Shown: piece after piece, positions 1 to 64,000 of the stretch
Position numbering within the stretch: position 1 is the first letter of the stretch
Layout: each line of letters starts with the position of its first letter
From: Brevundimonas viscosa
GTDB taxonomy: Bacteria; Pseudomonadota; Alphaproteobacteria; Caulobacterales; Caulobacteraceae
Assembly: GCF_900116065.1 (NCBI RefSeq)
Contig: NZ_FOZV01000004.1
Span: forward strand, 186,001 to 250,000
Direction: 5' to 3'
DNA: 64,000 nucleotides
Notes under the pieces: generated by a model
Databases searched by the model: none
What the model saw: only the letters and a program-made list of their open reading frames with translations
Told to the model about the DNA's origin: nothing
Position numbers and translations under genes: made by a program

Positions 1-321
1 CTCGCCCTGGGCCGCCTGGTAGCGCTGGAAGGCCTGCGGGTCGGTGAGCGTTTCGGGCGTCACCTGCACGCTGGTGGCGCGGGCGCGGGCCTCGACCACC
101 TGGGTGAGGGTGGTGCGCTCCTGGATCGCGGCGCCCTGCACGGTCGCCACCAGGTTCGGCACGAGGTCGGCGCGCCGTTGGTACTGCGACTGGACGTCGG
201 CCCAGCGCGCCTTCGCCGCCTCTTCCTTGGTCGGGATGGCGTTGATGCCGCAGCCTGAAACGGCCGGCGTCGTGACCAGAAGGGCGGCCAGAACCACGGC
301 GCGGGGCGAAAAGCGGAACAT
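1..321 (-). CDS. lemA: LemA family protein, N-terminal part (gene runs off the window)
   Basis: The reverse strand from position 321 opens with a start codon preceded by AGGAG and encodes at least 107 residues before the window edge. The first 25 residues look like a lipoprotein signal ending in VSGCG. They are followed by the LemA pattern GINAIPTKEEAAKARWADV, then YQRRADLVPNLVATVQGAA. LemA proteins are membrane-anchored helical-bundle proteins of unclear role, often encoded beside TPM-domain (YgcG-type) proteins or M48 proteases. The C-terminal part lies outside the window. It follows folD on the same strand with a gap of about 50 bases. Confidence 0.85.
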   Translation of the reverse strand, partial: MFRFSPRAVVLAALLVTTPAVSGCGINAIPTKEEAAKARWADVQSQYQRRADLVPNLVATVQGAAIQERTTLTQVVEARARATSVQVTPETLTDPQAFQRYQAAQGE

Positions 322-374
322 GGGGCGTCTCCTGAGGACCGTGGTCGGGACTATTGGCCCGGACGCCGAACGGT

Positions 375-1298
375 TCAAGCGCCCAACGGCTCCGGTTCCA
401 CGCCCGCGGCCCGGCAGGCGGCGGTGTAGGTGTTGGCGAGCAGGCAGGCGATGGTCATGGGGCCGACGCCGCCGGGCACCGGAGTGATGCGGCCTGCGAC
501 GAGGGCCGCCTCGTCGAAGGCGACGTCGCCGACGACCCGGGTCTTCCCGGCCGCGGCCCTCTCCGGGTCGCGCGACGGGACGCGGTTGATGCCCACGTCG
601 ATCACCGTGGCGCCAGGCTTGATCCAGTCGCCGCGCACCATCTCCGGCCGACCGACGGCGGCGACGAGGATGTCGGCGGTTCGGCACAGGGCGGGCAGGT
701 CGCGGGTGCGGGAGTGGGCGATGGTGACGGTGCAGCTTTGGCCGAGCAGCAGCTGCGCCATCGGCTTGCCGACGATGTTCGAGCGGCCGACGACGACGGC
801 GTTCAGACCGGTGAGGTCGCCCAGTTCGTGCTTCAGGAGCATCAGGCAGCCGAGGGGCGTGCAGGGGACCAGGCCGGGCAGCCCGACGGCGAGGCGTCCG
901 GCGTTGACCACGTGGAAGCCGTCGACGTCCTTGTCCGGATCGATGGCGGCGAGCACCGCGGCGCTGTCGATATGCGCGGGGAGGGGCAGCTGGACGAGGA
1001 TGCCGTGGATGCCGGCGTCGGCGTTCAGTTCGCCGATCAGCGCCAGCAGGTCGCCCTGCGGAGTGGTCTCGGGCAGGCGGTGGGTGTCGGAACGCATCCC
1101 GGCCCGCTGCGTCGTCTCGCCCTTGTTGCGGACATAGATCTGGCTGGCCGGGTCCTCGCCGACGATGACCACGGCCAGGCCGGGCTTGACGCCGCGATCC
1201 GCCTCAAGCCGGGCGGCGGCGGCGGCGACCTGATCCACCAGGGCGGCGGCGAAGGCCTTGCCGTCTATGAGGGTCGCGCGTGCAGGGTCGGCCGTCAT
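375..1298 (-). CDS. folD: Bifunctional methylenetetrahydrofolate dehydrogenase / methenyltetrahydrofolate cyclohydrolase FolD
   Basis: This 307-residue protein converts 5,10-methylene-THF to 10-formyl-THF in two steps in the cytosol, feeding purine and formyl-Met synthesis. Family motifs are visible in order: the active-site Tyr-Lys pair in [21 protein letters not shown], the NADP-binding segment [13 protein letters not shown], and [11 protein letters not shown] near the C-terminus. The frame stays open upstream to 1394, but the start [13 protein letters not shown] at 1298 gives the usual FolD length and leaves a gap before the divergent gene at 1393. The lemA-type gene lies downstream on the same strand. 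Confidence 0.97.
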
Positions 1299-1392
1299 GG
1301 TTCGGCTCCGGTCGTCAGGAATCGTGCGGTCCCCGCGATTTACAGAGGGGCGGGTTCGGCGTCTATGATCGGTCGGCATTGAGGGGACCCGC

Positions 1393-3222
1393 ATGCGCCG
1401 ACAGATGATTCTCGCCGCCGCCAGCTGGCTGACGCTGTCCGTCGCGGCGGCCGTCGTGGCCCAGGAAGCGCAGCCGCTGGCGATCGGCGCCAGCGTCGAG
1501 GGGGAGATCGGGGAGGGCGACGCACGCCATCCCGAGGGCTTCTACCGCTACGACGCCTATGCCTTCGAGGCGCGGGCGGGGCAGAGGCTGGAGGCGGTGA
1601 TGCGGTCTTCCGCCTTCGACGCCGCCCTGGCCCTTCACGATCCGGAGGGCGCGGAGGAGCCGCTCGCATTCGACGACGACGGGCTCGGCGAAGGCACCGA
1701 CGCCCGCCTGCGCTTCACCGCTGAACGGACCGGCACCCACATCCTGCGGGCGCGAACCCTGGCCGAGGCGGGCGCAGGCGCCTACACGCTGGCGCTTGTG
1801 GAACGCCCCCAGGCGCGACCGGCGCCGCGCCCCTCCCCGATCCGATTGGGGCGGACCGTCGAGGGCGAACTGAACGCACGCGATCCGGAGACGGACGAGG
1901 GCCTCCCGTACGACACGTGGAGCTTCCGGGCGGGGGAGGGCGAACGGTTCGCCATCGCGCTCGACAGCGAGGACTTCGATCCCGTGGTCCGGGTCGGGCG
2001 GATGACGGGCGGCGACTTCGACGAACTGGCGATGAACGACGACGGTCCGGGCGCGGGACTCAATTCGCGGCTGATGTTCACCGCCCCGGATGACGGGAGC
2101 TACGTCATCCAGGTCACCCCCCTGGCCCCGGGGTCGGAGGGCGCCTACAGCCTGACCCTGTCCGAAGGACCTGAGCCGCTGCCGGCGCAGCCCATCGCGA
2201 TCGGGGACACGGTCGAGGGAGTCCTGACCGAGGACGACGGGATAAACGCCGCGGGCGTGCCGGCTGACGCCTGGCGGTTCGAGGGGCGAGCGGGGCAGCG
2301 GGTCCGCATCGACATGACCTCGGCCGACTTCGACACCTATCTCGAGCTGTTCGACGCGGCCAACACCAGCCTGGCGACGGACGACGACGGCGGACCCGAG
2401 GGAGCCGATTCCCGACTGATCTTCACCCTACCGGCGGATGGCGCCTATGTGATCGAGGCCCGCGCCTTCTCCAGCGCGACCGGCGACTACAGCCTCTCCA
2501 TCGCCGAGATGGAGCCCGAACGGGCGCCCGAGCCGCTGGCCTTCGGCACGACCCTTGAGGGAGAGATCGGGGAGGGCGATCCACGTGACGCGGAGGACCG
2601 GGGGTTCGACGGCTACAGCTTCTCCGGGCGCGAGGGGCAGCGCATCCAGGCGATCATGCGGTCCGGGGACTTCGACACGGTTCTCCGGATCGGCCGCGCC
2701 GGGGGCGAATTCTCGGCGCTGGCGTCGGATGACGACGGGCTGGGGGAGGGCACCGACTCGCGCCTGAACTACACCCTTCCGGAAGACGGAGACTACGTGC
2801 TCCGGGCCTCCGCCTACGGGCCGGAAGACGAGGGTCTGTACTCGCTGGAACTGATCGATCGGGGGCCTCAACCGGAGCCGGGGAGCATCCTCGTCGGGGC
2901 CACGGCGCGGGGCGCCCTGACCGAGTCGGACGCGTCCGCGGAGGACAACAGCTTCTACGACGCCTATCGGGTGACCCTGAAGGCGGAAGAGAAGCTGACG
3001 ATCATCATGGCCTCCAACGAGGTCGACAGCTTCGTGATCGTCGGCAGGACCGGCGACGACGGCGCCTTCGAGGTGCTTGGCAGCGATGACGACGGACTGT
3101 CCGACACCCATTCGAAGCTCGAATGGGCGGCGCCGTCGGACGGGACGTACGAGATCCGCGCCGGAACCTTCCAGCAGGGGCAGACGGGCGCCTACGCCCT
3201 GATCGTGGAGAAGCAGCCCTGA
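1393..3222 (+). CDS. Exported protein built of five PPC (pre-peptidase C-terminal) repeats
   Basis: The 609-residue protein starts with a clear signal peptide ([12 protein letters not shown], cleavage near AAVVAQ). The mature part is five consecutive units of about 115 residues. Each opens with a phrase such as [12 protein letters not shown] and ends with a calcium-site-like signature: [52 protein letters not shown] and [12 protein letters not shown], followed by a Gly-containing beta strand (DGSYVIQV and similar). This is the PPC beta-sandwich normally found as one or two accessory domains behind secreted proteases. No protease or other catalytic domain is attached, so it is probably a periplasmic or surface binding protein. 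Its actual role is unknown. Confidence 0.85.
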
Positions 3223-3285
3223 GGCTTCGCGGCGGGTCCGACCTGGGCTAAGGATCGGGAGGGGGCCTGACGCCGGAGCCGGAAC

Positions 3286-4308
3286 TTGACCGACATCGCC
3301 GCCCGCAAGGACCAGCACCTCGACGTCATCCTTGCCGGCAAGGCGCGGCACCGGCTGGACACCGGCCTCGACGCCGTCCGCTTCGTCCACGAGGCGCTGC
3401 CGGACCTCGACCATGGCAAGATCGACCTCGGCGTCGACTTCCTCGGGCGGCGGCTGCAGGCGCCCCTGCTGATCAGCGCCATGACCGGCGGGCCGGCGCG
3501 GGCGGAGGCCATCAACGCCCGGCTGGCGGAGGCGGCGCAGCACCTCGGTATCGCCCTCGCGGTCGGCTCGCAGCGCGCGGCGCTGGCGACCGGCGGGCCC
3601 ACGCCGGGCCTCGACATGAGCCTTCGCCTCAAGGCCCCCGACACGCCGATCCTCGCCAACATCGGAGCGGCGCAGCTGACCCGGGGCTTCGGGGTGGACG
3701 AGGCGCGGCGGGTGATCGACATGGTCGCGGCGGACGCCCTGGTGGTGCACCTGAACCCGCTGCAGGAGGCCTGCCAGCCGGAAGGCGATCGGGACTGGTG
3801 GGGCGTCGGGGCGGCGCTGGAGGCGCTGGTCCGGGCCCTGGACGCGCCGGTGGTGGTCAAGGAGACCGGGGCGGGTCTGTCGGCGGCGACGGCGAAGCGG
3901 CTGGCGGACATGGGCGTCGCGGGCCTCGATGTGGCCGGGGCGGGCGGATCCAACTGGGCCAGCGTCGAGGGCGAGCGCGCAGAAGGGGACGGCGACAAGG
4001 CCCACGCCGCGGCCTTCGCCGACTGGGGCGTTCCGACGGCAAGGGCCATCGCCGAGGCGCGGGCGGCCTGTCCCCGCACCCTGATCATCGGCTCCGGCGG
4101 CATACGCGACGGCGTCGACGCGGCCCGGGCTATCCGGCTGGGGGCCGACATCGTCGGCCAGGCGGCCGGAGTGCTGGCGGCGGCGACCCACTCGACCGAG
4201 GCGGTCGTGGCCCACTTCCAGACCGTCATCCGGCAGTTGAGGACCGTCTGCTTCTGCACCGGGTCCGCCAATCTGGCGGCGCTGTCCAGGGCGCCGCTGC
4301 AGGTCTGA
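3286..4308 (+). CDS. fni: Type 2 isopentenyl-diphosphate delta-isomerase (FMN-dependent)
   Basis: This 340-residue enzyme interconverts IPP and DMAPP, the isoprenoid building blocks, in the cytosol. Recognisable elements are RKDQHLDV at the N-terminus, the flavin-site stretch ISAMTGG, HLNPLQEACQPEGDRDW (the His-x-Asn-x-x-Gln-Glu substrate motif), KETGAG, DVAGAGGSNW, and the phosphate-binding loop GSGGIRDGVDAARA. The chosen start is TTG at 3286 because MTDIAARKDQH matches the family N-terminus and no ATG fits. No carotenoid or mevalonate genes are beside it in this window, so its partner pathway cannot be told from context. Confidence 0.93.
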   Translation: MTDIAARKDQHLDVILAGKARHRLDTGLDAVRFVHEALPDLDHGKIDLGVDFLGRRLQAPLLISAMTGGPARAEAINARLAEAAQHLGIALAVGSQRAALATGGPTPGLDMSLRLKAPDTPILANIGAAQLTRGFGVDEARRVIDMVAADALVVHLNPLQEACQPEGDRDWWGVGAALEALVRALDAPVVVKETGAGLSAATAKRLADMGVAGLDVAGAGGSNWASVEGERAEGDGDKAHAAAFADWGVPTARAIAEARAACPRTLIIGSGGIRDGVDAARAIRLGADIVGQAAGVLAAATHSTEAVVAHFQTVIRQLRTVCFCTGSANLAALSRAPLQV

Positions 4309-4333
4309 GGGCTGGCGCGGACCCAAAAAAGCA

Positions 4334-4365
4334 GTCCGATGCGTCCGATGCGTCCGATGCGTCCG
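4334..4365. repeat. Short tandem repeat, 9-base unit
   Basis: Three exact copies of GTCCGATGC plus a partial fourth (GTCCG) lie in the 193-base gap between the convergent fni and hutH genes. The gap shows no gene or clear terminator. The repeat is in a non-coding position and may simply be a slippage product. Confidence 0.7.
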
Positions 4366-4501
4366 CAGGGCTGCGGGCGGCCGATGAATCCCGTGGACAG
4401 GCGCCCGTCGGCTGGACAGGCCGGACGGGGGGCGTGTGTTCGATTGTCAAAGACCCAGAGCCGCCATCCTGCGGCCCCTGTGCGTCAGAATCGGTCGTGG
4501 C

Positions 4502-6031
4502 TCAGGCCGAGGGCAGAAGGTCGGCCGCGAAGGACCGGTAGCGGCCGGCGCGGACGCCCTGCGTGGCGCGCTCGATGTCCGGCGCGAAATAGTGGTCCGA
4601 GGCGTAGGGCGCGGCGGCCTCGCGGACGATGGCCCAGACCTGTTCCAGGTCCGGCGAACTCTTCAGCGGACGGTGGAACTCGATGCCCTGGGCGGCGGCG
4701 AGCAGTTCGATGCCGACCACGGTGGCGGTGTTCTCCGCCATGTCGAGCAGGCGGCGCGCCCCGTGGGTGGCCATGGAGACGTGGTCCTCCTGGTTGGCCG
4801 AGGTCGGGACGGTGTCGACCACGCAGGGGTGGGCGACCATGCGGTTCTCCGCCACCAGCGCCGCCGCCGTCACCTGGGCGATCATGAAGCCGGAGTTGAG
4901 GCCGCTCTCCCTGACCAGGAAGGCCGGCAGCTCGCTCATCTTCGGGTCGACGAGGATGGAGGTGCGGCGCTCGGAGATGTTGCCGATCTCGCAGAGCGCC
5001 ATGGCGATCTGATCGGCTGCATAGGCAACGGGTTCCGCGTGGAAGTTGCCGCCCGAGATGACGTCGCCGTCGTCGATGAAGACCAGCGGATTGTCGGTGA
5101 CGGCGTTGGCCTCGCGCTCCAGCATGGCCGCGGCGTTGCGCAGGACGTCCAGCGTGGCGCCCATGACCTGCGGCTGGCAGCGCAGCGAGTAGGGGTCCTG
5201 CACCTTGGCGCAGTCGTGGCGGTGGCTGTCGCGGATGGCGGAGCCCTCCATGAGGGCGCGGAGGCGCGCGGCGACGTCGAGCTGGCCGGGCTGGCCGCGC
5301 AGGGCGTGGATGCGGGGATCGAAGGGGGCGTCGGAGCCCTTGAGCGCATCCACGGACAGGGCGCCGGCGGCGACGGCGGCGGCGAAGCAGGCCTCGGCTG
5401 CGAACAGGCCGGCCAGCGCCAGGGCGGTGGAGCACTGGGTGCCGTTGAGCAGGGCCAGCCCCTCCTTGGGGCCGAGGGTCAGGGGCTTGCGGCCGATCCG
5501 GGCCAGCGCCGCCTCGGCGGGCAGGGTTTCGCCGCCGGCGCGGGCTTCGCCCACGCCGATCAGAACGCAGCTCATGTGGGCCAGCGGGGCGAGGTCGCCC
5601 GAAGCGCCGACCGAGCCCTTGGACGGGATGCAGGGCAGGAGGTCCGCGTTGACCAATTCGACCAGCGTCTCGAGCGTCTCGCGCCGGATCCCGGAAGCGC
5701 CCTTCGACAAGCTGGCGATCTTCAGCACCATCAGCAGGCGGACGACGGCGTCGTCGAGCAGAGGCCCGACGCCGCAGGCGTGGCTGAGGACGAGGTTCTT
5801 CTGAAGGGTTTCAAGGTCTTCCGGCGCAATGCTGGTGTTGGCCAGCAGGCCGAAGCCGGTGTTGACGCCATAGACGGTGCGGCCCTCGGCGACGATGGCG
5901 GCGACGGCCGCCGCGCCCTTGTCGACGGCGACCCAAGCGGCGTCGGTCAGGCTGATCGAAATCGGACCGTCGAGGACGGCGCGGAGCTGGGCGAGCGCGA
6001 GGGGGGCGGCGCCGATGGTGATCTGGGTCAT
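4502..6031 (-). CDS. hutH: Histidine ammonia-lyase HutH
   Basis: This 509-residue enzyme deaminates L-histidine to urocanate, the first step of histidine breakdown. The MIO prosthetic group forms from the Ala-Ser-Gly triad seen in [15 protein letters not shown] around residue 142. Other family motifs are YGVNTGFG near the N-terminus, GTQCS, NPLVF and QEDHVSM. Length is as expected for bacterial HutH. It lies downstream of hutU on the same strand. Its ribosome-binding sequence AAGGGAG directly abuts a palindromic repeat. Confidence 0.98.
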
Positions 6032-6041
6032 GCTCTGTCTC

Positions 6042-6094
6042 CCTTCTCCCCTCGGGGGAGAAGGTGGGCGGCGCAGCCGCCCGGATGAGGGGGA
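6042..6094 (+). repeat. Palindromic repeat element, copy A
   Basis: The element reads CCTTCTCCCCTCGGGGGAG, then AAGGTGG, then a second GC-rich hairpin (GGGCGGC-gca-GCCGCCC), then GGATGAGGGGG. It therefore holds two stem-loops in tandem. A second copy in opposite orientation lies 43 bases away. Both are in the hutU-hutH intergenic region and would be in the transcript. Confidence 0.85.
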
Positions 6095-6137
6095 TGGTCG
6101 GCGTGGCTCAGGCGCGTGAACGAGGCGGCTTTGAAAG

Positions 6138-6189
6138 CCCCCTCATCCGCCTCGCTCCGCGAGCCACCTTCTCCCCCGAGGGGAGAAGG
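6138..6189 (-). repeat. Palindromic repeat element, copy B (inverted relative to copy A)
   Basis: Read on the minus strand, this begins with the same CCTTCTCCCCTCGGGGGAG and AAGGTGG and ends with the same GGATGAGGGGG. The middle stem differs (GCTCGC-gga-GCGAGG) but still pairs, so the changes relative to copy A are compensatory. Together the copies form one long inverted repeat. Confidence 0.85.
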
Positions 6190-6206
6190 AAGGGGAGGGG
6201 CGAGGG

Positions 6207-7877
6207 TCACTTGAGGCTCGGCAGGTTGAGGCCGTGTTCCCGCGCCGCCTGCTTCGCGATGTCGTATCCGGCGTCCGCGTGGCGCATGACGCCGGTGGCG
6301 GGGTCGTTCCAGAGGACGCGTTCCAGACGCCGGGCCGCCTCCGGCGTGCCGTCGGCGACGATGACGACGCCCGAGTGCTGGCTGTAGCCCATGCCGACGC
6401 CGCCGCCGTGGTGCAGCGACACCCAGCTGGCCCCCGAGGCGGTGTTGAGCAGGGCGTTGAGCAGGGGCCAGTCGGAGACGGCGTCCGAGCCGTCCATCAT
6501 GGCCTCGGTCTCACGATTGGGGCTGGCCACCGAGCCGCTGTCGAGGTGATCGCGACCGATGACGATGGGGCCGCTGAGCTCGCCCGACGCCACCATGTCG
6601 TTGAACATCAGCCCGGCGCGGTGGCGGTCGCCGAGGCCGATCCAGCAGATGCGGGCGGGCAGGCCCTGGAAGGCGATGCGCTCCCCGGCCATGTCCAGCC
6701 AGCGGTGCAGGCCGGCGTTATCCGGGAACAGCCGTTTCATGGCTTCGTCGGTCTTGCGGATGTCCTCCGGATCGCCGGTCAGCGAGGCCCAGCGGAACGG
6801 CCCGATGCCGCGGCAGAACAGCGGACGGATGTAGGCGGGCACGAAGCCGGGGAAGGCGAAGGCGTCCTCGACCCCGGCGTCGAAGGCGACCTGGCGGATG
6901 TTGTTGCCGTAGTCGGTCGTCGGCACGCCCATGGCGTGGAAGTCGAGCATGGCGCGGACGTGCACGGCCATGGAGGCGCGGGCGGCGGCCTCGACGGCGG
7001 CCGGGTCGGACTGCCGCTTCGTCTCCCATTCGGCGACGGTCCAGCCGATCGGCAGATAGCCGTTGACCGGGTCGTGGGCCGAGGTCTGGTCGGTGACCAG
7101 GTCGGGCCGCACGCCGCGTCTGACCAGTTCAGGCAGAACTTCAGCGGCATTGCCCAATAGGCCGATGGATATCGGCTTCCTGTCCTCGATCGACTGCTTC
7201 AGCAGATCGAGCGCCTCGTCGAGCGTCTCGGCCATGACGTCGAGGTAGCGAGTGCGAAGGCGCATCTCGATGCGGCTGCGCTGGCACTCCACCGCCAGGC
7301 ACGAGGCCCCGGCCATGGTCGCCGCCAGCGGCTGGGCCCCGCCCATGCCGCCGAGTCCGGCGGTGAGGATCCACTTGCCCGACCAGTCGCCGCCATAGTG
7401 CTGGCGTCCGGCCTCGGCGAAGGTCTCGTAGGTGCCCTGAACGATGCCCTGGGTGCCGATGTAGATCCACGAGCCGGCCGTCATCTGGCCGTACATCATC
7501 AGCCCCTTGCGATCGAGCTCGTGGAAATGCTCCCAGGTCGCCCACTTCGGCACCAGGTTGGAATTGGCGATCAGCACCCGCGGTGCGTCCGCGTGGGTGC
7601 GGAACACCCCGACCGGCTTGCCCGACTGCACCAGAAGGGTCTGGTCGGGCTCAAGCGCGCGGAGCTCGGCGACGATGCGGTCGAAGCTCGCCCAGTCCCG
7701 CGCCGCCTTGCCGATGCCGCCGTAGACCACGAGGTCCTCCGGCCGCTCGGCCACCTCGGGATCGAGGTTGTTCATCATCATGCGCAGGGCGGCCTCGGCG
7801 GCCCAGGTCTTCGCCGTCATCTCCGGACCGCGCGGGGCGCGGACGACGCGGGCGTTCGGGGTCTGTTGAGTCGACAT
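6207..7877 (-). CDS. hutU: Urocanate hydratase HutU
   Basis: This 556-residue enzyme hydrates urocanate to imidazolonepropionate using tightly bound NAD+. Seen in the sequence are the NAD-binding stretch [26 protein letters not shown], and a cysteine in [11 protein letters not shown] at residue 411. That position corresponds to the active-site Cys410 described for the Pseudomonas putida enzyme. The start at 7877 ([17 protein letters not shown]) gives the standard length; the frame is open further upstream but would overlap hutG. Only 25 bases separate its start from the divergent hutG start. Confidence 0.97.
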
Positions 7878-7894
7878 GGACGCCTCTCTACGCT
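7866..7894 (+). promoter_or_regulatory. Predicted housekeeping promoter for hutG-hutI
   Basis: A -35-like TTGAGTC (7866-7872), a 14-base spacer and a -10-like TCTACGCT (7887-7894) fit the Caulobacter-type consensus in part. Transcription would start at about the hutG ATG at 7903, implying no or almost no leader. The -35 lies inside the first codons of hutU on the other strand. Confidence 0.4.
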
Positions 7895-7902
7895 GCCAGA
7901 CC

Positions 7903-8808
7903 ATGACCACGGAAGACTCAGAGGCGCTGGGCTGGCGCTCCGTCGCGGACCTCGTCGGCGACCATCCCGATGCACGGGTCGCGCTGATCGGCGCGGGCGT
8001 CAACGAGCGATCGCTGACGCCCGGTCGGTGCGACCTCGGACCGAAGGCGCTGCGCGCCGTGCTGCCGCGGTTCTCGACCTATGACGTGGAGACCGGCCGC
8101 GAGCTGGCGACGCGGGTGCACGACGCCGGCGACGTGGCGGTGAAGGCGCTGGCCCCGGCGGAGGCGTTCGCGCCGGTGCGCGACGCGGTGGCGGCGCAGG
8201 CGGGGCGGGCGCTGACCGTGCTGGTCGGCGGCAACAACGCCGTCACGCGTCCGGGGGCGCACGGGCTCGGGCTGGCCAAGGGACTTGAGGGTGTCGGCCT
8301 GCTGACGCTGGACGCCCATTTCGACCTCAGGGACACCGACCGGGGGCTGACCAACGGCAATCCGGTGCGGGCGCTGCTGGAGGACGGGCTGGCGGGCGAA
8401 CGGATCAGCCAGGTCGGACTGTCTCCGTTCGCCAACACCCGGCGGGCCCACGAGACGGCGATGGCGGCGGGGATCGCGGTGCGGACGGCGCGGGAGTGCC
8501 GCGAACGCGGGCTGGCGGCCGTGGTGGCCGAGGAGCTTGAGCGGCTGTCGGGGCTGGTCGAGGCGATCTACGTCGACTTCGACATCGACGTCATCGACCG
8601 CAGCCAGTGGCCGGCCTCGCCGGGCGCGCGGCCCGGCGGGGTGAGCGTGCACGACTTCTTCGACGCCACGCGGGCGGTCGGGGCGCATCCCAAGGTGAAG
8701 GCGGTGGACCTGACCGAATACGATCCGTCGCTGGAGGTGGGCGACCTCGGCTCGCTGACGGCGGGGCGGTGGTTCTGCGAACTGCTGGCGGGGTTCGAGG
8801 AAAGATGA
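7903..8808 (+). CDS. hutG: Formimidoylglutamase HutG (arginase/ureohydrolase family)
   Basis: This 301-residue protein belongs to the dinuclear-manganese ureohydrolase fold and probably splits N-formimidoyl-L-glutamate into glutamate and formamide, completing the hut pathway. The metal-binding segments [11 protein letters not shown] and [12 protein letters not shown] are present. The usual first motif GG(D/G)H is here GGNNAVT, so the first His ligand is replaced by Asn. Start choice: ATG at 7903 ([11 protein letters not shown]); an in-frame ATG at 7876 exists, but the predicted promoter and the usual length favour 7903. The stop overlaps the hutI start (ATGA). Confidence 0.88.
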
Positions 8809-10013
8809 GCGACCTGCTCCTGACCGACTGCCGGCTGGCGACCATGGTACCCGGCGGCGCGCCGTTCGGGGCGGCGGAAGACGGGGCGGTGCTGGTCGAG
8901 GGCGGTCGCATCGTCTGGGCCGGGCCGCGGGCGGAGGCGCCTGTGGACAAGCCTGTGGAAACCCACCGGCTGGGCGGGCGCTGGGTGACCCCCGGCCTGA
9001 TCGATTGCCACACCCACCTGGTGTTTGGCGGCGACCGCTCCGGCGAGTTCGAGCAGCGGCTGAACGGGGCGTCGTACGAGGACATCGCCCGGGCCGGGGG
9101 CGGCATCGTCTCGACCATGACGGCGACGCGGGCTGCGTCGGAGGAGACGCTGTACGCCAGCGCCCTGACGCGACTGGCGGGGCTCAAGGCGACCGGGGTG
9201 ACCACGGTGGAGATCAAGTCCGGCTACGGGCTGGACCGGGACAGCGAGCTGAAGATGCTGCGCACGGCGCGGCGGATCGGGCGCGAGGCGGGGGTGCGGG
9301 TGCGGACCAGCTACCTGGGCCTGCACGCAGTGCCGCCGGAGCATCGGGCGAACCGCGCCGCCTATGTGGACAAGGCTGTGGACGACATCCTGCTGGCGGC
9401 GCACGCCGAGGGGCTGGTCGACGCCGTGGACGCCTATTGCGAGCCGATCGCCTTCTCGGTCGGGGAGGTGGGGCGGCTGTTCGACAAGGCACGCGCGCTG
9501 GGTCTGCCGGTCAAGCTGCACGCCGACCAGCTGTCGGACGGCGGCGGGGCGGCGCTGGCGGCCAAGTACAAGGCGCTGTCGGCCGACCATGTCGAGCACA
9601 CCACCGAGGCCGGGGTGAAGGCCATGGCCGAGGCCGGGGTGGTCGCGGTGCTGCTGCCGGGCGCCTTCCTGATGCTGAGGGAGACGCAGCCCCCGCCGGT
9701 GGAGCTGCTGCGGCGGCACGGGGTCGGGATGGCGGTGGCGACGGACTGCAACCCGGGCACCTCGCCGGTGGCCTCGATGACGGCGGCGCTGAACCTGGCC
9801 TGCGTGCAGTTCCGGCTGACCCCGGAGGAGGCGCTGGCTGGGGCGACGCGGGTCGCGGCGCAGGCGCTGGGGCTGGGCGAAGAGGCCGGCACGATCGAGG
9901 CCGGCAAGGCGGCCGACCTGGCGGTGTGGGACGTCGAGCGGCCGGCCGAGCTCTGCTACTGGCTGGGCAAGCCCTTGCTGCACCGGCGTTATCTGGCCGG
10001 CGCGGCCGCGTAA
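8805..10013 (+). CDS. hutI: Imidazolonepropionase HutI
   Basis: This 402-residue amidohydrolase opens imidazolone-5-propionate to N-formimidoyl-L-glutamate. The metal-binding HxH lies in [12 protein letters not shown]. Later motifs are [29 protein letters not shown] and [10 protein letters not shown], all typical of HutI. The start ATG at 8805 overlaps the hutG stop by four bases, so the two are translationally coupled. No hut regulator such as HutC is seen in the window. Confidence 0.97.
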
Positions 10014-10048
10014 TCGTCGGGTAAGGCGAATCCGCGCATGCTCGCGCC

Positions 10049-10168
10049 ATGCGCCCGTTCCGCGACCGCACCGAAGGCCTGCTGCTCGCCGCCCTGGTGG
10101 TGGTGACGCTGGGGCTGGCGGTGGCGACGGGGCTGTCGGTCGAGGCGACCCTGGCTCAGGCCTGGTAG
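10049..10168 (+). CDS. Possible 39-residue single-span membrane protein
   Basis: An ATG frame encodes MRPFRDRTEG followed by about 22 hydrophobic residues (LLLAALVVVTLGLAVATGLS) and a short tail. The charged N-terminus plus one hydrophobic helix is what a small inner-membrane protein looks like. It lies just behind hutI and its last bases overlap the tail of the convergent nitroreductase gene. No strong ribosome-binding site is visible. It could be a chance frame. Confidence 0.35.
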   Translation: MRPFRDRTEGLLLAALVVVTLGLAVATGLSVEATLAQAW

Positions 10169-10758
10169 GTCGTACGCGAGGCCAGATCCGGCCGCGGGCG
10201 CTCCAGCGGCGGCTCGGCCAAGGTTCCGATATGGATGAAGCCGGCGACCTGCTCCGCACCCGTCAGGCCGAGCAGGGCGACGGCCTCGGGATCGTAGCTG
10301 TACCAGTCGGTGATCCAGCTGGCCGAATAGCCCAGGGCGTTGGCGGCGTGTTCGAGGTTCATGCACACGGCTCCGGCGGAGAGGCGCTGCTCCCACTCGG
10401 GCACCTTGAGGTTCGGGACCGGGGCCGAGACGACGAGGATGGTCAGCGGCGGGCAGGTCAGCTTGCTGAGCACCTTCGCCGCCTTGCCGGGGTCGGGCTG
10501 ACGGGCGGCGAGGGGCTCGAGGCGGCGGGCGAGGTCGGCGCGGCCCTGCGGGCCCATGACCAAGAAGCGCCACGGGAACAGCTTGCCGTGGTCGGGCGTG
10601 CGGGCGCCCAGCGACAGGATCCGCTCGACCTCGGCCGGCGAGGGTCCGGGGGCGGCCAGGGCTTGGGCGGGGGCCGACCGGCGCGTGGCCAGCCGGCGCT
10701 CCAGCTCGGGCGAGGGGACGGGGAGGGGCAGGGAGGCCCCCAGGTCGGCGTCGGTCAT
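10156..10758 (-). CDS. Nitroreductase family FMN-dependent oxidoreductase (YdjA-like)
   Basis: This 200-residue protein has nitroreductase-fold hallmarks: TRRSAP near the N-terminus (FMN phosphate contacts), ARTPDHGKLFPWRFLV, AGAVCMNLEHAANALGYSA and a C-terminal GFIHIGTLAEPPLERPRP. This pattern is typical of the small YdjA subgroup, which reduces nitroaromatics or quinones with NAD(P)H; the physiological substrate is not known. Its start is only 45 bases from the divergent NUDIX gene. Confidence 0.9.
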   Translation of the reverse strand: MTDADLGASLPLPVPSPELERRLATRRSAPAQALAAPGPSPAEVERILSLGARTPDHGKLFPWRFLVMGPQGRADLARRLEPLAARQPDPGKAAKVLSKLTCPPLTILVVSAPVPNLKVPEWEQRLSAGAVCMNLEHAANALGYSASWITDWYSYDPEAVALLGLTGAEQVAGFIHIGTLAEPPLERPRPDLASRTTYQA

Positions 10759-10803
10759 GCCGCCTAGCTAGTGCCGCGAACGCCGCTGCGCCATACCCGG
10801 CCC

Positions 10804-11457
10804 ATGACCGACTCGCGCACCGCCTTCGACGCCGACCGCCCGACCCCGGCCTGGGACGACGGGAGCGACCGCCCGCCGCCGTGGCGGGGCGAGGGGCCGG
10901 TCGAGACCCTGTTCGAGAACCCGTGGATGCGGCTGACCCGCCAGCACGCCGTCGCGCCGACGGGGCACGAGTCCGACTATGTGGTGATGCGGCCGAAGAA
11001 CCTGTCGGTCGGGGTGCTGCCGCTGCACGAGGACGGCACGGTGACCCTGGTGGGCCAGCAGCGCTTCGCCCTGATGAACTGGTCGTGGGAGATGCCCGAG
11101 GGCGGCGCGCCGTTCGACGAGGACCCGCTGGGGGGCATCCAGCGCGAGCTGGCGGAGGAGGCGGGGCTCAAGGCGGCGGTCTGGCGCGAGGCCTACCGGG
11201 CGGAGATGAGCAATTCGGTCACCGACGAGCGGGCCATCGCCTGGCTGGCGTGGGACCTGTCGCCGGCGACCGGGGAGCTTGACCCGACCGAGATCATCCG
11301 CATCGCCCGAGTGCCCTTCGGCGACCTGTTGCGCGAGATCGGGCGCGGGGCGATCCGGGACATGTTCACGCTGGCGACGGCGCTCAGGGCCTACCATATG
11401 GCCCGCGAGGGCGAGCTTCCGCCCGAACTGGCGAAGGCCATGCTGGCCAGCGTATGA
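10804..11457 (+). CDS. NUDIX hydrolase
   Basis: This 217-residue protein contains a complete Nudix box (G-x5-E-x7-REUxEExGU), read as GGAPFDEDPLGGIQRELA followed by EEAGL. The box binds Mg2+ and cleaves nucleoside-diphosphate-linked substrates. The upstream strand (VLPLHEDGTVTLVGQQRFAL) and length resemble ADP-ribose pyrophosphatase-like members, but substrate cannot be fixed from sequence. The start is set at MTDSRTAFD (10804) rather than the upstream in-frame ATG at 10771. cysE follows 10 bases later. Confidence 0.9.
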   Translation: MTDSRTAFDADRPTPAWDDGSDRPPPWRGEGPVETLFENPWMRLTRQHAVAPTGHESDYVVMRPKNLSVGVLPLHEDGTVTLVGQQRFALMNWSWEMPEGGAPFDEDPLGGIQRELAEEAGLKAAVWREAYRAEMSNSVTDERAIAWLAWDLSPATGELDPTEIIRIARVPFGDLLREIGRGAIRDMFTLATALRAYHMAREGELPPELAKAMLASV

Positions 11458-11467
11458 TCGCCGCCTG

Positions 11468-12301
11468 ATGGAGCCGCCGATGCCGAAGCTGGAAGTCGTC
11501 GCCGCCCGCACCGACGTGTGGTCGCAGCTGCGCGAGGCGGCCGAGGCGGCGGCGCGGAGCGAACCGCACCTCGCCTCGCAGATGAATGCCGTGATCCTGT
11601 CGCACGCCGACCTGTCGGCGGCGCTGAGCTTCCAGATCGCGCGCAAGCTGGGCGACGCGGAGCTGGGGGCCATGTCGGTGCGCGAGGTTTGTCGCGACGC
11701 CCACGAGGCCGATCCGGGCATCGTCGCGGCGGCCGAGGCGGACCTGCAGGCGGTGGCGGAGCGCGACCCGGCGATCCGCTCGCTGCTGCAGCCCTTCCTC
11801 TACTTCAAGGGATTCCAGGCCCTGCAGGGGCATCGGGTGGCGCACTGGCTGTGGAAGCAGGGGCGCGACACTCTGGCCTTCCATCTGCAGAGCCGGATGT
11901 CGGAGCTGTTCCAGATCGACATCCACCCGGCCGCACGGCTGGGCTCGGCCCTGTTCCTCGACCACGGCACCGGCATCGTCATCGGCGAGACGGCGGTGGT
12001 CGGCGACGAGGTGTCGATGCTGCACGCCGTGACCCTGGGCGGCACCGGGGCCGAGCGCGGCGACCGGCACCCCAAGATCGGCAAGGGGGTGCTGCTCGGG
12101 GCCGGAGCCAAGGTGCTGGGCAACATCACCGTGGGCGACTACGCCAAGGTGGCCTCGGGCTCGGTGGTGCTGAAGCCGGTGCCGGCGGGCTGCACCGTGG
12201 CGGGGGTGCCGGCGCGACTGGTCAACTGCCCGACCGGGGAGGCGCCGGCGCGGACGATGGACCATACGCTGGCCGACATCGTCTACGACTTCGTCATCTG
12301 A
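11468..12301 (+). CDS. cysE: Serine O-acetyltransferase CysE
   Basis: This 277-residue enzyme acetylates L-serine with acetyl-CoA, the committing step to cysteine. The N-terminal helical domain (DVWSQLREAAEAAAR) is followed by the left-handed beta-helix of hexapeptide repeats with DIHPAARLGSALFLDHGTG, VIGETAVVGDEVS, HAVTLGGTG, HPKIGKGVLLGAGAKVLG and VAGVPARLV. The catalytic His-Asp pair is in the DIHP and DHG segments. ATG at 11468 is used; ATG at 11480 is an equally possible start. Probably co-transcribed with the NUDIX gene. Confidence 0.96.
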   Translation: MEPPMPKLEVVAARTDVWSQLREAAEAAARSEPHLASQMNAVILSHADLSAALSFQIARKLGDAELGAMSVREVCRDAHEADPGIVAAAEADLQAVAERDPAIRSLLQPFLYFKGFQALQGHRVAHWLWKQGRDTLAFHLQSRMSELFQIDIHPAARLGSALFLDHGTGIVIGETAVVGDEVSMLHAVTLGGTGAERGDRHPKIGKGVLLGAGAKVLGNITVGDYAKVASGSVVLKPVPAGCTVAGVPARLVNCPTGEAPARTMDHTLADIVYDFVI

Positions 12302-12364
12302 GCCTTTCCCCCGGCGCGTCGTTTCTCTAGGGTCCGCGGCCAACACGAGACCCGAGGAAAGCCC

Positions 12365-12574
12365 ATGAACGCCGCCGACATGAAGCGCGTCGAGACGCAC
12401 CTGAAGCGCACCTTCAACACGGGCGGCATCATCGTGAAGCCGCGCGGCAAGCCGGCCGACTCGGCCGAGGTCTATGTCGGCGACGAGTTCATCGGCGTCG
12501 TTTTCGAGGACGAGGACGAGGCCGGCAGCTTCATGTTCGAGATGGCCATCCTGGCGGAAGACCTGCCGGAGTAG
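12365..12574 (+). CDS. DUF3126 family small protein
   Basis: This 69-residue acidic protein (MNAADMKRVETHLKR...FEMAILAEDLPE) matches the DUF3126 pattern found across alphaproteobacteria, with GGIIVKPRGK and YVGDEFIGVVFEDEDE in the middle. The function is unknown. A good ribosome-binding site (GAGGAAAG) precedes the ATG. It follows cysE in the same orientation, 63 bases away. Confidence 0.88.
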   Translation: MNAADMKRVETHLKRTFNTGGIIVKPRGKPADSAEVYVGDEFIGVVFEDEDEAGSFMFEMAILAEDLPE

Positions 12575-12593
12575 CCCTCGCCGCCGCAGGCAC

Positions 12594-12627
12594 GAAAAAG
12601 CGCCGGAGGAGCGATCCTTCGGCGCTT
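12594..12627 (-). terminator. Rho-independent terminator for the basic repeat protein gene
   Basis: A 13-base-pair stem with one G-T wobble (AAGCGCCGGAGGA, loop GCGA, TCCTTCGGCGCTT) is followed on the minus strand by a run of U residues. It lies 19 bases beyond the stop of the minus-strand gene. The stem may also stop DUF3126 transcription from the other side. Confidence 0.8.
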
Positions 12628-12645
12628 CGTCGTTTCAGGGCGCGA

Positions 12646-13239
12646 TCAGCGCTTGCCGAAGATGGCGTCGAGCACCTTGCTGAAGAAGCCCTTCGGGGCC
12701 GCCGGCTGGCTCGTGGCCGGCTTCGGAGCCGCGGCGGCGGCGGTCATCGTCGGCGCCGGGCTGGCCGCCGGAGCGGCGGGTTTCGGTGCAGTCGCGGCAG
12801 CGGCCTTCGGCGCTGCTTTCGGGGCTGCGGCCCTGGCGGGCGCGGCTGCCTTGGGAGCGGCGGCGGTCTTCGCCGGAGCGGCGGCCTTCGGCGCAGCGGT
12901 ACGAGCCGACGCGGCCTTCGGAGCAGCCGTCTTCGGAGCAGCGGCCTTCGGGGCGACAGCCTTCGGAGCAGCCGCCTTCGGCGCGGCGGCCCGGGCGGCT
13001 GGAGCCTTCGCCGGGGCCGAGACCACGGTTTTCGCCTTCGGCGCCGCGGCCGGCTTCGGAGCGGCCGTCTTCGCCGGAGCCTTCGCCGCCGCCGCGGTCT
13101 TCGCCGCCGGAGCGTTCACCGGAGCCTTGGCCGCGGTTGTTTTCGTCGCGGCGCTCGACTTCGTCGCCGCTTTCGGCTTGGAAGCGGCGGACGCCGCCTT
13201 CGGCGCCGCTGTGCTCGACTTGGACGGTGTCTTGGCCAT
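12646..13239 (-). CDS. Ala/Pro/Lys-rich, histone H1-like repeat protein with a C-terminal amphipathic tail
   Basis: The 197-residue protein starts MAKTPSKSST and consists almost wholly of degenerate PKAAAPKA/AKTAAAPK units, rich in lysine with hardly any acidic residues. This resembles bacterial H1-like DNA-binding tails (AlgP/HctB type). The last 15 residues break the pattern: KGFFSKVLDAIFGKR would form an amphipathic helix. The start at 13239 is preferred over an upstream in-frame ATG (13287) because MAKTPSK is the natural opening. Function is not known; low complexity makes homology calls unsafe. It has its own terminator. Confidence 0.75.
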   Translation of the reverse strand: MAKTPSKSSTAAPKAASAASKPKAATKSSAATKTTAAKAPVNAPAAKTAAAAKAPAKTAAPKPAAAPKAKTVVSAPAKAPAARAAAPKAAAPKAVAPKAAAPKTAAPKAASARTAAPKAAAPAKTAAAPKAAAPARAAAPKAAPKAAAATAPKPAAPAASPAPTMTAAAAAPKPATSQPAAPKGFFSKVLDAIFGKR

Positions 13240-13330
13240 GTGTTCCCCGATCCCCCGGATGGTGCCTTTGCTGGCGACAGAGCGCACGCCAGCGCGTGCG
13301 TCGATTCGTGATCATAGCCACGTTTGAGAA

Positions 13331-14200
13331 ATGTCCGAGTCCGCTGTTCAGATCATCGCCCACGGCGACCGCGCCGTCGCCGAAGCCGCCGCCGCCGCGC
13401 TCGACGCCGACCCGCTGCTGGAGGGCGCCACCTATTCGATTCTTGAGGAGGACGAGGAACGCGGCGTCTGGCGCATCGACGCCTTCCCGACCACGGACGA
13501 GGAGGCGGCCGGCGTCGAGGCGCGGCTGAAGGCGCAGGACGGGCTGACCGTCACGGTCGACAAGCTGGCCGACGCCGACTGGCTGGCCATGTCGCTGTCC
13601 GGCCTGCCGCCGGTCGAGGCGGGTCGCTTCTTCGTCTACGGCGCCCACGACCAGGGACGGGTGCCGCCGAACCGGGTGAACCTGAAGATCGACGCCGGCG
13701 CCGCCTTCGGCACCGGCCATCACGGCACCACCGTCGGCTGCCTGCTGGCCTTCGACGAACTGCTGAAGCGCGAACGCTTCGAGCGCGTGCTGGACGTGGG
13801 CTGCGGCACCGGAGTGCTGGCCATCGCGGCGGCGAAGACGGGTTCGCGCGTGGCCGTCGGCACCGACATCGACGCGCCCTCGGTGCGCATCGCCAACGAG
13901 AACGCGGCGCTGAACCAGGCGAAGGCGCGCTTCGTCCACGCCTCGGGCCTGAACGACCGCAAGGTGCGCGGCGAGGGCCCCTACGACCTGGTGTTCGCAA
14001 ACATCCTCGCGCCGCCGCTGGTGGCGCTGGCCCAGGACATCAAGGAGGCGCTGAAGCTGGAGGGCGTCGCCATCCTGTCGGGGCTGCTGCGGACGCAGGA
14101 GCGGCGGGTCACGGCGGCCTATCTGTCGCGTGGTTTCGTTCTGGAGCGCCGCATCCACCGCGACGCGTGGAGCGCGCTGGTGCTGCGCAGGAAGGGTTAA
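13331..14200 (+). CDS. prmA: Ribosomal protein L11 methyltransferase PrmA
   Basis: This 289-residue SAM-dependent methyltransferase trimethylates ribosomal protein L11. Diagnostic features are [18 protein letters not shown], the SAM-binding loop [16 protein letters not shown], the acidic strand end VGTDID, and the catalytic-site motif [13 protein letters not shown]. The N-terminal domain is shorter and more variable, as is usual for alphaproteobacterial PrmA. Confidence 0.95.
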
Positions 14201-14257
14201 CGGGCGGAACAGGGAGCGAGCGGGGCCGTTCGGAGCGGGCAACCGGAGGAACGACCC

Positions 14258-14788
14258 GTGACCTACACCGATCCCCTTGATCCGCGCCGCCCGGTCCCGG
14301 GCGATCCCGTCGTCACTGAAACTGTGGTGACGCGGCCGGGCGTCACCGAGACGGTGACGACCACCGGTCCGGCGGTGACCGAAACCGTGGAGACGGTGGT
14401 GGTGCGCGAGTCCAACACCGGCTGGTGGATCGCCGGCATCCTCGGCGGGCTGGTGCTGCTGGCGGTGCTGTGGATCCTGTTCGCGCGCGGAAGCGAACCC
14501 GAGACGGACGCCGCCCTGCTGGAGGCGCAGATGGATGCGGCCACGGCGCAGGCGCAGGCCGAACAGGCGCTGATCGCCGGTCAGGTGGCGGGCGCGCAGG
14601 CCAGCATCGACATGGCGCGGGCCGATGCGGCGAGGGCGCAGGCGGACGCCTCGCGCGCCGCCGCCGAGGCGCGGGCGGCCGAGGCCCGCGCCCAGACGCC
14701 GGTCGTGATCGAGACCCCGGCCCCGGCCCCGGCGCCCGCTCCGGCGACAGGGACGGCGGTGGTGTCGCCGACCGCCCCGCAGGGCTGA
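14258..14788 (+). CDS. Membrane-anchored Ala-rich coiled-coil protein, unknown function
   Basis: This 176-residue protein starts at a GTG preceded by GGAGGA at good spacing. The first 50 residues carry repeated VTETV segments (ETVVTRPGVTETVTTT). Then comes one membrane helix (WWIAGILGGLVLLAVLWILF), then about 80 Ala/Gln/Asp-rich residues expected to form a coiled coil, then a Pro/Ala tail. I do not recognise a family with assigned function. Its stop is three bases from the stop of the convergent lipoprotein gene. Confidence 0.75.
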   Translation: MTYTDPLDPRRPVPGDPVVTETVVTRPGVTETVTTTGPAVTETVETVVVRESNTGWWIAGILGGLVLLAVLWILFARGSEPETDAALLEAQMDAATAQAQAEQALIAGQVAGAQASIDMARADAARAQADASRAAAEARAAEARAQTPVVIETPAPAPAPAPATGTAVVSPTAPQG

Positions 14789-14791
14789 CGC

Positions 14792-15286
14792 CTATTCGCT
14801 CCCGACCTCGGAGATGTGCAGCCGCGCGGCCTGCAGCGCTCCGCTGCCGTAGGTGCCGACCCAGATGTCGTACTGCCCCGACCGCGGCGAGTTGAAGCGC
14901 AGCGAGGGATTGAGGCCGTTCACCCCGCCGTCGTCGTCGCAATACCAGCTGCCGTCCGGCCCGTTCACGACCAGGGTTGTGTCGCTGGACGAGGCGACGG
15001 ACAGGATCAGCGGGTACTCGCCGGCCCGGTAGTTGAGGCGAACGTCGGGCGCGGCGGCGACGAAGCCGCTGCAGCCGGGTGAGATGTTGGACGCCGGTAT
15101 GCTCCCGCCGGACTGCAGCGAGATCACCCGCGGATCGGGTTCGAAGCCCGCGGACAGGCTTACCGTGCCGTAGCTCGGCGATGCTCTGTAATCGGGCATC
15201 CCGCCGGCGATTTCCGGCATTGTTGCGCAGCTGACGAGCGCGAGGCCCAGACCGGCGATCCCGACCGCCCGAAACAGATTGTGCAT
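14792..15286 (-). CDS. Lipoprotein with a PPC-like beta-sandwich domain
   Basis: This 164-residue protein starts MHNLFRAVGIAGLG and has a lipobox LVSCA. The C-terminal half (SWYCDDDGGVNGLNPSLRF, then SGQYDIWVGTYGSG) has the same DDDG...L-F and S-G-x-Y signature as the five-repeat PPC protein at 1393-3222. The start at 15286 is supported by AAGGGAGG just upstream, although the frame is open to 15586. Role unknown; probably an envelope protein. Confidence 0.78.
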   Translation of the reverse strand: MHNLFRAVGIAGLGLALVSCATMPEIAGGMPDYRASPSYGTVSLSAGFEPDPRVISLQSGGSIPASNISPGCSGFVAAAPDVRLNYRAGEYPLILSVASSSDTTLVVNGPDGSWYCDDDGGVNGLNPSLRFNSPRSGQYDIWVGTYGSGALQAARLHISEVGSE

Positions 15287-15373
15287 GCGAACCCTCCCTT
15301 GGTGGAGAGGCGACGGTGGCATAGGCTCGGCGGGGCGGCGAGTGCCGAAACCTGATGGACGAATCGAACGGCG

Positions 15374-15835
15374 ATGCCGGAGACCCGCAGCGAAATCTGG
15401 TTCTACCACCTGGAGCGCTCGGGGCTGCCGGAGGTCCTGCCGGGTCTGCTCGACAAGACACGCGAGCGGGGCTGGCGGGCGCTGGTTCGGGTCAACAGCG
15501 CCGGTCTGCTGGACGAGATCGACGAGCAGCTGTGGACCTGGCGGGACGAAGCCTTTCTGGCCCACGGGCGGGCCAGCGAGCCCCACGCCGAGCGCCAGCC
15601 GATCCTGCTGAGCGAAACCGGCGAGAACCTGAACGGCGCTCAGGCGCTGTTCATCGTAGACGACGCAGAGCTTGGCGATACGGAGAGCTACGAACGATGC
15701 TTCATCATCTTCGACGGGCGGGACGAGCGATCCCTGACGGCCGCCCGGGAGCGGTGGAAGGTGCTGAAGCAGGGCGGGGCGAACCTGGCCTATTGGCGGC
15801 AGTCGCCGGAAGGGCGCTGGGAAAAGGCGGCCTGA
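15374..15835 (+). CDS. holC: DNA polymerase III chi subunit HolC
   Basis: This 153-residue protein matches the chi clamp-loader accessory subunit: EIWFYHLERSGLPEVLPGLL at the N-terminus, then RGWRALVRV, DEQLWTWRDEAFLAHG, QPILLSETGENLNGA and LFIVDDAELGD. Chi links the clamp loader to single-stranded DNA-binding protein in the replisome. The region downstream starts an array of small lipoproteins whose first member begins inside the holC end. Confidence 0.92.
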   Translation: MPETRSEIWFYHLERSGLPEVLPGLLDKTRERGWRALVRVNSAGLLDEIDEQLWTWRDEAFLAHGRASEPHAERQPILLSETGENLNGAQALFIVDDAELGDTESYERCFIIFDGRDERSLTAARERWKVLKQGGANLAYWRQSPEGRWEKAA

Positions 15836-16152
15836 TCGCTCTCGCCGCCCTCGCGGGCTGCGCCAGTCCCGCCTCCGACGCGCCGGCCCCGAGGGCGGTG
15901 GAGCAGGCCCAGGTGAGCCTCGCGCCGGTCGGCAGTCGGGTGCCGCAGGATTCGACGACCGACCTTTGCCGGGCGGGCGAGCTGCAGTGGCTGGTCGGGA
16001 AACCGAAGACGGAGATTCCCGTTCCGGTGAACGTGGTGAACCGCCGCGTCACCTGCACCACCTGTCCGATCACCGAGGACTTCTCGCCCTACCGGCTGAA
16101 CATCTTCTTCAATGCGCAGACCGACGTCGTCGAACAGGTCCGCTGCGGCTGA
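15793..16152 (+). CDS. I78-like lipoprotein, copy 1, with CTTC motif
   Basis: This about 119-residue product has a lipoprotein-type N-terminus (GLIALAALAGCASP), then DLCRAGELQWLVGKPKTEIP, then RRVTCTTCPITEDFSPYRLN and a terminal QVRCG. The second half follows the peptidase-inhibitor I78 pattern (T-x-D-x-x-P-x-RLN ... V-x-CG). The start is uncertain: TTG at 15793 inside the holC end is proposed because no ATG fits; GTG at 15754 is an alternative. It is first of four related genes in a row. Confidence 0.68.
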   Translation: MAAVAGRALGKGGLIALAALAGCASPASDAPAPRAVEQAQVSLAPVGSRVPQDSTTDLCRAGELQWLVGKPKTEIPVPVNVVNRRVTCTTCPITEDFSPYRLNIFFNAQTDVVEQVRCG

Positions 16153-16168
16153 TCCAAGGAGCCTTGCC

Positions 16169-16459
16169 ATGAGAATGCTGATGCTGAGTCTGGCCGCCGC
16201 GGGTCTGATGGCCGGTTGCGCCGCGCCAGTCGATCCGGGACCGGGGAACCCGTCGGATGGCGCGCCGACCCAGTGCCGGGCCGACCAGTATCGCTATCTG
16301 ATCGGTCGCAACCGTTCCGAGATCCCGCCGACGCCGGCCGGCCAGACCTGGCGGGTGGCGTGCACCACCTGTCCGGTGACGATGGACTACAATCCGAACC
16401 GGCTGAACATCTTCTACGACGAGGCGACCGGCGTGATCCGCCGGGTCGAGTGCGGATGA
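16169..16459 (+). CDS. I78-like lipoprotein, copy 2, with CTTC motif
   Basis: This 96-residue protein has a clean lipoprotein signal (MRMLMLSLAAAGLMAGCAAP) and AAGGAG as ribosome-binding site. The mature part reads QCRADQYRYLIGRNRSEIP, WRVACTTCPVTMDYNPNRLN and RRVECG. Known I78 proteins are small inhibitors of serine proteases. In classic members the position of CTTC is a Pro-Gly-type turn, so this copy carries an extra CxxC. The last four bases overlap the next start (ATGA). Confidence 0.82.
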   Translation: MRMLMLSLAAAGLMAGCAAPVDPGPGNPSDGAPTQCRADQYRYLIGRNRSEIPPTPAGQTWRVACTTCPVTMDYNPNRLNIFYDEATGVIRRVECG

Positions 16460-16740
16460 GCCGGTGGCCGATCCCGGCGGCGGGCGCGCTGCTCGTCGCC
16501 GCCTGTGCGCCGACCCCGTCGGCCGGTCCGGCGGCGGGTCCGGGGGGGCCGGAGCGCTGCGACGCCGAAGGGGCCCGGTCGCTGATCGGAACGCATGTCG
16601 GGGCCGTGACCTTCCCGCAGGACGCCAACGTGCGCATCGTCTGCACCACCTGTCCGACGACCCGCGACTACCGGCCGGACCGGCTCAACGTCCGCTTCGA
16701 CCAGACCACCGGCATCATCAGGAGCGTCGATTGCGGCTGA
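16456..16740 (+). CDS. I78-like lipoprotein, copy 3, with CTTC motif
   Basis: This 94-residue protein has lipobox VAACAP, then RCDAEGARSLIGTHVG, VRIVCTTCPTTRDYRPDRLN and RSVDCG. It starts with ATG overlapping the stop of copy 2 by four bases and so is translationally coupled to it. The CTTC segment matches copies 1 and 2 exactly while flanking residues differ, which argues that the cysteines are under selection. Confidence 0.82.
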   Translation: MSRWPIPAAGALLVAACAPTPSAGPAAGPGGPERCDAEGARSLIGTHVGAVTFPQDANVRIVCTTCPTTRDYRPDRLNVRFDQTTGIIRSVDCG

Positions 16741-17081
16741 TCGCCCTCTCCCTCGCCGTGGCCGCCGCCCTGGCGGCCTGCAGCGAGTCGCCCGCTCCGG
16801 CCGGCCCGGAGCCGACGCGCACGCCCGCAGCGCCCTCGATGGCCGCGGCTCCCCCGGCGGAAGAGGTTTCCCCGCCGCCGGCCCCGGGCGACGACTGCGG
16901 CGCGGCCGGGCGGCGGGACTGGGTCGGACGGGCCCGGGCCGACCTGCCCGAGGCTCCGGCCGGCGCGAACTGGCGCGTCTACGAGACCGGCCAGCCGGTG
17001 ACCCAGGACCTCCGTCCGGACCGGCTGAACATCGAGATCGATCCGGACAGCCAGACGGTGGTGCGCCTCAGCTGCGGCTGA
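16731..17081 (+). CDS. I78-like lipoprotein, copy 4, without CTTC
   Basis: This 116-residue protein starts at TTG 16731 (MRLIALSLAVAAALAACSES), overlapping copy 3 by ten bases and preceded by AGGAG. A Pro/Ala-rich linker leads to DDCGAAGRRDWVGRARADLP, WRVYETGQPVTQDLRPDRLN and VRLSCG. ETGQ stands where the other copies have CTTC, making this the member closest to ordinary I78 inhibitors. It ends three bases before the convergent DsbA-like gene. Confidence 0.78.
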   Translation: MRLIALSLAVAAALAACSESPAPAGPEPTRTPAAPSMAAAPPAEEVSPPPAPGDDCGAAGRRDWVGRARADLPEAPAGANWRVYETGQPVTQDLRPDRLNIEIDPDSQTVVRLSCG

Positions 17082-17084
17082 GGC

Positions 17085-17876
17085 TCAGCCGCGCGCCTTG
17101 GCCTCGCGGATGGCGCGGTCGACGTCGGCCGGCTGGATGCTGGGGCTGGCGCGGCCGTTGATGAAGAAGGTGGGCGTGCCGACCAGGCCAAGGGTCTGGG
17201 CCGCCGCCTGGATTTCGGTCAGGTGCCGCGCGACGTCGACGCCCTGCATCGCCGCCTCGGCCTGCGGCAGGGAGACGCCGTTGGCGGCGAGGATGCGGTC
17301 GACCGCGGCCGGGTCGAGCGCCGGCTCGGCCATCAGGTCCCGGAACACCGGCAGATACCTGCCCTGGCGATGCGCCGCATTCGCCGCGCGCGCGGCGTAG
17401 TGGGAGGTGACCTCCGTGCCGCGGTCGAGGATCGGCCAGTCCTTGAACACGAAGCGCACGTCGGGGTGGGCCTGCATCAGGCGCAGCACCTCGGGAGCGG
17501 TGGCCTTGCAGCCGGGGCAGCGGAAGTCGAAGAACTCGATCACCGTGACCTCGGCGTCGGCGGGGCCGAAGGCGGGATCGTCGGCGTCGACCGCGAGCAG
17601 ACCGGGGTCGGCGGCGGCGCGCCGGTTGATGGCGTCGGCCAGGGCGTTGTCCTGGTTGGCCTGCAGCGCCGTGCTCATCTCCTGCAGGATCTCGGGGTTC
17701 TCCAGCAGGTAGCCGCGGACCTTCTGGTCGAACGATCCGCCGCCCGTGACGTACGGGACGACGGCGACGGCCAGGGCGAGGGCGGACATGGCCACGGCCG
17801 CCACGACGCCGCGTTCGGGGGTGAACAGCCGGCGCGCGCGCGGCGGCGAGGGCGTCGTTTCAGGCGCTTCGGTCAT
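17085..17876 (-). CDS. DsbA-family thiol:disulfide oxidoreductase, membrane-anchored (Com1/ScsC-like)
   Basis: This 263-residue protein has a cytoplasmic Pro/Arg start, one membrane helix (AAVAMSALALAVAVVPYV), a short helical region (GYLLENPEILQEMSTAL), then a thioredoxin fold with active site FFDFRCPGCKATAPEV and cis-proline loop LVGTPTFFING. It would form or rearrange disulfides in the periplasm. It is convergent with the CTTC lipoprotein array three bases away and lies just after the M48 protease gene on its own strand. Confidence 0.92.
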   Translation of the reverse strand: MTEAPETTPSPPRARRLFTPERGVVAAVAMSALALAVAVVPYVTGGGSFDQKVRGYLLENPEILQEMSTALQANQDNALADAINRRAAADPGLLAVDADDPAFGPADAEVTVIEFFDFRCPGCKATAPEVLRLMQAHPDVRFVFKDWPILDRGTEVTSHYAARAANAAHRQGRYLPVFRDLMAEPALDPAAVDRILAANGVSLPQAEAAMQGVDVARHLTEIQAAAQTLGLVGTPTFFINGRASPSIQPADVDRAIREAKARG

Positions 17877-17896
17877 GCGATCGGTTGTTCCCTGGT

Positions 17897-19306
17897 TCAG
17901 CCGCCGACAGGTACGACGGCGGGTCGGTTCCGGCTGTTGCGGCGGTCGAGCGCGTCGACGTCGTCCTGGGTGGCGCCGGAGGCGAAGACGATGTCCATGG
18001 CGCGGGTGTATTCGGCGGTCCCGGGCTGGAGCATGTCGCGCGCGCGCAGGGCGAACTGGGTGGCCTGCTCCTCGGCGCCCATGGCGAAGTACATCTCGGC
18101 CGAGGCGAGGCGCGCCTCGCCCTCCTTGCCCTGGCTGGCGTAGGCCTGCGACAGCAGCCGCCAGGCCATGGTGTTGTCGCGCTCCAGCGCGGCCGCCCGC
18201 TTCAGATGGTCGACGGCGCCGGCCAGCAGGCCGGCGTCCCGGGTCTCGATCATGGCGTGCGCCAGGTTGATGCGCAGCAAGGGGGCCTCGGGCATCAGGT
18301 CGACCGCCTTCTGGTGCGCGCCGATGGCTTCCGCCGGGCGGCCCTCCTCGAACAGGATCTGGCCGCGCAGCTCCCAGAAGAAGGCGTTCTGCGGTTGCTC
18401 GGCGAGCAGGGCGTCCACCGCCGCCAGGGCGCGTTCGGTCTGGCCGTCGCGGTACCAGGCGATGGCGCGGGCGTAGCGGGCGGGGAGGGAGGCGTCGCTC
18501 TCGGGCCAGGTCCGCAGGGTGGTGTTCGGCGCGTCCATGAAGGCGTGGATCTTGGCCTGGATCAGGGCGTGCTGCGCCATCCGTTCCGGACTGTCGGACT
18601 TCGGATAGCTGGACTGTTCGGCGACGAAGCGGCGCAGGTTCTCGATGCGCTGCGACGACAGGGGGTGGCTGCGGAAATAGGGGTAGCGCCGGGCGTCGGA
18701 GAACACTTCCTGCGAACGGAAATTCTCGAAGAAGGTGAGCAGGCCGCGACCGGATTCGCCGGCGGCCTCGAGGGCGCGGGCTCCGGTGTTGTCGGCCTCG
18801 CCCTCCTGATGGGTCATGTAGCGCAGGGCGCTGAGCGTGCCGAAATACTGGCTGTTGCCCAGCAGCACGGCGCCGGCGTCCGGCGCGCCGGCGGCGATGG
18901 CCAGGGCCCCCAGCGCCATGGTCATCAGCAGCGGCTGCATGCCGGCGTTCTGGGCCCCGTCGCGCAGCGTGTGGCGGTTGCGGATGTGGCCCGCCTCGTG
19001 GGCGATGACGCCGAGCAGCTCGTTGGGGCTGTCGGTGCGGAGGATCAGCCCGGTGTTCAGCCCCATGATCCGGCCGCGGGTGGCGAAGGCGTTCAGCTCC
19101 TCGTCGTTGATGAGGAGGATCTCGACCTCAGACGGCTCAAGACCCATGGCCGAGAACACCGGCGCGGACCACTCGTGGATGATCCCCTCGATCTCGGTGT
19201 CGCGAATGACGCTCTGGGCGGCGGCGGGCGCGGCCGACGCCAGGACGAGCCCGGCGGCGGACGCGGCGCCGATCAGGCGGGCGGCGTTTCGGGACAGCCA
19301 TGACAT
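17897..19306 (-). CDS. Periplasmic M48 metalloprotease with TPR repeats (BepA/YfgC-like)
   Basis: This 469-residue protein has a signal peptide (LIGAASAAGLVLASAAPAAAQ), a zinc protease domain with HExxH in VIAHEAGHIRNRH, a downstream Glu ligand region (HQEGEADNTGARAL), and C-terminal TPR units (AIAWYRDGQTERALAAVDAL, then FFWELRGQILFEEGRPAEAI). BepA-type proteins act in outer-membrane protein assembly and turnover. The start at 19306 (MSWLSRNAARL) is chosen over an upstream ATG at 19354 for signal-peptide quality. The dsbA-like gene follows with a 20-base gap. Confidence 0.93.
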   Translation of the reverse strand: MSWLSRNAARLIGAASAAGLVLASAAPAAAQSVIRDTEIEGIIHEWSAPVFSAMGLEPSEVEILLINDEELNAFATRGRIMGLNTGLILRTDSPNELLGVIAHEAGHIRNRHTLRDGAQNAGMQPLLMTMALGALAIAAGAPDAGAVLLGNSQYFGTLSALRYMTHQEGEADNTGARALEAAGESGRGLLTFFENFRSQEVFSDARRYPYFRSHPLSSQRIENLRRFVAEQSSYPKSDSPERMAQHALIQAKIHAFMDAPNTTLRTWPESDASLPARYARAIAWYRDGQTERALAAVDALLAEQPQNAFFWELRGQILFEEGRPAEAIGAHQKAVDLMPEAPLLRINLAHAMIETRDAGLLAGAVDHLKRAAALERDNTMAWRLLSQAYASQGKEGEARLASAEMYFAMGAEEQATQFALRARDMLQPGTAEYTRAMDIVFASGATQDDVDALDRRNSRNRPAVVPVGG

Positions 19307-19371
19307 GGCGAACTCCTCCAGGCCTCGGACGCCCCCGCCCGTCGTCATCCTCACAATCTAATCGCGGCCTT

Positions 19372-21954
19372 TCAGCGGCGCCACCATCCCCGCTTCGGCT
19401 TCTCCGGCGGGGCGACGATCTGGTTGGGATCCTCGGAGATCAGGGCGGCGACATCGACCTCGACCGGAACCGGAGCGGCCTCGACCGCCTCGTCCGCCGC
19501 CGCCGGGAGCGGCTCGGGCGCGGGCTCAGGCGCAGCAGGGGCAGCGGGGACGGCGGTCTCCTCGGCCGGGGCCGGTCCGGCCTCGGACGTGGCGTCGACC
19601 TCCATCTCGATGGCCGGCGCATCGGCGACCGACGCGTCGGCGTCGAGGTCGGCGGCGACCTTGCGACGCACCCGGCGGCGCTTGGGCTGTTCGATCACCG
19701 CGGGGGCCGCTTCGACCGTCGTCGACTCGCCTTCAGCGGCGACGGGTTCCGAAGTCGCCTCGACAGCCTCCAAGCCTTCGGCCGACGGGGCGGCCTCGAC
19801 GCCGCGATCGCGGCCGCGGCCGCGGCCGCGCCGGCGCCGCGACCGGCCACTCCGTTCTCCGCCGACCTCGCCCTCGACGCGCTCGGGAGCCGGCGCGCCG
19901 TCCGTCTGCGGGGTGTCGGCGTCAGCCTGGGCGCGCGGCTGGGGCCCTTCGGGATTGATCGGGTCGAACCAGACGTAGGGATCGTCGAGCGACGGCGTGC
20001 GACCGCGGACCCAGAAGAAGGTGTCGCGTTCGCCGTCCTCGCGCATGCGGCGTCCGCCCCGGCGGCCGCGACGACGGCGGCGTCCGCCCTCGGAGTCGTC
20101 CTCGTCGGCCGCGGGAGCGGTTTCGACGGCCTCGCCCTCGCCACGACGCCCGCCGCGACGGCGGCGACGGCGGCCGCCTTCGCCCTCGGTGGGGTCGCGG
20201 GGCTCGCCGTCGAGGTCCTCGCCCTCGGCCTCGTCTTCCTCTTCGGAGAAGACGTCCTCCTCTTCCTCTTCGTCCTCGTCCTCCCAGGCGTCGGCGTCGA
20301 AGTCGTCCTCGAGATCGACCCAGGGTTCGGCCGCCTCGGGCGGGGTGAAGTCCTCGTTGGTCTCGGTCCGCTCGATGGCGTGCTCGCCCTGGCCGAGGGT
20401 GTCGTCGATGAGCACGACCACGTTCAGGCCGCGCTGGGCCAGCAGGCGCTGCAGGTAGTCGCGCTTGTGGTTGAGGATGTAGAGGCCGACCGCGGTGCAG
20501 ACGCGGAGCTGGATCGTGCCCGCCCCGTTCTTGCCGGCCTCGATGTCCACCGCACGGAGCGTCATCAGGGCGGCGCTCTCGGCGGAGCGGATGCGTCCGG
20601 CCCCCTGGCAGTGCGGGCAGATCTCGGTGGCGCCCTCGATCACGCCGAGGCGGCGGCGCTGGCGGCTGATCTCCATGAGGCCGAAGCCCGAGATCCGGCC
20701 CATCTGGATGCGGGCGCGGTCCTTGGCCAGGGCGTCCTTGAGCGCCTTCTCCACCGCCCGGTTGTTCTTCGACTCCTCCATGTCGATGAAGTCGATGACG
20801 ATCAGGCCGGCGAGGTCGCGCAGGCGCAGCTGGCGGGCGGCCTCGACGGCGGCCTCGAGGTTGGTCTTGAACGCCGTCTGCTCGACATTGCGCTCCTTGG
20901 TGGCGCGGCCGGAGTTGACGTCGATGGCGACCAGCGCCTCGGTCTGGTTGATGACCAGGTAGCCGCCCGACTTCAGCGGCACGGTCGGCTGGTGGATCTG
21001 GGCCAGCATCTCCTCGATGCCGTTCGAGGCGAACAGCGGCCGCGAGCCCTGGTAGAGGTGGATCTTCTTCGCCTGCGACGGCATCAGCACGCGCATGAAG
21101 TCGCGGGCTTCCCTGAAGCCTTCGACGCCCTCGACCTGGATGCCGTCGAAGTCCTTGTCGAACATGTCGCGCACGGCGCGGCGGACGAGGTTCTCTTCCT
21201 CATAGATGAGGGCCGGGGCGTTCGATCGCAGCGTCGTCTCGCGGATCGTCTCCCACAGGCGCAGCAGGTATTCGTAGTCGCGCTTGATCTCGGCCTTGGT
21301 GCGCTTGGCGCCCGCGGTGCGGATGATCAGGCCCATGCCCTGCGGCACCTCGAGCGCGGCGGCGGCGGCCTTGAGGCGCTTGCGGTCGGCGGCGTTGGTG
21401 ATCTTGCGGGAGATGCCGCCGCCCTTGCCGGTGTTGGGCATCAGCACGCAGTAGCGGCCGGCCAGCGACAGCCAGGTGGTCAGGGCCGCGCCCTTGCCGC
21501 CCCGTTCGTCCTTGACGACCTGGACCAGCAGGATCTGGCGACGCTTGATGACGTCCTGGATCTTGTAGCGCCGCATCAGGCGACGCTTCAGGCGCTCCTC
21601 GTCGGCGAGGCCGCCCTCGTGCTCGTCGTCGGCGCTCTCACGGCCGAGATCGTCCTCGGCGTCGTCGTCCGAGGACGCCTCGGCCATGATGGCTTCGCGG
21701 TCGGCGACCGGGATCTGGTAGTAGTCGGGGTGGATCTCGTTGAAGGCGAGGAAGCCGTGCCGGTTGCCGCCGTACTCGACGAAGGCGGCCTGCAGGCTGG
21801 GCTCTACCCGGGTGACCTTGGCGAGATAGATGTTGCCGCGAAGCTGGCGCTTCGCGCGGGACTCAAAGTCGTATTCCTCGACCTGACGGCCCTCGACGAT
21901 CGCGACGCGGGTTTCCTCCGCGTGGGCGGCGTCGATCAACATGGTCTTTGACAT
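19372..21954 (-). CDS. rne: Ribonuclease E
   Basis: This 860-residue endoribonuclease starts mRNA decay and organises the degradosome. The S1 domain opens with GNIYLAKVTRVEPSLQAAFV and is interrupted by an acidic insert at about residues 92-118 (SSDDDAEDDLGRESADDE). The catalytic DNase I-like region includes LVAIDVNSGRAT near residue 340. The zinc-link CPHCQGAG is near 445. The C-terminal third is a charged low-complexity scaffold of Glu/Arg/Ala stretches. It ends in EKPKRGWWRR, the type of GWW tail shown in Caulobacter to bind PNPase. Start is ATG at 21954 after an unusually long non-coding leader. Confidence 0.97.
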   Translation of the reverse strand: MSKTMLIDAAHAEETRVAIVEGRQVEEYDFESRAKRQLRGNIYLAKVTRVEPSLQAAFVEYGGNRHGFLAFNEIHPDYYQIPVADREAIMAEASSDDDAEDDLGRESADDEHEGGLADEERLKRRLMRRYKIQDVIKRRQILLVQVVKDERGGKGAALTTWLSLAGRYCVLMPNTGKGGGISRKITNAADRKRLKAAAAALEVPQGMGLIIRTAGAKRTKAEIKRDYEYLLRLWETIRETTLRSNAPALIYEEENLVRRAVRDMFDKDFDGIQVEGVEGFREARDFMRVLMPSQAKKIHLYQGSRPLFASNGIEEMLAQIHQPTVPLKSGGYLVINQTEALVAIDVNSGRATKERNVEQTAFKTNLEAAVEAARQLRLRDLAGLIVIDFIDMEESKNNRAVEKALKDALAKDRARIQMGRISGFGLMEISRQRRRLGVIEGATEICPHCQGAGRIRSAESAALMTLRAVDIEAGKNGAGTIQLRVCTAVGLYILNHKRDYLQRLLAQRGLNVVVLIDDTLGQGEHAIERTETNEDFTPPEAAEPWVDLEDDFDADAWEDEDEEEEEDVFSEEEDEAEGEDLDGEPRDPTEGEGGRRRRRRGGRRGEGEAVETAPAADEDDSEGGRRRRRGRRGGRRMREDGERDTFFWVRGRTPSLDDPYVWFDPINPEGPQPRAQADADTPQTDGAPAPERVEGEVGGERSGRSRRRRGRGRGRDRGVEAAPSAEGLEAVEATSEPVAAEGESTTVEAAPAVIEQPKRRRVRRKVAADLDADASVADAPAIEMEVDATSEAGPAPAEETAVPAAPAAPEPAPEPLPAAADEAVEAAPVPVEVDVAALISEDPNQIVAPPEKPKRGWWRR

Positions 21955-22411
21955 GAAGGGTCTCTCTCTGGCGCGCTCGGGCCTGGCCGGTCAGCGCGCG
22001 GCTGACGGGCGGGGCGGCTCGCCGAATGGGGGTGGGGGCGCGGGTGCGCGCAGCCTCGTCCCCGCGGCAGGCGCCGCGGGCGGTGTCGGTCGGATCGGAC
22101 CGGAGGGTGAGGCTGGCGGTTACGCCCATCGGGTTCAGTCGGTCCTGGGCCTGCCGCGCGCTGTGAAGCGGCGCTCCGGGCCCGGTCGTCGAATCGTCGG
22201 CGCCTGGGCGGCCGGCCGATCCTCGGATCAGTGAAAGCATCGCCGCGAGGAGGGCGCGTCCGGTTTCCGCCAGGGCAGGAAGGACGCGATCGTTCGCGAG
22301 CGAAGGGAGCATAGTCATCGCAGACGCGAAATGAAAGGCGCGTTCGCCTTAACCCGTTGGCGAGGACGTTCTGGCAAAATGCCCGCAATGCATAAGGTGG
22401 GTTCCGGGCGA
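21955..22411. other. Intergenic region holding the rne leader and the amiC upstream region
   Basis: About 450 bases separate the divergent rne and amiC starts. No convincing gene is present. On the minus strand ACTATGCT near 22306-22313 could be a -10 element, giving rne a leader of about 340 bases rich in short GC inverted repeats (for example CGGTC-ggatc-GGACCG near 22080-22100). No clear promoter for amiC was found. Confidence 0.4.
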
Positions 22412-23629
22412 ATGTTCGGTTTGTCGCGTTTGAAGCCGTCGCAGTGGAGCGTGCGCGATCGGGCCATGATCGCGCTGGCGTTCGTGGTGTTCTGCGTCGC
22501 CGTGCTTGCGGCCGGGCGGGGCCTGGCGTCGGGGGCGGCGGGCGAGGTCCTTAGGGTCCGGTTCGGCGGCGACGCCGAACGGACTCGCGTGGTCGTCGAT
22601 CTCGACCGGACGTCTCGCGGCGAGGTGATTCAACCGGGGTCCGACGGCCGGCTGGTGCTCGCCCTGTCCGGCGTCGCGCCGTCGGAGCGGCTGTCCGGCA
22701 GCGGGCGCGGACTGGTGCGCGGCTACCGCCTCGCCGGGAGCGGCGCCTCGGCGCGGCTGGAACTGGAACTGGCGACCTCGGCCGAAATCGAGCGCCGTTT
22801 CCTGCTGCCGCCGGGGGACGGCGTCGACCATTACCGCTACGTCGTCGACCTGAAGGCCACCGGACGGGCGCCGGCCCGGCGTACGGCTCCGGAGCGGCCC
22901 GCGCGGCCCGCCGAGCGGCCGCTGATCTACATCGACGCGGGCCACGGCGGCCGTGATCCCGGCGCCCGGGGCGCCAGCGTCAACGAGAGCGACATCACCC
23001 TGGCCGCCGCCCGCGCCCTGAAGCAGGAGCTGGAGCGGTCGGGCCGATACCGGGTCCGGCTGACCCGCGACGGCGACGTCTACGTCGGCCTCAACCGTCG
23101 GGTCGCGATCGCCCGCCAGGCCGGTGCAGACCTTTTCATTTCCCTGCACGCCGACGCCGGCGCCGATCCGGCGACGCGGGGCGCCAGCGTCTACACCCTG
23201 TCGGAGCAGGGCGCCGGCCGGGCCGTGCGCGAGTTCACGCGCGGCGAGAACTGGCAGCGCAGCCTGAACCTGCCGGGACGCGACGCCTCGGTCGACCGCA
23301 TCCTGCTGGACATGACCCAGCGCGCCACCCAGAACCGCTCGGCGCAGCTGGCCCGCACCCTGCTGGGCGAGCTGGAGGAGGCGGATCATCCGCTGCTGCG
23401 GCGCAGCCACCGCGACGCCGGCCTGGCCGTCCTGCTGGCGCCCGACGTGCCGGCCGTGCTGCTTGAGATGGGCTTCATCACCAATCCCGAAGACGAGCGC
23501 CTGCTTGGCGACAACCGCGCGCGGCGTCGGCTGATGCGCGCCGTGGCCGAAGGCATCGACCGCTACTTCGACGCGCCCGCGGCCGGTCTGCAGATGGCGT
23601 CTTCGGCGGCCGCCGCGGGTCAGCCGTAG
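22412..23629 (+). CDS. amiC: N-acetylmuramoyl-L-alanine amidase (AmiC-like, AMIN + Amidase_3)
   Basis: This about 405-residue protein has an N-terminal membrane or signal helix (IALAFVVFCVAVLAAGR), an AMIN-like domain (VLRVRFGGDAERTRVVVDLD), and a zinc amidase domain with YIDAGHGGRDPGARG, the Glu ligand in NESDIT, FISLHADAG, and VLLEMGFITNPEDERLL. It cleaves the amide between MurNAc and the stem peptide during daughter-cell separation. ATG codons at 22331, 22379 and 22388 are in frame; 22412 is preferred because AAGGTGG lies upstream and the signal helix is then close to the N-terminus. Confidence 0.93.
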   Translation: MFGLSRLKPSQWSVRDRAMIALAFVVFCVAVLAAGRGLASGAAGEVLRVRFGGDAERTRVVVDLDRTSRGEVIQPGSDGRLVLALSGVAPSERLSGSGRGLVRGYRLAGSGASARLELELATSAEIERRFLLPPGDGVDHYRYVVDLKATGRAPARRTAPERPARPAERPLIYIDAGHGGRDPGARGASVNESDITLAAARALKQELERSGRYRVRLTRDGDVYVGLNRRVAIARQAGADLFISLHADAGADPATRGASVYTLSEQGAGRAVREFTRGENWQRSLNLPGRDASVDRILLDMTQRATQNRSAQLARTLLGELEEADHPLLRRSHRDAGLAVLLAPDVPAVLLEMGFITNPEDERLLGDNRARRRLMRAVAEGIDRYFDAPAAGLQMASSAAAAGQP

Positions 23630-23684
23630 TCGACCTCGCGGCGACGCGGGTGCGTCGAAAGCCGGAAGTCCCTATGTGACGCCC

Positions 23685-24419
23685 ATGCGCCTTCGCGTCG
23701 TCGATCTGGAAACCACCGGCGGGGACCGGACCTCGGAGATCATCGAGGTCGGTTTCGTGGACGTGGTGCGCGAAGGGACGGGCTGGCGCGCCCGGCCGCC
23801 GGTGTCGCGCCTGTTCCGGCCGCGCGGCGAGATCTCCGTCCACGCCATGGCCGTGCACCATCTGACGCCGGAGGACTTCTGCGACGCGGACCCGCACTGC
23901 GACGAGTACGCCCTGCGGGCCCTGTTCGCCGAACCGGTCGACGTGATGGTGGCCCACAACGCCCAGTTCGAGCGCGCCTTCATCGCCGACACCGCCACCG
24001 GCGGGCTGCCGTGGATCTGCACGGTGAGATCGGCCAAGGCGGTCTGGCCCCAGGCGCCCGGCCACTCGAACCAGGTTCTGCGCTACTGGCGGGGATTGCA
24101 GCTCGACCGGGCCCTGGCCAACCCCGCTCACCGCGCGGGCCCCGACGCCTGGGTGACGGCCCATCTGCTGATCGATCTGCTGGCCGAGGCCTCGGTCGAG
24201 CAGATGATCGAGTGGACGCGCCAGCCGCGGCGACTGGACCGGATCCCGTTTGGAAAACACCGCGGGCGGCCCTGGTCGGAGCCGCCGGACGACTACCTGC
24301 GCTGGATGGCGGCGCAGGCCGAAATGGACGCGGCGGTCGTGGCCGCCGCGCGACAGGAGCTGGAGCGTCGCGCGGGGGCGCCGTCTGCGGCTCTGGCGGA
24401 GCCTTCCGACGCGGGCTAA
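23685..24419 (+). CDS. DEDDh 3'-5' exonuclease (DnaQ-like) with C-terminal DUF3820 segment
   Basis: This 244-residue protein has the exonuclease motifs VVDLETTG (Asp-x-Glu), VAHNAQFE and AHRAGPDAW (His then Asp). After the nuclease domain comes RIPFGKHRGRPWSEPPDDYL, the DUF3820 pattern FGKxxG...P-x-x-YL. It may proofread or repair DNA or trim RNA; it lacks polymerase-binding features of a replicative epsilon. ATG 23685 is chosen; GTG 23676 is also in frame. PBP1a follows within 11 bases. Confidence 0.9.
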   Translation: MRLRVVDLETTGGDRTSEIIEVGFVDVVREGTGWRARPPVSRLFRPRGEISVHAMAVHHLTPEDFCDADPHCDEYALRALFAEPVDVMVAHNAQFERAFIADTATGGLPWICTVRSAKAVWPQAPGHSNQVLRYWRGLQLDRALANPAHRAGPDAWVTAHLLIDLLAEASVEQMIEWTRQPRRLDRIPFGKHRGRPWSEPPDDYLRWMAAQAEMDAAVVAAARQELERRAGAPSAALAEPSDAG

Positions 24420-24429
24420 ACCCGCAACC

Positions 24430-26874
24430 ATGCTCCGCTTGCAGGATATCCAGGCCAGAATTCCGGAACGGTGGTTCGTTCTGGCCGGCGTCGCCCTTCT
24501 GGGGTGCATCACGCTCGCCGGCCTGATCGTGACGATCTACGCCGCCTGGCTGTTCCACGATCTGCCCGACGCCTCGGACCTGGCCGACTACCGGCCCGCC
24601 ACGGCCACCCGGGTCTACGCCGGGGACGGCACCCTGATCGGCGAGTTCTCGGACGAGCGGCGAATCTACGTGCCGTACGAGCAGATCCCGGTTCCGGTGA
24701 TCCAGGCCTTTCTGGCGGCCGAGGACCGCAACTTCTTCAACCACGGCGGCGTGGACGTCTCCGGCCTCGGGCGGGCGATGTTCAAGAACGTCTTCAACGC
24801 CGCCACCGGACGGCGCCTCGAGGGCGGCTCGACGATCACCCAGCAGGTGGCGAAGAACGTCCTGCTGACCAGCGAGACCAGCATCAATCGCAAGGTCAAG
24901 GAGGCGATCCTCGCCAACCGGCTCGAGGCGACGCTCACCAAGCAGCAGATTCTCGAGCTCTACCTGAACGAGATATTCCTCGGTTACCGCTCGTACGGGG
25001 TTGCGGCGGCGGCCTTCAACTACTTCGGAAAATCGCTGGACCAGCTGACGCCGGACGAGGCCGCGTTTCTGGCCGCCCTGCCGAAGGGACCGAACAACTA
25101 CCATCCGAAGCGCCATCCGCAGCGGGCGCTGGAGCGCCGGAACTGGGTGCTGCGTGAGATGCGGGAAAGCAACTTTCTGACGCAGGCCAGCTACGCCGAA
25201 GCCCGCGCCCGGCCGCTGGTCACCCAGGACGCGCCACGCCGGGCCCAGTACGCCGACGCCGACTTCTTCGTGGAAGAGGCGCGCCGACGGGCGATCGCGC
25301 AGTTCGGGCGCGAGGAGGTCAACCGCGGCGGCTACTATCTGAGGACCACCCTCGACCCCCAGCTCCAGTCCGCCGCCCGCAATGCGCTGATGCGGGGGCT
25401 GGAGGACTACGACCGCCGGCACGGCTGGCGCGGACCCTGGGGCACGACGGACTTCGCGGACGGCTGGCAGGAGGAGGCGCTGAAGCAGACGGCTCCGCCC
25501 GAACGCCGCGCCTGGGAGGCGGCGGCCGTCGAGAGCGTGGCCGGCAACACCGTGCGGGTGCGGACGGCGCGCAGCGACCGGACCGGAACTCTGCTGGCGG
25601 AGGATGCCGCCTGGGCCAACGCCAACCGCCAGCTGCGTCGCGGCGATCTGGTTTTCGTGGAACCCCGCAACGGGCAGTTCGCCCTCAAGCAGGTGCCCCA
25701 GGTCAACGGCGCGCTGGTGGCGATCGAGCCCTACTCAGGCCGGGTGTTGGCGATGGTCGGCGGCTATTCCTACGCCCTGTCCAGCTTCAACCGCGCCACC
25801 CAGGCCCGGCGGCAGCCCGGCTCGGCCTTCAAGCCGTTCGTCTATGCGACCGCGCTGGAGGGCGACTATACGCCCGCCTCGATCGTGCTGGACGCGCCGA
25901 TCAGTTTCGCCGGCGGCCCGAACGGGACGCGCTGGAGCCCCGAGAACTACAGCCGTCAGTACTACGGCCCGCAGACGCTGCGGCGGGGCCTGGAGCTGTC
26001 GCGAAACGTCATGACCGTGCGGCTCGCCCAGGCCGTGGGCATGCGCAACATCGTCGACCTGTCGAAGAAGATGGGCGTGTCGGACGACCTGCAGCCGAAC
26101 CTGTCGGTGTCGCTGGGGGCGGGGGAAACCACGCCCTATGACCTGACCGCCGCCTACGCCGCCTTCGTCAACGGCGGCCGGCGCATCGATCCCTATCTGA
26201 TCGAGCTGGTGCAGGACCGCGACGGCGAGACGCTGTTCCGCGCCGACGAGCGGCGCTGCCGCGACTGCGGCCGGCCGTTCACCGGCCAGGAGTCGCCGCG
26301 GCTTGAGCCGCGCGGCGAACAGGTCATCGACCCGATCACCGCCTACCAGATCAGTTCGATGCTCGAAGGCGTGGTGCAGCGCGGCACCGCGGTGCGCGCC
26401 CGCGGCCTCGGCCAATGGGTGGGGGGCAAGACCGGCACGACCAACGAGTACCGGTCGGCCTGGTTCGTCGGCTTCTCGTCGGACATCGTGGTCGGCGTCT
26501 TCGTCGGCTTCGACGACAACCGCTCCCTCGGCTCCGGCGAGGCCGGGGCGGCGACGGCGGTGCCGGTGTTCATCGACTTCATGGAGGTGGCCCTGCGCGA
26601 GCGGCCGGCGCGTCCGTTCGTACGCCCGGCCAATGCCGTGTTCCGCACTGTCAACGGCATCGAGGAAGCCTTCCGACCCGGCACCGAGCGCCGCCGCGAG
26701 GCGGAGCGTCCCGCGCCGCCGGCGCAGCCGACCGGACCGCAGAACTACTACGACGTGATCCGGCGCGAAAAGGAGGCGGCCGCGGGTCAGCCGCCCTCCG
26801 AAGCGCCGCCCCCGCCGGCCACCCCGCCGCCGCCCAGGAAGGAGCCGGCGGAGGACTTGAGCGGACTCTACTGA
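24430..26874 (+). CDS. mrcA: Penicillin-binding protein 1A (bifunctional transglycosylase/transpeptidase)
   Basis: This 814-residue class A PBP builds and cross-links peptidoglycan. There is one N-terminal membrane helix (WFVLAGVALLGCITLAGLIV). The glycosyltransferase domain carries AAEDRNFFNHGG (catalytic Glu) and GGSTITQQVAKN. An OB-like insert follows. The transpeptidase domain has the active Ser in PGSAFKPF near residue 465, the SxN motif in LELSRNVM, and GKTGTT. A Cys pair CRDCG in a loop before the KTG motif and a Pro-rich C-terminal tail are also visible. Confidence 0.97.
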   Translation: MLRLQDIQARIPERWFVLAGVALLGCITLAGLIVTIYAAWLFHDLPDASDLADYRPATATRVYAGDGTLIGEFSDERRIYVPYEQIPVPVIQAFLAAEDRNFFNHGGVDVSGLGRAMFKNVFNAATGRRLEGGSTITQQVAKNVLLTSETSINRKVKEAILANRLEATLTKQQILELYLNEIFLGYRSYGVAAAAFNYFGKSLDQLTPDEAAFLAALPKGPNNYHPKRHPQRALERRNWVLREMRESNFLTQASYAEARARPLVTQDAPRRAQYADADFFVEEARRRAIAQFGREEVNRGGYYLRTTLDPQLQSAARNALMRGLEDYDRRHGWRGPWGTTDFADGWQEEALKQTAPPERRAWEAAAVESVAGNTVRVRTARSDRTGTLLAEDAAWANANRQLRRGDLVFVEPRNGQFALKQVPQVNGALVAIEPYSGRVLAMVGGYSYALSSFNRATQARRQPGSAFKPFVYATALEGDYTPASIVLDAPISFAGGPNGTRWSPENYSRQYYGPQTLRRGLELSRNVMTVRLAQAVGMRNIVDLSKKMGVSDDLQPNLSVSLGAGETTPYDLTAAYAAFVNGGRRIDPYLIELVQDRDGETLFRADERRCRDCGRPFTGQESPRLEPRGEQVIDPITAYQISSMLEGVVQRGTAVRARGLGQWVGGKTGTTNEYRSAWFVGFSSDIVVGVFVGFDDNRSLGSGEAGAATAVPVFIDFMEVALRERPARPFVRPANAVFRTVNGIEEAFRPGTERRREAERPAPPAQPTGPQNYYDVIRREKEAAAGQPPSEAPPPPATPPPPRKEPAEDLSGLY

Positions 26875-26894
26875 GGCCCTAGACAGGGCTCCCC

Positions 26895-26931
26895 ACGGCG
26901 CGCCCGAGAACGGCGCGCCGTTCCCTTTTCT
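26895..26931 (+). terminator. Likely rho-independent terminator after mrcA
   Basis: A ten-base-pair perfect stem (ACGGCGCGCC, loop of seven, GGCGCGCCGT) is followed by TCCCTTTTCT. It sits 20 bases after the mrcA stop and just before prfB. Confidence 0.7.
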
Positions 26932-26950
26932 GTTGTCGCAGGAGTTTGCG

Positions 26951-28073
26951 ATGAGACCGGATGTCGAGGCCATGAAGGCCGACATCGAGCAGAGCATCGC
27001 TCTGCTCAGGAGGCGTCTTTGACTGGGATGCCGCACTCAGGAAGCTCGACGAGCTGAACGCCCGGGTCGAGGATCCGACCCTGTGGGACAGGCCCGACGA
27101 GGCCCAGGCCGTCAGCCGCGACCGCTCGCGGCTGGAGGCGCAGGTCAACGCCGTCCGCGAGATGGAGCAGGGTCTCGAGGACGGGATCATGCTCGCCGAC
27201 ATGGCCGACGAGGAAGGCGACGAAGAGGCGCTGGAGGGCGCCCGCGCCGACCTGAAGGCGATCAAGGACCGCGCCGCCCGCGCCGAGCTGGAGGCGCTGC
27301 TGTCCGGCGAGGCCGACGGCAACGACGCCTATCTGGAGGTCAACTCCGGGGCCGGCGGCACGGAATCGAACGACTGGGCCGGCATGCTGCTGCGCATGTA
27401 TTCGCGCTGGGCGCGGGCGCATGGCTACGAGGTCGAGGTGGAAGCCGAGGAGGCCGGCGAGCAGGCCGGCATCAAGTCGGCCACCATCCAGATCAAGGGG
27501 CCCAACGCCTACGGCTGGCTGAAGTCGGAATCGGGGGTGCACCGGCTGGTGCGCATCAGCCCCTATGACGCGGCGGCCAAGCGCCACACCTCGTTCGCGT
27601 CCATCGGGGTGTCGCCGGTGGTCGACGACGCCATCGAGATCGACATCAACCCGGCCGACGTGCGCACCGACACCTACCGGGCCTCGGGCGCCGGCGGCCA
27701 GCACATCAACAAGACCGACTCGGCGGTGCGCCTGACCCACGTTCCGACCAACACCGTGGTGGCCTGCCAGGCCGGGCGATCCCAGCACCAGAACCGCGAA
27801 CAGGCGTGGAAGATGCTGCGCGCCCGCCTGTATGAGCTGGAGCTGCAGAAGCGTGAGGCGGCGGCGCAGGCGCTGGCCGACGCCAAGACCGACATCGGCT
27901 GGGGGCACCAGATCCGCAGCTACGTCCTGCAGCCGTACCAGATGGTCAAGGACCTGCGCACCAACGTCGAAACGTCCGACACGCAGGGCGTGCTGGACGG
28001 AGACCTCGACCAGTTCATGGGCGCGGCGCTGGCCGCCCGCGTCGGCGAGACGCGCGGTTCGACGGCGGAATGA
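26951..28073 (+). CDS. prfB: Peptide chain release factor 2, expressed by programmed +1 frameshift
   Basis: RF2 releases completed proteins at UGA and UAA codons. The first 23 codons ([15 protein letters not shown]...RRRL) run from ATG 26951 to CTT and are closed by UGA at 27020-27022. Moving one base forward, the frame continues [19 protein letters not shown] to 28073, giving about 373 residues. The later part contains the peptidyl-hydrolysis motif [15 protein letters not shown] and the codon-recognition region [20 protein letters not shown] precedes the ATG. Reading only the zero frame, or starting inside the second frame, would truncate the protein. Confidence 0.96.
27008..27023 (+). other. 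prfB programmed +1 frameshift site
   Basis: The sequence AGGAGG, three bases, CTT, TGA, C has the same layout as the Escherichia coli RF2 site: an internal Shine-Dalgarno sequence three bases before the slippery CUU, followed by UGA C. When RF2 is scarce the ribosome slips to read GAC, so the protein autoregulates its synthesis. Confidence 0.95.
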
Positions 28074-28075
28074 AC

Positions 28076-28106
28076 AGGGCCCCGGGATCGCTCCCGGGGC
28101 CCTTTG
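28076..28106 (+). terminator. Rho-independent terminator of prfB
   Basis: A perfect 12-base-pair stem (AGGGCCCCGGGA, loop TCGC, TCCCGGGGCCCT) followed by TT lies two bases after the prfB stop, ahead of the convergent bactofilin gene. Confidence 0.85.
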
Positions 28107-28116
28107 TCTGGCCGGT

Positions 28117-28695
28117 TCAGGCCACCGGCTTCATGTCGATGACCTGCGGGCGGTCGTCGCCGTGCGGCGGGGCGACGCTGGCGGCCGGGGTCGACGGCTG
28201 CGCCGCGGCCGGGCGAGCGGCGGGCGGCGCCTCGCGGCGACCCTGCAGGACCCGGCCCTGGAAGTAGGCGCCGATGTCGATCGACAACTGCTCTGCGGTG
28301 ATGTCGCCGTCGACGTAGGCGGTGGCGATCAGCTTGACCTGCTTGCCCGACACGGCGCCGACGATGCGGCCGCGCACCTCGACATAGTCGGCCGAGACGT
28401 TGCCCTCGACCGCGCCGGTCTCGCCGACGATCAGGCGTCCGACGCGGACGTCGCCCTTGATCGCGCCGTCGATCTGCAGATCGCCGCCGCCAGAGACGTT
28501 GCCGTCGAACTGGAGATCGGACGACAGGGTCGACAGGCCGCGCGTGCTGGTCGGCGCCGGGGACGGCGCCCGGGCGGCGGGGGCAGCGCCGGGGACCGGC
28601 AGATCCGGCAGCGGCGGAATGGCCGAGCCGGAGGCCGCGCGCGGCTGCTGCGGCTGCTGCGGCTGGGGGGCGGGGGATTTAGTCTTGTTGAACAA
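28117..28695 (-). CDS. bacA: Bactofilin BacA
   Basis: This 192-residue cytoskeletal protein polymerises without nucleotide and recruits cell-wall enzymes. A Pro/Ala-rich N-terminal tail (residues 1-55) precedes the bactofilin core of repeated short beta strands: LQFDGNVSGGGDLQIDGAIK, GDVRVGRLIVGETGAVEGN, VEVRGRIVG and YVDGDITAEQLSIDIGA. A disordered Pro-rich tail ends the protein. Its start overlaps the end of the M23 gene by 17 bases. Confidence 0.95.
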   Translation of the reverse strand: MFNKTKSPAPQPQQPQQPRAASGSAIPPLPDLPVPGAAPAARAPSPAPTSTRGLSTLSSDLQFDGNVSGGGDLQIDGAIKGDVRVGRLIVGETGAVEGNVSADYVEVRGRIVGAVSGKQVKLIATAYVDGDITAEQLSIDIGAYFQGRVLQGRREAPPAARPAAAQPSTPAASVAPPHGDDRPQVIDMKPVA

Positions 28696-29830
28696 GTTGG
28701 TCTCCGGCTCTCATGAATCGGGCGGGGTTCTGCGGGCGACCGTCCATCCACACCTCGTAGTGCAGGTGGACGCCGGTGGAGCGTCCTGTGGTTCCCATGC
28801 CGCCGATGCGCTGACCGAGGGCGACCCGCTGGCCGGCGCGGACGATCATGGAGTTCAGATGGGCGAAACGCGTCTTGAAGCCTCGCCCGTGATCTATCTC
28901 GACCACGTTTCCATAGCCTGAACGGGGGCCGACATAGGAAACGACGCCGGGGGCGGTGGCGTAGATCGGCGTGTTGAGCGGTCCGGCGAAGTCCTGGCCC
29001 TGGTGCACGGCCGGGCGGCCGTTGAACGGGTCGAAGCGAACGCCGAAGCCGGACGTGGTGCGCGTCAGGGTCGGGCGCCGGAAGGGCAGGCCCTCGGCGG
29101 CGTCGGCCAGGCTGCGCATGTCGTTCAGATTGTCGGCGGCGTTGCGGATGCGGACGGCGAAGGCCTCGTCCACGTCCAGAACCACGCCCAGCGCGTGCGG
29201 GTCACGGGCCTCGACCAGCGGGCCGCCGAGAGCCGTGTCGCGCGGCGCATAGGCGGCCGGGTTGAGGCCGGCGAGACGAAAGGCGAGGCGCAGGCGCTCG
29301 GCGCGGGTGCGGGCGACGTCCTCCGCCCGGGCGATCAGGCGTTCCTGGTCCATGCGGACCGCGACCATCCGCTGCACCGGCGAGCTCCGGGCCGGGTCCG
29401 GCCCCGGCGAGGGAGCCAGCAGGGTCTCCGCCCCGTCGACGCCGCGGAACAGCGTCATCACCTGGGTCAGGGCGGCGTGCCGCCGCTCGACCATGGTCGC
29501 CATGTCGTCGATCGACCCGGTTGTCGCGCTCATGCGCACCACGGCGCTGTCCAGTCGCGCCTGCAGATCGGCGTTCAGGCGCTCCGCCTCGGCGCGGGTG
29601 CGCACGACGGCCCGGTCGGCCTGGCTCTGCAGCACGAGGTCATAGAGGAAGCCGCCGGATGCGATCAGGAACCAGCCGCCGAGCAGCACGGCGGCGACGG
29701 CGGCCATCGCCTGACGTCCCGGCGTGAGGGCCCAGGCGCGGACCTCCTCGCCGTCGCGAAGGTAGACATACCGGACCGGAAACCACCGTCCGATCAGAGA
29801 AGGTCCTGGAGTCCTCTCCGTCTCGGTCAT
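28679..29830 (-). CDS. M23 family metallo-endopeptidase, membrane-anchored, bactofilin partner
   Basis: This 383-residue protein has a short cytoplasmic segment, one membrane helix (AMAAVAAVLLGGWFLIASGG), a long helical region, and a C-terminal LytM domain with HQGQDFAG (zinc His and Asp) and HLHYEVW. It probably cuts peptidoglycan cross-links in the periplasm. M23 genes next to bactofilins are a known arrangement; LmdC of Hyphomonas and Csd1-CcmA of Helicobacter are the comparisons I recall. The 17-base overlap supports joint expression and function. Confidence 0.93.
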   Translation of the reverse strand: MTETERTPGPSLIGRWFPVRYVYLRDGEEVRAWALTPGRQAMAAVAAVLLGGWFLIASGGFLYDLVLQSQADRAVVRTRAEAERLNADLQARLDSAVVRMSATTGSIDDMATMVERRHAALTQVMTLFRGVDGAETLLAPSPGPDPARSSPVQRMVAVRMDQERLIARAEDVARTRAERLRLAFRLAGLNPAAYAPRDTALGGPLVEARDPHALGVVLDVDEAFAVRIRNAADNLNDMRSLADAAEGLPFRRPTLTRTTSGFGVRFDPFNGRPAVHQGQDFAGPLNTPIYATAPGVVSYVGPRSGYGNVVEIDHGRGFKTRFAHLNSMIVRAGQRVALGQRIGGMGTTGRSTGVHLHYEVWMDGRPQNPARFMRAGDQLVQQD

Positions 29831-29838
29831 AACGCAAC

Positions 29839-29877
29839 GCCCCCACGTTCGGCGGCTTTATGAGCCACCGTGGGGGC
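29839..29877 (-). promoter_or_regulatory. Hairpin that could hide the ribosome-binding site of the M23 gene
   Basis: A nine-base-pair perfect stem (GCCCCCACG / CGTGGGGGC) with a smaller inner stem (GGCT/AGCC) lies eight bases upstream of the M23 ATG. In the mRNA the only G-rich ribosome-binding candidate, GTGGGGGCG, is the 3' arm of the stem. Confidence 0.5.
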
Positions 29878-29882
29878 TGGGG

Positions 29883-29903
29883 ACAAGTCTCTTCACGACT
29901 TGT
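29883..29903. repeat. Inverted repeat in the bcp-M23 gap
   Basis: ACAAGTC and GACTTGT are separated by seven bases and followed by TAACCATG. The 198-base gap between bcp and the M23 gene holds this and the ribosome-site hairpin and no gene. It may be an operator; there is no U-tract to make it a terminator. Confidence 0.4.
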
Positions 29904-30028
29904 TAACCATGCTGGCGGGCATTCGCGGGAATTCCGCCGGTATTCGGATCGAAACTTCGCCTGTCAGTTGCAGACGCGAATCTGCACGAAGACTCGCGTC
30001 ACCGGAGCGAGATCAGATTCGCGCCAAG

Positions 30029-30496
30029 TCAGAGCGCCCGGACCGCCGCGAGCACTTCGGAGGCGTGGCCCTTGACCGAGACCCTGCGCCAGGCGCGCCG
30101 GACGACGCCCTGACCGTCGACGAGGAAGGTGGCGCGCTCGACGCCCATATAGGTGCGGCCGTACAGCTTCTTCTCGCCCCAGACGCCCCAGGCTTCGGTG
30201 ACGCTCCCCGCTTCGTCGGAGGCGAGCGCGACCTTCAGATCGTACTTGTCCCGGAAGCGATCCAGCCTCCGCACCGGATCGCGGGAGACGCCGATCACCG
30301 TCGCGCCCGCCGCCTCGAACTCGCCGATCAGGGCCGAGAAGTCCTGGCCCTCGGCGGTGCAGCCGGGAGTATCGGCCTTCGGGTAGAAGTAGAGGACATA
30401 GGGCCGGCCCGTGAGGGAGGCCGAGGAGACGCGGCCGCCGCCGGCGGTCTCCATGTCGAAGGCCGGGGCCTTCGCCCCTTCAGCGATCTCGGTCAT
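30029..30496 (-). CDS. bcp: Thioredoxin-dependent peroxiredoxin (Bcp/PrxQ family)
   Basis: This 155-residue enzyme reduces hydrogen peroxide and organic peroxides. The peroxidatic cysteine is in FYPKADTPGCTAEGQDF. The usual PrxQ resolving Cys five residues later is absent (AEGQD follows instead), so it is probably a 1-Cys type or uses another thiol. GVSRDPVRRLDRFRDKYDLK and YGRTYMGVERATFLVD are further family stretches. It lies nine bases after tyrS on the same strand. Confidence 0.94.
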   Translation of the reverse strand: MTEIAEGAKAPAFDMETAGGGRVSSASLTGRPYVLYFYPKADTPGCTAEGQDFSALIGEFEAAGATVIGVSRDPVRRLDRFRDKYDLKVALASDEAGSVTEAWGVWGEKKLYGRTYMGVERATFLVDGQGVVRRAWRRVSVKGHASEVLAAVRAL

Positions 30497-30505
30497 GCGG
30501 CTCTC

Positions 30506-31765
30506 TCAGACGGGACGGACGAGGACGATCTTCTTCTTGCCGGCGGCCAGTTTGAAGACGCCGTCGGCGTTGACGTCGGCGGCCTCAACCAGCCGGGCGC
30601 CGTCGGCGATGGCCTCGTCGTTCAGACGAAGACCGCCGCCCTGGGCGAGGCGGCGCGCCTCGCCGTTCGAGGTGGTCAGTCCGGCCTTCGTCGCCACCGC
30701 GGCGAGCATGGCGCCGATCACCTCGTCCCGCGGCAGTTCGACGGTCGGCAGGTCGACGGAGAGGCGGCCCTGCTCGAAGGCCGCCTCGGCGGCGCCGCGG
30801 GCGTGGGCGGCGGCGTCGGCGCCGTGCAGCATGGTGGTCGCGGCGTCGGCCAGGGCCTTCTTGGCGTCGTTGATCCCCGCCCCCTCGAGCGCCTCCAGCC
30901 GGGCGACCTCGTCCAGCGGCAGGTCGGTGAACAGGCGCAGGAAGCGGCCGACGTCGGCGTCGTCGACGTTCCGCCAGAACTGCCAGTAGTCGTACGGCGA
31001 CAGCTGGTCGGCGTTGAGCCACACCGCGCCCTGGGCGGTCTTGCCCATCTTGCCGCCCGAGGCGGTGGTCAGCAGGGGGGTGGTCAGGCCGAAGGCGGCC
31101 TTCTGATCCACGCGGCGCACCAGGTCGACGCCGGAAGTGATGTTCCCCCACTGGTCCGAGCCGCCCATCTGCAGGGTGCAGCCGAAGCGGCGGTTCAGCT
31201 CCAGAAAGTCCACCGACTGCATCAGCATGTAGTTGAACTCGAGGAAGGTCATCGGTTGCTCGCGTTCCAGCCGCAGCTTGACCGAGTCGAAGGCCAGCAT
31301 CCGGTTGACGGTGAAGTGCGTGCCGAAGTCGCGCAGGAACTGGATGTAGCCGAAGGTCGACAGCCACTCGTCGTTGTCGACCATGACGGCGTCGGTCGGG
31401 CCGTCGCCGAAGGTGAGGAATTTCTCGAACACGGTGCGGATCGAGGCGATGTTCGAGCGGATGGTCTCGTCGGTCAGCTGCGGCCGCGAGGCGTCCTTGC
31501 CGGTCGGGTCGCCGACCTTGGTGGTGCCGCCGCCCATCAGGACGATCGGCTTGTGGCCGGCCTGCTGCAGCCGGCGCAGCATCATGATCTGGATCAGGCT
31601 GCCGACGTGCAGCGACGGGGCGGTGGCGTCGAAGCCGATGTAGCCGGTGATCACGCCGGAGGCGGCCGCTTCGTCGAGCTCGGCCGGGTGGGTGATCTGA
31701 TGGATGTAGCCGCGCGCCTGCAGGGTCTGGAGGAAGGACGACTTGAAGGCGGGGTCGGCGGTCAT
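30506..31765 (-). CDS. tyrS: Tyrosyl-tRNA synthetase
   Basis: This 419-residue class I synthetase charges tRNA-Tyr. The HIGH-type motif is HVGS in [16 protein letters not shown], and the KMSKS-type motif is GKMGKT near residue 236. Tyrosine-site residues appear in [11 protein letters not shown] and [15 protein letters not shown]-terminal S4-like RNA-binding domain ([20 protein letters not shown]) closes the protein. Confidence 0.98.
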
Positions 31766-31846
31766 CGGCTCGGGATCAGGCTTGGCTTGGGGAGGGAAGG
31801 GGCGTGTAGCACGCGGGCGGCGCGCCCCGTAAGCGGGGCTGACCGT

Positions 31847-31874
31847 TTGAACGCGACCGGGCCTGCGCTATCGA
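31847..31874 (+). promoter_or_regulatory. Predicted promoter for the DOMON-like/NamZ-like gene pair
   Basis: TTGAACG (31847-31853), 13 bases, then GCTATCGA (31867-31874) match the Caulobacter-type consensus at the -35 and at the GCTA core. The ATG at 31881 begins seven bases after the -10, so the transcript is probably leaderless. Confidence 0.5.
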
Positions 31875-31880
31875 CGTCAG

Positions 31881-32390
31881 ATGCGACTGGCGCGGCTGAT
31901 GCCCCATCCCGAGACGTCCTCGCCCTTCGTGGACGAGATCGAGGTCCAGTTGGACCGGGACGGCCTGCTGCTGTGGTTGCGATATACTGTCGGCGGCGAC
32001 CCCTCGGCCATTGCGTGGCCAGCGCCCGCCAGTCCTGGCCGGGCCGACGACCTCTGGCGGCATACCTGCTTCGAGGTCTTCGTGGCGACCGGCGACGGCT
32101 ATGTGGAATACAACCTCTCGCCGTCGGGGCGGTGGGCATCCTACCGTTTCGACGGACCGCGCATGGGCATGCGCGCGGCGGATGAGGTGGCGGCGGTGCT
32201 CGGCATGGACGGCGCCTTCGACCAGTCGGCGCTGGAAGCGCGGATCGAACTGCCCCCCGGGGCTCGCCGGCTGGGGCTGTCCTGCGTGATCGAAGACCGG
32301 AACGGCGCCTTCAGCTACTGGGCGCTGGCGCACCCGTCGGCTAAGCCCGACTTCCATCATCCGGATTCCTTCCTGCTGGAGCTGCCATGA
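31881..32390 (+). CDS. DOMON-like domain protein
   Basis: This 169-residue protein matches the DOMON-like family of proteobacteria, with DDLWRHTCFEVFVATGDGYV, EYNLSPSGRWASYRFDGPR and a C-terminal YWALAHPSAKPDFHHPDSF. The fold is a beta sandwich that in relatives binds sugars or haem; no role is established for this group. There is no signal peptide. Its stop overlaps the next start (ATGA), so it is coupled to the NamZ-like gene. Confidence 0.85.
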   Translation: MRLARLMPHPETSSPFVDEIEVQLDRDGLLLWLRYTVGGDPSAIAWPAPASPGRADDLWRHTCFEVFVATGDGYVEYNLSPSGRWASYRFDGPRMGMRAADEVAAVLGMDGAFDQSALEARIELPPGARRLGLSCVIEDRNGAFSYWALAHPSAKPDFHHPDSFLLELP

Positions 32391-33589
32391 AGTTCGGGAT
32401 CGACCGCCTGCTGACCGAGCCCGGGCTGTCGCAGGCGCTGCGCGGGCGGCGCGTGGCCCTGCTGGGCCATCCGGCCTCGGTGACCGCCGACCTGACGCAT
32501 TCGCTCGACGCGCTGGCGACGCATCCGGACATCACCCTGACCGCCGCGTTCGGGCCGCAGCACGGCATGCGCGGCGACCTGCAGGACAACATGATGGAGA
32601 GCCCGGACGAGACCGACGCCCGGCTCGGGATTCCGGTGTTCAGCCTCTACGGCGAGGTGCGGCGGCCGACCGACGCCTCGATGGAGACCTTCGACGTCCT
32701 GCTGGTCGATCTGCAGGACCTGGGCTGCCGCATCTACACCTTCGTGACGACGCTGCTTTACGTCCTCGAGGCGGCGGCGAAACACGGCAAGGCCGTCTGG
32801 GTGCTGGACCGTCCCAATCCGGCCGGGCGGCCGGTCGAGGGGCTGACGCTGCGGCCGGGGTGGGAGAGCTTCGTCGGGGCCGGGCCGATGCCGATGCGGC
32901 ACGGCATGACCCTGGGCGAGATGGGGCGCTGGTTCATCGACCAGCACAATCTCGATCTGGAGTACCGCGTGGTCGAGATGCAGGGCTGGGCGCCGGATGA
33001 GGGGCCCGGCTTCGGCTGGCCGCTGGGCGAGCGCAGCTGGATCAATCCCAGCCCTAACGCACCGAACCTGTCGATGGCGCGGGCCTATGCGGGCACGGTC
33101 ATGCTGGAGGGGACCACCCTGTCCGAGGGGCGCGGGACCACCCGTCCGCTGGAGTTGTTCGGGGCGCCGGACGTCGACGCGCGAGCGGTGACCGCGGAGA
33201 TGCAGGCCCTGGCGCCGCAATGGCTGCAGGGTTGCCGGCTGAGGGACGTCTGGTTCCAGCCGACCTTCCACAAGCACGTGGGCCAGCTGTGCGCGGGGGT
33301 GCAGATCCACGTCGACGACCCGGCCTACGACCACGCCGCCTTCCGGCCCTGGCGGCTGCAGGCGCTGGCCTTCAAGTCGATCCGGCGGCTTCGCCCCGAC
33401 TATCCGCTGTGGCGGGACTTCCCCTACGAATACGTCTTCGACCGGCTGGCGATCGACGTGATCAACGGCGGGCCGGGGCTGCGCGAGTGGGTTGACGACC
33501 CGGCCGGCGCCCCGGGCGACCTCGACGCCCTCACCCTGCCGGACGAGCGGGCGTGGGAGGAAGGGCGCCGGCGCTTCCTGCTCTACTGA
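32387..33589 (+). CDS. DUF1343 / NamZ-like exo-beta-N-acetylmuramidase
   Basis: This 400-residue protein belongs to the DUF1343 family, in which the Bacillus member NamZ removes terminal MurNAc from peptidoglycan fragments. Seen here are GIDRLLTEPGLSQALRGRRV, GPQHGMRGDLQDNM (with the Glu-rich ESPDETD after it), LVDLQDLGCRIYTF, VLDRPNPAGRPVEG and SMARAYAGTVMLEGTTLSEG, plus GRGTTRPLELFGAP. No signal peptide is present, so it probably acts in the cytosol on recycled muropeptides. Confidence 0.9.
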   Translation: MKFGIDRLLTEPGLSQALRGRRVALLGHPASVTADLTHSLDALATHPDITLTAAFGPQHGMRGDLQDNMMESPDETDARLGIPVFSLYGEVRRPTDASMETFDVLLVDLQDLGCRIYTFVTTLLYVLEAAAKHGKAVWVLDRPNPAGRPVEGLTLRPGWESFVGAGPMPMRHGMTLGEMGRWFIDQHNLDLEYRVVEMQGWAPDEGPGFGWPLGERSWINPSPNAPNLSMARAYAGTVMLEGTTLSEGRGTTRPLELFGAPDVDARAVTAEMQALAPQWLQGCRLRDVWFQPTFHKHVGQLCAGVQIHVDDPAYDHAAFRPWRLQALAFKSIRRLRPDYPLWRDFPYEYVFDRLAIDVINGGPGLREWVDDPAGAPGDLDALTLPDERAWEEGRRRFLLY

Positions 33590-33611
33590 GACGAGCTGAC
33601 AGTTTGTCGCG

Positions 33612-33711
33612 TTGCCGGGTCGGGCGACGGCGCCTAGTCTGATCGTGCGGACCGGGCCCCTCTGGCGACCATGTGGTCGTGATGTCGGTCCGCATCGAGC
33701 GTGCTCGATGC
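33612..33711 (+). promoter_or_regulatory. Predicted promoter and structured RNA leader before ydcH-terC
   Basis: TTGCCGG (33612-33618), 14 bases, and CCTAGTCT (33633-33640) are promoter-like. Directly after come nested stems: GCGGACCG (33647-33654) with CGGTCCGC (33686-33693), enclosing CGACCA-tg-TGGTCG (33666-33679). A second 9+9 base inverted repeat GCATCGAGC-gt-GCTCGATGC (33692-33711) follows. The rest of the 190-base gap contains no gene. Confidence 0.5.
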
Positions 33712-33779
33712 GTGACAGGGCCCAGCCGTTTCCCGTCCCGGTCAGGCATCGAGCCGCTCCTCACACAGAGGAGACGACC

Positions 33780-33980
33780 ATGCTGCACATCCAACTGTAT
33801 CGCGCCCGCCGGGACCATGCCCGGCTGGGATATCTGATCGATCTGGAACAGCGCCGCCTGCGCCCCGATGCGCCGCGTCTGGCGGAGCTCAAGAAGCGAA
33901 AGCTGGCGGCCCGGGACCGCATCGCGGGGCTGGAGGCGCGCCAGGCTGACGGCGTGACCCCGCCGCCGCAGACCGCCTGA
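33780..33980 (+). CDS. YdcH/DUF465-like small protein
   Basis: This 66-residue basic helical protein contains HARLGYLIDLEQRRLRPD followed by RLAELKKRKLAARDRIAGL, which fits the DUF465 (YdcH) pattern of a short coiled coil with LKKxKLxxKDxI. GAGGAG lies seven bases before the ATG. Function of the family is unknown. terC follows 28 bases downstream and may be co-transcribed. Confidence 0.75.
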   Translation: MLHIQLYRARRDHARLGYLIDLEQRRLRPDAPRLAELKKRKLAARDRIAGLEARQADGVTPPPQTA

Positions 33981-34008
33981 CGCTCCCGAAATCCCAGGAA
34001 TAATTCGC

Positions 34009-34986
34009 ATGGAATTCCTGCTCGCCGAGTGGCTCGGCAAGCCGGCCTGGATGTGGCTGGCCTTCATGACCGTGGTCGTCGCCCTGCTGGCGCTCGACCT
34101 CGGCGTCCTGCACCGCGACCAGCACGAGATCGGGGTGCGCGAAAGCCTGCTGTTGTCGGGCATGTACATCGTCATCGCCCTGCTCTTCGGCGGCTGGGTG
34201 TGGTGGGAGCTCGGCCGGCAGTCCGGCATCGAGTACCTGACCGGCTTCGCGGTCGAGAAGAGCCTGGCGATGGACAACGTCTTCGTCATCGCCATGATCT
34301 TCGGCTACTTCGCCATCCCGCGGGCGCTGCAGCACCGGGTGCTGTTCTGGGGCATCCTCGGGGTCATCGTGCTGCGCGCGGTGATGATCGGCGCCGGGGC
34401 GGCGCTGGTCAGCCAGTATGGCTGGGTGCTCTACATTTTCGCGGCCTTCCTGGTGTTCACCGGGATCAAGATGTTCTTCGCCGGCGAAGGCCACGGCGAC
34501 GTCGGCGACAATCCGATGGTCCGGTGGATGCGGCGGCGGCTGCGGGTCACCGACGTCCTGCACGGCCAGAAGTTCTTCGTGCGCCAGCCGGATGCGCGCG
34601 GGAGGATGGTGTGGTGGGCCACGCCGATGTTCCTCGCCCTGGTGATGATCGAGATCGCCGACGTGATCTTCGCGGTCGACTCGGTGCCGGCGATCTTCGC
34701 CATCACCACCGATCCCTACCTCGTCTACACCTCGAACATCTTCGCCATCCTCGGCCTCCGGGCCCTGTATTTCGCCCTCGCCGCGGTGATCCACCGCTTC
34801 GCCTATCTGAAGCAGGCGCTGGCGGTGCTGCTGGTGTTCATCGGCGGCAAGGTGTTCGTGGCCGACCTGACCGGGCTGGGGAAAATCCCGCCGGAGTGGT
34901 CGCTGGCGATCACGGCGCTGATCCTCGCCAGCGGGGTGGTCTGGTCGCTGTGGAGGACGCGGGGGGAGGCGGAGAGGGCGGCCTGA
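34009..34986 (+). CDS. TerC family integral membrane protein (Alx/YkoY-like)
   Basis: This 325-residue protein has about nine hydrophobic helices and the two TerC signature segments: EKSLAMDNVFVIAMIFGYF and MIEIADVIFAVDSVPAIFAI. Their membrane-embedded acidic residues are thought to carry metal ions. Relatives are linked to manganese export or metalation of exported enzymes. The name refers to tellurium resistance, but nothing else from a ter cluster is nearby. Confidence 0.93.
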   Translation: MEFLLAEWLGKPAWMWLAFMTVVVALLALDLGVLHRDQHEIGVRESLLLSGMYIVIALLFGGWVWWELGRQSGIEYLTGFAVEKSLAMDNVFVIAMIFGYFAIPRALQHRVLFWGILGVIVLRAVMIGAGAALVSQYGWVLYIFAAFLVFTGIKMFFAGEGHGDVGDNPMVRWMRRRLRVTDVLHGQKFFVRQPDARGRMVWWATPMFLALVMIEIADVIFAVDSVPAIFAITTDPYLVYTSNIFAILGLRALYFALAAVIHRFAYLKQALAVLLVFIGGKVFVADLTGLGKIPPEWSLAITALILASGVVWSLWRTRGEAERAA

Positions 34987-35053
34987 CGGCCCACAACCTG
35001 CCACGATCCTGTCGCCAGATGCGCTCACCTGAGGTTGTGCCGGGGACGTTTCC

Positions 35054-35749
35054 ATGATCGCCGCCCTGTTGTTCGCTGTCGCCCTGATCGTCCAGGACCC
35101 GGTCGGTCTCAGCCCGGAGGCGCGGGCGCTGATCGCGCCGGTGGCCGAGGCGATCGCGGCGGAGGAGGCGCGGCAGGCCGCCCTTCCGCCGCCGGCGGAC
35201 GTGCGGGAGCGGCTTGAGCGGATGGGTCAGCTCGATCAGGCCGGCCGGCGCGCGGCGGTCAGGGTCGACCTGGGCGGTCTTCCAGAGAACGAAAGGGCAG
35301 CCGCCTCAAGCGCGCTGCGCGCCTCGATCGCAGCCATGGACGACCGCCTGTTGGCGGAACTTCTGCCGCTGGTTCCCGAGTCGGGCTGGTTCACGCCCGA
35401 CGAATATGGGGAGAAGGCTTCCAGCGCCGCCTTCCTCATCATCCAGCACTCCGACATTGAACAATGGCGGCGCTTCGTGCCGGTGCTGGAGCCGCTCGCC
35501 CTCGCGGGCGAGATCGACGGACAGGACTACGGGTTGATGTACGACCGGCTCGCCATCAGCGAAGGCCGGCTGCAGCGCTATGGCACCCAGGTGACCTGCA
35601 CGGCCGGGAAGTACGTGATCGACTGGGGCAACATAGAGGACCCAGAAAACGTCGATGCGCGCCGCAGGGCCCTCGGCTTCCCTTGGACACTGGCGGAGTA
35701 TGAGCAGTCGTTCGCCGACTACCCGCCGTGCGAGGAGGAATTCCGCTAG
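35054..35749 (+). CDS. DUF6624-like exported protein
   Basis: This 231-residue protein opens with a short signal-like stretch (MIAALLFAVALIVQ). The second half has AAFLIIQHSDIEQWRRFVPV, DGQDYGLMYDRLAISEGRLQ and RYGTQVTC, which fits the DUF6624 pattern of a conserved His followed by a Tyr-Gly-Thr-Gln motif. Function unknown. The 67-base gap upstream contains a CACAACCT...AGGTTGTG inverted repeat with a 32-base spacer (34992-35039). Confidence 0.75.
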   Translation: MIAALLFAVALIVQDPVGLSPEARALIAPVAEAIAAEEARQAALPPPADVRERLERMGQLDQAGRRAAVRVDLGGLPENERAAASSALRASIAAMDDRLLAELLPLVPESGWFTPDEYGEKASSAAFLIIQHSDIEQWRRFVPVLEPLALAGEIDGQDYGLMYDRLAISEGRLQRYGTQVTCTAGKYVIDWGNIEDPENVDARRRALGFPWTLAEYEQSFADYPPCEEEFR

Positions 35750-35757
35750 CCCCGGCC

Positions 35758-36408
35758 TCAGGCCGGCTTCTCTTCCAGGCGCTTGTCCAGATAGGCGCCG
35801 ACGCGGCGTTCGACGGCGTCGAGGTGGTCCTGCCAGAAGTGGCTGGCGCCTTCCTCGAGCTCGTAGTCGATGACGATGCCCTTCTGGGTGCGCAGCTTGT
35901 TGACCACGCGCTCGACCTCAACCGGCGGCACCACCGTGTCGGCGGTGCCGTGCAGGAACAGGCCCGAGGCGGGGCAGGGGGCGAGGAAGCTGAAGTCGTA
36001 CATGTTCGACGGCGGCGACACCGAGATGAAGCCGTCGGTCTCGGGCCGGCGCATCAGCAGCTGCATACCGATGTAGGCCCCGAACTGGTAGCCCGCGACC
36101 CAGGTCTGGGTGGCGGCGGGGTTGTTGGCCTGCAGCCAGTCCAGGGCGGTGGCCGCGTCGGCCAGTTCGCCGACGCCGGAGTCGAACTCGCCCTGGGACT
36201 TGCCGACGCCGCGGCTGTTGTAACGCAGGGTGGCGAAGCCGCGCTTGACGAACAGCTGGTACAGGGTCACCGCCACCGGATTGTTCATGTGCCCGCCCGC
36301 CTTGGGGTGGGGGTGCAGGATCAGGGCGATCGGGGCGTTGGGGCGCTTGCCCGGGGAGTAGCGGCCTTCGATGCGTCCGGATGCGCCGGGCAGGATGACT
36401 TCAGGCAT
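35758..36408 (-). CDS. Alpha/beta hydrolase-fold protein lacking the usual nucleophile serine
   Basis: This 216-residue protein has the fold of the small YqiA/Tex30-like hydrolases: ALILHPHPKAGGHMNNPV (oxyanion strand), YNSRGVGKSQGEFDSG, a C-terminal HGTADTVVPP with the acid residue, and EEGASHFWQDH with the His. At the nucleophile elbow, where G-x-S-x-G is expected, it reads VAGYQFGAYIG, so Gln replaces Ser. It may be non-hydrolytic or use a different mechanism. No signal peptide. Confidence 0.85.
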   Translation of the reverse strand: MPEVILPGASGRIEGRYSPGKRPNAPIALILHPHPKAGGHMNNPVAVTLYQLFVKRGFATLRYNSRGVGKSQGEFDSGVGELADAATALDWLQANNPAATQTWVAGYQFGAYIGMQLLMRRPETDGFISVSPPSNMYDFSFLAPCPASGLFLHGTADTVVPPVEVERVVNKLRTQKGIVIDYELEEGASHFWQDHLDAVERRVGAYLDKRLEEKPA

Positions 36409-36454
36409 GGGCGGTCGAGAATCCCGTGTTCAACTGTCATTTCGCAGGCGCGTA

Positions 36455-36487
36455 ATACTTGACCGCGCCAGTAGGACTTTCTAAGTC
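36455..36487 (+). promoter_or_regulatory. Predicted iscR-suf promoter with overlapping IscR-type operator
   Basis: TTGACCG (36459-36465), 14 bases and TCTAAGTC (36480-36487) form a strong housekeeping-type promoter. ATACTTGACC-GCGC-CAGTAGGACTT (36455-36479) resembles the type 1 IscR site known from Escherichia coli, especially in the left half. GGACTT-tct-AAGTCC (36474-36488) is a perfect palindrome over the -10. Autoregulation by IscR is therefore likely. Confidence 0.5.
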
Positions 36488-36569
36488 CCGCCTGCGCTGC
36501 GCCGCCTTCGCGAAGGCGCGGGTTCTAGCACAGGAGCCCCGAAAAGCGCGCGATTTTTGAGGGTGCGCG

Positions 36570-37049
36570 ATGCGACTGTCGACCAAGGGACGATACGCCG
36601 TCATGGCCATGGCCGACCTGGCCAAGAACGGGCGCGGGCCCGACGGCGCCAGCCGGGCCGTGTCGCTGGCCGAGATCGCGGCGCGGCAGGAGATTTCCCT
36701 GAGCTATCTGGAGCAGCTGTTCGCGCGGCTGCGCAAGGGCGGGCTGGTGCAGAGCGTGCGCGGGCCGGGGGGCGGATACCGGCTGGCCAAGGCCGCGCAC
36801 GAGACAGTGGTGGCCGAGATCGTGCTGGCTGTCGACGAGCCGATCCGGGCGACCCGCTGCGTGGCCCACTCCTCGCCCAAGGGCTGCATGATGGGCGGCG
36901 AGCGCTGCATCACCCACAATCTCTGGGAAGACCTCGGCGCCGAGATCCACGCCTATCTGGCGGCCGTCTCGCTGGAGGACGTGGTGATGAACCGCACCGG
37001 CGGGCGGCGCCGGTCGGCGACGAGCGCGGAAATGGGGGCGGCGGCGTGA
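36570..37049 (+). CDS. iscR: Rrf2-family Fe-S regulator IscR
   Basis: This 159-residue winged-helix regulator begins MRLSTKGRYAVMAMADLA and has the recognition region ISLSYLEQLFARLRKGGLV and VRGPGGGYRLAK. Three cysteines that would bind a 2Fe-2S cluster lie in CVAHSSPKGCMMGGERC. It would sense the supply of Fe-S clusters and control the suf operon it heads. Its stop overlaps the GTG start of the desulfurase gene. Confidence 0.94.
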   Translation: MRLSTKGRYAVMAMADLAKNGRGPDGASRAVSLAEIAARQEISLSYLEQLFARLRKGGLVQSVRGPGGGYRLAKAAHETVVAEIVLAVDEPIRATRCVAHSSPKGCMMGGERCITHNLWEDLGAEIHAYLAAVSLEDVVMNRTGGRRRSATSAEMGAAA

Positions 37050-38182
37050 GCGTCTATCTGGATTACAACGCCTCGGGCCTGGTGCGCCCGGAGGTCCGCG
37101 AAGCCATGGCCGAGGCGCTGGCCGACGGCGGCAACCCCAACGCCGTGCACGCCGCGGGTCGGCGGGCGCGGGCGCGCGTCGAGAATGCGCGGGCCCGGGT
37201 CGCCGATCTGGTCGGGGCCGATCCGACGGCGATCGTCTTCTCCTCAGGCGGGACCGAGTCCAACGCCCAGGCGGTGGCCAGCGCCTTGGCGGCCGGGTGC
37301 GAGCGGGTGATCGTCTCGGCGACCGAGCATCCCTGCGTGGCCGAGGCGGCCGCGGTGTCCGGCGCGCCGGTCGAGGTGTTGCCGGTGGACGGCGACGGCC
37401 TGGTCGACCTGGCCTGGCTGGCCGACGCCCTGAAGCGGCCGGGGCGGCCGCTGGTCGCCATCCACCATGCGAACAACGAGTCGGGGGTGATCCAGCCGAT
37501 CGCCGAGGCGGCGCAGTGGATCCGCGCCGCGGGCGGCTGGCTGCACGTCGACGCCATCCAGTCAGCGGGCAAGGTACCGGTCGACATGCGCGACCTCGAC
37601 GCCGACAGCCTGACCCTGTCGGCGCACAAGCTGGGCGGGCCGCAGGGCGTCGGCGCGCTGGTGCTGAAGGCCGGGCGCGAGGCGGTGAAGATCCTGCACG
37701 GGGCCGGACAGGAGCGCGGCCTGCGCGCCGGCACCGAGAACACGCCGGGCATCGTCGGCTTCGGCGTGGCCGCCGACTGCGCGGCCCGCGACCTGTCCCA
37801 CGCCATGGCGCACGCCAGCTGGCGCGACGCGGCCGAGGCGAAGGTGAAGGCCGCGGGGGCGACCGTCGTCGGCGAGGGCGCGCCGCGCCTGCCCAACACC
37901 CTCTTCATGGCCGTCGAGGGCTGGGACAGCCCGCAACAGCTGATCACGCTGGATCTGGCCGGGGTGATGATCTCGGCCGGCAGCGCCTGCTCCTCGGGCA
38001 AGACGAAGCCGTCGAAGACCATGCTGGCCATGGGGCTGGCGCCGCTGGCCACCGGCGCCGTGCGCGTCTCGGGCGGCTGGGGGACCACCGAACAGGATTG
38101 GATCCGCTTCGCCGACGCCTGGGTCGCGGCTTGGCAAAAGCATAGCGCGCGCCTGAGAGAGCGCGCGAAGGAAGTCGCTTAA
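37046..38182 (+). CDS. Cysteine desulfurase (NifS/IscS class V aminotransferase)
   Basis: This 378-residue PLP enzyme removes sulfur from cysteine for Fe-S clusters or thiolation. Seen are [39 protein letters not shown], the PLP lysine in [13 protein letters not shown], and the persulfide cysteine in [15 protein letters not shown]. The start is GTG 37046, overlapping the iscR stop. The operon also encodes a SufS-type desulfurase, so two desulfurases of different groups are made together. Confidence 0.93.
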
Positions 38183-38184
38183 CC

Positions 38185-39651
38185 ATGGCCGCCGTCAAGG
38201 AAACCGTCGAAGCCGTCGCTGCGCTGGAGAAGTATGCGCACGGCTTCACCTCGGACATCGAGCAGGAGTTCGCGCCCAAGGGTCTGAACGCCGACATCGT
38301 CCGCTTCATCTCGGAGAAGAAGGGCGAGCCGGAATGGATGCTGGAGTGGCGGCTGGCCGCCTTCGAGCGCTGGCAGGCGATGGAGGAGCCCACCTGGGCC
38401 TCGGTCCGCTACGATCCGGTCGACTATCAGGACCTGTACTACTACGCCGCGCCCAAGAAGAAGGCGGGGCCGAAGAGCCTCGACGAGGTCGATCCGGAGC
38501 TGCTCGAGGTTTACGCCAAGCTGGGCATCCCGCTGAAGGAGCAGGAGGTTCTGGCCGGGGTCGAGGGCGCGCCGAAGGTGGCCGTGGACGCCGTGTTCGA
38601 CAGCGTCTCGGTGGTGACCACCTTCAAGAAGGAGCTGGCCAAGGCCGGGGTGATCTTCCTGCCGATGAGCGAGGCGATCCGCGAACATCCTGAGCTGGTG
38701 CGGCAATACCTCGGCTCGGTGGTGCCCGTGTCGGACAACTATTTCGCCGCCCTGAACAGCGCGGTCTTCTCGGACGGGTCGTTCGTCTACATCCCGCCGG
38801 GCGTGCGCTGCCCGATGGAGCTGTCGACCTATTTCCGCATCAACGCCAGCCAGACGGGGCAGTTCGAGCGGACCCTGATCATCGCCGACAAGGGCAGCTA
38901 CGTTTCCTATCTCGAGGGCTGCACCGCGCCGATGCGCGACGAGAACCAGCTGCACGCCGCGGTGGTCGAGCTGGTCGCCCTGGACGACGCCGAGATCAAA
39001 TATTCGACGGTGCAGAACTGGTATCCCGGCGACGCCGAGGGCCGGGGCGGCATCTACAACTTCGTCACCAAGCGCGCCGACTGCCGCGGCGACCGGTCGA
39101 AGGTGTCGTGGACCCAGGTCGAGACCGGTTCGGCGGTGACGTGGAAATACCCCTCGTGCCTGCTGAAAGGCGAGGAGAGCTCGGGCGAGTTCTACTCGAT
39201 CGCCATCACCAACGGCCATCAGCAGGCCGACACCGGCACCAAGATGGTCCACCTCGGCAAGAACTCGAAGAGCCGGATCATCGCCAAGGCGGTGTCGGCC
39301 GGGAAGTCGGACTCGACCTACCGCGGCCTGGTGTCGGTGCACCCGAAGGCGACGGGCGTGCGGAACTTCACCCAGTGCGACTCCCTGCTCATCGGCAAGG
39401 ACTGCGGCTCGCACACCATTCCGTACATCGAGGCCAAGAACGGTTCGGCCCATCTGGAGCACGAGGCGACGACCACCCGCCTGAGCGAGGACCAGCTGTT
39501 CTACGCCCAGCAGCGCGGCCTGTCGGAGGAGGAGGCGGTGGCCCTGCTGGTCAACGGCTTCGTCCGCGACGTGCTGCAGGAGCTGCCGATGGAGTTCGCC
39601 GTCGAGGCGCAGAAGCTGGTGGCGATTTCACTGGAAGGGAGCGTGGGGTGA
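38185..39651 (+). CDS. sufB: Fe-S cluster scaffold protein SufB
   Basis: This 488-residue scaffold protein builds Fe-S clusters together with SufC and SufD. Family stretches are [72 protein letters not shown], the conserved Cys in [10 protein letters not shown], and [16 protein letters not shown]. The ATG follows the desulfurase stop by two bases. The stop overlaps the start of an unrelated lipoprotein gene. Confidence 0.97.
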
Positions 39652-40091
39652 ATCTCGCGGGCGCATCACTTGCTCTCGTCGCCCCGCTGCTCGGTCTGGC
39701 CGCGTGCTCGTCGCCCGAAAGCGCGGAGCCCGCGCCCCATCCCAACAGGATGGAGCCAGTGTTCCAGGGGACCCTCGACACGGTCAATGGCCGCAAGGCG
39801 GCGAGCACCAAGGTGGAAGTTTCGCTCGGCGAACGCCAGTTCATGGTGGTGGCGGGTTGCGGACTTACCGCCGGTTACGCCGGGGGAGTGGTTAGGCGTG
39901 TCGGTCAACCCGCTCCGGCCTTGGGACCTTGTTCGGCTGACGATCTGCGAGACCTGATCGAGGTCGAAGCCATCGTCCGGGACAGTGCCACTGTCCAGTA
40001 TGAAGAACACGAAAGCCTCGTTCTTACGGGCCGCGCCGGTGGTGTAGCCGTCTTCCTTCCCACGCCGTACTCCGGCGCATTTGTCGATTGA
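39648..40091 (+). CDS. Predicted lipoprotein inserted between sufB and sufC
   Basis: This 147-residue product begins at GTG 39648 ([16 protein letters not shown]) with lipobox GLAACSS, coupled to the sufB stop (GTGA). The mature part includes [40 protein letters not shown] and [11 protein letters not shown] do not recognise a family. A lipid-anchored envelope protein has no obvious part in cytosolic Fe-S assembly, so it may be a passenger acquired by the operon. It ends two bases before the sufC ATG. Confidence 0.75.
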
Positions 40092-40093
40092 TC

Positions 40094-40843
40094 ATGCTCT
40101 CCATCTCCAACCTCCACGTCTCCGTCGGCGACAAGCCGATCCTCAAGGGCCTGTCGCTGGACGTGCCGGCGGGCGAGGTGCACGCCGTCATGGGGCCGAA
40201 CGGGGCCGGCAAGTCGACGCTGGGCTACGCCCTGTCGGGACGGCCGGGCTACGAGGCGACCGAGGGCGCCGTCAGCTGGCGCGGCGAGGACCTGCTGGCG
40301 CTGGAGCCGGCCGAGCGGGCGGCCAAGGGCGTCTTCCTGTCGTTCCAGTATCCGATCGAGATTCCCGGCGTTCCGGCCCTGACCTTCGTGCGCACGGCGC
40401 TGAACGCACAGCGGCGGGCGCGCGGCGAAGAGGAGGTCTCGGCCCCCGCCTTCCTGAAGCTGGTCCGGGCGGCGTCGCAGGCGCTGAAGATGGACTTCGA
40501 CATGCTCAAGCGGCCGCTCAACGTCGGCTTCTCGGGCGGCGAGAAGAAGCGGATGGAGATCCTGCAGATGGCCCTGCTGGAGCCGTCGCTGCTGATCCTC
40601 GACGAGACCGACTCGGGGCTGGACATCGACGCCCTGCGCATCGTCGCCGACGGGGTGAACGCCCTGCGCAGCCCGGAGCGGTCGATGCTGGTCATCACCC
40701 ACTACCAGCGGCTGCTGGACTACATCAAACCGGACCGGGTGCACGTCATGGTCGCCGGCCGCATCGTGGCCTCGGGCGGGCCGGAGATGGCGCACCAGCT
40801 GGAGGCGGAAGGGTACGACAAGTATCTTCCGGAAGCGGCGTGA
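40094..40843 (+). CDS. sufC: Fe-S assembly ATPase SufC
   Basis: This 249-residue ABC-type ATPase drives the SufBCD scaffold. Walker A is MGPNGAGKSTLG; the signature segment is LNVGFSGGEKKRMEILQMAL; Walker B is LLILDETDSGLDIDAL; the switch His is in ITHYQRLL. ATG 40094 is the start; TTG 40088 is also in frame. The stop overlaps the GTG start of sufD. Confidence 0.97.
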   Translation: MLSISNLHVSVGDKPILKGLSLDVPAGEVHAVMGPNGAGKSTLGYALSGRPGYEATEGAVSWRGEDLLALEPAERAAKGVFLSFQYPIEIPGVPALTFVRTALNAQRRARGEEEVSAPAFLKLVRAASQALKMDFDMLKRPLNVGFSGGEKKRMEILQMALLEPSLLILDETDSGLDIDALRIVADGVNALRSPERSMLVITHYQRLLDYIKPDRVHVMVAGRIVASGGPEMAHQLEAEGYDKYLPEAA

Positions 40844-41868
40844 GCGCCCTGCCGGTTCTCGATCTTAAGGACGCGTCGAGCTTCCCGTCCCGGCGGGTCG
40901 AGGCGTGGAAATACAGTGACCTGAGGAAGTTTCTTCGCGAAGCGCCGCAGCTGTCGCCGTCGGCTACCATTCCGCTCGTCGGCGGTGGGCCGTTCGAGGC
41001 GCTGGGCGGCGAGGCCATGGTCTTCGTCAACGGCCGGCCGGTGGACGCCAGCGCCCGCGTGGTTTGCGGCGAGCAGACGGTGCGGCTCAGGCTGATCTCC
41101 AAGGCCGAAGGCACCGGCCACGCCGTCGCCGCCCGGATATCGGCGCGCGCCGGCGCCAAGCTGTTGGTGCTCGAGACGCATGAGGGCGAGGGCGCCGGCT
41201 ATGTGGCCCACAACCGGCTGGAGTTGGACCTGGCCGAGGGGGCCGAGGTGACGCGCATCGTGCTGACCGACGAGCCCGGGGACGTCCTTTCGGTGACCCA
41301 GGCGGCGGTGCGGCTGGCCCGGGGCGCGCGGTATCGCCAGACGATCGTGGCGTCGGGCGCGAAGCTGCAACGGCTGGAGACCGAGGTCTCGCATCCGGGC
41401 CACGGCGCCGACGTCCGGCTGGACGGGGCCTATGTGCTGGACGGGAGCCGCCACGCGGACCTGACCAGCGTCGTCGACCATCTGGGCCGCGAGGGAACGA
41501 CCTCGCAGCTGACCAAGGGGGTGGTGAAGGACACGGCGCGCGGCGTCTTCCAGGGCAAGATCATCGTCGAGCGCGGGGCCGACGGCACCGACGCCCGCAT
41601 GGGCCACCATGCCCTGATCCTGTCGGAGCGCGGCGAGGTCGACGCCAAGCCGGAGCTGATCATCTATGCCGACGAGGTGCAGTGCGCGCACGGCAATACG
41701 GTCGGCAATCTGGACGCGAACGCCCTGTTCTACATGCAGCAGCGCGGCCTGCCGCTGGACGAGGCGCGGGCCCTCCTGACGGGGGCCTTCCTGATGGAGG
41801 TGATCGACCGGATCGAGACCGAGGGTCCGAGAGAGGTGGTGCGGGAATGGCTGACGGCTCGCCTGTGA
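40840..41868 (+). CDS. sufD: Fe-S cluster assembly protein SufD
   Basis: This 342-residue SufB paralogue completes the SufBC2D complex. It has RRVEAWKYSDLRKFL near the N-terminus, then the beta-helix core, GVFQGKIIVERGADGTDA, and the conserved C-terminal segment YADEVQCAHGNTVG and FYMQQRGLPLDEARALL. The start is GTG 40840, overlapping sufC by four bases. The last 22 bases overlap the sufS start. Confidence 0.95.
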   Translation: MSALPVLDLKDASSFPSRRVEAWKYSDLRKFLREAPQLSPSATIPLVGGGPFEALGGEAMVFVNGRPVDASARVVCGEQTVRLRLISKAEGTGHAVAARISARAGAKLLVLETHEGEGAGYVAHNRLELDLAEGAEVTRIVLTDEPGDVLSVTQAAVRLARGARYRQTIVASGAKLQRLETEVSHPGHGADVRLDGAYVLDGSRHADLTSVVDHLGREGTTSQLTKGVVKDTARGVFQGKIIVERGADGTDARMGHHALILSERGEVDAKPELIIYADEVQCAHGNTVGNLDANALFYMQQRGLPLDEARALLTGAFLMEVIDRIETEGPREVVREWLTARL

Positions 41869-43088
41869 CCGCCCGCTTCGACCCCTACGCCGCCCGCGCG
41901 CAGTTCCCGATCCTGTCGCGGACGGTGAACGGCAAGCCGCTGGTCTATCTCGACTCGGCCGCCTCGGCGCAGAAGCCGCGGGCGGTGATCGGCACCCTGA
42001 CGGGGGCGATGGAAGGGTCCTACGCCAACGTCCACCGCGGGCTGCACACCTTGGCCAACGAGACGACCGAGGCCTTCGAGGCGGCGCGCGAGAGCGTGGC
42101 CCGGCTGCTGAACGCGCCGGCGGCGTCGAACATCGTCTTCACCAAGGGCGGCACCGAGGCGATCAACCTGGTGGCCTCCAGCTTCGGCCAATCCATCCAG
42201 CCGGGCGACGAGATCATCGTCTCGGAGATGGAGCACCACTCCAACATCGTGCCGTGGCATCTCCTGCGCGAGCGGCGCGGCGCGGTGCTGAAGTGGATAC
42301 CGGTGCTGGACGACGGCTCGCTGGACATGGCGGCCTACGCCGGGCTGCTGGGTCCGAAGACCCGCATGGTCGCGGTCACCCACATGTCGAACGTGCTAGG
42401 CACGATCAATCCGGTCGCCGAGATCACCCGGCTGGCCCACGCCGCGGGCGCGCGAGTGCTGATCGACGGCTGCCAGGGGGCGGTGCACGCCCGGCCCGAC
42501 GTGCAGGCCATCGGCTGCGACTTCTACGTCTTCACCGGCCACAAGCTGTACGGCCCGACCGGCATCGGGGCTCTGTACGGAACGGCCGAGGCGCTGGAGG
42601 CCCTGCCGCCCTACCAGGGCGGGGGCGAGATGATCGAAACGGTCGAGCGCGAGCGGGTCACCTACGCCAGCCCGCCGCACCGATTCGAGGCGGGGACGCC
42701 GCCGATTCTCGAGGCGATCGGTCTCGGCGCGGCGATCGACTGGCTGGAGGGCTTCGACCGCGAGGCGGTGCTGGCCCATGAGCATGCGCTCTACGACCAC
42801 GCCCGGGCGCGGCTGGAGGGCGTGAACTGGCTGCGCGTCATCGGCGAGGCTGAAGGGAAGGGGGCCATCCTGACCTTCACCGTCGACGGCGCCCACGCCC
42901 ACGACATCGCCCAGGTGATGGACCGTTACGGCGTCGCCGTGCGGGCCGGCCTGCATTGCGCGGAGCCGCTGGCGAAAAGGTTCGGCCTGACGTCGAGCGC
43001 CCGCGCCTCCTTCGCCCTATATAACACCGTCGAGGACGCCGACGCCTTCGTCGACGCCCTGATCAAGGCCCGTGAGTTCTTCGCATGA
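41847..43088 (+). CDS. sufS: Cysteine desulfurase SufS
   Basis: This 413-residue group II desulfurase mobilises sulfur for the Suf system. It carries YLDSAASAQKPRAV, FTKGGTEAINLVA, EHHSNIVPWHLL, the PLP lysine in FTGHKLYGPTGIGALYG, and the catalytic Cys in VRAGLHCAEPL near residue 370. The start overlaps the end of sufD by 22 bases. No sufE is visible in the window. Confidence 0.97.
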   Translation: MADGSPVTARFDPYAARAQFPILSRTVNGKPLVYLDSAASAQKPRAVIGTLTGAMEGSYANVHRGLHTLANETTEAFEAARESVARLLNAPAASNIVFTKGGTEAINLVASSFGQSIQPGDEIIVSEMEHHSNIVPWHLLRERRGAVLKWIPVLDDGSLDMAAYAGLLGPKTRMVAVTHMSNVLGTINPVAEITRLAHAAGARVLIDGCQGAVHARPDVQAIGCDFYVFTGHKLYGPTGIGALYGTAEALEALPPYQGGGEMIETVERERVTYASPPHRFEAGTPPILEAIGLGAAIDWLEGFDREAVLAHEHALYDHARARLEGVNWLRVIGEAEGKGAILTFTVDGAHAHDIAQVMDRYGVAVRAGLHCAEPLAKRFGLTSSARASFALYNTVEDADAFVDALIKAREFFA

Positions 43089-43480
43089 CGTCTGAAGCCG
43101 CCCGCAAGTCCGACGACGCCGCTTTCGCGGAAGCCTGGGACGCGCCGCAGAAAGGCGCGCTGGACCAGGCCGAGATCGATCGCCTGACCGACGCCATCAT
43201 CGAGGCGCTGAAGACCGTCTACGACCCCGAAATCCCGGTCGACATCTACGAGCTGGGGCTGATCTACAAGGTCGACCTGTCCGACGAGCGGGACGTGGCG
43301 GTGGAGATGACCCTGACCGCGCCGGGCTGTCCGGTGGCGGGCGAGATGCCGGGCTGGGTCGAGGACGCCATCCGCAAGGTCGAGGGCGTGCGCTCGGTGC
43401 GGGCCGAACTGGTGTTCGATCCGCCGTGGGATCCCTCGAAGATGAGCGACGAGGCCAAGCTCTCGCTCAACATGTTCTGA
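43085..43480 (+). CDS. sufT: SUF-associated MIP18/DUF59 protein SufT
   Basis: This 131-residue protein has the DUF59 core: VYDPEIPVDIYELGLIYKVD, MTLTAPGCPVAGEMPG (with the conserved Cys) and VELVF-type end LVFDPPWDPSKMSDEAK. SufT proteins help maturation or transfer of Fe-S clusters, especially under high demand. The ATG overlaps the sufS stop by four bases. Confidence 0.93.
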   Translation: MTSEAARKSDDAAFAEAWDAPQKGALDQAEIDRLTDAIIEALKTVYDPEIPVDIYELGLIYKVDLSDERDVAVEMTLTAPGCPVAGEMPGWVEDAIRKVEGVRSVRAELVFDPPWDPSKMSDEAKLSLNMF

Positions 43481-43487
43481 GGTCCGG

Positions 43488-43874
43488 ATGAGCGAGCTGC
43501 AGACCAGCGCCCGTCCGCGCCGTCCCCGCCCCGCCGTGGTCACCCTGACCGAGGCGGCGGCCGCCCGCGTGCGCGAGCTGTGCGAGGCCCATGGACACGC
43601 GGCGCTTCGCGTCGGCGTCAAGAACGGCGGCTGCGCGGGGCAGGAGTACACCTTCGCCTTCGCCGAGGAGATCCAGCCGTTCGACGAGGTGGTGACCGAC
43701 AAGGGCGCGACGGTGGTGGTCGACCCCAAGGCGATCCTGTTCCTGATCGGGGCCGAGATCGACTTCGAGACGACGAAGCTGGCCTCGAAATTCGTCTTCC
43801 GGAATCCCAATGAGACCGACGCCTGCGGCTGCGGCGAGAGCGTCACCATCGTACCCGCGAAGGCCGCCGACTGA
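43488..43874 (+). CDS. sufA: A-type Fe-S carrier SufA/IscA
   Basis: This 128-residue A-type carrier has VTLTEAAAARVRELCEAHG, the first ligand region VGVKNGGCAGQEYTF and the C-terminal CGCGES pair; the three cysteines bind and pass on the cluster. Its stop overlaps the metN ATG by one base, so the methionine transporter genes continue the same transcript. Confidence 0.94.
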   Translation: MSELQTSARPRRPRPAVVTLTEAAAARVRELCEAHGHAALRVGVKNGGCAGQEYTFAFAEEIQPFDEVVTDKGATVVVDPKAILFLIGAEIDFETTKLASKFVFRNPNETDACGCGESVTIVPAKAAD

Positions 43875-44863
43875 TGATCCGGCTGGAGGGGGTGACGAAG
43901 CGCTTCCGCAGCGCGGCGGGCGAGCGCACGGCGCTGGACGGCGTCGACCTGGAGATCGCCGCCGGCGACGTGTTCGGCGTGGTCGGTCGCTCGGGCGCCG
44001 GCAAGTCGACGCTGGTGCGGACCATCAACCGGCTGGAGCGGCCGGACGCCGGGCGGGTGTTCGTCGACGGCCAGGAGATCACGGCCCTGGACGCGGCGGG
44101 GCTGCGCACGGCGCGGCGGCGGATCGGCATGATCTTCCAGCACTTCAACCTGCTGAACGCGAAGACGGTGGCTGAGAACGTGGCCTTTCCGCTGCGGCTG
44201 GAGGGCCGGCGCGGCGGCGACGTCGACCGGCGGGTGGCGGAGCTGCTGGAGCGGCTGGGGCTGGCGGAGCATGGGCGCAAGCACCCGGCCCAGCTGTCGG
44301 GCGGCCAGAAGCAGCGGGTCGGCATCGCCCGGGCGCTGGCGACGGAGCCGAAGGTGCTGCTGTGCGACGAGGCGACCAGCGCGCTCGATCCTGAAACGAC
44401 CGAAGACATCCTGACGCTGCTGGACCAGCTGAACCGCGAGCTGGGCCTGACCATCGTGCTGATCACCCACCAGATGGAGGTGGTGCGCCGGGTCTGCGAC
44501 CGGGTGGCGGTGATGAAGGACGGACGGGTGGTGGAGCAGGGCGCGACCGCCGACGTTTTCCTGCATCCGCATCACGAGACGACCCGCGCCATGCTGGCCG
44601 AGGGCGAGGAGGCGTTCGACGCCTCCGTCGTGCCGGCCGGGGCGCGGCTGGCCAAACTGACCTTCCGCGGCGCGGCGACCTATGGGCCGGAGCTGAGCCG
44701 CGTCGCCCGCTCGGTGGGGGTCGACTATTCGATCCTGTCGGGGCGCATCAGCCGCATCCGCGGCGAGCCCTACGGTCAGCTGACGGTGGCCTTCACCGGC
44801 GGCGACGCCGAGGCCGCGGTCGCCCGGCTGACCGAACGCGGCGTGAGGGTGGAGGCGGCCTGA
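43874..44863 (+). CDS. metN: D/L-methionine ABC transporter ATPase MetN
   Basis: This 329-residue ATPase energises methionine import. Walker A is GRSGAGKSTLVR, the Q-loop region FQHFNLLNAKTVAEN, the signature LSGGQKQRVGIARAL, and Walker B VLLCDEATSALDPETT. The C-terminal NIL (ACT-like) domain, which senses internal methionine in relatives, spans about residues 250-327. The stop overlaps the metI ATG by one base. Confidence 0.95.
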   Translation: MIRLEGVTKRFRSAAGERTALDGVDLEIAAGDVFGVVGRSGAGKSTLVRTINRLERPDAGRVFVDGQEITALDAAGLRTARRRIGMIFQHFNLLNAKTVAENVAFPLRLEGRRGGDVDRRVAELLERLGLAEHGRKHPAQLSGGQKQRVGIARALATEPKVLLCDEATSALDPETTEDILTLLDQLNRELGLTIVLITHQMEVVRRVCDRVAVMKDGRVVEQGATADVFLHPHHETTRAMLAEGEEAFDASVVPAGARLAKLTFRGAATYGPELSRVARSVGVDYSILSGRISRIRGEPYGQLTVAFTGGDAEAAVARLTERGVRVEAA

Positions 44864-45519
44864 TGTTCGACAATGTCGACTGGACCGAGATCGGCCGCGC
44901 CACCGTTGACACCCTGCTGATGCTGGGCGGGTCGCTGGGCCTGACGGTGGTGTTCGGGGTCCCGCTGGGGGTGCTGCTCTACCTGTCCGGCAAGGGGCGG
45001 CTGGCGGCGAATCCGGCGCTGAACGCCGTGCTGTCGTTCGTCGTCAACGTGCTGCGCTCGGTGCCCTTCATCATCCTGCTGATCGTCATGCTGCCCGTGA
45101 CGGTGCTGCTCGTCGGCACCTCGCTGGGCGTGGCCGGGGCGATACCGCCCCTGGTCGTGGGAGCGGCGCCCTTCTATGCGCGGCTGGTCGAGACCGCCCT
45201 GCGGGAGGTCGACAAGGGGGTGGTCGAGGCCGGACAGGCCATGGGCGGCACGACCTTCCAGATCGTCGTGCGCGCCCTGCTGCCCGAGGCCCTGCCGGGC
45301 ATTCTCGCCGGAGCCACGGTGACCGCCATCGCCCTCGTCAGCTACACGGCCATGGCCGGCGTCGTCGGGGCCGGAGGCCTGGGCGACCTGGCCATCCGCT
45401 TCGGCTACCAGCGCTTCCAGACGGACGTCATGGTCGTCACCGTCGTCCTGCTGCTGGTGCTGGTGCAGGCCCTCCAGATGCTTGGCGACCGCCTGGTCGC
45501 CGCCGTTTCCCATCGCTGA
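44863..45519 (+). CDS. metI: Methionine ABC transporter permease MetI
   Basis: This 218-residue inner-membrane permease has five hydrophobic segments and the EAA-loop coupling sequence VVEAGQAMGGTTFQIVVRAL with LLPEALPGILAGATVT after it. It is the typical MetI size. It overlaps metN by one base and precedes metQ by 15 bases. Confidence 0.95.
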   Translation: MFDNVDWTEIGRATVDTLLMLGGSLGLTVVFGVPLGVLLYLSGKGRLAANPALNAVLSFVVNVLRSVPFIILLIVMLPVTVLLVGTSLGVAGAIPPLVVGAAPFYARLVETALREVDKGVVEAGQAMGGTTFQIVVRALLPEALPGILAGATVTAIALVSYTAMAGVVGAGGLGDLAIRFGYQRFQTDVMVVTVVLLLVLVQALQMLGDRLVAAVSHR

Positions 45520-45534
45520 TCGCGAGACCTTCCC

Positions 45535-46332
45535 ATGCTTCGCCGCTCCCTGCTTCTCGCCGCCGCCGTCCTGACCCTCGCCGCCTGCGGACGCGGCGGG
45601 GAGACCGACGCCGACGCCCCGCTGCTGGTCGGGGCCACCGCCGTGCCGCACGCCGAGATCCTCGAACACATCAAGCCGGCGCTGGCGGCCGAGGGCGTCG
45701 AGATCGAGATCAGGGTGTTCAACGACTACGTCCAGCCCAACACCCAGCTGGCGGAGCGCCGGCTGGACGCCAACTATTTCCAGACCAAGCCCTATCTCGA
45801 CGAGTTCAACGCCTCGCGCGGGACGGAGCTGGTGACCGTCGCCGGCGTGCACGTCGAGCCGCTGGGCGCCTACTCCCGCCGCTTCCGCTCGCTGGCCGAG
45901 CTTCCCGACGGCGCCGACGTGGCGGTGCCGAACGACGCTTCGTCGATCGGACGCTCGCTGATCCTTCTGCAGGACGCCGGCCTGATCCGGCTTAAGGATC
46001 CCACGAATCCGCTGCAGAGCCTGCGGGACATCGTCGGGAATCCGAAGAACCTTCGCTTCCGGGAGCTGGAGTCGGCGACCCTGCCGCGGGTGCTGGACCA
46101 GGTCGACATGGCGGTGATCAACACCAACTACGCGCTGGACGCGGGCCTCAATCCGGCCCGCGACGCCCTGACCATGGAAGGCGGCGACAGCCCCTATGTG
46201 AACTATCTCGTCGCCCGTCCGGACAATCGCGACGACCCGCGCATCGCGGCGCTGGCGGAGGCGCTGCGCGGCGAGGCGGTGAAGGCCTTCATCGCCGAGA
46301 AGTACGACGGGGCGGTGATCCCGGCGGCGTGA
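45535..46332 (+). CDS. metQ: Methionine-binding lipoprotein MetQ
   Basis: This 265-residue NlpA-family binding protein has a lipoprotein signal (MLRRSLLLAAAVLTLAACG), then VGATAVPHAEILEHIKPAL, FNDYVQPNTQLAERRLDANY, FQTKPYLDEF, VPNDASSIGRSLILLQDAGL and INTNYALDAGL. It delivers methionine to MetI. It closes the iscR-suf-met unit. Confidence 0.95.
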   Translation: MLRRSLLLAAAVLTLAACGRGGETDADAPLLVGATAVPHAEILEHIKPALAAEGVEIEIRVFNDYVQPNTQLAERRLDANYFQTKPYLDEFNASRGTELVTVAGVHVEPLGAYSRRFRSLAELPDGADVAVPNDASSIGRSLILLQDAGLIRLKDPTNPLQSLRDIVGNPKNLRFRELESATLPRVLDQVDMAVINTNYALDAGLNPARDALTMEGGDSPYVNYLVARPDNRDDPRIAALAEALRGEAVKAFIAEKYDGAVIPAA

Positions 46333-46405
46333 GGTCGACCGTCAGCTTCGGTATGTTCCGCGGCCGATGGGCAAGCGGCACATCGTTCCCAAGGGAGGAG
46401 CCCTC

Positions 46406-46873
46406 ATGATCCGCGTGCTGACCGCCGTCGCTTTCGCCATCGTCGTCGGGGCGACCGCCGTCCCGCCGACGGTCGCCCAGGAGTCGGACCAGAGCCGGGC
46501 CCTGGCGCTGCTGGTCCGGGCGCGCGAGGCGCCGGCCGTCCAGGCGGCGGAACGGGAGGTCGAGGCGAGCTCCCGGGCGGCCATGCAGAGGCTCGACGCC
46601 GGCTTCGCCGCCCGGGAGGCGCGAGCGCGCGACCTGGCCGGGGAAGTGGCGAGCGCGCGGGAAGCCGGAGACAACGCCAAGCTGAACCTCCTCGCCGGCG
46701 AGGCCGAGCAGCTGCGAGCCTATTTCGCCGACCTCCGGCAGCGCGCCGCGGTCGATCCGACGCTGATCGCGGCCCGGCGGCGGCTGGAAGAGGCCATGAT
46801 GGCGCGCATGACCGAACTCGATCCGGAGGCGCCTGCCCTGATCGCGCGTGTGCGGGCGGCGATGGGAAGCTGA
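46406..46873 (+). CDS. Exported coiled-coil protein, unknown function
   Basis: This 155-residue protein has a signal peptide (MIRVLTAVAFAIVVGATAVP, cleavage near TVAQE) and then an almost continuous Ala/Arg/Glu-rich helix expected to form a coiled coil. GGGAGGAG gives a strong ribosome-binding site. I recognise no family. It is convergent with plsC, five bases apart. Confidence 0.75.
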   Translation: MIRVLTAVAFAIVVGATAVPPTVAQESDQSRALALLVRAREAPAVQAAEREVEASSRAAMQRLDAGFAAREARARDLAGEVASAREAGDNAKLNLLAGEAEQLRAYFADLRQRAAVDPTLIAARRRLEEAMMARMTELDPEAPALIARVRAAMGS

Positions 46874-46878
46874 AGGGG

Positions 46879-47661
46879 TCAGCCTGCCGCCGGTCTCGCC
46901 GCACGGGCGGCCTCATCCGGGGTCGGAACCTGGACTGCGGCCGCAACCGGCCGCCCCGTGGCCTCGGCGACCAGCTCCGCCGTCCTGCCCTCCACCGCCG
47001 CCTCGAGCCGGGCGAGAAACTCGTCCTTGGGCAGGCCCGTGGGGATGGGCTCGAGAAACTCCAGCGTGGCCGTCCCCGGCGTCTTGCGGAAGTCCTCCTG
47101 CGGCCAGAACAGGCCGAGGTTGGTGGCGACGGGCACGACCGGCATGTCGAAGTCCCGGTACATGTGCCAGACGCCGGACCGGTAGCGAAACTTCTCGCCC
47201 ACTTTCGCCAGATTGCCCTCGGGATAGATGAGGATGCGGCGGCCGTCCCGATGGGCGTCAGCGGCGCGTGACTGCAGCGCCTCGCGGGCCTCGCGGCCGC
47301 CGCAGTTGTTGACGACGATTGCGCCCAGCTTGCGCAGCACGGTGGCCATCAGCGGGAATTTCTCCAGATGGTCGCCGGTGACGAAGGCGAGGTCCTGGAA
47401 GCGGTCGTAGATCGTGAAGCCGTCTCCCCAGCTCTGGTGCTTGGCGGCCAGGATGAAGGCGCCGGCGGGCAGGCGGTCTTCGCCGCGGTATCGGACATGG
47501 ATTCCGGCGAGGACGCGCATCGCCTGCACCATGCGCTTCACATAGCGGCGGATGATCCAGCCGGTCGCCGCGCGGCCGGGGAGCAGGGCGGCGCCAACCG
47601 CCGCCAGGGTGTAGACGATCGACAGCGACCAGTAGGCGACGGCGAAGGCGAAGCTGCGCAT
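46879..47661 (-). CDS. plsC: 1-acyl-sn-glycerol-3-phosphate acyltransferase (PlsC family)
   Basis: This 260-residue membrane enzyme adds the second fatty acid to lysophosphatidic acid. An N-terminal hydrophobic helix (YWSLSIVYTLAAVGAALL) precedes the HX4D motif in AAKHQSWGDGFTIY, the substrate-site region FPLMATVLRKLGAIVVN, and YPEGNLAKVG. An Ala/Pro tail ends it. Other PlsC-like acyltransferases cannot be excluded. Confidence 0.92.
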   Translation of the reverse strand: MRSFAFAVAYWSLSIVYTLAAVGAALLPGRAATGWIIRRYVKRMVQAMRVLAGIHVRYRGEDRLPAGAFILAAKHQSWGDGFTIYDRFQDLAFVTGDHLEKFPLMATVLRKLGAIVVNNCGGREAREALQSRAADAHRDGRRILIYPEGNLAKVGEKFRYRSGVWHMYRDFDMPVVPVATNLGLFWPQEDFRKTPGTATLEFLEPIPTGLPKDEFLARLEAAVEGRTAELVAEATGRPVAAAVQVPTPDEAARAARPAAG

Positions 47662-47699
47662 CGGTGAACTATGACGCGATTTGCTGGGCGGCCAACCGC

Positions 47700-48755
47700 T
47701 CAGGCGGCGCGGTCGAGCGACTCAGCCGAGGTGACGCGGTTCCGCCCCGCGCGCTTGGAGGCGTAGAGGGCGGCGTCGGCGCGCTCCAGCAGGGCGGCGC
47801 CGGACTCGTCGGGCCGCCGGACCGCGAAGCCGGCGGAGATGGTGACCGCGCCGAGTTCGTCGTTGGTCGAACGGCGGCGCAGGCTGCGCGAGGCGATCTC
47901 CTTGCGGATGGCCTCGAGGGCGGTCTCGACCTGTTCGGGCGTCTCGTTCGGGAAGATCATGGCGAATTCCTCGCCGCCATAGCGCGCGGCCACCCGGGGC
48001 GTGCGAGCGGCACGGCCCATGACGCTGGCGACGTAGCGGAGCACCTGGTCGCCGGTCTGGTGGCCCCACGTGTCGTTGAAACGCTTGAAATAGTCGATGT
48101 CGAGGACTGCGAGGATCATCGGCCGGCCGCTGGTCCGGGCCTCCTCGCAGGCGGTGGCGAGATGCTCGTCGAAAGCCTTGCGATTGGCGAGATTGGTCAG
48201 GGCGTCGGTCATGGCGTCGCGCCGGACCTGCTCGAGATGTTCGCGCAGCCGGGCCACCTCGCGGGTGGAGACGTCGAGCTTCTTCTCCAGCGTCTCGTTC
48301 TCGCGCTGCACGCGACGGGTGGCGGCGGTCAGACCGGTGACGATGGTCTGCAGCGCCTCCCCGTCCTCGACCGCGCCGATGCGGTCGGCCGCCTTGTCGA
48401 GGGTCTGGCCGTAGGCGGCCTGGCTGCGGTGCGCCTGGGCGATGGCGCTGGACACGCTGGCCAGCTCGCGATCCAGCACCCGACCGGCGTCGCGGATCTC
48501 CTCGGTCAGACGACCGCGCGGGAGATACTCGGCGGCCAGCATGTCGGCCGTGGCCTCGGTGAAGGGTTCGGCGGCCGCGAGGATTCGGCGGATCTCCCGT
48601 CCGAGCGCGCCCTCCGGGTCGCCGAGGTAGTGGAGCCACAGTTCGAAGTTCAGCGGGGTCGGCCACACCCCGGCGCGCTCCATTTCGTCGATGACCTGTC
48701 GCGACAGGCTGTAGGCTTCCGGGCCCCGAAGGGTGGTCTCAACCGATGCCGGCAT
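47700..48755 (-). CDS. Diguanylate cyclase with coiled-coil N-terminus (DgcB-like)
   Basis: This 351-residue soluble protein makes cyclic di-GMP. Residues 1-160 are helical, starting with an uncharacterised region (VWPTPLNFELWLHYLGDPEG), and are followed by a coiled coil (RRVQRENETLEKKLDV). The GGDEF domain has DALTNLANRKAFDEHL, DIDYFKRFNDTWGH and the active site RYGGEEF at residues 258-264. The inhibitory I-site RxxD is here RTPR, so product inhibition at that site is unlikely. Architecture and place near the helicase gene suggest the DgcB group of Caulobacter, but I cannot confirm orthology. Confidence 0.9.
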   Translation of the reverse strand: MPASVETTLRGPEAYSLSRQVIDEMERAGVWPTPLNFELWLHYLGDPEGALGREIRRILAAAEPFTEATADMLAAEYLPRGRLTEEIRDAGRVLDRELASVSSAIAQAHRSQAAYGQTLDKAADRIGAVEDGEALQTIVTGLTAATRRVQRENETLEKKLDVSTREVARLREHLEQVRRDAMTDALTNLANRKAFDEHLATACEEARTSGRPMILAVLDIDYFKRFNDTWGHQTGDQVLRYVASVMGRAARTPRVAARYGGEEFAMIFPNETPEQVETALEAIRKEIASRSLRRRSTNDELGAVTISAGFAVRRPDESGAALLERADAALYASKRAGRNRVTSAESLDRAA

Positions 48756-48863
48756 GCAGAAGCGTCCTCACGCGCCGCCCTCCCGGCGGTCGTTCGGGCC
48801 GGAGGCTAGACCTGCGTTCGGTAACGGCGGGTTAAACGTGGCCGTTCGCCGAGGGGCGCCGCA

Positions 48864-50465
<1,602 letters not shown>

Positions 50466-50588
50466 GGATCCCTGGGACTGAGGAAGGACGTCCCGCGCAT
50501 CGGGCCGTCGTGCGATGTCGCGGAACCGCCCTTGCCATGGGCGAGCGGGCGGCGCGGATTCGCCAGTCCTGTCCCGAAACGTGGGCCG

Positions 50589-50616
50589 CATATAGAAGCC
50601 CCCACGCCAGAGTCAA
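50589..50616 (-). promoter_or_regulatory. Predicted promoter of the DEAD-box helicase gene
   Basis: On the minus strand TTGACTC (50616-50610), 13 bases and TCTATATG (50596-50589) match the Caulobacter-type consensus well. Transcription would begin near 50583, leaving a leader of about 118 bases before the ATG. Confidence 0.6.
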
Positions 50617-50701
50617 CTATTCGCGGCATTGCAGGCGGGGTTGGCAGGGCCTTACAGATCGTTAATAGTCGGACCGGGAAGGGTCATAGTGGGGTATCGG
50701 C

Positions 50702-51061
50702 ATGTTGCGAGCGATCGCCGTGGCGAGCGTAGCCGTCATCTGCCTGGTTGCGGGTCCGGGACGCGCGGACATCAACTCGGCTTTCGGCAATACCGTGGTT
50801 TCGCGCTACCCTGACGGCGGATGGGTCAAGCACTGGTTCAATCCAGACGGCACCTACGCCGCCCAGTTCTCCGACGGCCGTCGACTTGCTGCACGCTGGA
50901 GCGTCCGTGGTGAGCGGGTGTGCCTGACCCATATCCGGCCCAACATGCTGATCCCCCGTTTCTGCACGGATATGATCGAGGCCGACGTCGGCGACACCTG
51001 GCAGTCGCGCGACCCGCTGGGCCGGCGGGTGCAGAACGTGCTGGTTGCGGGACGGCAATAG
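50702..51061 (+). CDS. Small exported protein, unknown function
   Basis: This 119-residue protein has a signal peptide (MLRAIAVASVAVICLVAGPG, cleavage near GRADI). The mature part contains RYPDGGWVKHWFNPDGTYAA, FSDGRRLAARWSVRGERVC and LTHIRPNMLIPRFC, with two cysteines that could pair. The repeated aromatic/DG strands suggest a small beta-barrel. I recognise no named family. Upstream, GTTAATAGTC lies in a possible promoter region. Confidence 0.78.
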   Translation: MLRAIAVASVAVICLVAGPGRADINSAFGNTVVSRYPDGGWVKHWFNPDGTYAAQFSDGRRLAARWSVRGERVCLTHIRPNMLIPRFCTDMIEADVGDTWQSRDPLGRRVQNVLVAGRQ

Positions 51062-51131
51062 TCCCCGCGAATCCGGCCGCGGCAAGCGGCCCTCTTCACA
51101 TCATGAAGCGTGGCAGGAGGGGAAAGGCGGT

Positions 51132-51155
51132 GCGCCACTTCAAGGGAAGTGGCGC
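51132..51155 (-). terminator. Hairpin overlapping the 3' end of tRNA-Asp
   Basis: GCGCCACTT and AAGTGGCGC pair perfectly around a six-base loop. On the minus strand the first arm contains the CCA end of the tRNA, and CCGCCTTTCCCCTCC follows the second arm. It may end tRNA transcription; the U-tract is weak. Confidence 0.5.
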
Positions 51156-51226
51156 GAGTGACGGGGCTCGAACCCGCGACCTCCGGCGTGACAGGCCGGC
51201 ACTCTAACCAACTGAGCTACACCCGC
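51150..51226 (-). tRNA. tRNA-Asp (GTC anticodon)
   Basis: The 77-base minus-strand sequence folds as a tRNA: acceptor GCGGGTG/CACTCGC, D-arm AGCTCAGTTGGTTAGAGT, anticodon stem GCCGG-CCTGTCA-CCGGA region with GTC in the loop, T-loop GGTTCGAGCC, discriminator G and encoded CCA. No integrase or phage gene is nearby. Confidence 0.95.
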
Positions 51227-51266
51227 GTTTCCCGGCCGCGAAGCAGTGCGTCGCGGCGAGGGGCGT

Positions 51267-51296
51267 CGTTTAGGCGGGCGCGCCTTACGCTGTCAA
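51267..51296 (-). promoter_or_regulatory. Predicted promoter of tRNA-Asp
   Basis: On the minus strand TTGACAG (51296-51290), a 15-base spacer and CCTAAACG (51274-51267) are close to the housekeeping consensus. Transcription would begin about 34 bases before the mature tRNA 5' end. Confidence 0.55.
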
Positions 51297-51373
51297 GCGA
51301 GGATGAGAGGGGTTTCGACAGTTTTTCTCGCGTCCTGCGCTGCGCGGATATGCGGCCGATCAGCGTCTCCAGT

Positions 51374-51390
51374 TTGCGAACCATTCGCAA
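51374..51390. promoter_or_regulatory. Inverted repeat upstream of the nuo promoter
   Basis: TTGCGAA-cca-TTCGCAA is a perfect 7+7 inverted repeat centred about 67 bases before the predicted nuo transcription start. Its place and symmetry suit a regulator binding site, but no matching regulator is known to me. Confidence 0.4.
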
Positions 51391-51413
51391 GAAAAACCTT
51401 TCGCCGCATGGGT

Positions 51414-51442
51414 TTGAACCCCGACGGCTCCCGGTCTAGAAA
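51414..51442 (+). promoter_or_regulatory. Predicted promoter of the nuo operon
   Basis: TTGAACC (51414-51420), a 14-base spacer and TCTAGAAA (51435-51442) match the Caulobacter-type consensus in most positions. A start near 51449 leaves a leader of about 40 bases before nuoA. The rest of the 260-base gap after tRNA-Asp holds no gene. Confidence 0.55.
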
Positions 51443-51487
51443 GCGCCGATTCCGCCCCTCCCTCCGCGGCGGACGAGGTCCTTCCGG

Positions 51488-51865
51488 ATGAATGCATTCC
51501 TGCTCGAATATCTGCCGATCGTGATCTTCACCGGGATCGCGGCGGTTCTCGGTCTCGGCTTCATGGTCGCCGCCTGGGTGCTGGCGCCGAAGAACCCCGA
51601 CACGGAGAAGCTGTCCGCCTACGAGTGCGGCTTCAACGCCTTCGACGATGCCCGCATGAAGTTCGATGTGCGCTTCTATCTGGTCTCGATCCTGTTCATC
51701 ATCTTCGACCTTGAGGTCGCCTTCCTGTTCCCGTGGGCGGTGTCGATGTTCGATCTCAGCCAGGCCGGAATGGTATTCGCCTTCTGGTCGATGATGATCT
51801 TCCTCGGCGTGCTGACCGTCGGCTTCATCTACGAATGGAAGAAGGGCGCGCTCGAATGGGAGTGA
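51488..51865 (+). CDS. nuoA: NADH-quinone oxidoreductase subunit A
   Basis: This 125-residue membrane subunit of respiratory complex I has three hydrophobic helices and the conserved loop [20 protein letters not shown] followed by [20 protein letters not shown]. It lies at the junction of membrane and peripheral arms near the quinone site. The gene opens the operon; its last ten bases overlap nuoB. Confidence 0.97.
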
Positions 51866-52488
51866 CGACCAACAACGTGCCGCTGATCGGCAAGGGCAAC
51901 CAGGGCGCGTCGCCGGTCAAGGTCGGCGCGACCTCGCCGGTCGCCTTCGGCCAGGGCGCCCGCTCGATGGTTGAGGGCTACGACCCGGCCATCCACGACA
52001 AGTTCTTCGAGCAGGTGAACGCCGAGCTGGGCGAGCGCGGCTTCCTGACCACGTCGCTGGACGATGTCATCAACTGGGCGCGCACCGGCTCGCTGATGTG
52101 GATGACCTTCGGCCTGGCGTGCTGCGCCGTGGAGATGATGCAGGCGTCCATGCCGCGCTTCGACATGGAGCGTTTCGGCATGGCCCCGCGCGCCAGCCCG
52201 CGCCAGTCCGACCTGATGATCGTGGCCGGCACCCTGACGAACAAGATGGCTCCGGCGCTGCGCAAGGTCTACGACCAGATGCCGGACCCGCGCTACGTGC
52301 TGTCGATGGGCAGCTGCGCCAACGGCGGCGGGTACTACCACTACAGCTACGCCGTTGTTCGGGGTTGCGACCGGGTGGTGCCGGTGGACGCCTATGTGCC
52401 GGGGTGCCCGCCGACGGCGGAGGCGCTGCTGTACGGGCTGCTGCAGCTGCAGAAGAAGATCCGTCGCACGGGGACCATCGAGCGATGA
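51856..52488 (+). CDS. nuoB: NADH-quinone oxidoreductase subunit B
   Basis: This 210-residue subunit binds cluster N2, the last iron-sulfur centre before quinone. Its ligands are seen as the adjacent cysteines in [11 protein letters not shown], plus [17 protein letters not shown] and [14 protein letters not shown]. The first 45 residues are an extension typical of alphaproteobacteria. The start overlaps nuoA and the stop overlaps nuoC (ATGA). Confidence 0.97.
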
Positions 52489-53108
52489 CCTCTCTGGTGA
52501 AGCAACAGGAACTGGAGACGGCGCTGACGCCGCTCGGGACCGAGATGGTCGGGGCGCTGGGCGTGCAGGCGCACGTGGCCTTCGGCGAGCTGACCCTGAT
52601 CGCCGAGCGCGAGCGGATCGTCGAGGTGCTGACGGCGCTGCGCGACCGCTTCGGCTTCCAGCAGCTGCTCGACGTCTGCGGGGTCGATTACCCGGACCGC
52701 GAGGAGCGTTTCGAGGTGGTCTACCACCTGCTGTCGCTGACCCGGAACGCGCGCGTGCGCGTCAAGGTGTCGACCGACGAGGTCCAGCCGGTGCCGAGCG
52801 CGACCCCGGTCTATCCGTGCGCCGACTGGTTCGAGCGCGAGGCGTTCGACATGTACGGCATGCTGTTCTCGGGTCACCCGGACCTGCGCCGGCTGCTGAC
52901 CGACTACGGCTTCCAGGGACATCCGCTGCGCAAGGATTTCCCGATGACCGGCTACACCGAGGTTCGCTACGACGAGACCCAGAAGCGGGTCGTCTACGAG
53001 CCGGTGTCGCTGACCCAGGAGTTCCGCGAGTTCGACTTCCTGTCGCCGTGGGAAGGCGCTGACTACCCGGCCCCCGTGCTGCCGGGCGACGAGAAGGTGA
53101 AGGGCTGA
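52485..53108 (+). CDS. nuoC: NADH-quinone oxidoreductase subunit C
   Basis: This 207-residue 30-kDa subunit of the peripheral arm has [35 protein letters not shown] and the signature [20 protein letters not shown] followed by [19 protein letters not shown]. It is a separate gene, not fused to nuoD. The stop overlaps the nuoD start by one base. Confidence 0.97.
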
Positions 53109-54391
53109 TGGCCGAGGGCGACACCCCCGCCGTGCGGGCGACGACCGGCGTCGGCCTGGATGCCGGCGCGTTCGACGACATGCCGGACACCCGCACCGAA
53201 CACGCGCGGGAGATGGACGACCGCAAGTTCACCATCAACTTCGGCCCGCAGCACCCGGCCGCGCACGGCGTGCTGCGCCTGGTGCTGGAGCTGGACGGCG
53301 AGCTGGTCACCCGCGTCGATCCGCACATCGGCCTGCTGCACCGCGGCACCGAAAAGCTGATGGAGAAGCGGACCTACCTCCAGAACATCCCGTACTTCGA
53401 CCGCCTCGACTACGTGGCGCCGATGAACCAGGAACACGCCTTCTGCCTGGCCATCGAGAAGCTGCTGGGGATCGAGGTTCCGTACCGGGGCCAGTTGATC
53501 CGCGTGCTGTACAGCGAGATCGGCCGCATCCTGTCGCACCTGCTGAACGTGACCACCCAGGCCATGGACGTCGGCGCCCTGACCCCGCCGCTGTGGGGCT
53601 TCGAGGAGCGCGAGAAGCTGATGGTGTTCTACGAGCGCGCCTCGGGCGCCCGTCTGCACGCCAACTACTTCCGGCCGGGCGGGGTGCGCCAGGACCTGTC
53701 GCCCGACCTGATCGACGACATCGGCCGCTGGTGCCTGGAATTCCCGGCGGCGCTGAAGGACATCGAGAGCCTCGTCACCGAGAACCGCATCTTCAAGCAG
53801 CGCAACGTCGACATCGGCGTGGTGTCGAAGCAGCAGGCGCTGGAGTGGGGCTTCACCGGCGTGCTGCTGCGCGGCTCGGACATCGCCTGGGACCTGCGCA
53901 AGTCGCAGCCCTACGAATGCTACGCCGACCTCGAGTTCGACGTCGTGGTGGGCAAGAACGGCGACTGCTGGGACCGCTACCTGTGCCGCATCGAGGAGAT
54001 GAAGCAGTCGGTGCGGATCATGGAGCAGTGCATCCACAAGCTGCGCAATTGCCCCGGCGAACCGGTGCTGGTCGAGGACAACAAGGTGGTTCCGCCCCGA
54101 CGCGGCGAGATGAAGCGCTCGATGGAGGCGCTCATCCATCACTTCAAGCTGTTCACCGAGGGCTTCCGTACGCCGGAAGGCGAGGTCTACGCCGCCGTCG
54201 AGGCGCCCAAGGGGGAATTCGGCGTCTACCTGGTCTCGGACGGCACCAACAAGCCGTACCGCTGCAAGATCTCGGCCCCGGGCTTCCGCTCGCTGCAGGC
54301 CATGGACTGGATGAACCGCGGCCACATGCTGGCCGACGTCTCGGCCATCCTCGGCTCGCTCGACATCGTGTTCGGCGAGGTCGACCGATGA
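53108..54391 (+). CDS. nuoD: NADH-quinone oxidoreductase subunit D
   Basis: This 427-residue 49-kDa subunit forms the quinone pocket with NuoB. It has [55 protein letters not shown] and [20 protein letters not shown]. About 35 extra N-terminal residues precede the conserved core. Its stop overlaps the start of a small extra gene, not nuoE. Confidence 0.97.
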
Positions 54392-54576
54392 GCGACAAGC
54401 CCCTTAGCGACGCGGTCCGGCAGGGCTGGGAGATCGTCAGCTACTCCGCCACCGACATGAGCGGGGAGACCTACCAGCACAACGTGCTGCTGCGCCGTCA
54501 GGGCCAGCACAAGATCCTGACCGTTCGAAAGAAGATGATCGGCGACGGCGTCGTCGTCTCGGAACTGGAAGTCTGA
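54388..54576 (+). CDS. Small protein encoded between nuoD and nuoE
   Basis: This 62-residue protein reads [20 protein letters not shown], then [20 protein letters not shown] and a C-terminal [11 protein letters not shown]. The GWEIVSYS start recalls DUF4177-type small proteins, with low certainty. It begins in the nuoD stop (ATGA) and its own stop overlaps the nuoE ATG, so it is translated with the complex I subunits. No cysteine cluster motif or membrane helix is present. Confidence 0.78.
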
Positions 54577-55238
54577 TGAGCGTTCGTCGTCTCGCCAAGG
54601 AACAGCCGGCCTCGTTCGCCTTCTCGAAGGCCACGAAGGCCAAGGCCGACTGGTGGATCAGCAAGTATCCGGAAACCCGCCGCGCCTCGGCGGTGATCCC
54701 GATCCTTTGGCTGGTCCAGAAGCAGGAGGGCTGGGTCTCCGAGCCCGCCATCCGAGCCATCGGGGACCTGCTGGGCATGCCCTACATCCGGGTGCTGGAG
54801 GTGGCGACCTTCTACACCATGTTCCAGCTCGAACCCGTTGGAACCGCTGCGCTTATCCAGGTCTGCGGGACGACGCCGTGCATGCTGCGCGGGGCTGGCG
54901 ACCTGATGAAGGTCTGCGAGAAGAAGATCGGCCCGAAGGACACCCTGTCCAAGGACGGCAAGTTCACCTGGCAGGAGGTCGAGTGCCTGGGCGCCTGCGC
55001 CAACGCGCCGATGGCCCAGATCAACGACTACTATTTCGAGGACCTGACCCCCGAAACGATCGGCCAGATCATCGATGACTTCGCCGCCGGCAAGGCGCCG
55101 CAGCCGGGCAGCCGCGTCGGCCGCAACAGCTCGGAGCCGGAGGGCGGGGCCCTGACCCTGACCGATCCGAAGCTCTACGACGGCTCGGCCGCCCAGCCGA
55201 TCCGGAAGCTGCCGAACAGCGACCCGGTCCCGGCATGA
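54576..55238 (+). CDS. nuoE: NADH-quinone oxidoreductase subunit E
   Basis: This 220-residue 24-kDa subunit holds the 2Fe-2S cluster N1a in a thioredoxin-like fold; ligands lie in QVCGTTPCMLRGA and VECLGACANAPM. The N-terminal helical region (RRASAVIPILWLVQKQEGWV) is standard. A 50-residue tail extends past the usual end (SRVGRNSSEPEGGALTLTD). The stop overlaps the next small gene. Confidence 0.97.
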   Translation: MSVRRLAKEQPASFAFSKATKAKADWWISKYPETRRASAVIPILWLVQKQEGWVSEPAIRAIGDLLGMPYIRVLEVATFYTMFQLEPVGTAALIQVCGTTPCMLRGAGDLMKVCEKKIGPKDTLSKDGKFTWQEVECLGACANAPMAQINDYYFEDLTPETIGQIIDDFAAGKAPQPGSRVGRNSSEPEGGALTLTDPKLYDGSAAQPIRKLPNSDPVPA

Positions 55239-55501
55239 CGCCCGACCTGAACACGGAAGAGGGGCGCGCCGCCTACCGGCGCGAGCTGCGCCGCGTGGCC
55301 TGGCCGATCCGCTGGGGCGGGCTGGGCCTGATCGTGCTCGGGGCGCTGCTGGCGCTTGGCGTACGCTACAGCGTCGCCGGGCTCGACAACGGGGTCATGA
55401 CCTTCGCCTACGGCTGCCTCGCGGTCGGCTGGGCGCTGGTGCTGGCCGCCATCTTCATGCGTACGCAGCACCACAAGCGTCGTCTGCGGGAAGGACTCTA
55501 A
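55235..55501 (+). CDS. Small two-helix membrane protein encoded between nuoE and nuoF
   Basis: This 88-residue protein has an amphipathic start (MTPDLNTEEGRAAYRRELRR), two membrane helices (GGLGLIVLGALLALGV and YGCLAVGWALVLAAIFM) and a basic end (RTQHHKRRLREGL). It begins in the nuoE stop (ATGA) and ends six bases before nuoF. I do not know a family. Its position suggests a link to complex I assembly or anchoring, which is inference only. Confidence 0.8.
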   Translation: MTPDLNTEEGRAAYRRELRRVAWPIRWGGLGLIVLGALLALGVRYSVAGLDNGVMTFAYGCLAVGWALVLAAIFMRTQHHKRRLREGL

Positions 55502-55507
55502 GCGACC

Positions 55508-56821
<1,314 letters not shown>

Positions 56822-56823
56822 GC

Positions 56824-57321
56824 ATGCGCCTGACCGCCCTCCCGATGCTGGCTGTCCTGGCCCTCGCCGCCTGCGGCGAGCGGACGGACGCGCCTGCGCC
56901 GTCGGCGGCGGAGACGGTGTCGGCCACCGCGTCGGCGTCCGACGCCGAGGCGAGCGTCCCGGTCGTGCTGACGGCCGCCGACCTGCGCCGCGTATGCCGC
57001 GCCGGCCTGGCGGCGATCCACGGCCAGACGATCGAGGCCATGCAGGTCGACGGCGTGGAAGGGGAGGTGGTCAACCTGTCCTGGGCCGCCCCGGTCGACG
57101 GCGGCCGCCGCCGCGGCCAGTGCCGGGTCGAGGGCGACCTGGTCACCTGGAAGCCGGTCGACGCGCCGACGCCCGAAGAGAACCGCTGGATGAACCAGTC
57201 CGGCGACCCGGTGACGCGCTTCGTCCTTGACGGCGAGGCCATCACCATCAACACGACGCTCCCGGATGGGACGACCGCCACGGAGCAGTACGCCGTGGCT
57301 GCTGAGCAAGAGGCCCGCTGA
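56824..57321 (+). CDS. Predicted lipoprotein encoded between nuoF and nuoG
   Basis: This 165-residue product has a lipoprotein signal (MRLTALPMLAVLALAACGE), an Ala/Ser-rich linker, then LTAADLRRVCRAGLAAIHGQ, VNLSWAAPVDGGRRRGQCRV and DPVTRFVLDGEAITINTTLP. Two cysteines in the mature domain could pair. I recognise no family. Its stop overlaps the nuoG ATG by one base. An envelope protein made with the cytosolic NADH-oxidising module is unexpected. Confidence 0.8.
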   Translation: MRLTALPMLAVLALAACGERTDAPAPSAAETVSATASASDAEASVPVVLTAADLRRVCRAGLAAIHGQTIEAMQVDGVEGEVVNLSWAAPVDGGRRRGQCRVEGDLVTWKPVDAPTPEENRWMNQSGDPVTRFVLDGEAITINTTLPDGTTATEQYAVAAEQEAR

Positions 57322-59369
57322 TGCCCGTCGCCAAGGTCAACGGCGTAGAGATCGAGTTCGAGCCCGGCATGACCGTGCTCCAGGTCGCCGAGCGGGCGGG
57401 GGAGGAGATCCCGCGCTTCTGCTACCACGAGCGGCTGTCGATCGCCGGCAACTGCCGCATGTGCCTGGTCGAGGTGAAGCCCGGACCGCCCAAGCCGCAG
57501 GCTTCGTGCGCCCTGCCGGCCGCCGACGGCCAGGAGATCTTCACCGACACGCCGATGGTGAAGAAGGCGCGCGAAGGGGTGATGGAGTTCCTGCTCATCA
57601 ACCACCCGCTGGACTGCCCGATCTGCGACCAGGGCGGCGAGTGCGATCTGCAGGACCAGTCGATGTACTACGGCCGGGACGGCTCGCGGTACGCCGAGAA
57701 CAAGCGGGCCGTCGAAGAAAAGAACATGGGTCCGACGGTGAAGACCTTCATGACGCGGTGCATCCAGTGCACCCGTTGTGTCCGCTTCATCACCGAGGTG
57801 GCCGGCGTGCCGGACATCGGCATGATCTCGCGTGGCGAGAGCGCCGAGATCACCACCTATCTCGAGAAGAACATCGACAGCGAGCTGTCGGGCAACGTCA
57901 ACGACCTGTGCCCGGTGGGCGCCCTGACCCACCGGCCGTGGCAGTACCACTACCGCCCGTGGGAGCTGAAGAAGACCGAGACCATCGACGTCATGGACGG
58001 GCTGGGCTCGAACATCCGCGCCGACTCCAAGGGCGCCGAGGTGATGCGCGTGCTGCCGCGCGTGCACGAGGGCATCAACGAGGAGTGGCTGTCGGACCTG
58101 AGCCGCTACGTCGTCGACGGCCTGCAGCGCCGCCGGCTGGACCGCCCGTGGGTGCGCGGCGCCGACGGCCGACTGGCCCCCGCCACGTGGGAAGAGGCGC
58201 TGGGCCTCGTCGCCGGCAAGCTGAAGGCCGCGCCTGCGAACCGGATTGGCGTCGTCGCCGGCGACCTGCAGGACGCCGAGTCGATGAAGGCGGCGCTGGA
58301 CCTGTTCCGCGCCCTCGGTTCGCCCAACACCGACTGCCGCCAGGACGGCAGCGCGCTGGGCCACGGCCCGCGCGAGGGCTGGCTGTTCAACTCGGGCATC
58401 GCCGGGATCGAGAACGCCGACGCCGTGCTGATCGTCGGCGCCAACCCGCGCGTCGAGGCGCCGCTGCTGAACGCCCGGCTGCGCAAGGCGTGGCTGGCCG
58501 GCAAGAGCGAGATCGGCCTGGTCGGCGAGCAGGCCGATCTGACCTACCCCTACAGCTGGCTGGGCGCGGGTTCGAAGACCCTGGCCAAACTGCCGAAGGC
58601 GGCGATGGACTTCCTGTCCAAGGCCGAGCGGCCGGCGATCATCGTCGGCGCGGGCGCGCTGGGCGGCGAGACCGGACCGGCGGTGCTGAACGCCCTGGGC
58701 GCGCTGGCCAAGAAGGTCGGCGTGGTCAAGGACGGCTGGAACGGCTTCAACGTGCTGCACACCGCGGCGGCGCGGGTCGGCGGCCTCGACATGGGCTTCG
58801 TCCCGGGCGAGGGCGGGCTGGCGGCGGTCGACATGGTCAAGAAGGGCGCGCTCGACGTGCTGTTCCTTCTGGGCGCCGACGAGATCGACGCCTCGGCCAG
58901 CGGCGCCTTCAAGGTCTATCTGGGCAGCCATGGCGATCGCGGCGCGCACGGCGCGGACGTGATCCTGCCGGGCGCCGCCTACACCGAGAAGGGCGGCCTG
59001 TACGTCAACACCGAGGGCCGGGTGCAGATGGCCGAGCGGGTCGTGTTCCCCAAGGGGCAGGCCAAGGAGGACTGGGCCATCCTGCGGGCGCTGTCGGCCA
59101 TGGTGGGCCAGACCCTGCCGTACGACACCCTCGATCAACTGCGCGCGAAGCTGATGGCGGACCACCCGACCTTCGGGCGGATCGACTACCTGCCGGCGCC
59201 GGCCAGCTTCGACGTGGCCGGACTCGGAAAGAAGGGCGACCTCGGCGACGTGGGCTTCGCCTCGCCGGTGCGCGACCCCTACCTCAACAACCCGATCGCG
59301 CGCGCCAGCGTGACCATGGCCGAGCTGTCCGCCCAGCGGATCGCCCCGGTCGCGATGGCGGCGGAGTAA
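57321..59369 (+). CDS. nuoG: NADH-quinone oxidoreductase subunit G
   Basis: This 682-residue 75-kDa subunit carries several Fe-S clusters. The 2Fe-2S ferredoxin part has FCYHERLSIAGNCRMCLVEV; the N5 and N4 cluster regions have HPLDCPICDQGGECDLQDQS and RCIQCTRCVRF with NDLCPVGAL. The molybdopterin-like domain follows, shorter than in Escherichia coli, as is usual in alphaproteobacteria. Confidence 0.97.
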   Translation: MPVAKVNGVEIEFEPGMTVLQVAERAGEEIPRFCYHERLSIAGNCRMCLVEVKPGPPKPQASCALPAADGQEIFTDTPMVKKAREGVMEFLLINHPLDCPICDQGGECDLQDQSMYYGRDGSRYAENKRAVEEKNMGPTVKTFMTRCIQCTRCVRFITEVAGVPDIGMISRGESAEITTYLEKNIDSELSGNVNDLCPVGALTHRPWQYHYRPWELKKTETIDVMDGLGSNIRADSKGAEVMRVLPRVHEGINEEWLSDLSRYVVDGLQRRRLDRPWVRGADGRLAPATWEEALGLVAGKLKAAPANRIGVVAGDLQDAESMKAALDLFRALGSPNTDCRQDGSALGHGPREGWLFNSGIAGIENADAVLIVGANPRVEAPLLNARLRKAWLAGKSEIGLVGEQADLTYPYSWLGAGSKTLAKLPKAAMDFLSKAERPAIIVGAGALGGETGPAVLNALGALAKKVGVVKDGWNGFNVLHTAAARVGGLDMGFVPGEGGLAAVDMVKKGALDVLFLLGADEIDASASGAFKVYLGSHGDRGAHGADVILPGAAYTEKGGLYVNTEGRVQMAERVVFPKGQAKEDWAILRALSAMVGQTLPYDTLDQLRAKLMADHPTFGRIDYLPAPASFDVAGLGKKGDLGDVGFASPVRDPYLNNPIARASVTMAELSAQRIAPVAMAAE

Positions 59370-59375
59370 AGGCCC

Positions 59376-60440
59376 ATGGATTTCTGGACCACCCCGCTCG
59401 GATGGACCCTCGCCACCGCCGGCGCGATCCTGCTCGTCACCGTCGGCATCCTGATCTCGCTGGCCTTCCTGCTGCTGGCCGACCGCAAGATCTGGGCCGG
59501 CGTGCAGATGCGCAAGGGACCGAACGTAGTCGGGCCCTTCGGCCTGCTGCAGTCGTTCGCCGACTTCTTCAAATTCGTGTTGAAGGAGATCGTCGTCCCG
59601 GCGGGGGCCGACAAGGTCGTCTTCCTGCTGGCCCCGCTGATCACCTTCGTGCTGGCCTTCATCGCCTGGGCTGTGATCCCGTTCGCGCCGGGCTGGGTCA
59701 TCTCCGACCTGAACGTCGGCATCCTGTACATCTTCGCGATCAGCTCGCTGGGCGTGTACGGCATCATCATGGGCGGCTGGGCCTCGAACTCGAAGTACCC
59801 GTTCCTCGGGTCGCTTCGCTCAGCGGCGCAGATGGTGTCCTACGAGGTCTCCATCGGCCTGGTGATCGTCAACGTCATCCTGCTGGCCGGGACGATGAAC
59901 CTGACGCAGATCGTGACGGATCAGCAGGGCTGGATCTGGAACTGGTTCGCCTTCGGCGGCGGGCTGGCGAGCTGGCCGACCATCGTCGTCATGTTCCCGA
60001 TGGCGATCATCTTCTTCATCTCGGCCCTGGCCGAGACCAACCGCCCGCCGTTCGACCTGCCGGAGGCCGAGTCCGAACTCGTGGCCGGCTACCAGGTCGA
60101 GTACAGCTCGACCCCGTACCTGCTGTTCATGATCGGCGAGTACGCCAACATCGTCTTCATGTGCACGATGATCAGCCTGCTGTTCTTCGGCGGCTGGAAT
60201 CCGGGCTTCCCGACCGACTTCCTCGACAGCTGGCCGCAGTTCCTGGCCAACCTGTTCCTGTTCGGCGTGCTGTTCGTGAAGATCATCTTCTGGTTCGCCA
60301 TGATCGCCATGGTGAAGGCGTTCGTGCCGCGCTACCGCTACGACCAGCTGATGCGGCTGGGCTGGAAGATCTTCCTGCCGACCTCGCTGGTCGCGGTCGT
60401 CGTCGTCGCCGCCTGGCGCGTGTTCGCGGTGGGCGCATGA
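59376..60440 (+). CDS. nuoH: NADH-quinone oxidoreductase subunit H
   Basis: This 354-residue membrane subunit has eight or more helices and forms part of the quinone channel. Conserved segments are [60 protein letters not shown] and [14 protein letters not shown]-type end ([18 protein letters not shown]). The stop overlaps the start of another extra gene. Confidence 0.97.
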
Positions 60441-60664
60441 GCCGGGTCCTGATCCTCGCCGGGCTGCTGGGCGTCGCCGCCTGCGCCTCGGCCTGCGCGG
60501 TGCCGATCTACGAGCCGGAGCCGACCTCGGTGCACCAGTGGGAGCGGCGCCAGCAGGCGGCCGAGCGCCAGTACGCCGAACGGCAGCGGCTGTGCCGCAT
60601 CACCCAGGACGACGATCCGCGCAAGGAAGAGCTGTGCCGCGGCGTCGAGAGAGAGAACGACTGA
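60437..60664 (+). CDS. Small predicted lipoprotein encoded between nuoH and nuoI
   Basis: This 75-residue product begins [18 protein letters not shown] (lipobox VAACA), followed by a short charged helix ([20 protein letters not shown]) and two cysteines ([18 protein letters not shown]). Both ends overlap nuo genes (ATGA with nuoH; one base with nuoI). No family recognised. Confidence 0.75.
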
Positions 60665-61155
60665 TGCTGACCCGTCTCGTCCAGGCGACCAGGGGCGCGC
60701 TGATGCTCGACGTCATCGGCGCCGTCGGCCTGTCGCTGAAGTACATGGCGCGGCCCAAGGCCACCGTGAACTACCCGTTCGAGCGCAACCCGCAGTCGCC
60801 GCGCTTCCGCGGCGAGCACGCCCTGCGCCGCTATCCGAACGGCGAGGAGCGCTGCATCGCCTGCAAGCTGTGCGAGGCCATCTGCCCGGCCCAGGCCATC
60901 ACCATCGAGGCCGAGCCGCGCGCCGACGGCAGCCGCCGCACGACCCGCTACGACATCGACATGGTCAAGTGCATCTACTGCGGCCTGTGCCAGGAGGCCT
61001 GCCCGGTGGACGCCATCGTCGAGGGGCCGAACTCGGAGTTCACCGTCGAGACCCGGGAAGAGCTGCTCTACGACAAGGACCGCCTGCTTGCGAACGGCGA
61101 TCGCTGGGAACGGCTGATCGCGAAGAATCTGGAACTCGACGCGCCTTATCGCTAA
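60664..61155 (+). CDS. nuoI: NADH-quinone oxidoreductase subunit I
   Basis: This 163-residue 23-kDa subunit holds clusters N6a and N6b in two ferredoxin-type motifs, [16 protein letters not shown] and [16 protein letters not shown]. The N-terminus has the amphipathic stretch [18 protein letters not shown]. The stop codon lies in the loop-side arm of a perfect hairpin (61141-61160). Confidence 0.98.
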
Positions 61156-61199
61156 GGCGCAACCGCTGACCGGGGAGGGCGATTCCGCAGGGGATCGCC
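61141..61199 (+). promoter_or_regulatory. Two hairpins in the nuoI-nuoJ junction
   Basis: GCGCCTTA-tcgc-TAAGGCGC (61141-61160) is a perfect eight-base-pair stem over the nuoI stop. GGCGAT...ATCGCC (61178-61199) is a second stem in the 74-base gap, the longest gap in the operon. Neither has a U-tract, so an RNA processing or stability element is more likely than a full terminator. Confidence 0.5.
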
Positions 61200-61229
61200 G
61201 CCCATAACCGAAAGGGGCTCTGGCCTCCG

Positions 61230-61856
61230 ATGTTGCAAGGCATTGCCTTCTATGTGCTGGCGGCGGTGACCGTGATCGGCGGTCTGCTGGTCGTCACCGC
61301 GCGCAACCCCGTGCACAGCGTGCTGTGGCTGATCCTGACCTTCTTCTCGGCGGCCGGCCTGTTCGTGCTGCTGGGGGCCGAGTTCCTGGCCATGCTGCTG
61401 GTCGTCGTCTACGTCGGCGCCGTCGCGGTGCTGTTCCTGTTCGTCGTGATGATGCTGGACGTCGACTTCGTGCGCCTGCGGGAAGGCTTCGCGAAGTACC
61501 TGCCGCTCGCGGTCATCGTGGCCGGGGTGCTGCTGGCCGAGATGGTGATGATCTCGCTGGTCGTCGCCCAGGGCGGCGCGGCCGCCGCCTCGACCGGACC
61601 GGCCACGCCGAACCCGGACGCCACCAATGTCGAGGCGCTGGGCCGGGTGCTCTACACGGACTACGTCTACATCTTCCAGGCGGCGGGGATCGTGCTGCTG
61701 ATCGCCATGATCGGCGCCATCGTCCTGACCCTGCGCCACAAGCCGAACGTCAAGCGCCAGGACGTGGGGCGGCAGGTCGGCCGCGACCGCAACAAGGCGA
61801 TGGAGATCAAGTCGGTCCCGACGGGCACCGGCGTGAAGCCCGAGGATCTGGTCTGA
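61230..61856 (+). CDS. nuoJ: NADH-quinone oxidoreductase subunit J
   Basis: This 208-residue membrane subunit has five helices and the conserved segments [40 protein letters not shown] and [14 protein letters not shown]. The C-terminal tail is long and charged. The stop overlaps the nuoK start by one base. Confidence 0.97.
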
Positions 61857-62164
61857 TGGTCGTGACCCTGCAGCACTACCTGGCGGTCGCCGCCATCCTG
61901 TTCACCATCGGCGTGTTCGGCATCTTCGTGAACCGCAAGAACGTCATCATCATCCTGATGTCGATCGAGCTGATCCTGCTGTCGGTGAACATCAACTTCG
62001 TCGCCTTCTCGGCCTACCTCAACGATGTGTCGGGGCAGGTGATGGCCATGTTCGTGCTCACCGTCGCCGCCGCCGAGGCGGCCGTGGGCCTGGCCATCCT
62101 GGTGACCTTCTTCCGCAACCGCGGCGACATCGCCGTCGACCACGCCTCGGTCATGAAGGGCTGA
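61856..62164 (+). CDS. nuoK: NADH-quinone oxidoreductase subunit K
   Basis: This 102-residue proton-translocating subunit has three helices with the buried Glu residues in [20 protein letters not shown] and [20 protein letters not shown]. Length is standard. It begins in the nuoJ stop and ends two bases before nuoL. Confidence 0.97.
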
Positions 62165-62166
62165 TC

Positions 62167-64000
62167 GTGAACCTCGAGACCCTCGTCACCCTGGGCGTTC
62201 TCGCCCCGCTGCTCGGCGCCGCGATCGCCGGCCTGACCGGCCGTCGCATCGGCGACGTCGCCTCCCAGGCCGTCACCACGGGCCTGCTGTTCTTCTCGTG
62301 CGTGGTCGCCTGGATCGTCTTCGCCCAGTGGACCTGGGGCCATCTGGAGCCGTTCACGGTCACCCTGGCGCCGTTCATCCATGTCGGCGACTTCGTCTCC
62401 AACTGGTCGATCCGCATCGACGCCCTGTCGGCGGTGATGCTGGTGGTGGTGACGACGGTGTCGTCGCTCGTGCACCTGTATTCGTGGGGCTACATGGCCG
62501 AGGACCCCGACAAGCCGCGGTTCTTCGCCTACCTGTCGCTGTTCACCTTCGCCATGCTGGCGCTGGTCACCGCCGCCGACTTCATGCAGCTGTTCTTCGG
62601 CTGGGAAGGCGTGGGGCTGGCGTCCTATCTGCTGATCGGCTTCTGGTACAAGAAGGCGACCGCCTCGGCCGCCGCCATCAAGGCCTTCGTGGTCAACCGG
62701 GTTGGCGACTTCGGCTTCGCGCTGGGCATCTTCACCGTCTTCTGGATGTTCGGCACCATCCAGTTCGCCGAGCTGTTCCCGATGATCGCGGACCGCGCCG
62801 GGACGGGCTGGGAGTTCATCGGCCGCACCTGGTCGGCGCTCGATCTGGCCGCCTTCCTGCTGTTCATCGGCGCCATGGGCAAGTCGGCCCAGTTCTTCCT
62901 GCACACCTGGCTGCCCGACGCCATGGAGGGCCCGACACCGGTGTCGGCCCTGATCCACGCGGCGACCATGGTCACCGCCGGCGTCTACATGGTCTGCCTG
63001 CTGTCGCCGCTGTTCGAGTACGCGCCGGTGGCCAGCCAGATCGTCGCGCTTATCGGCGCGGTGACGGCTCTGTTCGCCGCCACCGTCGGCCTGGCCCAGA
63101 ACGACATCAAGCGGGTCATCGCCTATTCGACCTGTTCGCAGCTCGGCTACATGTTCTTCGCCGCGGGCGTGGGCGCCTACGAGGCGGCCATGTTCCACCT
63201 GTTCACCCACGCCTTCTTCAAGGCCCTGCTGTTCCTCGGCGCCGGCTCGGTGATCCACGGCATGCACCACGAGCAGGACATGCGGCAGATGGGCGGCCTC
63301 GCGAAGCTGCTGCCCGTCACCTATGCGGTGATGATGATCGGCACCATCGCCATCACCGGCCTGGGCATCCCCGGGATCGGCGGCTTCGCCGGCTTCTACT
63401 CGAAGGACATCGTTATCGAGAGCGCCTTCGCCGCCGCGGCCAGCAACCACTCGCCGATGGGCCTGTTCGCCTTCTTCGTCGGCATCTTCGCCGCCGGCCT
63501 GACCGCCTACTACTCGTGGCGGCTGGTGTTCATGACCTTCCACAACAAGCCGGTGTGGAAGGAGGAGGGCGCCCATCACGCGGACGACCATGCGACCGCG
63601 GCGCAGCTCGAGACCCACTCCGAGCCGCTTGAGCACGACCATGCCCACGACGACCATGCGCACGGCCACCACGGCCCGCTGAAGCCGCACGAGAGCCCGC
63701 TGGTCATGCTCGTGCCGCTGCTTGTCCTGTCGGTCGGCGCGATCGCCGCCGGCTTCCTGTTCGAGCCCTTCTTCACCGGCCACCACGAGAACGAGTTCTG
63801 GCGCGGCGCCATCTTCAACGGTCCGGCCAACCACGTGGTGCATGACGCGCACGGGGTGCCCACCTGGGTGGTGTGGTCGCCGCTGGTGCTGACCCTGATC
63901 GGCACGGCCTTCGCGGTGTGGATCTACCTGGTCAAGGAAGGCATGGCGCGCCGCATGGCCGAGCGGGGCGGGCTGCTGCACCGCTTCCTCTACAACAAGT
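62167..64000 (+). CDS. nuoL: NADH-quinone oxidoreductase subunit L, N-terminal 611 codons (runs off the window)
   Basis: Antiporter-like proton-pumping subunit. It starts at GTG 62167 ([17 protein letters not shown]). Conserved segments include [20 protein letters not shown] (key Glu), [56 protein letters not shown] and [21 protein letters not shown] His/Asp-rich loop lies at about residues 469-511 ([15 protein letters not shown]). The reading frame is open to the window end; the C-terminal lateral helix is not included. Confidence 0.97.

Follow-up and report, generated by a model that had tools for sequence, protein, structure and literature searches.

The elastase inhibitor of Aspergillus fumigatus (AFUEI), in which the N- and C-terminal cysteines are joined, and the members of the potato inhibitor I family are the closest described systems to the proteins discussed here. 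In the latter family, according to the account in PMC3115953, the residues at P2, P1′, P6′ and P8′ are conserved for a hydrogen-bond network between the binding loop and the core, and in CI-2 a substitution of P2 Thr or of P1′ Glu brings a dramatic rise in the dissociation constant. Furthermore, in rBTI, whose loop comprises residues 39-50 with Arg45 at P1, a disulfide between Cys4 and Cys49 stabilises the binding loop (PMC3115953).

The locus described here lies in a 64,000-nucleotide stretch of the Brevundimonas viscosa genome (the window) and, as judged by sequence comparison, holds a conserved variant of the I78 family in which a CxxC motif stands at the shoulder of the loop, in a tandem array diversified at the predicted P1 residue. 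The original prediction of four coupled genes for I78-type lipoproteins between 15793 and 17081 is borne out by the open reading frames, their overlaps, the shared motifs and the lipobox (Table 1). Copies 2 and 3 overlap, as do copies 3 and 4, and the 3' end of holC extends into copy 1. In the alignment, all four copies have the N-terminal Cys of the domain, the motif T-x-D-x-x-P-x-RLN and the terminal CG, copies 2-4 being 31-41% identical to copy 1; the shoulder motif reads CTTCP in copies 1-3 and ETGQP in copy 4. Beyond these four, the genome yielded no further I78 match at E <= 1. A lipobox was recognized by rule in 201 of 209 homologous open reading frames, position +2 being Ala or Ser in 171 and never Asp among the 201. 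A promoter and terminator scan returned nothing resembling a promoter and a single terminator-like site, close to the mean of shuffled sequences.

Table 1. Features of the array and its neighbours (positions in the window).
Feature	Position	Strand	Basis
holC (DNA polymerase III chi subunit), upstream neighbour	15374..15835	+	PF04364, 110.9 bits
I78 lipoprotein copy 1	15793..16152 (TTG start as given; CTG at 15817 likelier)	+	ORF, PF11720 profile, alignment
Copy 1 sites	CTTC 16054-16065; predicted P1 Glu 16075-16077	+	Alignment with AFUEI and eglin c
I78 lipoprotein copy 2	16169..16459	+	Above PF11720 cut-off
Copy 2 sites	CTTC 16361-16372; predicted P1 Met 16382-16384	+	Alignment; AlphaFold model
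I78 lipoprotein copy 3	16456..16740	+	Below PF11720 cut-off
Copy 3 sites	CTTC 16642-16653; predicted P1 Arg 16663-16665	+	Alignment
I78 lipoprotein copy 4, without CxxC	16731..17081 (TTG start)	+	Above PF11720 cut-off
Copy 4 sites	ETGQ 16983-16994; predicted P1 Gln 17004-17006	+	Alignment
Membrane-anchored DsbA/ScsC-like oxidoreductase (CPGC)	17085..17876	-	PF13462, PF01323 and PF18312 above cut-offs

As regards the start of copy 1, a survey of 39 loci of the genus with a copy 1 orthologue points to a protein beginning MGKGGLI..., the start of which overlaps the end of holC. Where the GKGG is exactly conserved (31 loci), the codon at this start is CTG in 26, TTG in three, ATG in one and GTG in one. 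Since 22 of the 39 loci have no ATG, GTG or TTG in the 34 codons preceding the lipobox (L056, whose lipobox is doubtful, is among them), a CTG start is likely, and copy 1 of the window may begin at CTG 15817 rather than at TTG 15793. Two loci of the window's family (L168 and L180) carry an ATG at this position.

The expected match to the I78 profile (PF11720, cut-off 23.6 bits) was obtained for copies 2 and 4 (26.5 and 24.2 bits); copies 1 and 3 align to positions 1-65 of the profile and stay below the cut-off (16.9 and 16.3 bits). The cut-off of PF00280 (24.5 bits) is not reached, the best score being 17.4 bits for copy 2, and in NCBIfam no family was found for copies 1-3, the only match of copy 4 being far below cut-off. 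In a profile search of the PDB with 30 CxxC domains, AFUEI came at the top (E 1.3e-4), followed by eglin c (0.003). In the resulting alignment RVLHPGDMITMEY lies over RVvCttCavTmDy, with C-T-T-C placed over H-P-G-D of AFUEI and the next P-V-T-M-D over M-I-T-M-E. In eglin c, the same aligned stretch is the reactive loop that carries P1. It is from this alignment with the AFUEI and eglin c loops that the CxxC is placed at P8-P5, the predicted junction of strand 1 and the canonical binding loop.

This placement agrees with an AlphaFold model built for the copy 2 domain (pLDDT 92.3): strand 28-33 ends at the first Cys, and the CxxC (model residues 33-36) occupies the strand end with no helix following, unlike the CxxC of thioredoxin-like proteins, which stands at a helix start. 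Foldseek returned nothing at E <= 0.001, its best match being eglin c (1.3e-2, probability 1.00). Among the Foldseek candidates, VIA-align placed eglin c (1cse_I) at Z 7.7, with an rmsd of 1.8 and 58 aligned positions, and AFUEI (3w0d_A) at Z 6.8, all Z values lying below 8, the range where the program warns of mere common arrangements. By alignment and lipobox, and for copies 2 and 4 also by profile, the four window genes are I78-type lipoproteins, and the model of copy 2 predicts an eglin c/AFUEI fold.

The conservation of the motif was followed with a search model of CxxC domains in which the four shoulder columns were masked; it gave 239 aligned rows, 234 once five with more than eight gaps were set aside, and 206 distinct domains. 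Both cysteines of the CxxC are present in 163 of these domains, neither is present in 43, and one alone occurs in 0 of 206, which rules out random residues at the CTTC site and upholds its claimed conservation. The residues between the two cysteines are TT in 125 of the 163, SS in six, TS, ST and HN in four each and HD in three, with KD and AE among the further pairs. No domain of the 206 has an extra Cys outside the four positions. In turn, the N-terminal Cys is found in 206/206 and the C-terminal one in 205/206 (with one gap), and because this terminal pair is kept also in the 43 domains devoid of CxxC, it would constitute an independent unit.

At the DNA level, the second CxxC cysteine (16063-16065, 16370-16372 and 16651-16653 in the window) has TGT as its codon in 31 of the 89 copies of the genus; the other three cysteines of the domain are encoded by TGT in 1, 3 and 7 of 89 and by TGC in 82-88 of 89. 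With this excess of TGT at the second Cys, an explanation at the level of the DNA is retained only in part for the identical tgcaccacctgt block.

The spread of the motif was explored at several taxonomic levels. The first searches of the genus, including a 36-locus survey, relied on patterns that required or favoured the CxxC, and the conservation counts given above are those of the masked model. The named loci L074-L097 partly duplicate genomes otherwise sampled; a same-genus search left one genome (G007, 88% complete) without match. The search of the order matched 111 of 200 genomes, at least three genomes of the same family being without match, and supplied 59 further loci. These 59 stretches are mostly the better-scoring matches, so that the following are family shares and not frequencies: 114 rows with CxxC and five without in the window's family (f1), those five being copy 4-type genes; 15 with and 13 without in family f3 of the same order, both kinds sometimes in one array; and CxxC in 0/5, 0/14 and 0/4 rows of families f2, f4 and f5. 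The records with CxxC copies include those of Brevundimonas, Caulobacter and Phenylobacterium. Three f3 loci (L135, L139 and L151) have mixed arrays behind holC, in which one CHDC-type gene is accompanied by one or two I78 genes of a TPDM/QPDT-like type, and two loci of the genus coded g14 (L131 and L132) have a single-copy CTRC variant with Gln as the predicted P1.

Further away, 46 domains from 44 loci were taken from the class search (nine new loci), the phylum search (30 best-scoring loci, from a search that matched 86 of 398 genomes) and five same-order loci, two of which (L008 and L009) also belong to the 206-domain set. CxxC occurs in 0/46 of these domains; xPGx stands at the site in 27, with Pro at the second place in 38. 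Thus, the claim that in copies 1-3 a CTTC replaces the Pro/Gly turn usual in other I78 proteins is supported, as is the ETGQP of copy 4.

Whether the CxxC proteins form a clade of their own, as also suggested, was addressed with a tree of 59 columns and 126 rows, the latter left after thinning to 85% identity, and this small number of columns leaves many of its forks open. One CxxC clade is not rejected (p-AU 0.42), but it is not shown either, the free tree requiring at least six CxxC changes, of which the starred branches force two. A single origin is therefore compatible with the tree tests, neither demonstrated nor rejected.

The genomic setting is more uniform. holC adjoins the array in 36/36 genus loci (examined over about 5 kb on each side where the contig allowed) and, by clustering, in 61/61 loci of the window's family. 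Moreover, it stands beside the I78 genes in 48 of the 59 further loci (three of which are of the genus), where the common layout is LptF/LptG diverging from pepA-holC-I78, by their Pfam names; PepA is absent from the window stretch used in the clustering. Of the 11 loci that lack holC, two have the CxxC, namely L133 and L150, the latter at a contig end. As the same slot is used by CxxC and non-CxxC genes, the motif would have arisen, or been lost, in place.

The original prediction went on to see in the CTTC a possible redox or metal site. In the redox case, the thiol chemistry of the envelope would reduce and oxidise the shoulder CxxC, switching the rigidity of the loop and with it inhibition. 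CxxC is a usual form of thiol switches, the cysteines are present or absent as a pair across the 206 domains, and a DsbA/ScsC-like gene adjoins the array in the window lineage, all of which speak for such a switch. That gene does lie three bases away, as was pointed out, but it is convergent with copy 4 and hence outside the transcription unit of the array. Moreover, it is near the array in only 4/36 genus loci (the window, L039, L042 and L057), against 36/36 for holC, and the same DsbA query had no match in the 59 further loci, which rules it out as a conserved partner. In addition, the residues between the cysteines, ranging from TT and SS to HN, HD, AE and KD, do not resemble a tuned redox motif, and the model has the CxxC at a strand-loop junction and not at a helix start. 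Redox control is thus improbable, and we are just as sceptical of the more general idea that the CxxC forms a regulated disulfide or metal latch, giving Brevundimonas a repertoire of switchable inhibitors with differing P1. Within 17085-19354 of the window, the DsbA/ScsC-like gene adjoins, on the same strand, a gene for an M48 peptidase with TPR repeats, presumably similar to BepA.

The metal case holds that the CxxC and the N- and C-terminal cysteines together bind zinc or another metal, as the presence of four cysteines (C-x2-C and two more) in CxxC domains would allow. Nevertheless, the terminal pair persists in the 43 domains that have no CxxC, the envelope is oxidising, and the conserved neighbours that could be named, which are only some of them (LptF/LptG, PepA, HolC and an ABC ATPase), are not metal genes, so that a metal site appears very unlikely. 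For both roles there is no positive support beyond the cysteines themselves, and the position of the CxxC at the shoulder would fit a structural disulfide at least as well.

The loop itself offers a further line of evidence. The motif T-x-[DE] ... R-L-N runs through all four copies and the 206 domains, AFUEI having T-M-E...RLN, and within the 206 domains P2 is Thr in 203, P1′ Asp in 197 and P6′ Arg in 204. P8′ is Asn in most genus copies and not the Arg or Trp of potato inhibitor I. By contrast with this frozen frame, in 36 of 37 multi-copy loci of the genus every copy has a different predicted P1, which places the position at the joint top of 64 columns. P1 is not unique in this respect, for columns 9 and 22 also reach 36/37, and by entropy it comes 15th among the 64, by information on the copy group 14th; a stronger argument is for this reason its contrast with the frozen P2 and P1′.

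When the copies are grouped by their likeness to those of the window, P1 is Glu in 26, Gln in five, His in five and Met in two of the 38 members of the copy 1 group, Met in 30/31 of the copy 2 group, and Lys in seven, Arg in five, Met in four, Glu in three, Thr in two and Gln in one of the 22 members of the copy 3 group. Met is also the predicted P1 in 19/22 single-copy loci from further genera (g13, g14 and g15) within the family and the commonest one, with 34/46, in ordinary I78 domains. Accordingly, copy 2 appears to be ancestral, the P1 of copies 1 and 3 being presumably derived, and, being so common, a Met P1 points to no special target. A search for targets in the genome itself gave one subtilisin-type and five Trypsin_2 matches, none of which is singled out.

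The same residues bear on the possibility that the inhibitor fold was kept and inhibition lost, in which case the proteins would be structural or assembly factors of the envelope whose loop binds something else. In the window's family and at many f3 and f4 loci the slot next to holC is fixed, usually with pepA and LptF/LptG close by, which is consistent with such a role, as are three of the 38 copy 1 relatives (L037, L048 and L061), which keep the CTTC, lack both P1′ Asp and P6′ Arg (TEAHSPYLLN) and are possibly non-inhibitory. However, P2, P1′ and P6′ are among the most conserved positions while P1 is free, and for the array at large we consider a loss of inhibition rather unlikely.

Compared with their orthologues in seven loci (seven comparisons each), copies 1-3 have dN/dS values of 0-0.31, and copy 4 has 0.17 against its sole true orthologue among these loci (L039), its six other pairings (0.86-1.42) being with paralogues only and uninformative. 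True orthologues are under purifying selection, and this, together with synteny, rules out chance or artefactual open reading frames.

The reading we prefer, with a probability of roughly 0.55, is that the array encodes canonical-loop serine-protease inhibitors with different P1 residues, in which a local CxxC disulfide braces the loop. Speaking against it are the mostly Asn P8′, the scores of copies 1 and 3 below the Pfam cut-off, the Foldseek and Z values, the three copy 1 relatives that lack P1′ Asp and P6′ Arg, and the rank of P1 by entropy. Each lipoprotein, presumably exposed at the cell surface, would present a convex loop and insert its P1 residue into the S1 pocket of a serine protease; Thr at P2, Asp at P1′ and Arg at P6′, all conserved, would hold this loop to the core, and since they fix it there it would be cut very slowly. 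One ancestral gene behind holC, probably with a Met P1, would have been duplicated, giving rise to copies with Glu, Met, Arg and Gln at P1, and because the copies differ at this position the array should act on proteases with differing specificities, shielding the envelope from those of foreign origin and from endogenous ones that are misplaced. The CxxC at P8-P5 of copies 1-3 would take the place of the Pro-Gly shoulder and, in an oxidising compartment, form a local disulfide that braces the loop and is separate from the N- and C-terminal pair.

If this is true, a bacterial lineage has duplicated one envelope inhibitor and varied its specificity residue within a frozen loop frame, and the array could be seen as a natural multi-specificity set of inhibitors. 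The CxxC in place of Pro-Gly at P8-P5 would suggest, in addition, another way to brace an eglin-type loop.

In the literature searched (titles and abstract openings, with few subscription journals), there was no description of the CxxC variant, of such arrays or of targets of bacterial I78 proteins. In the way they would work, and with no homology claimed, the window proteins can be compared with Omp19 of Brucella, described as an outer-membrane lipoprotein that inhibits proteases (PMC6607954), and with ecotin, described as a bacterial envelope inhibitor of outside proteases (PMC7773321). With potato inhibitor I (eglin c, CI-2 and rBTI; PF00280) they share the predicted fold and the network of P2 Thr, P1′ Asp and P6′ Arg, as set out for that family in PMC3115953, and they differ from it in their scores below the PF00280 cut-off, in a P8′ that is mostly Asn instead of Arg or Trp, and in the CxxC shoulder; the loop disulfide of rBTI, in turn, joins P4′ to the N-terminus and not P8 to P5. 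The likeness to AFUEI (PDB 3w0d) extends over the profile, the predicted fold, the terminal cysteines, P2 Thr, Asp or Glu at P1′ and RLN, and includes, from the AFUEI sequence given in PMC8954713, the Met P1 of copy 2. Where AFUEI has HPGD at P8-P5, copies 1-3 have the CxxC, and the window proteins are further set apart from AFUEI and other I78 proteins as lipoproteins in a tandem array, with varied P1 and with two copies below the Pfam cut-off.
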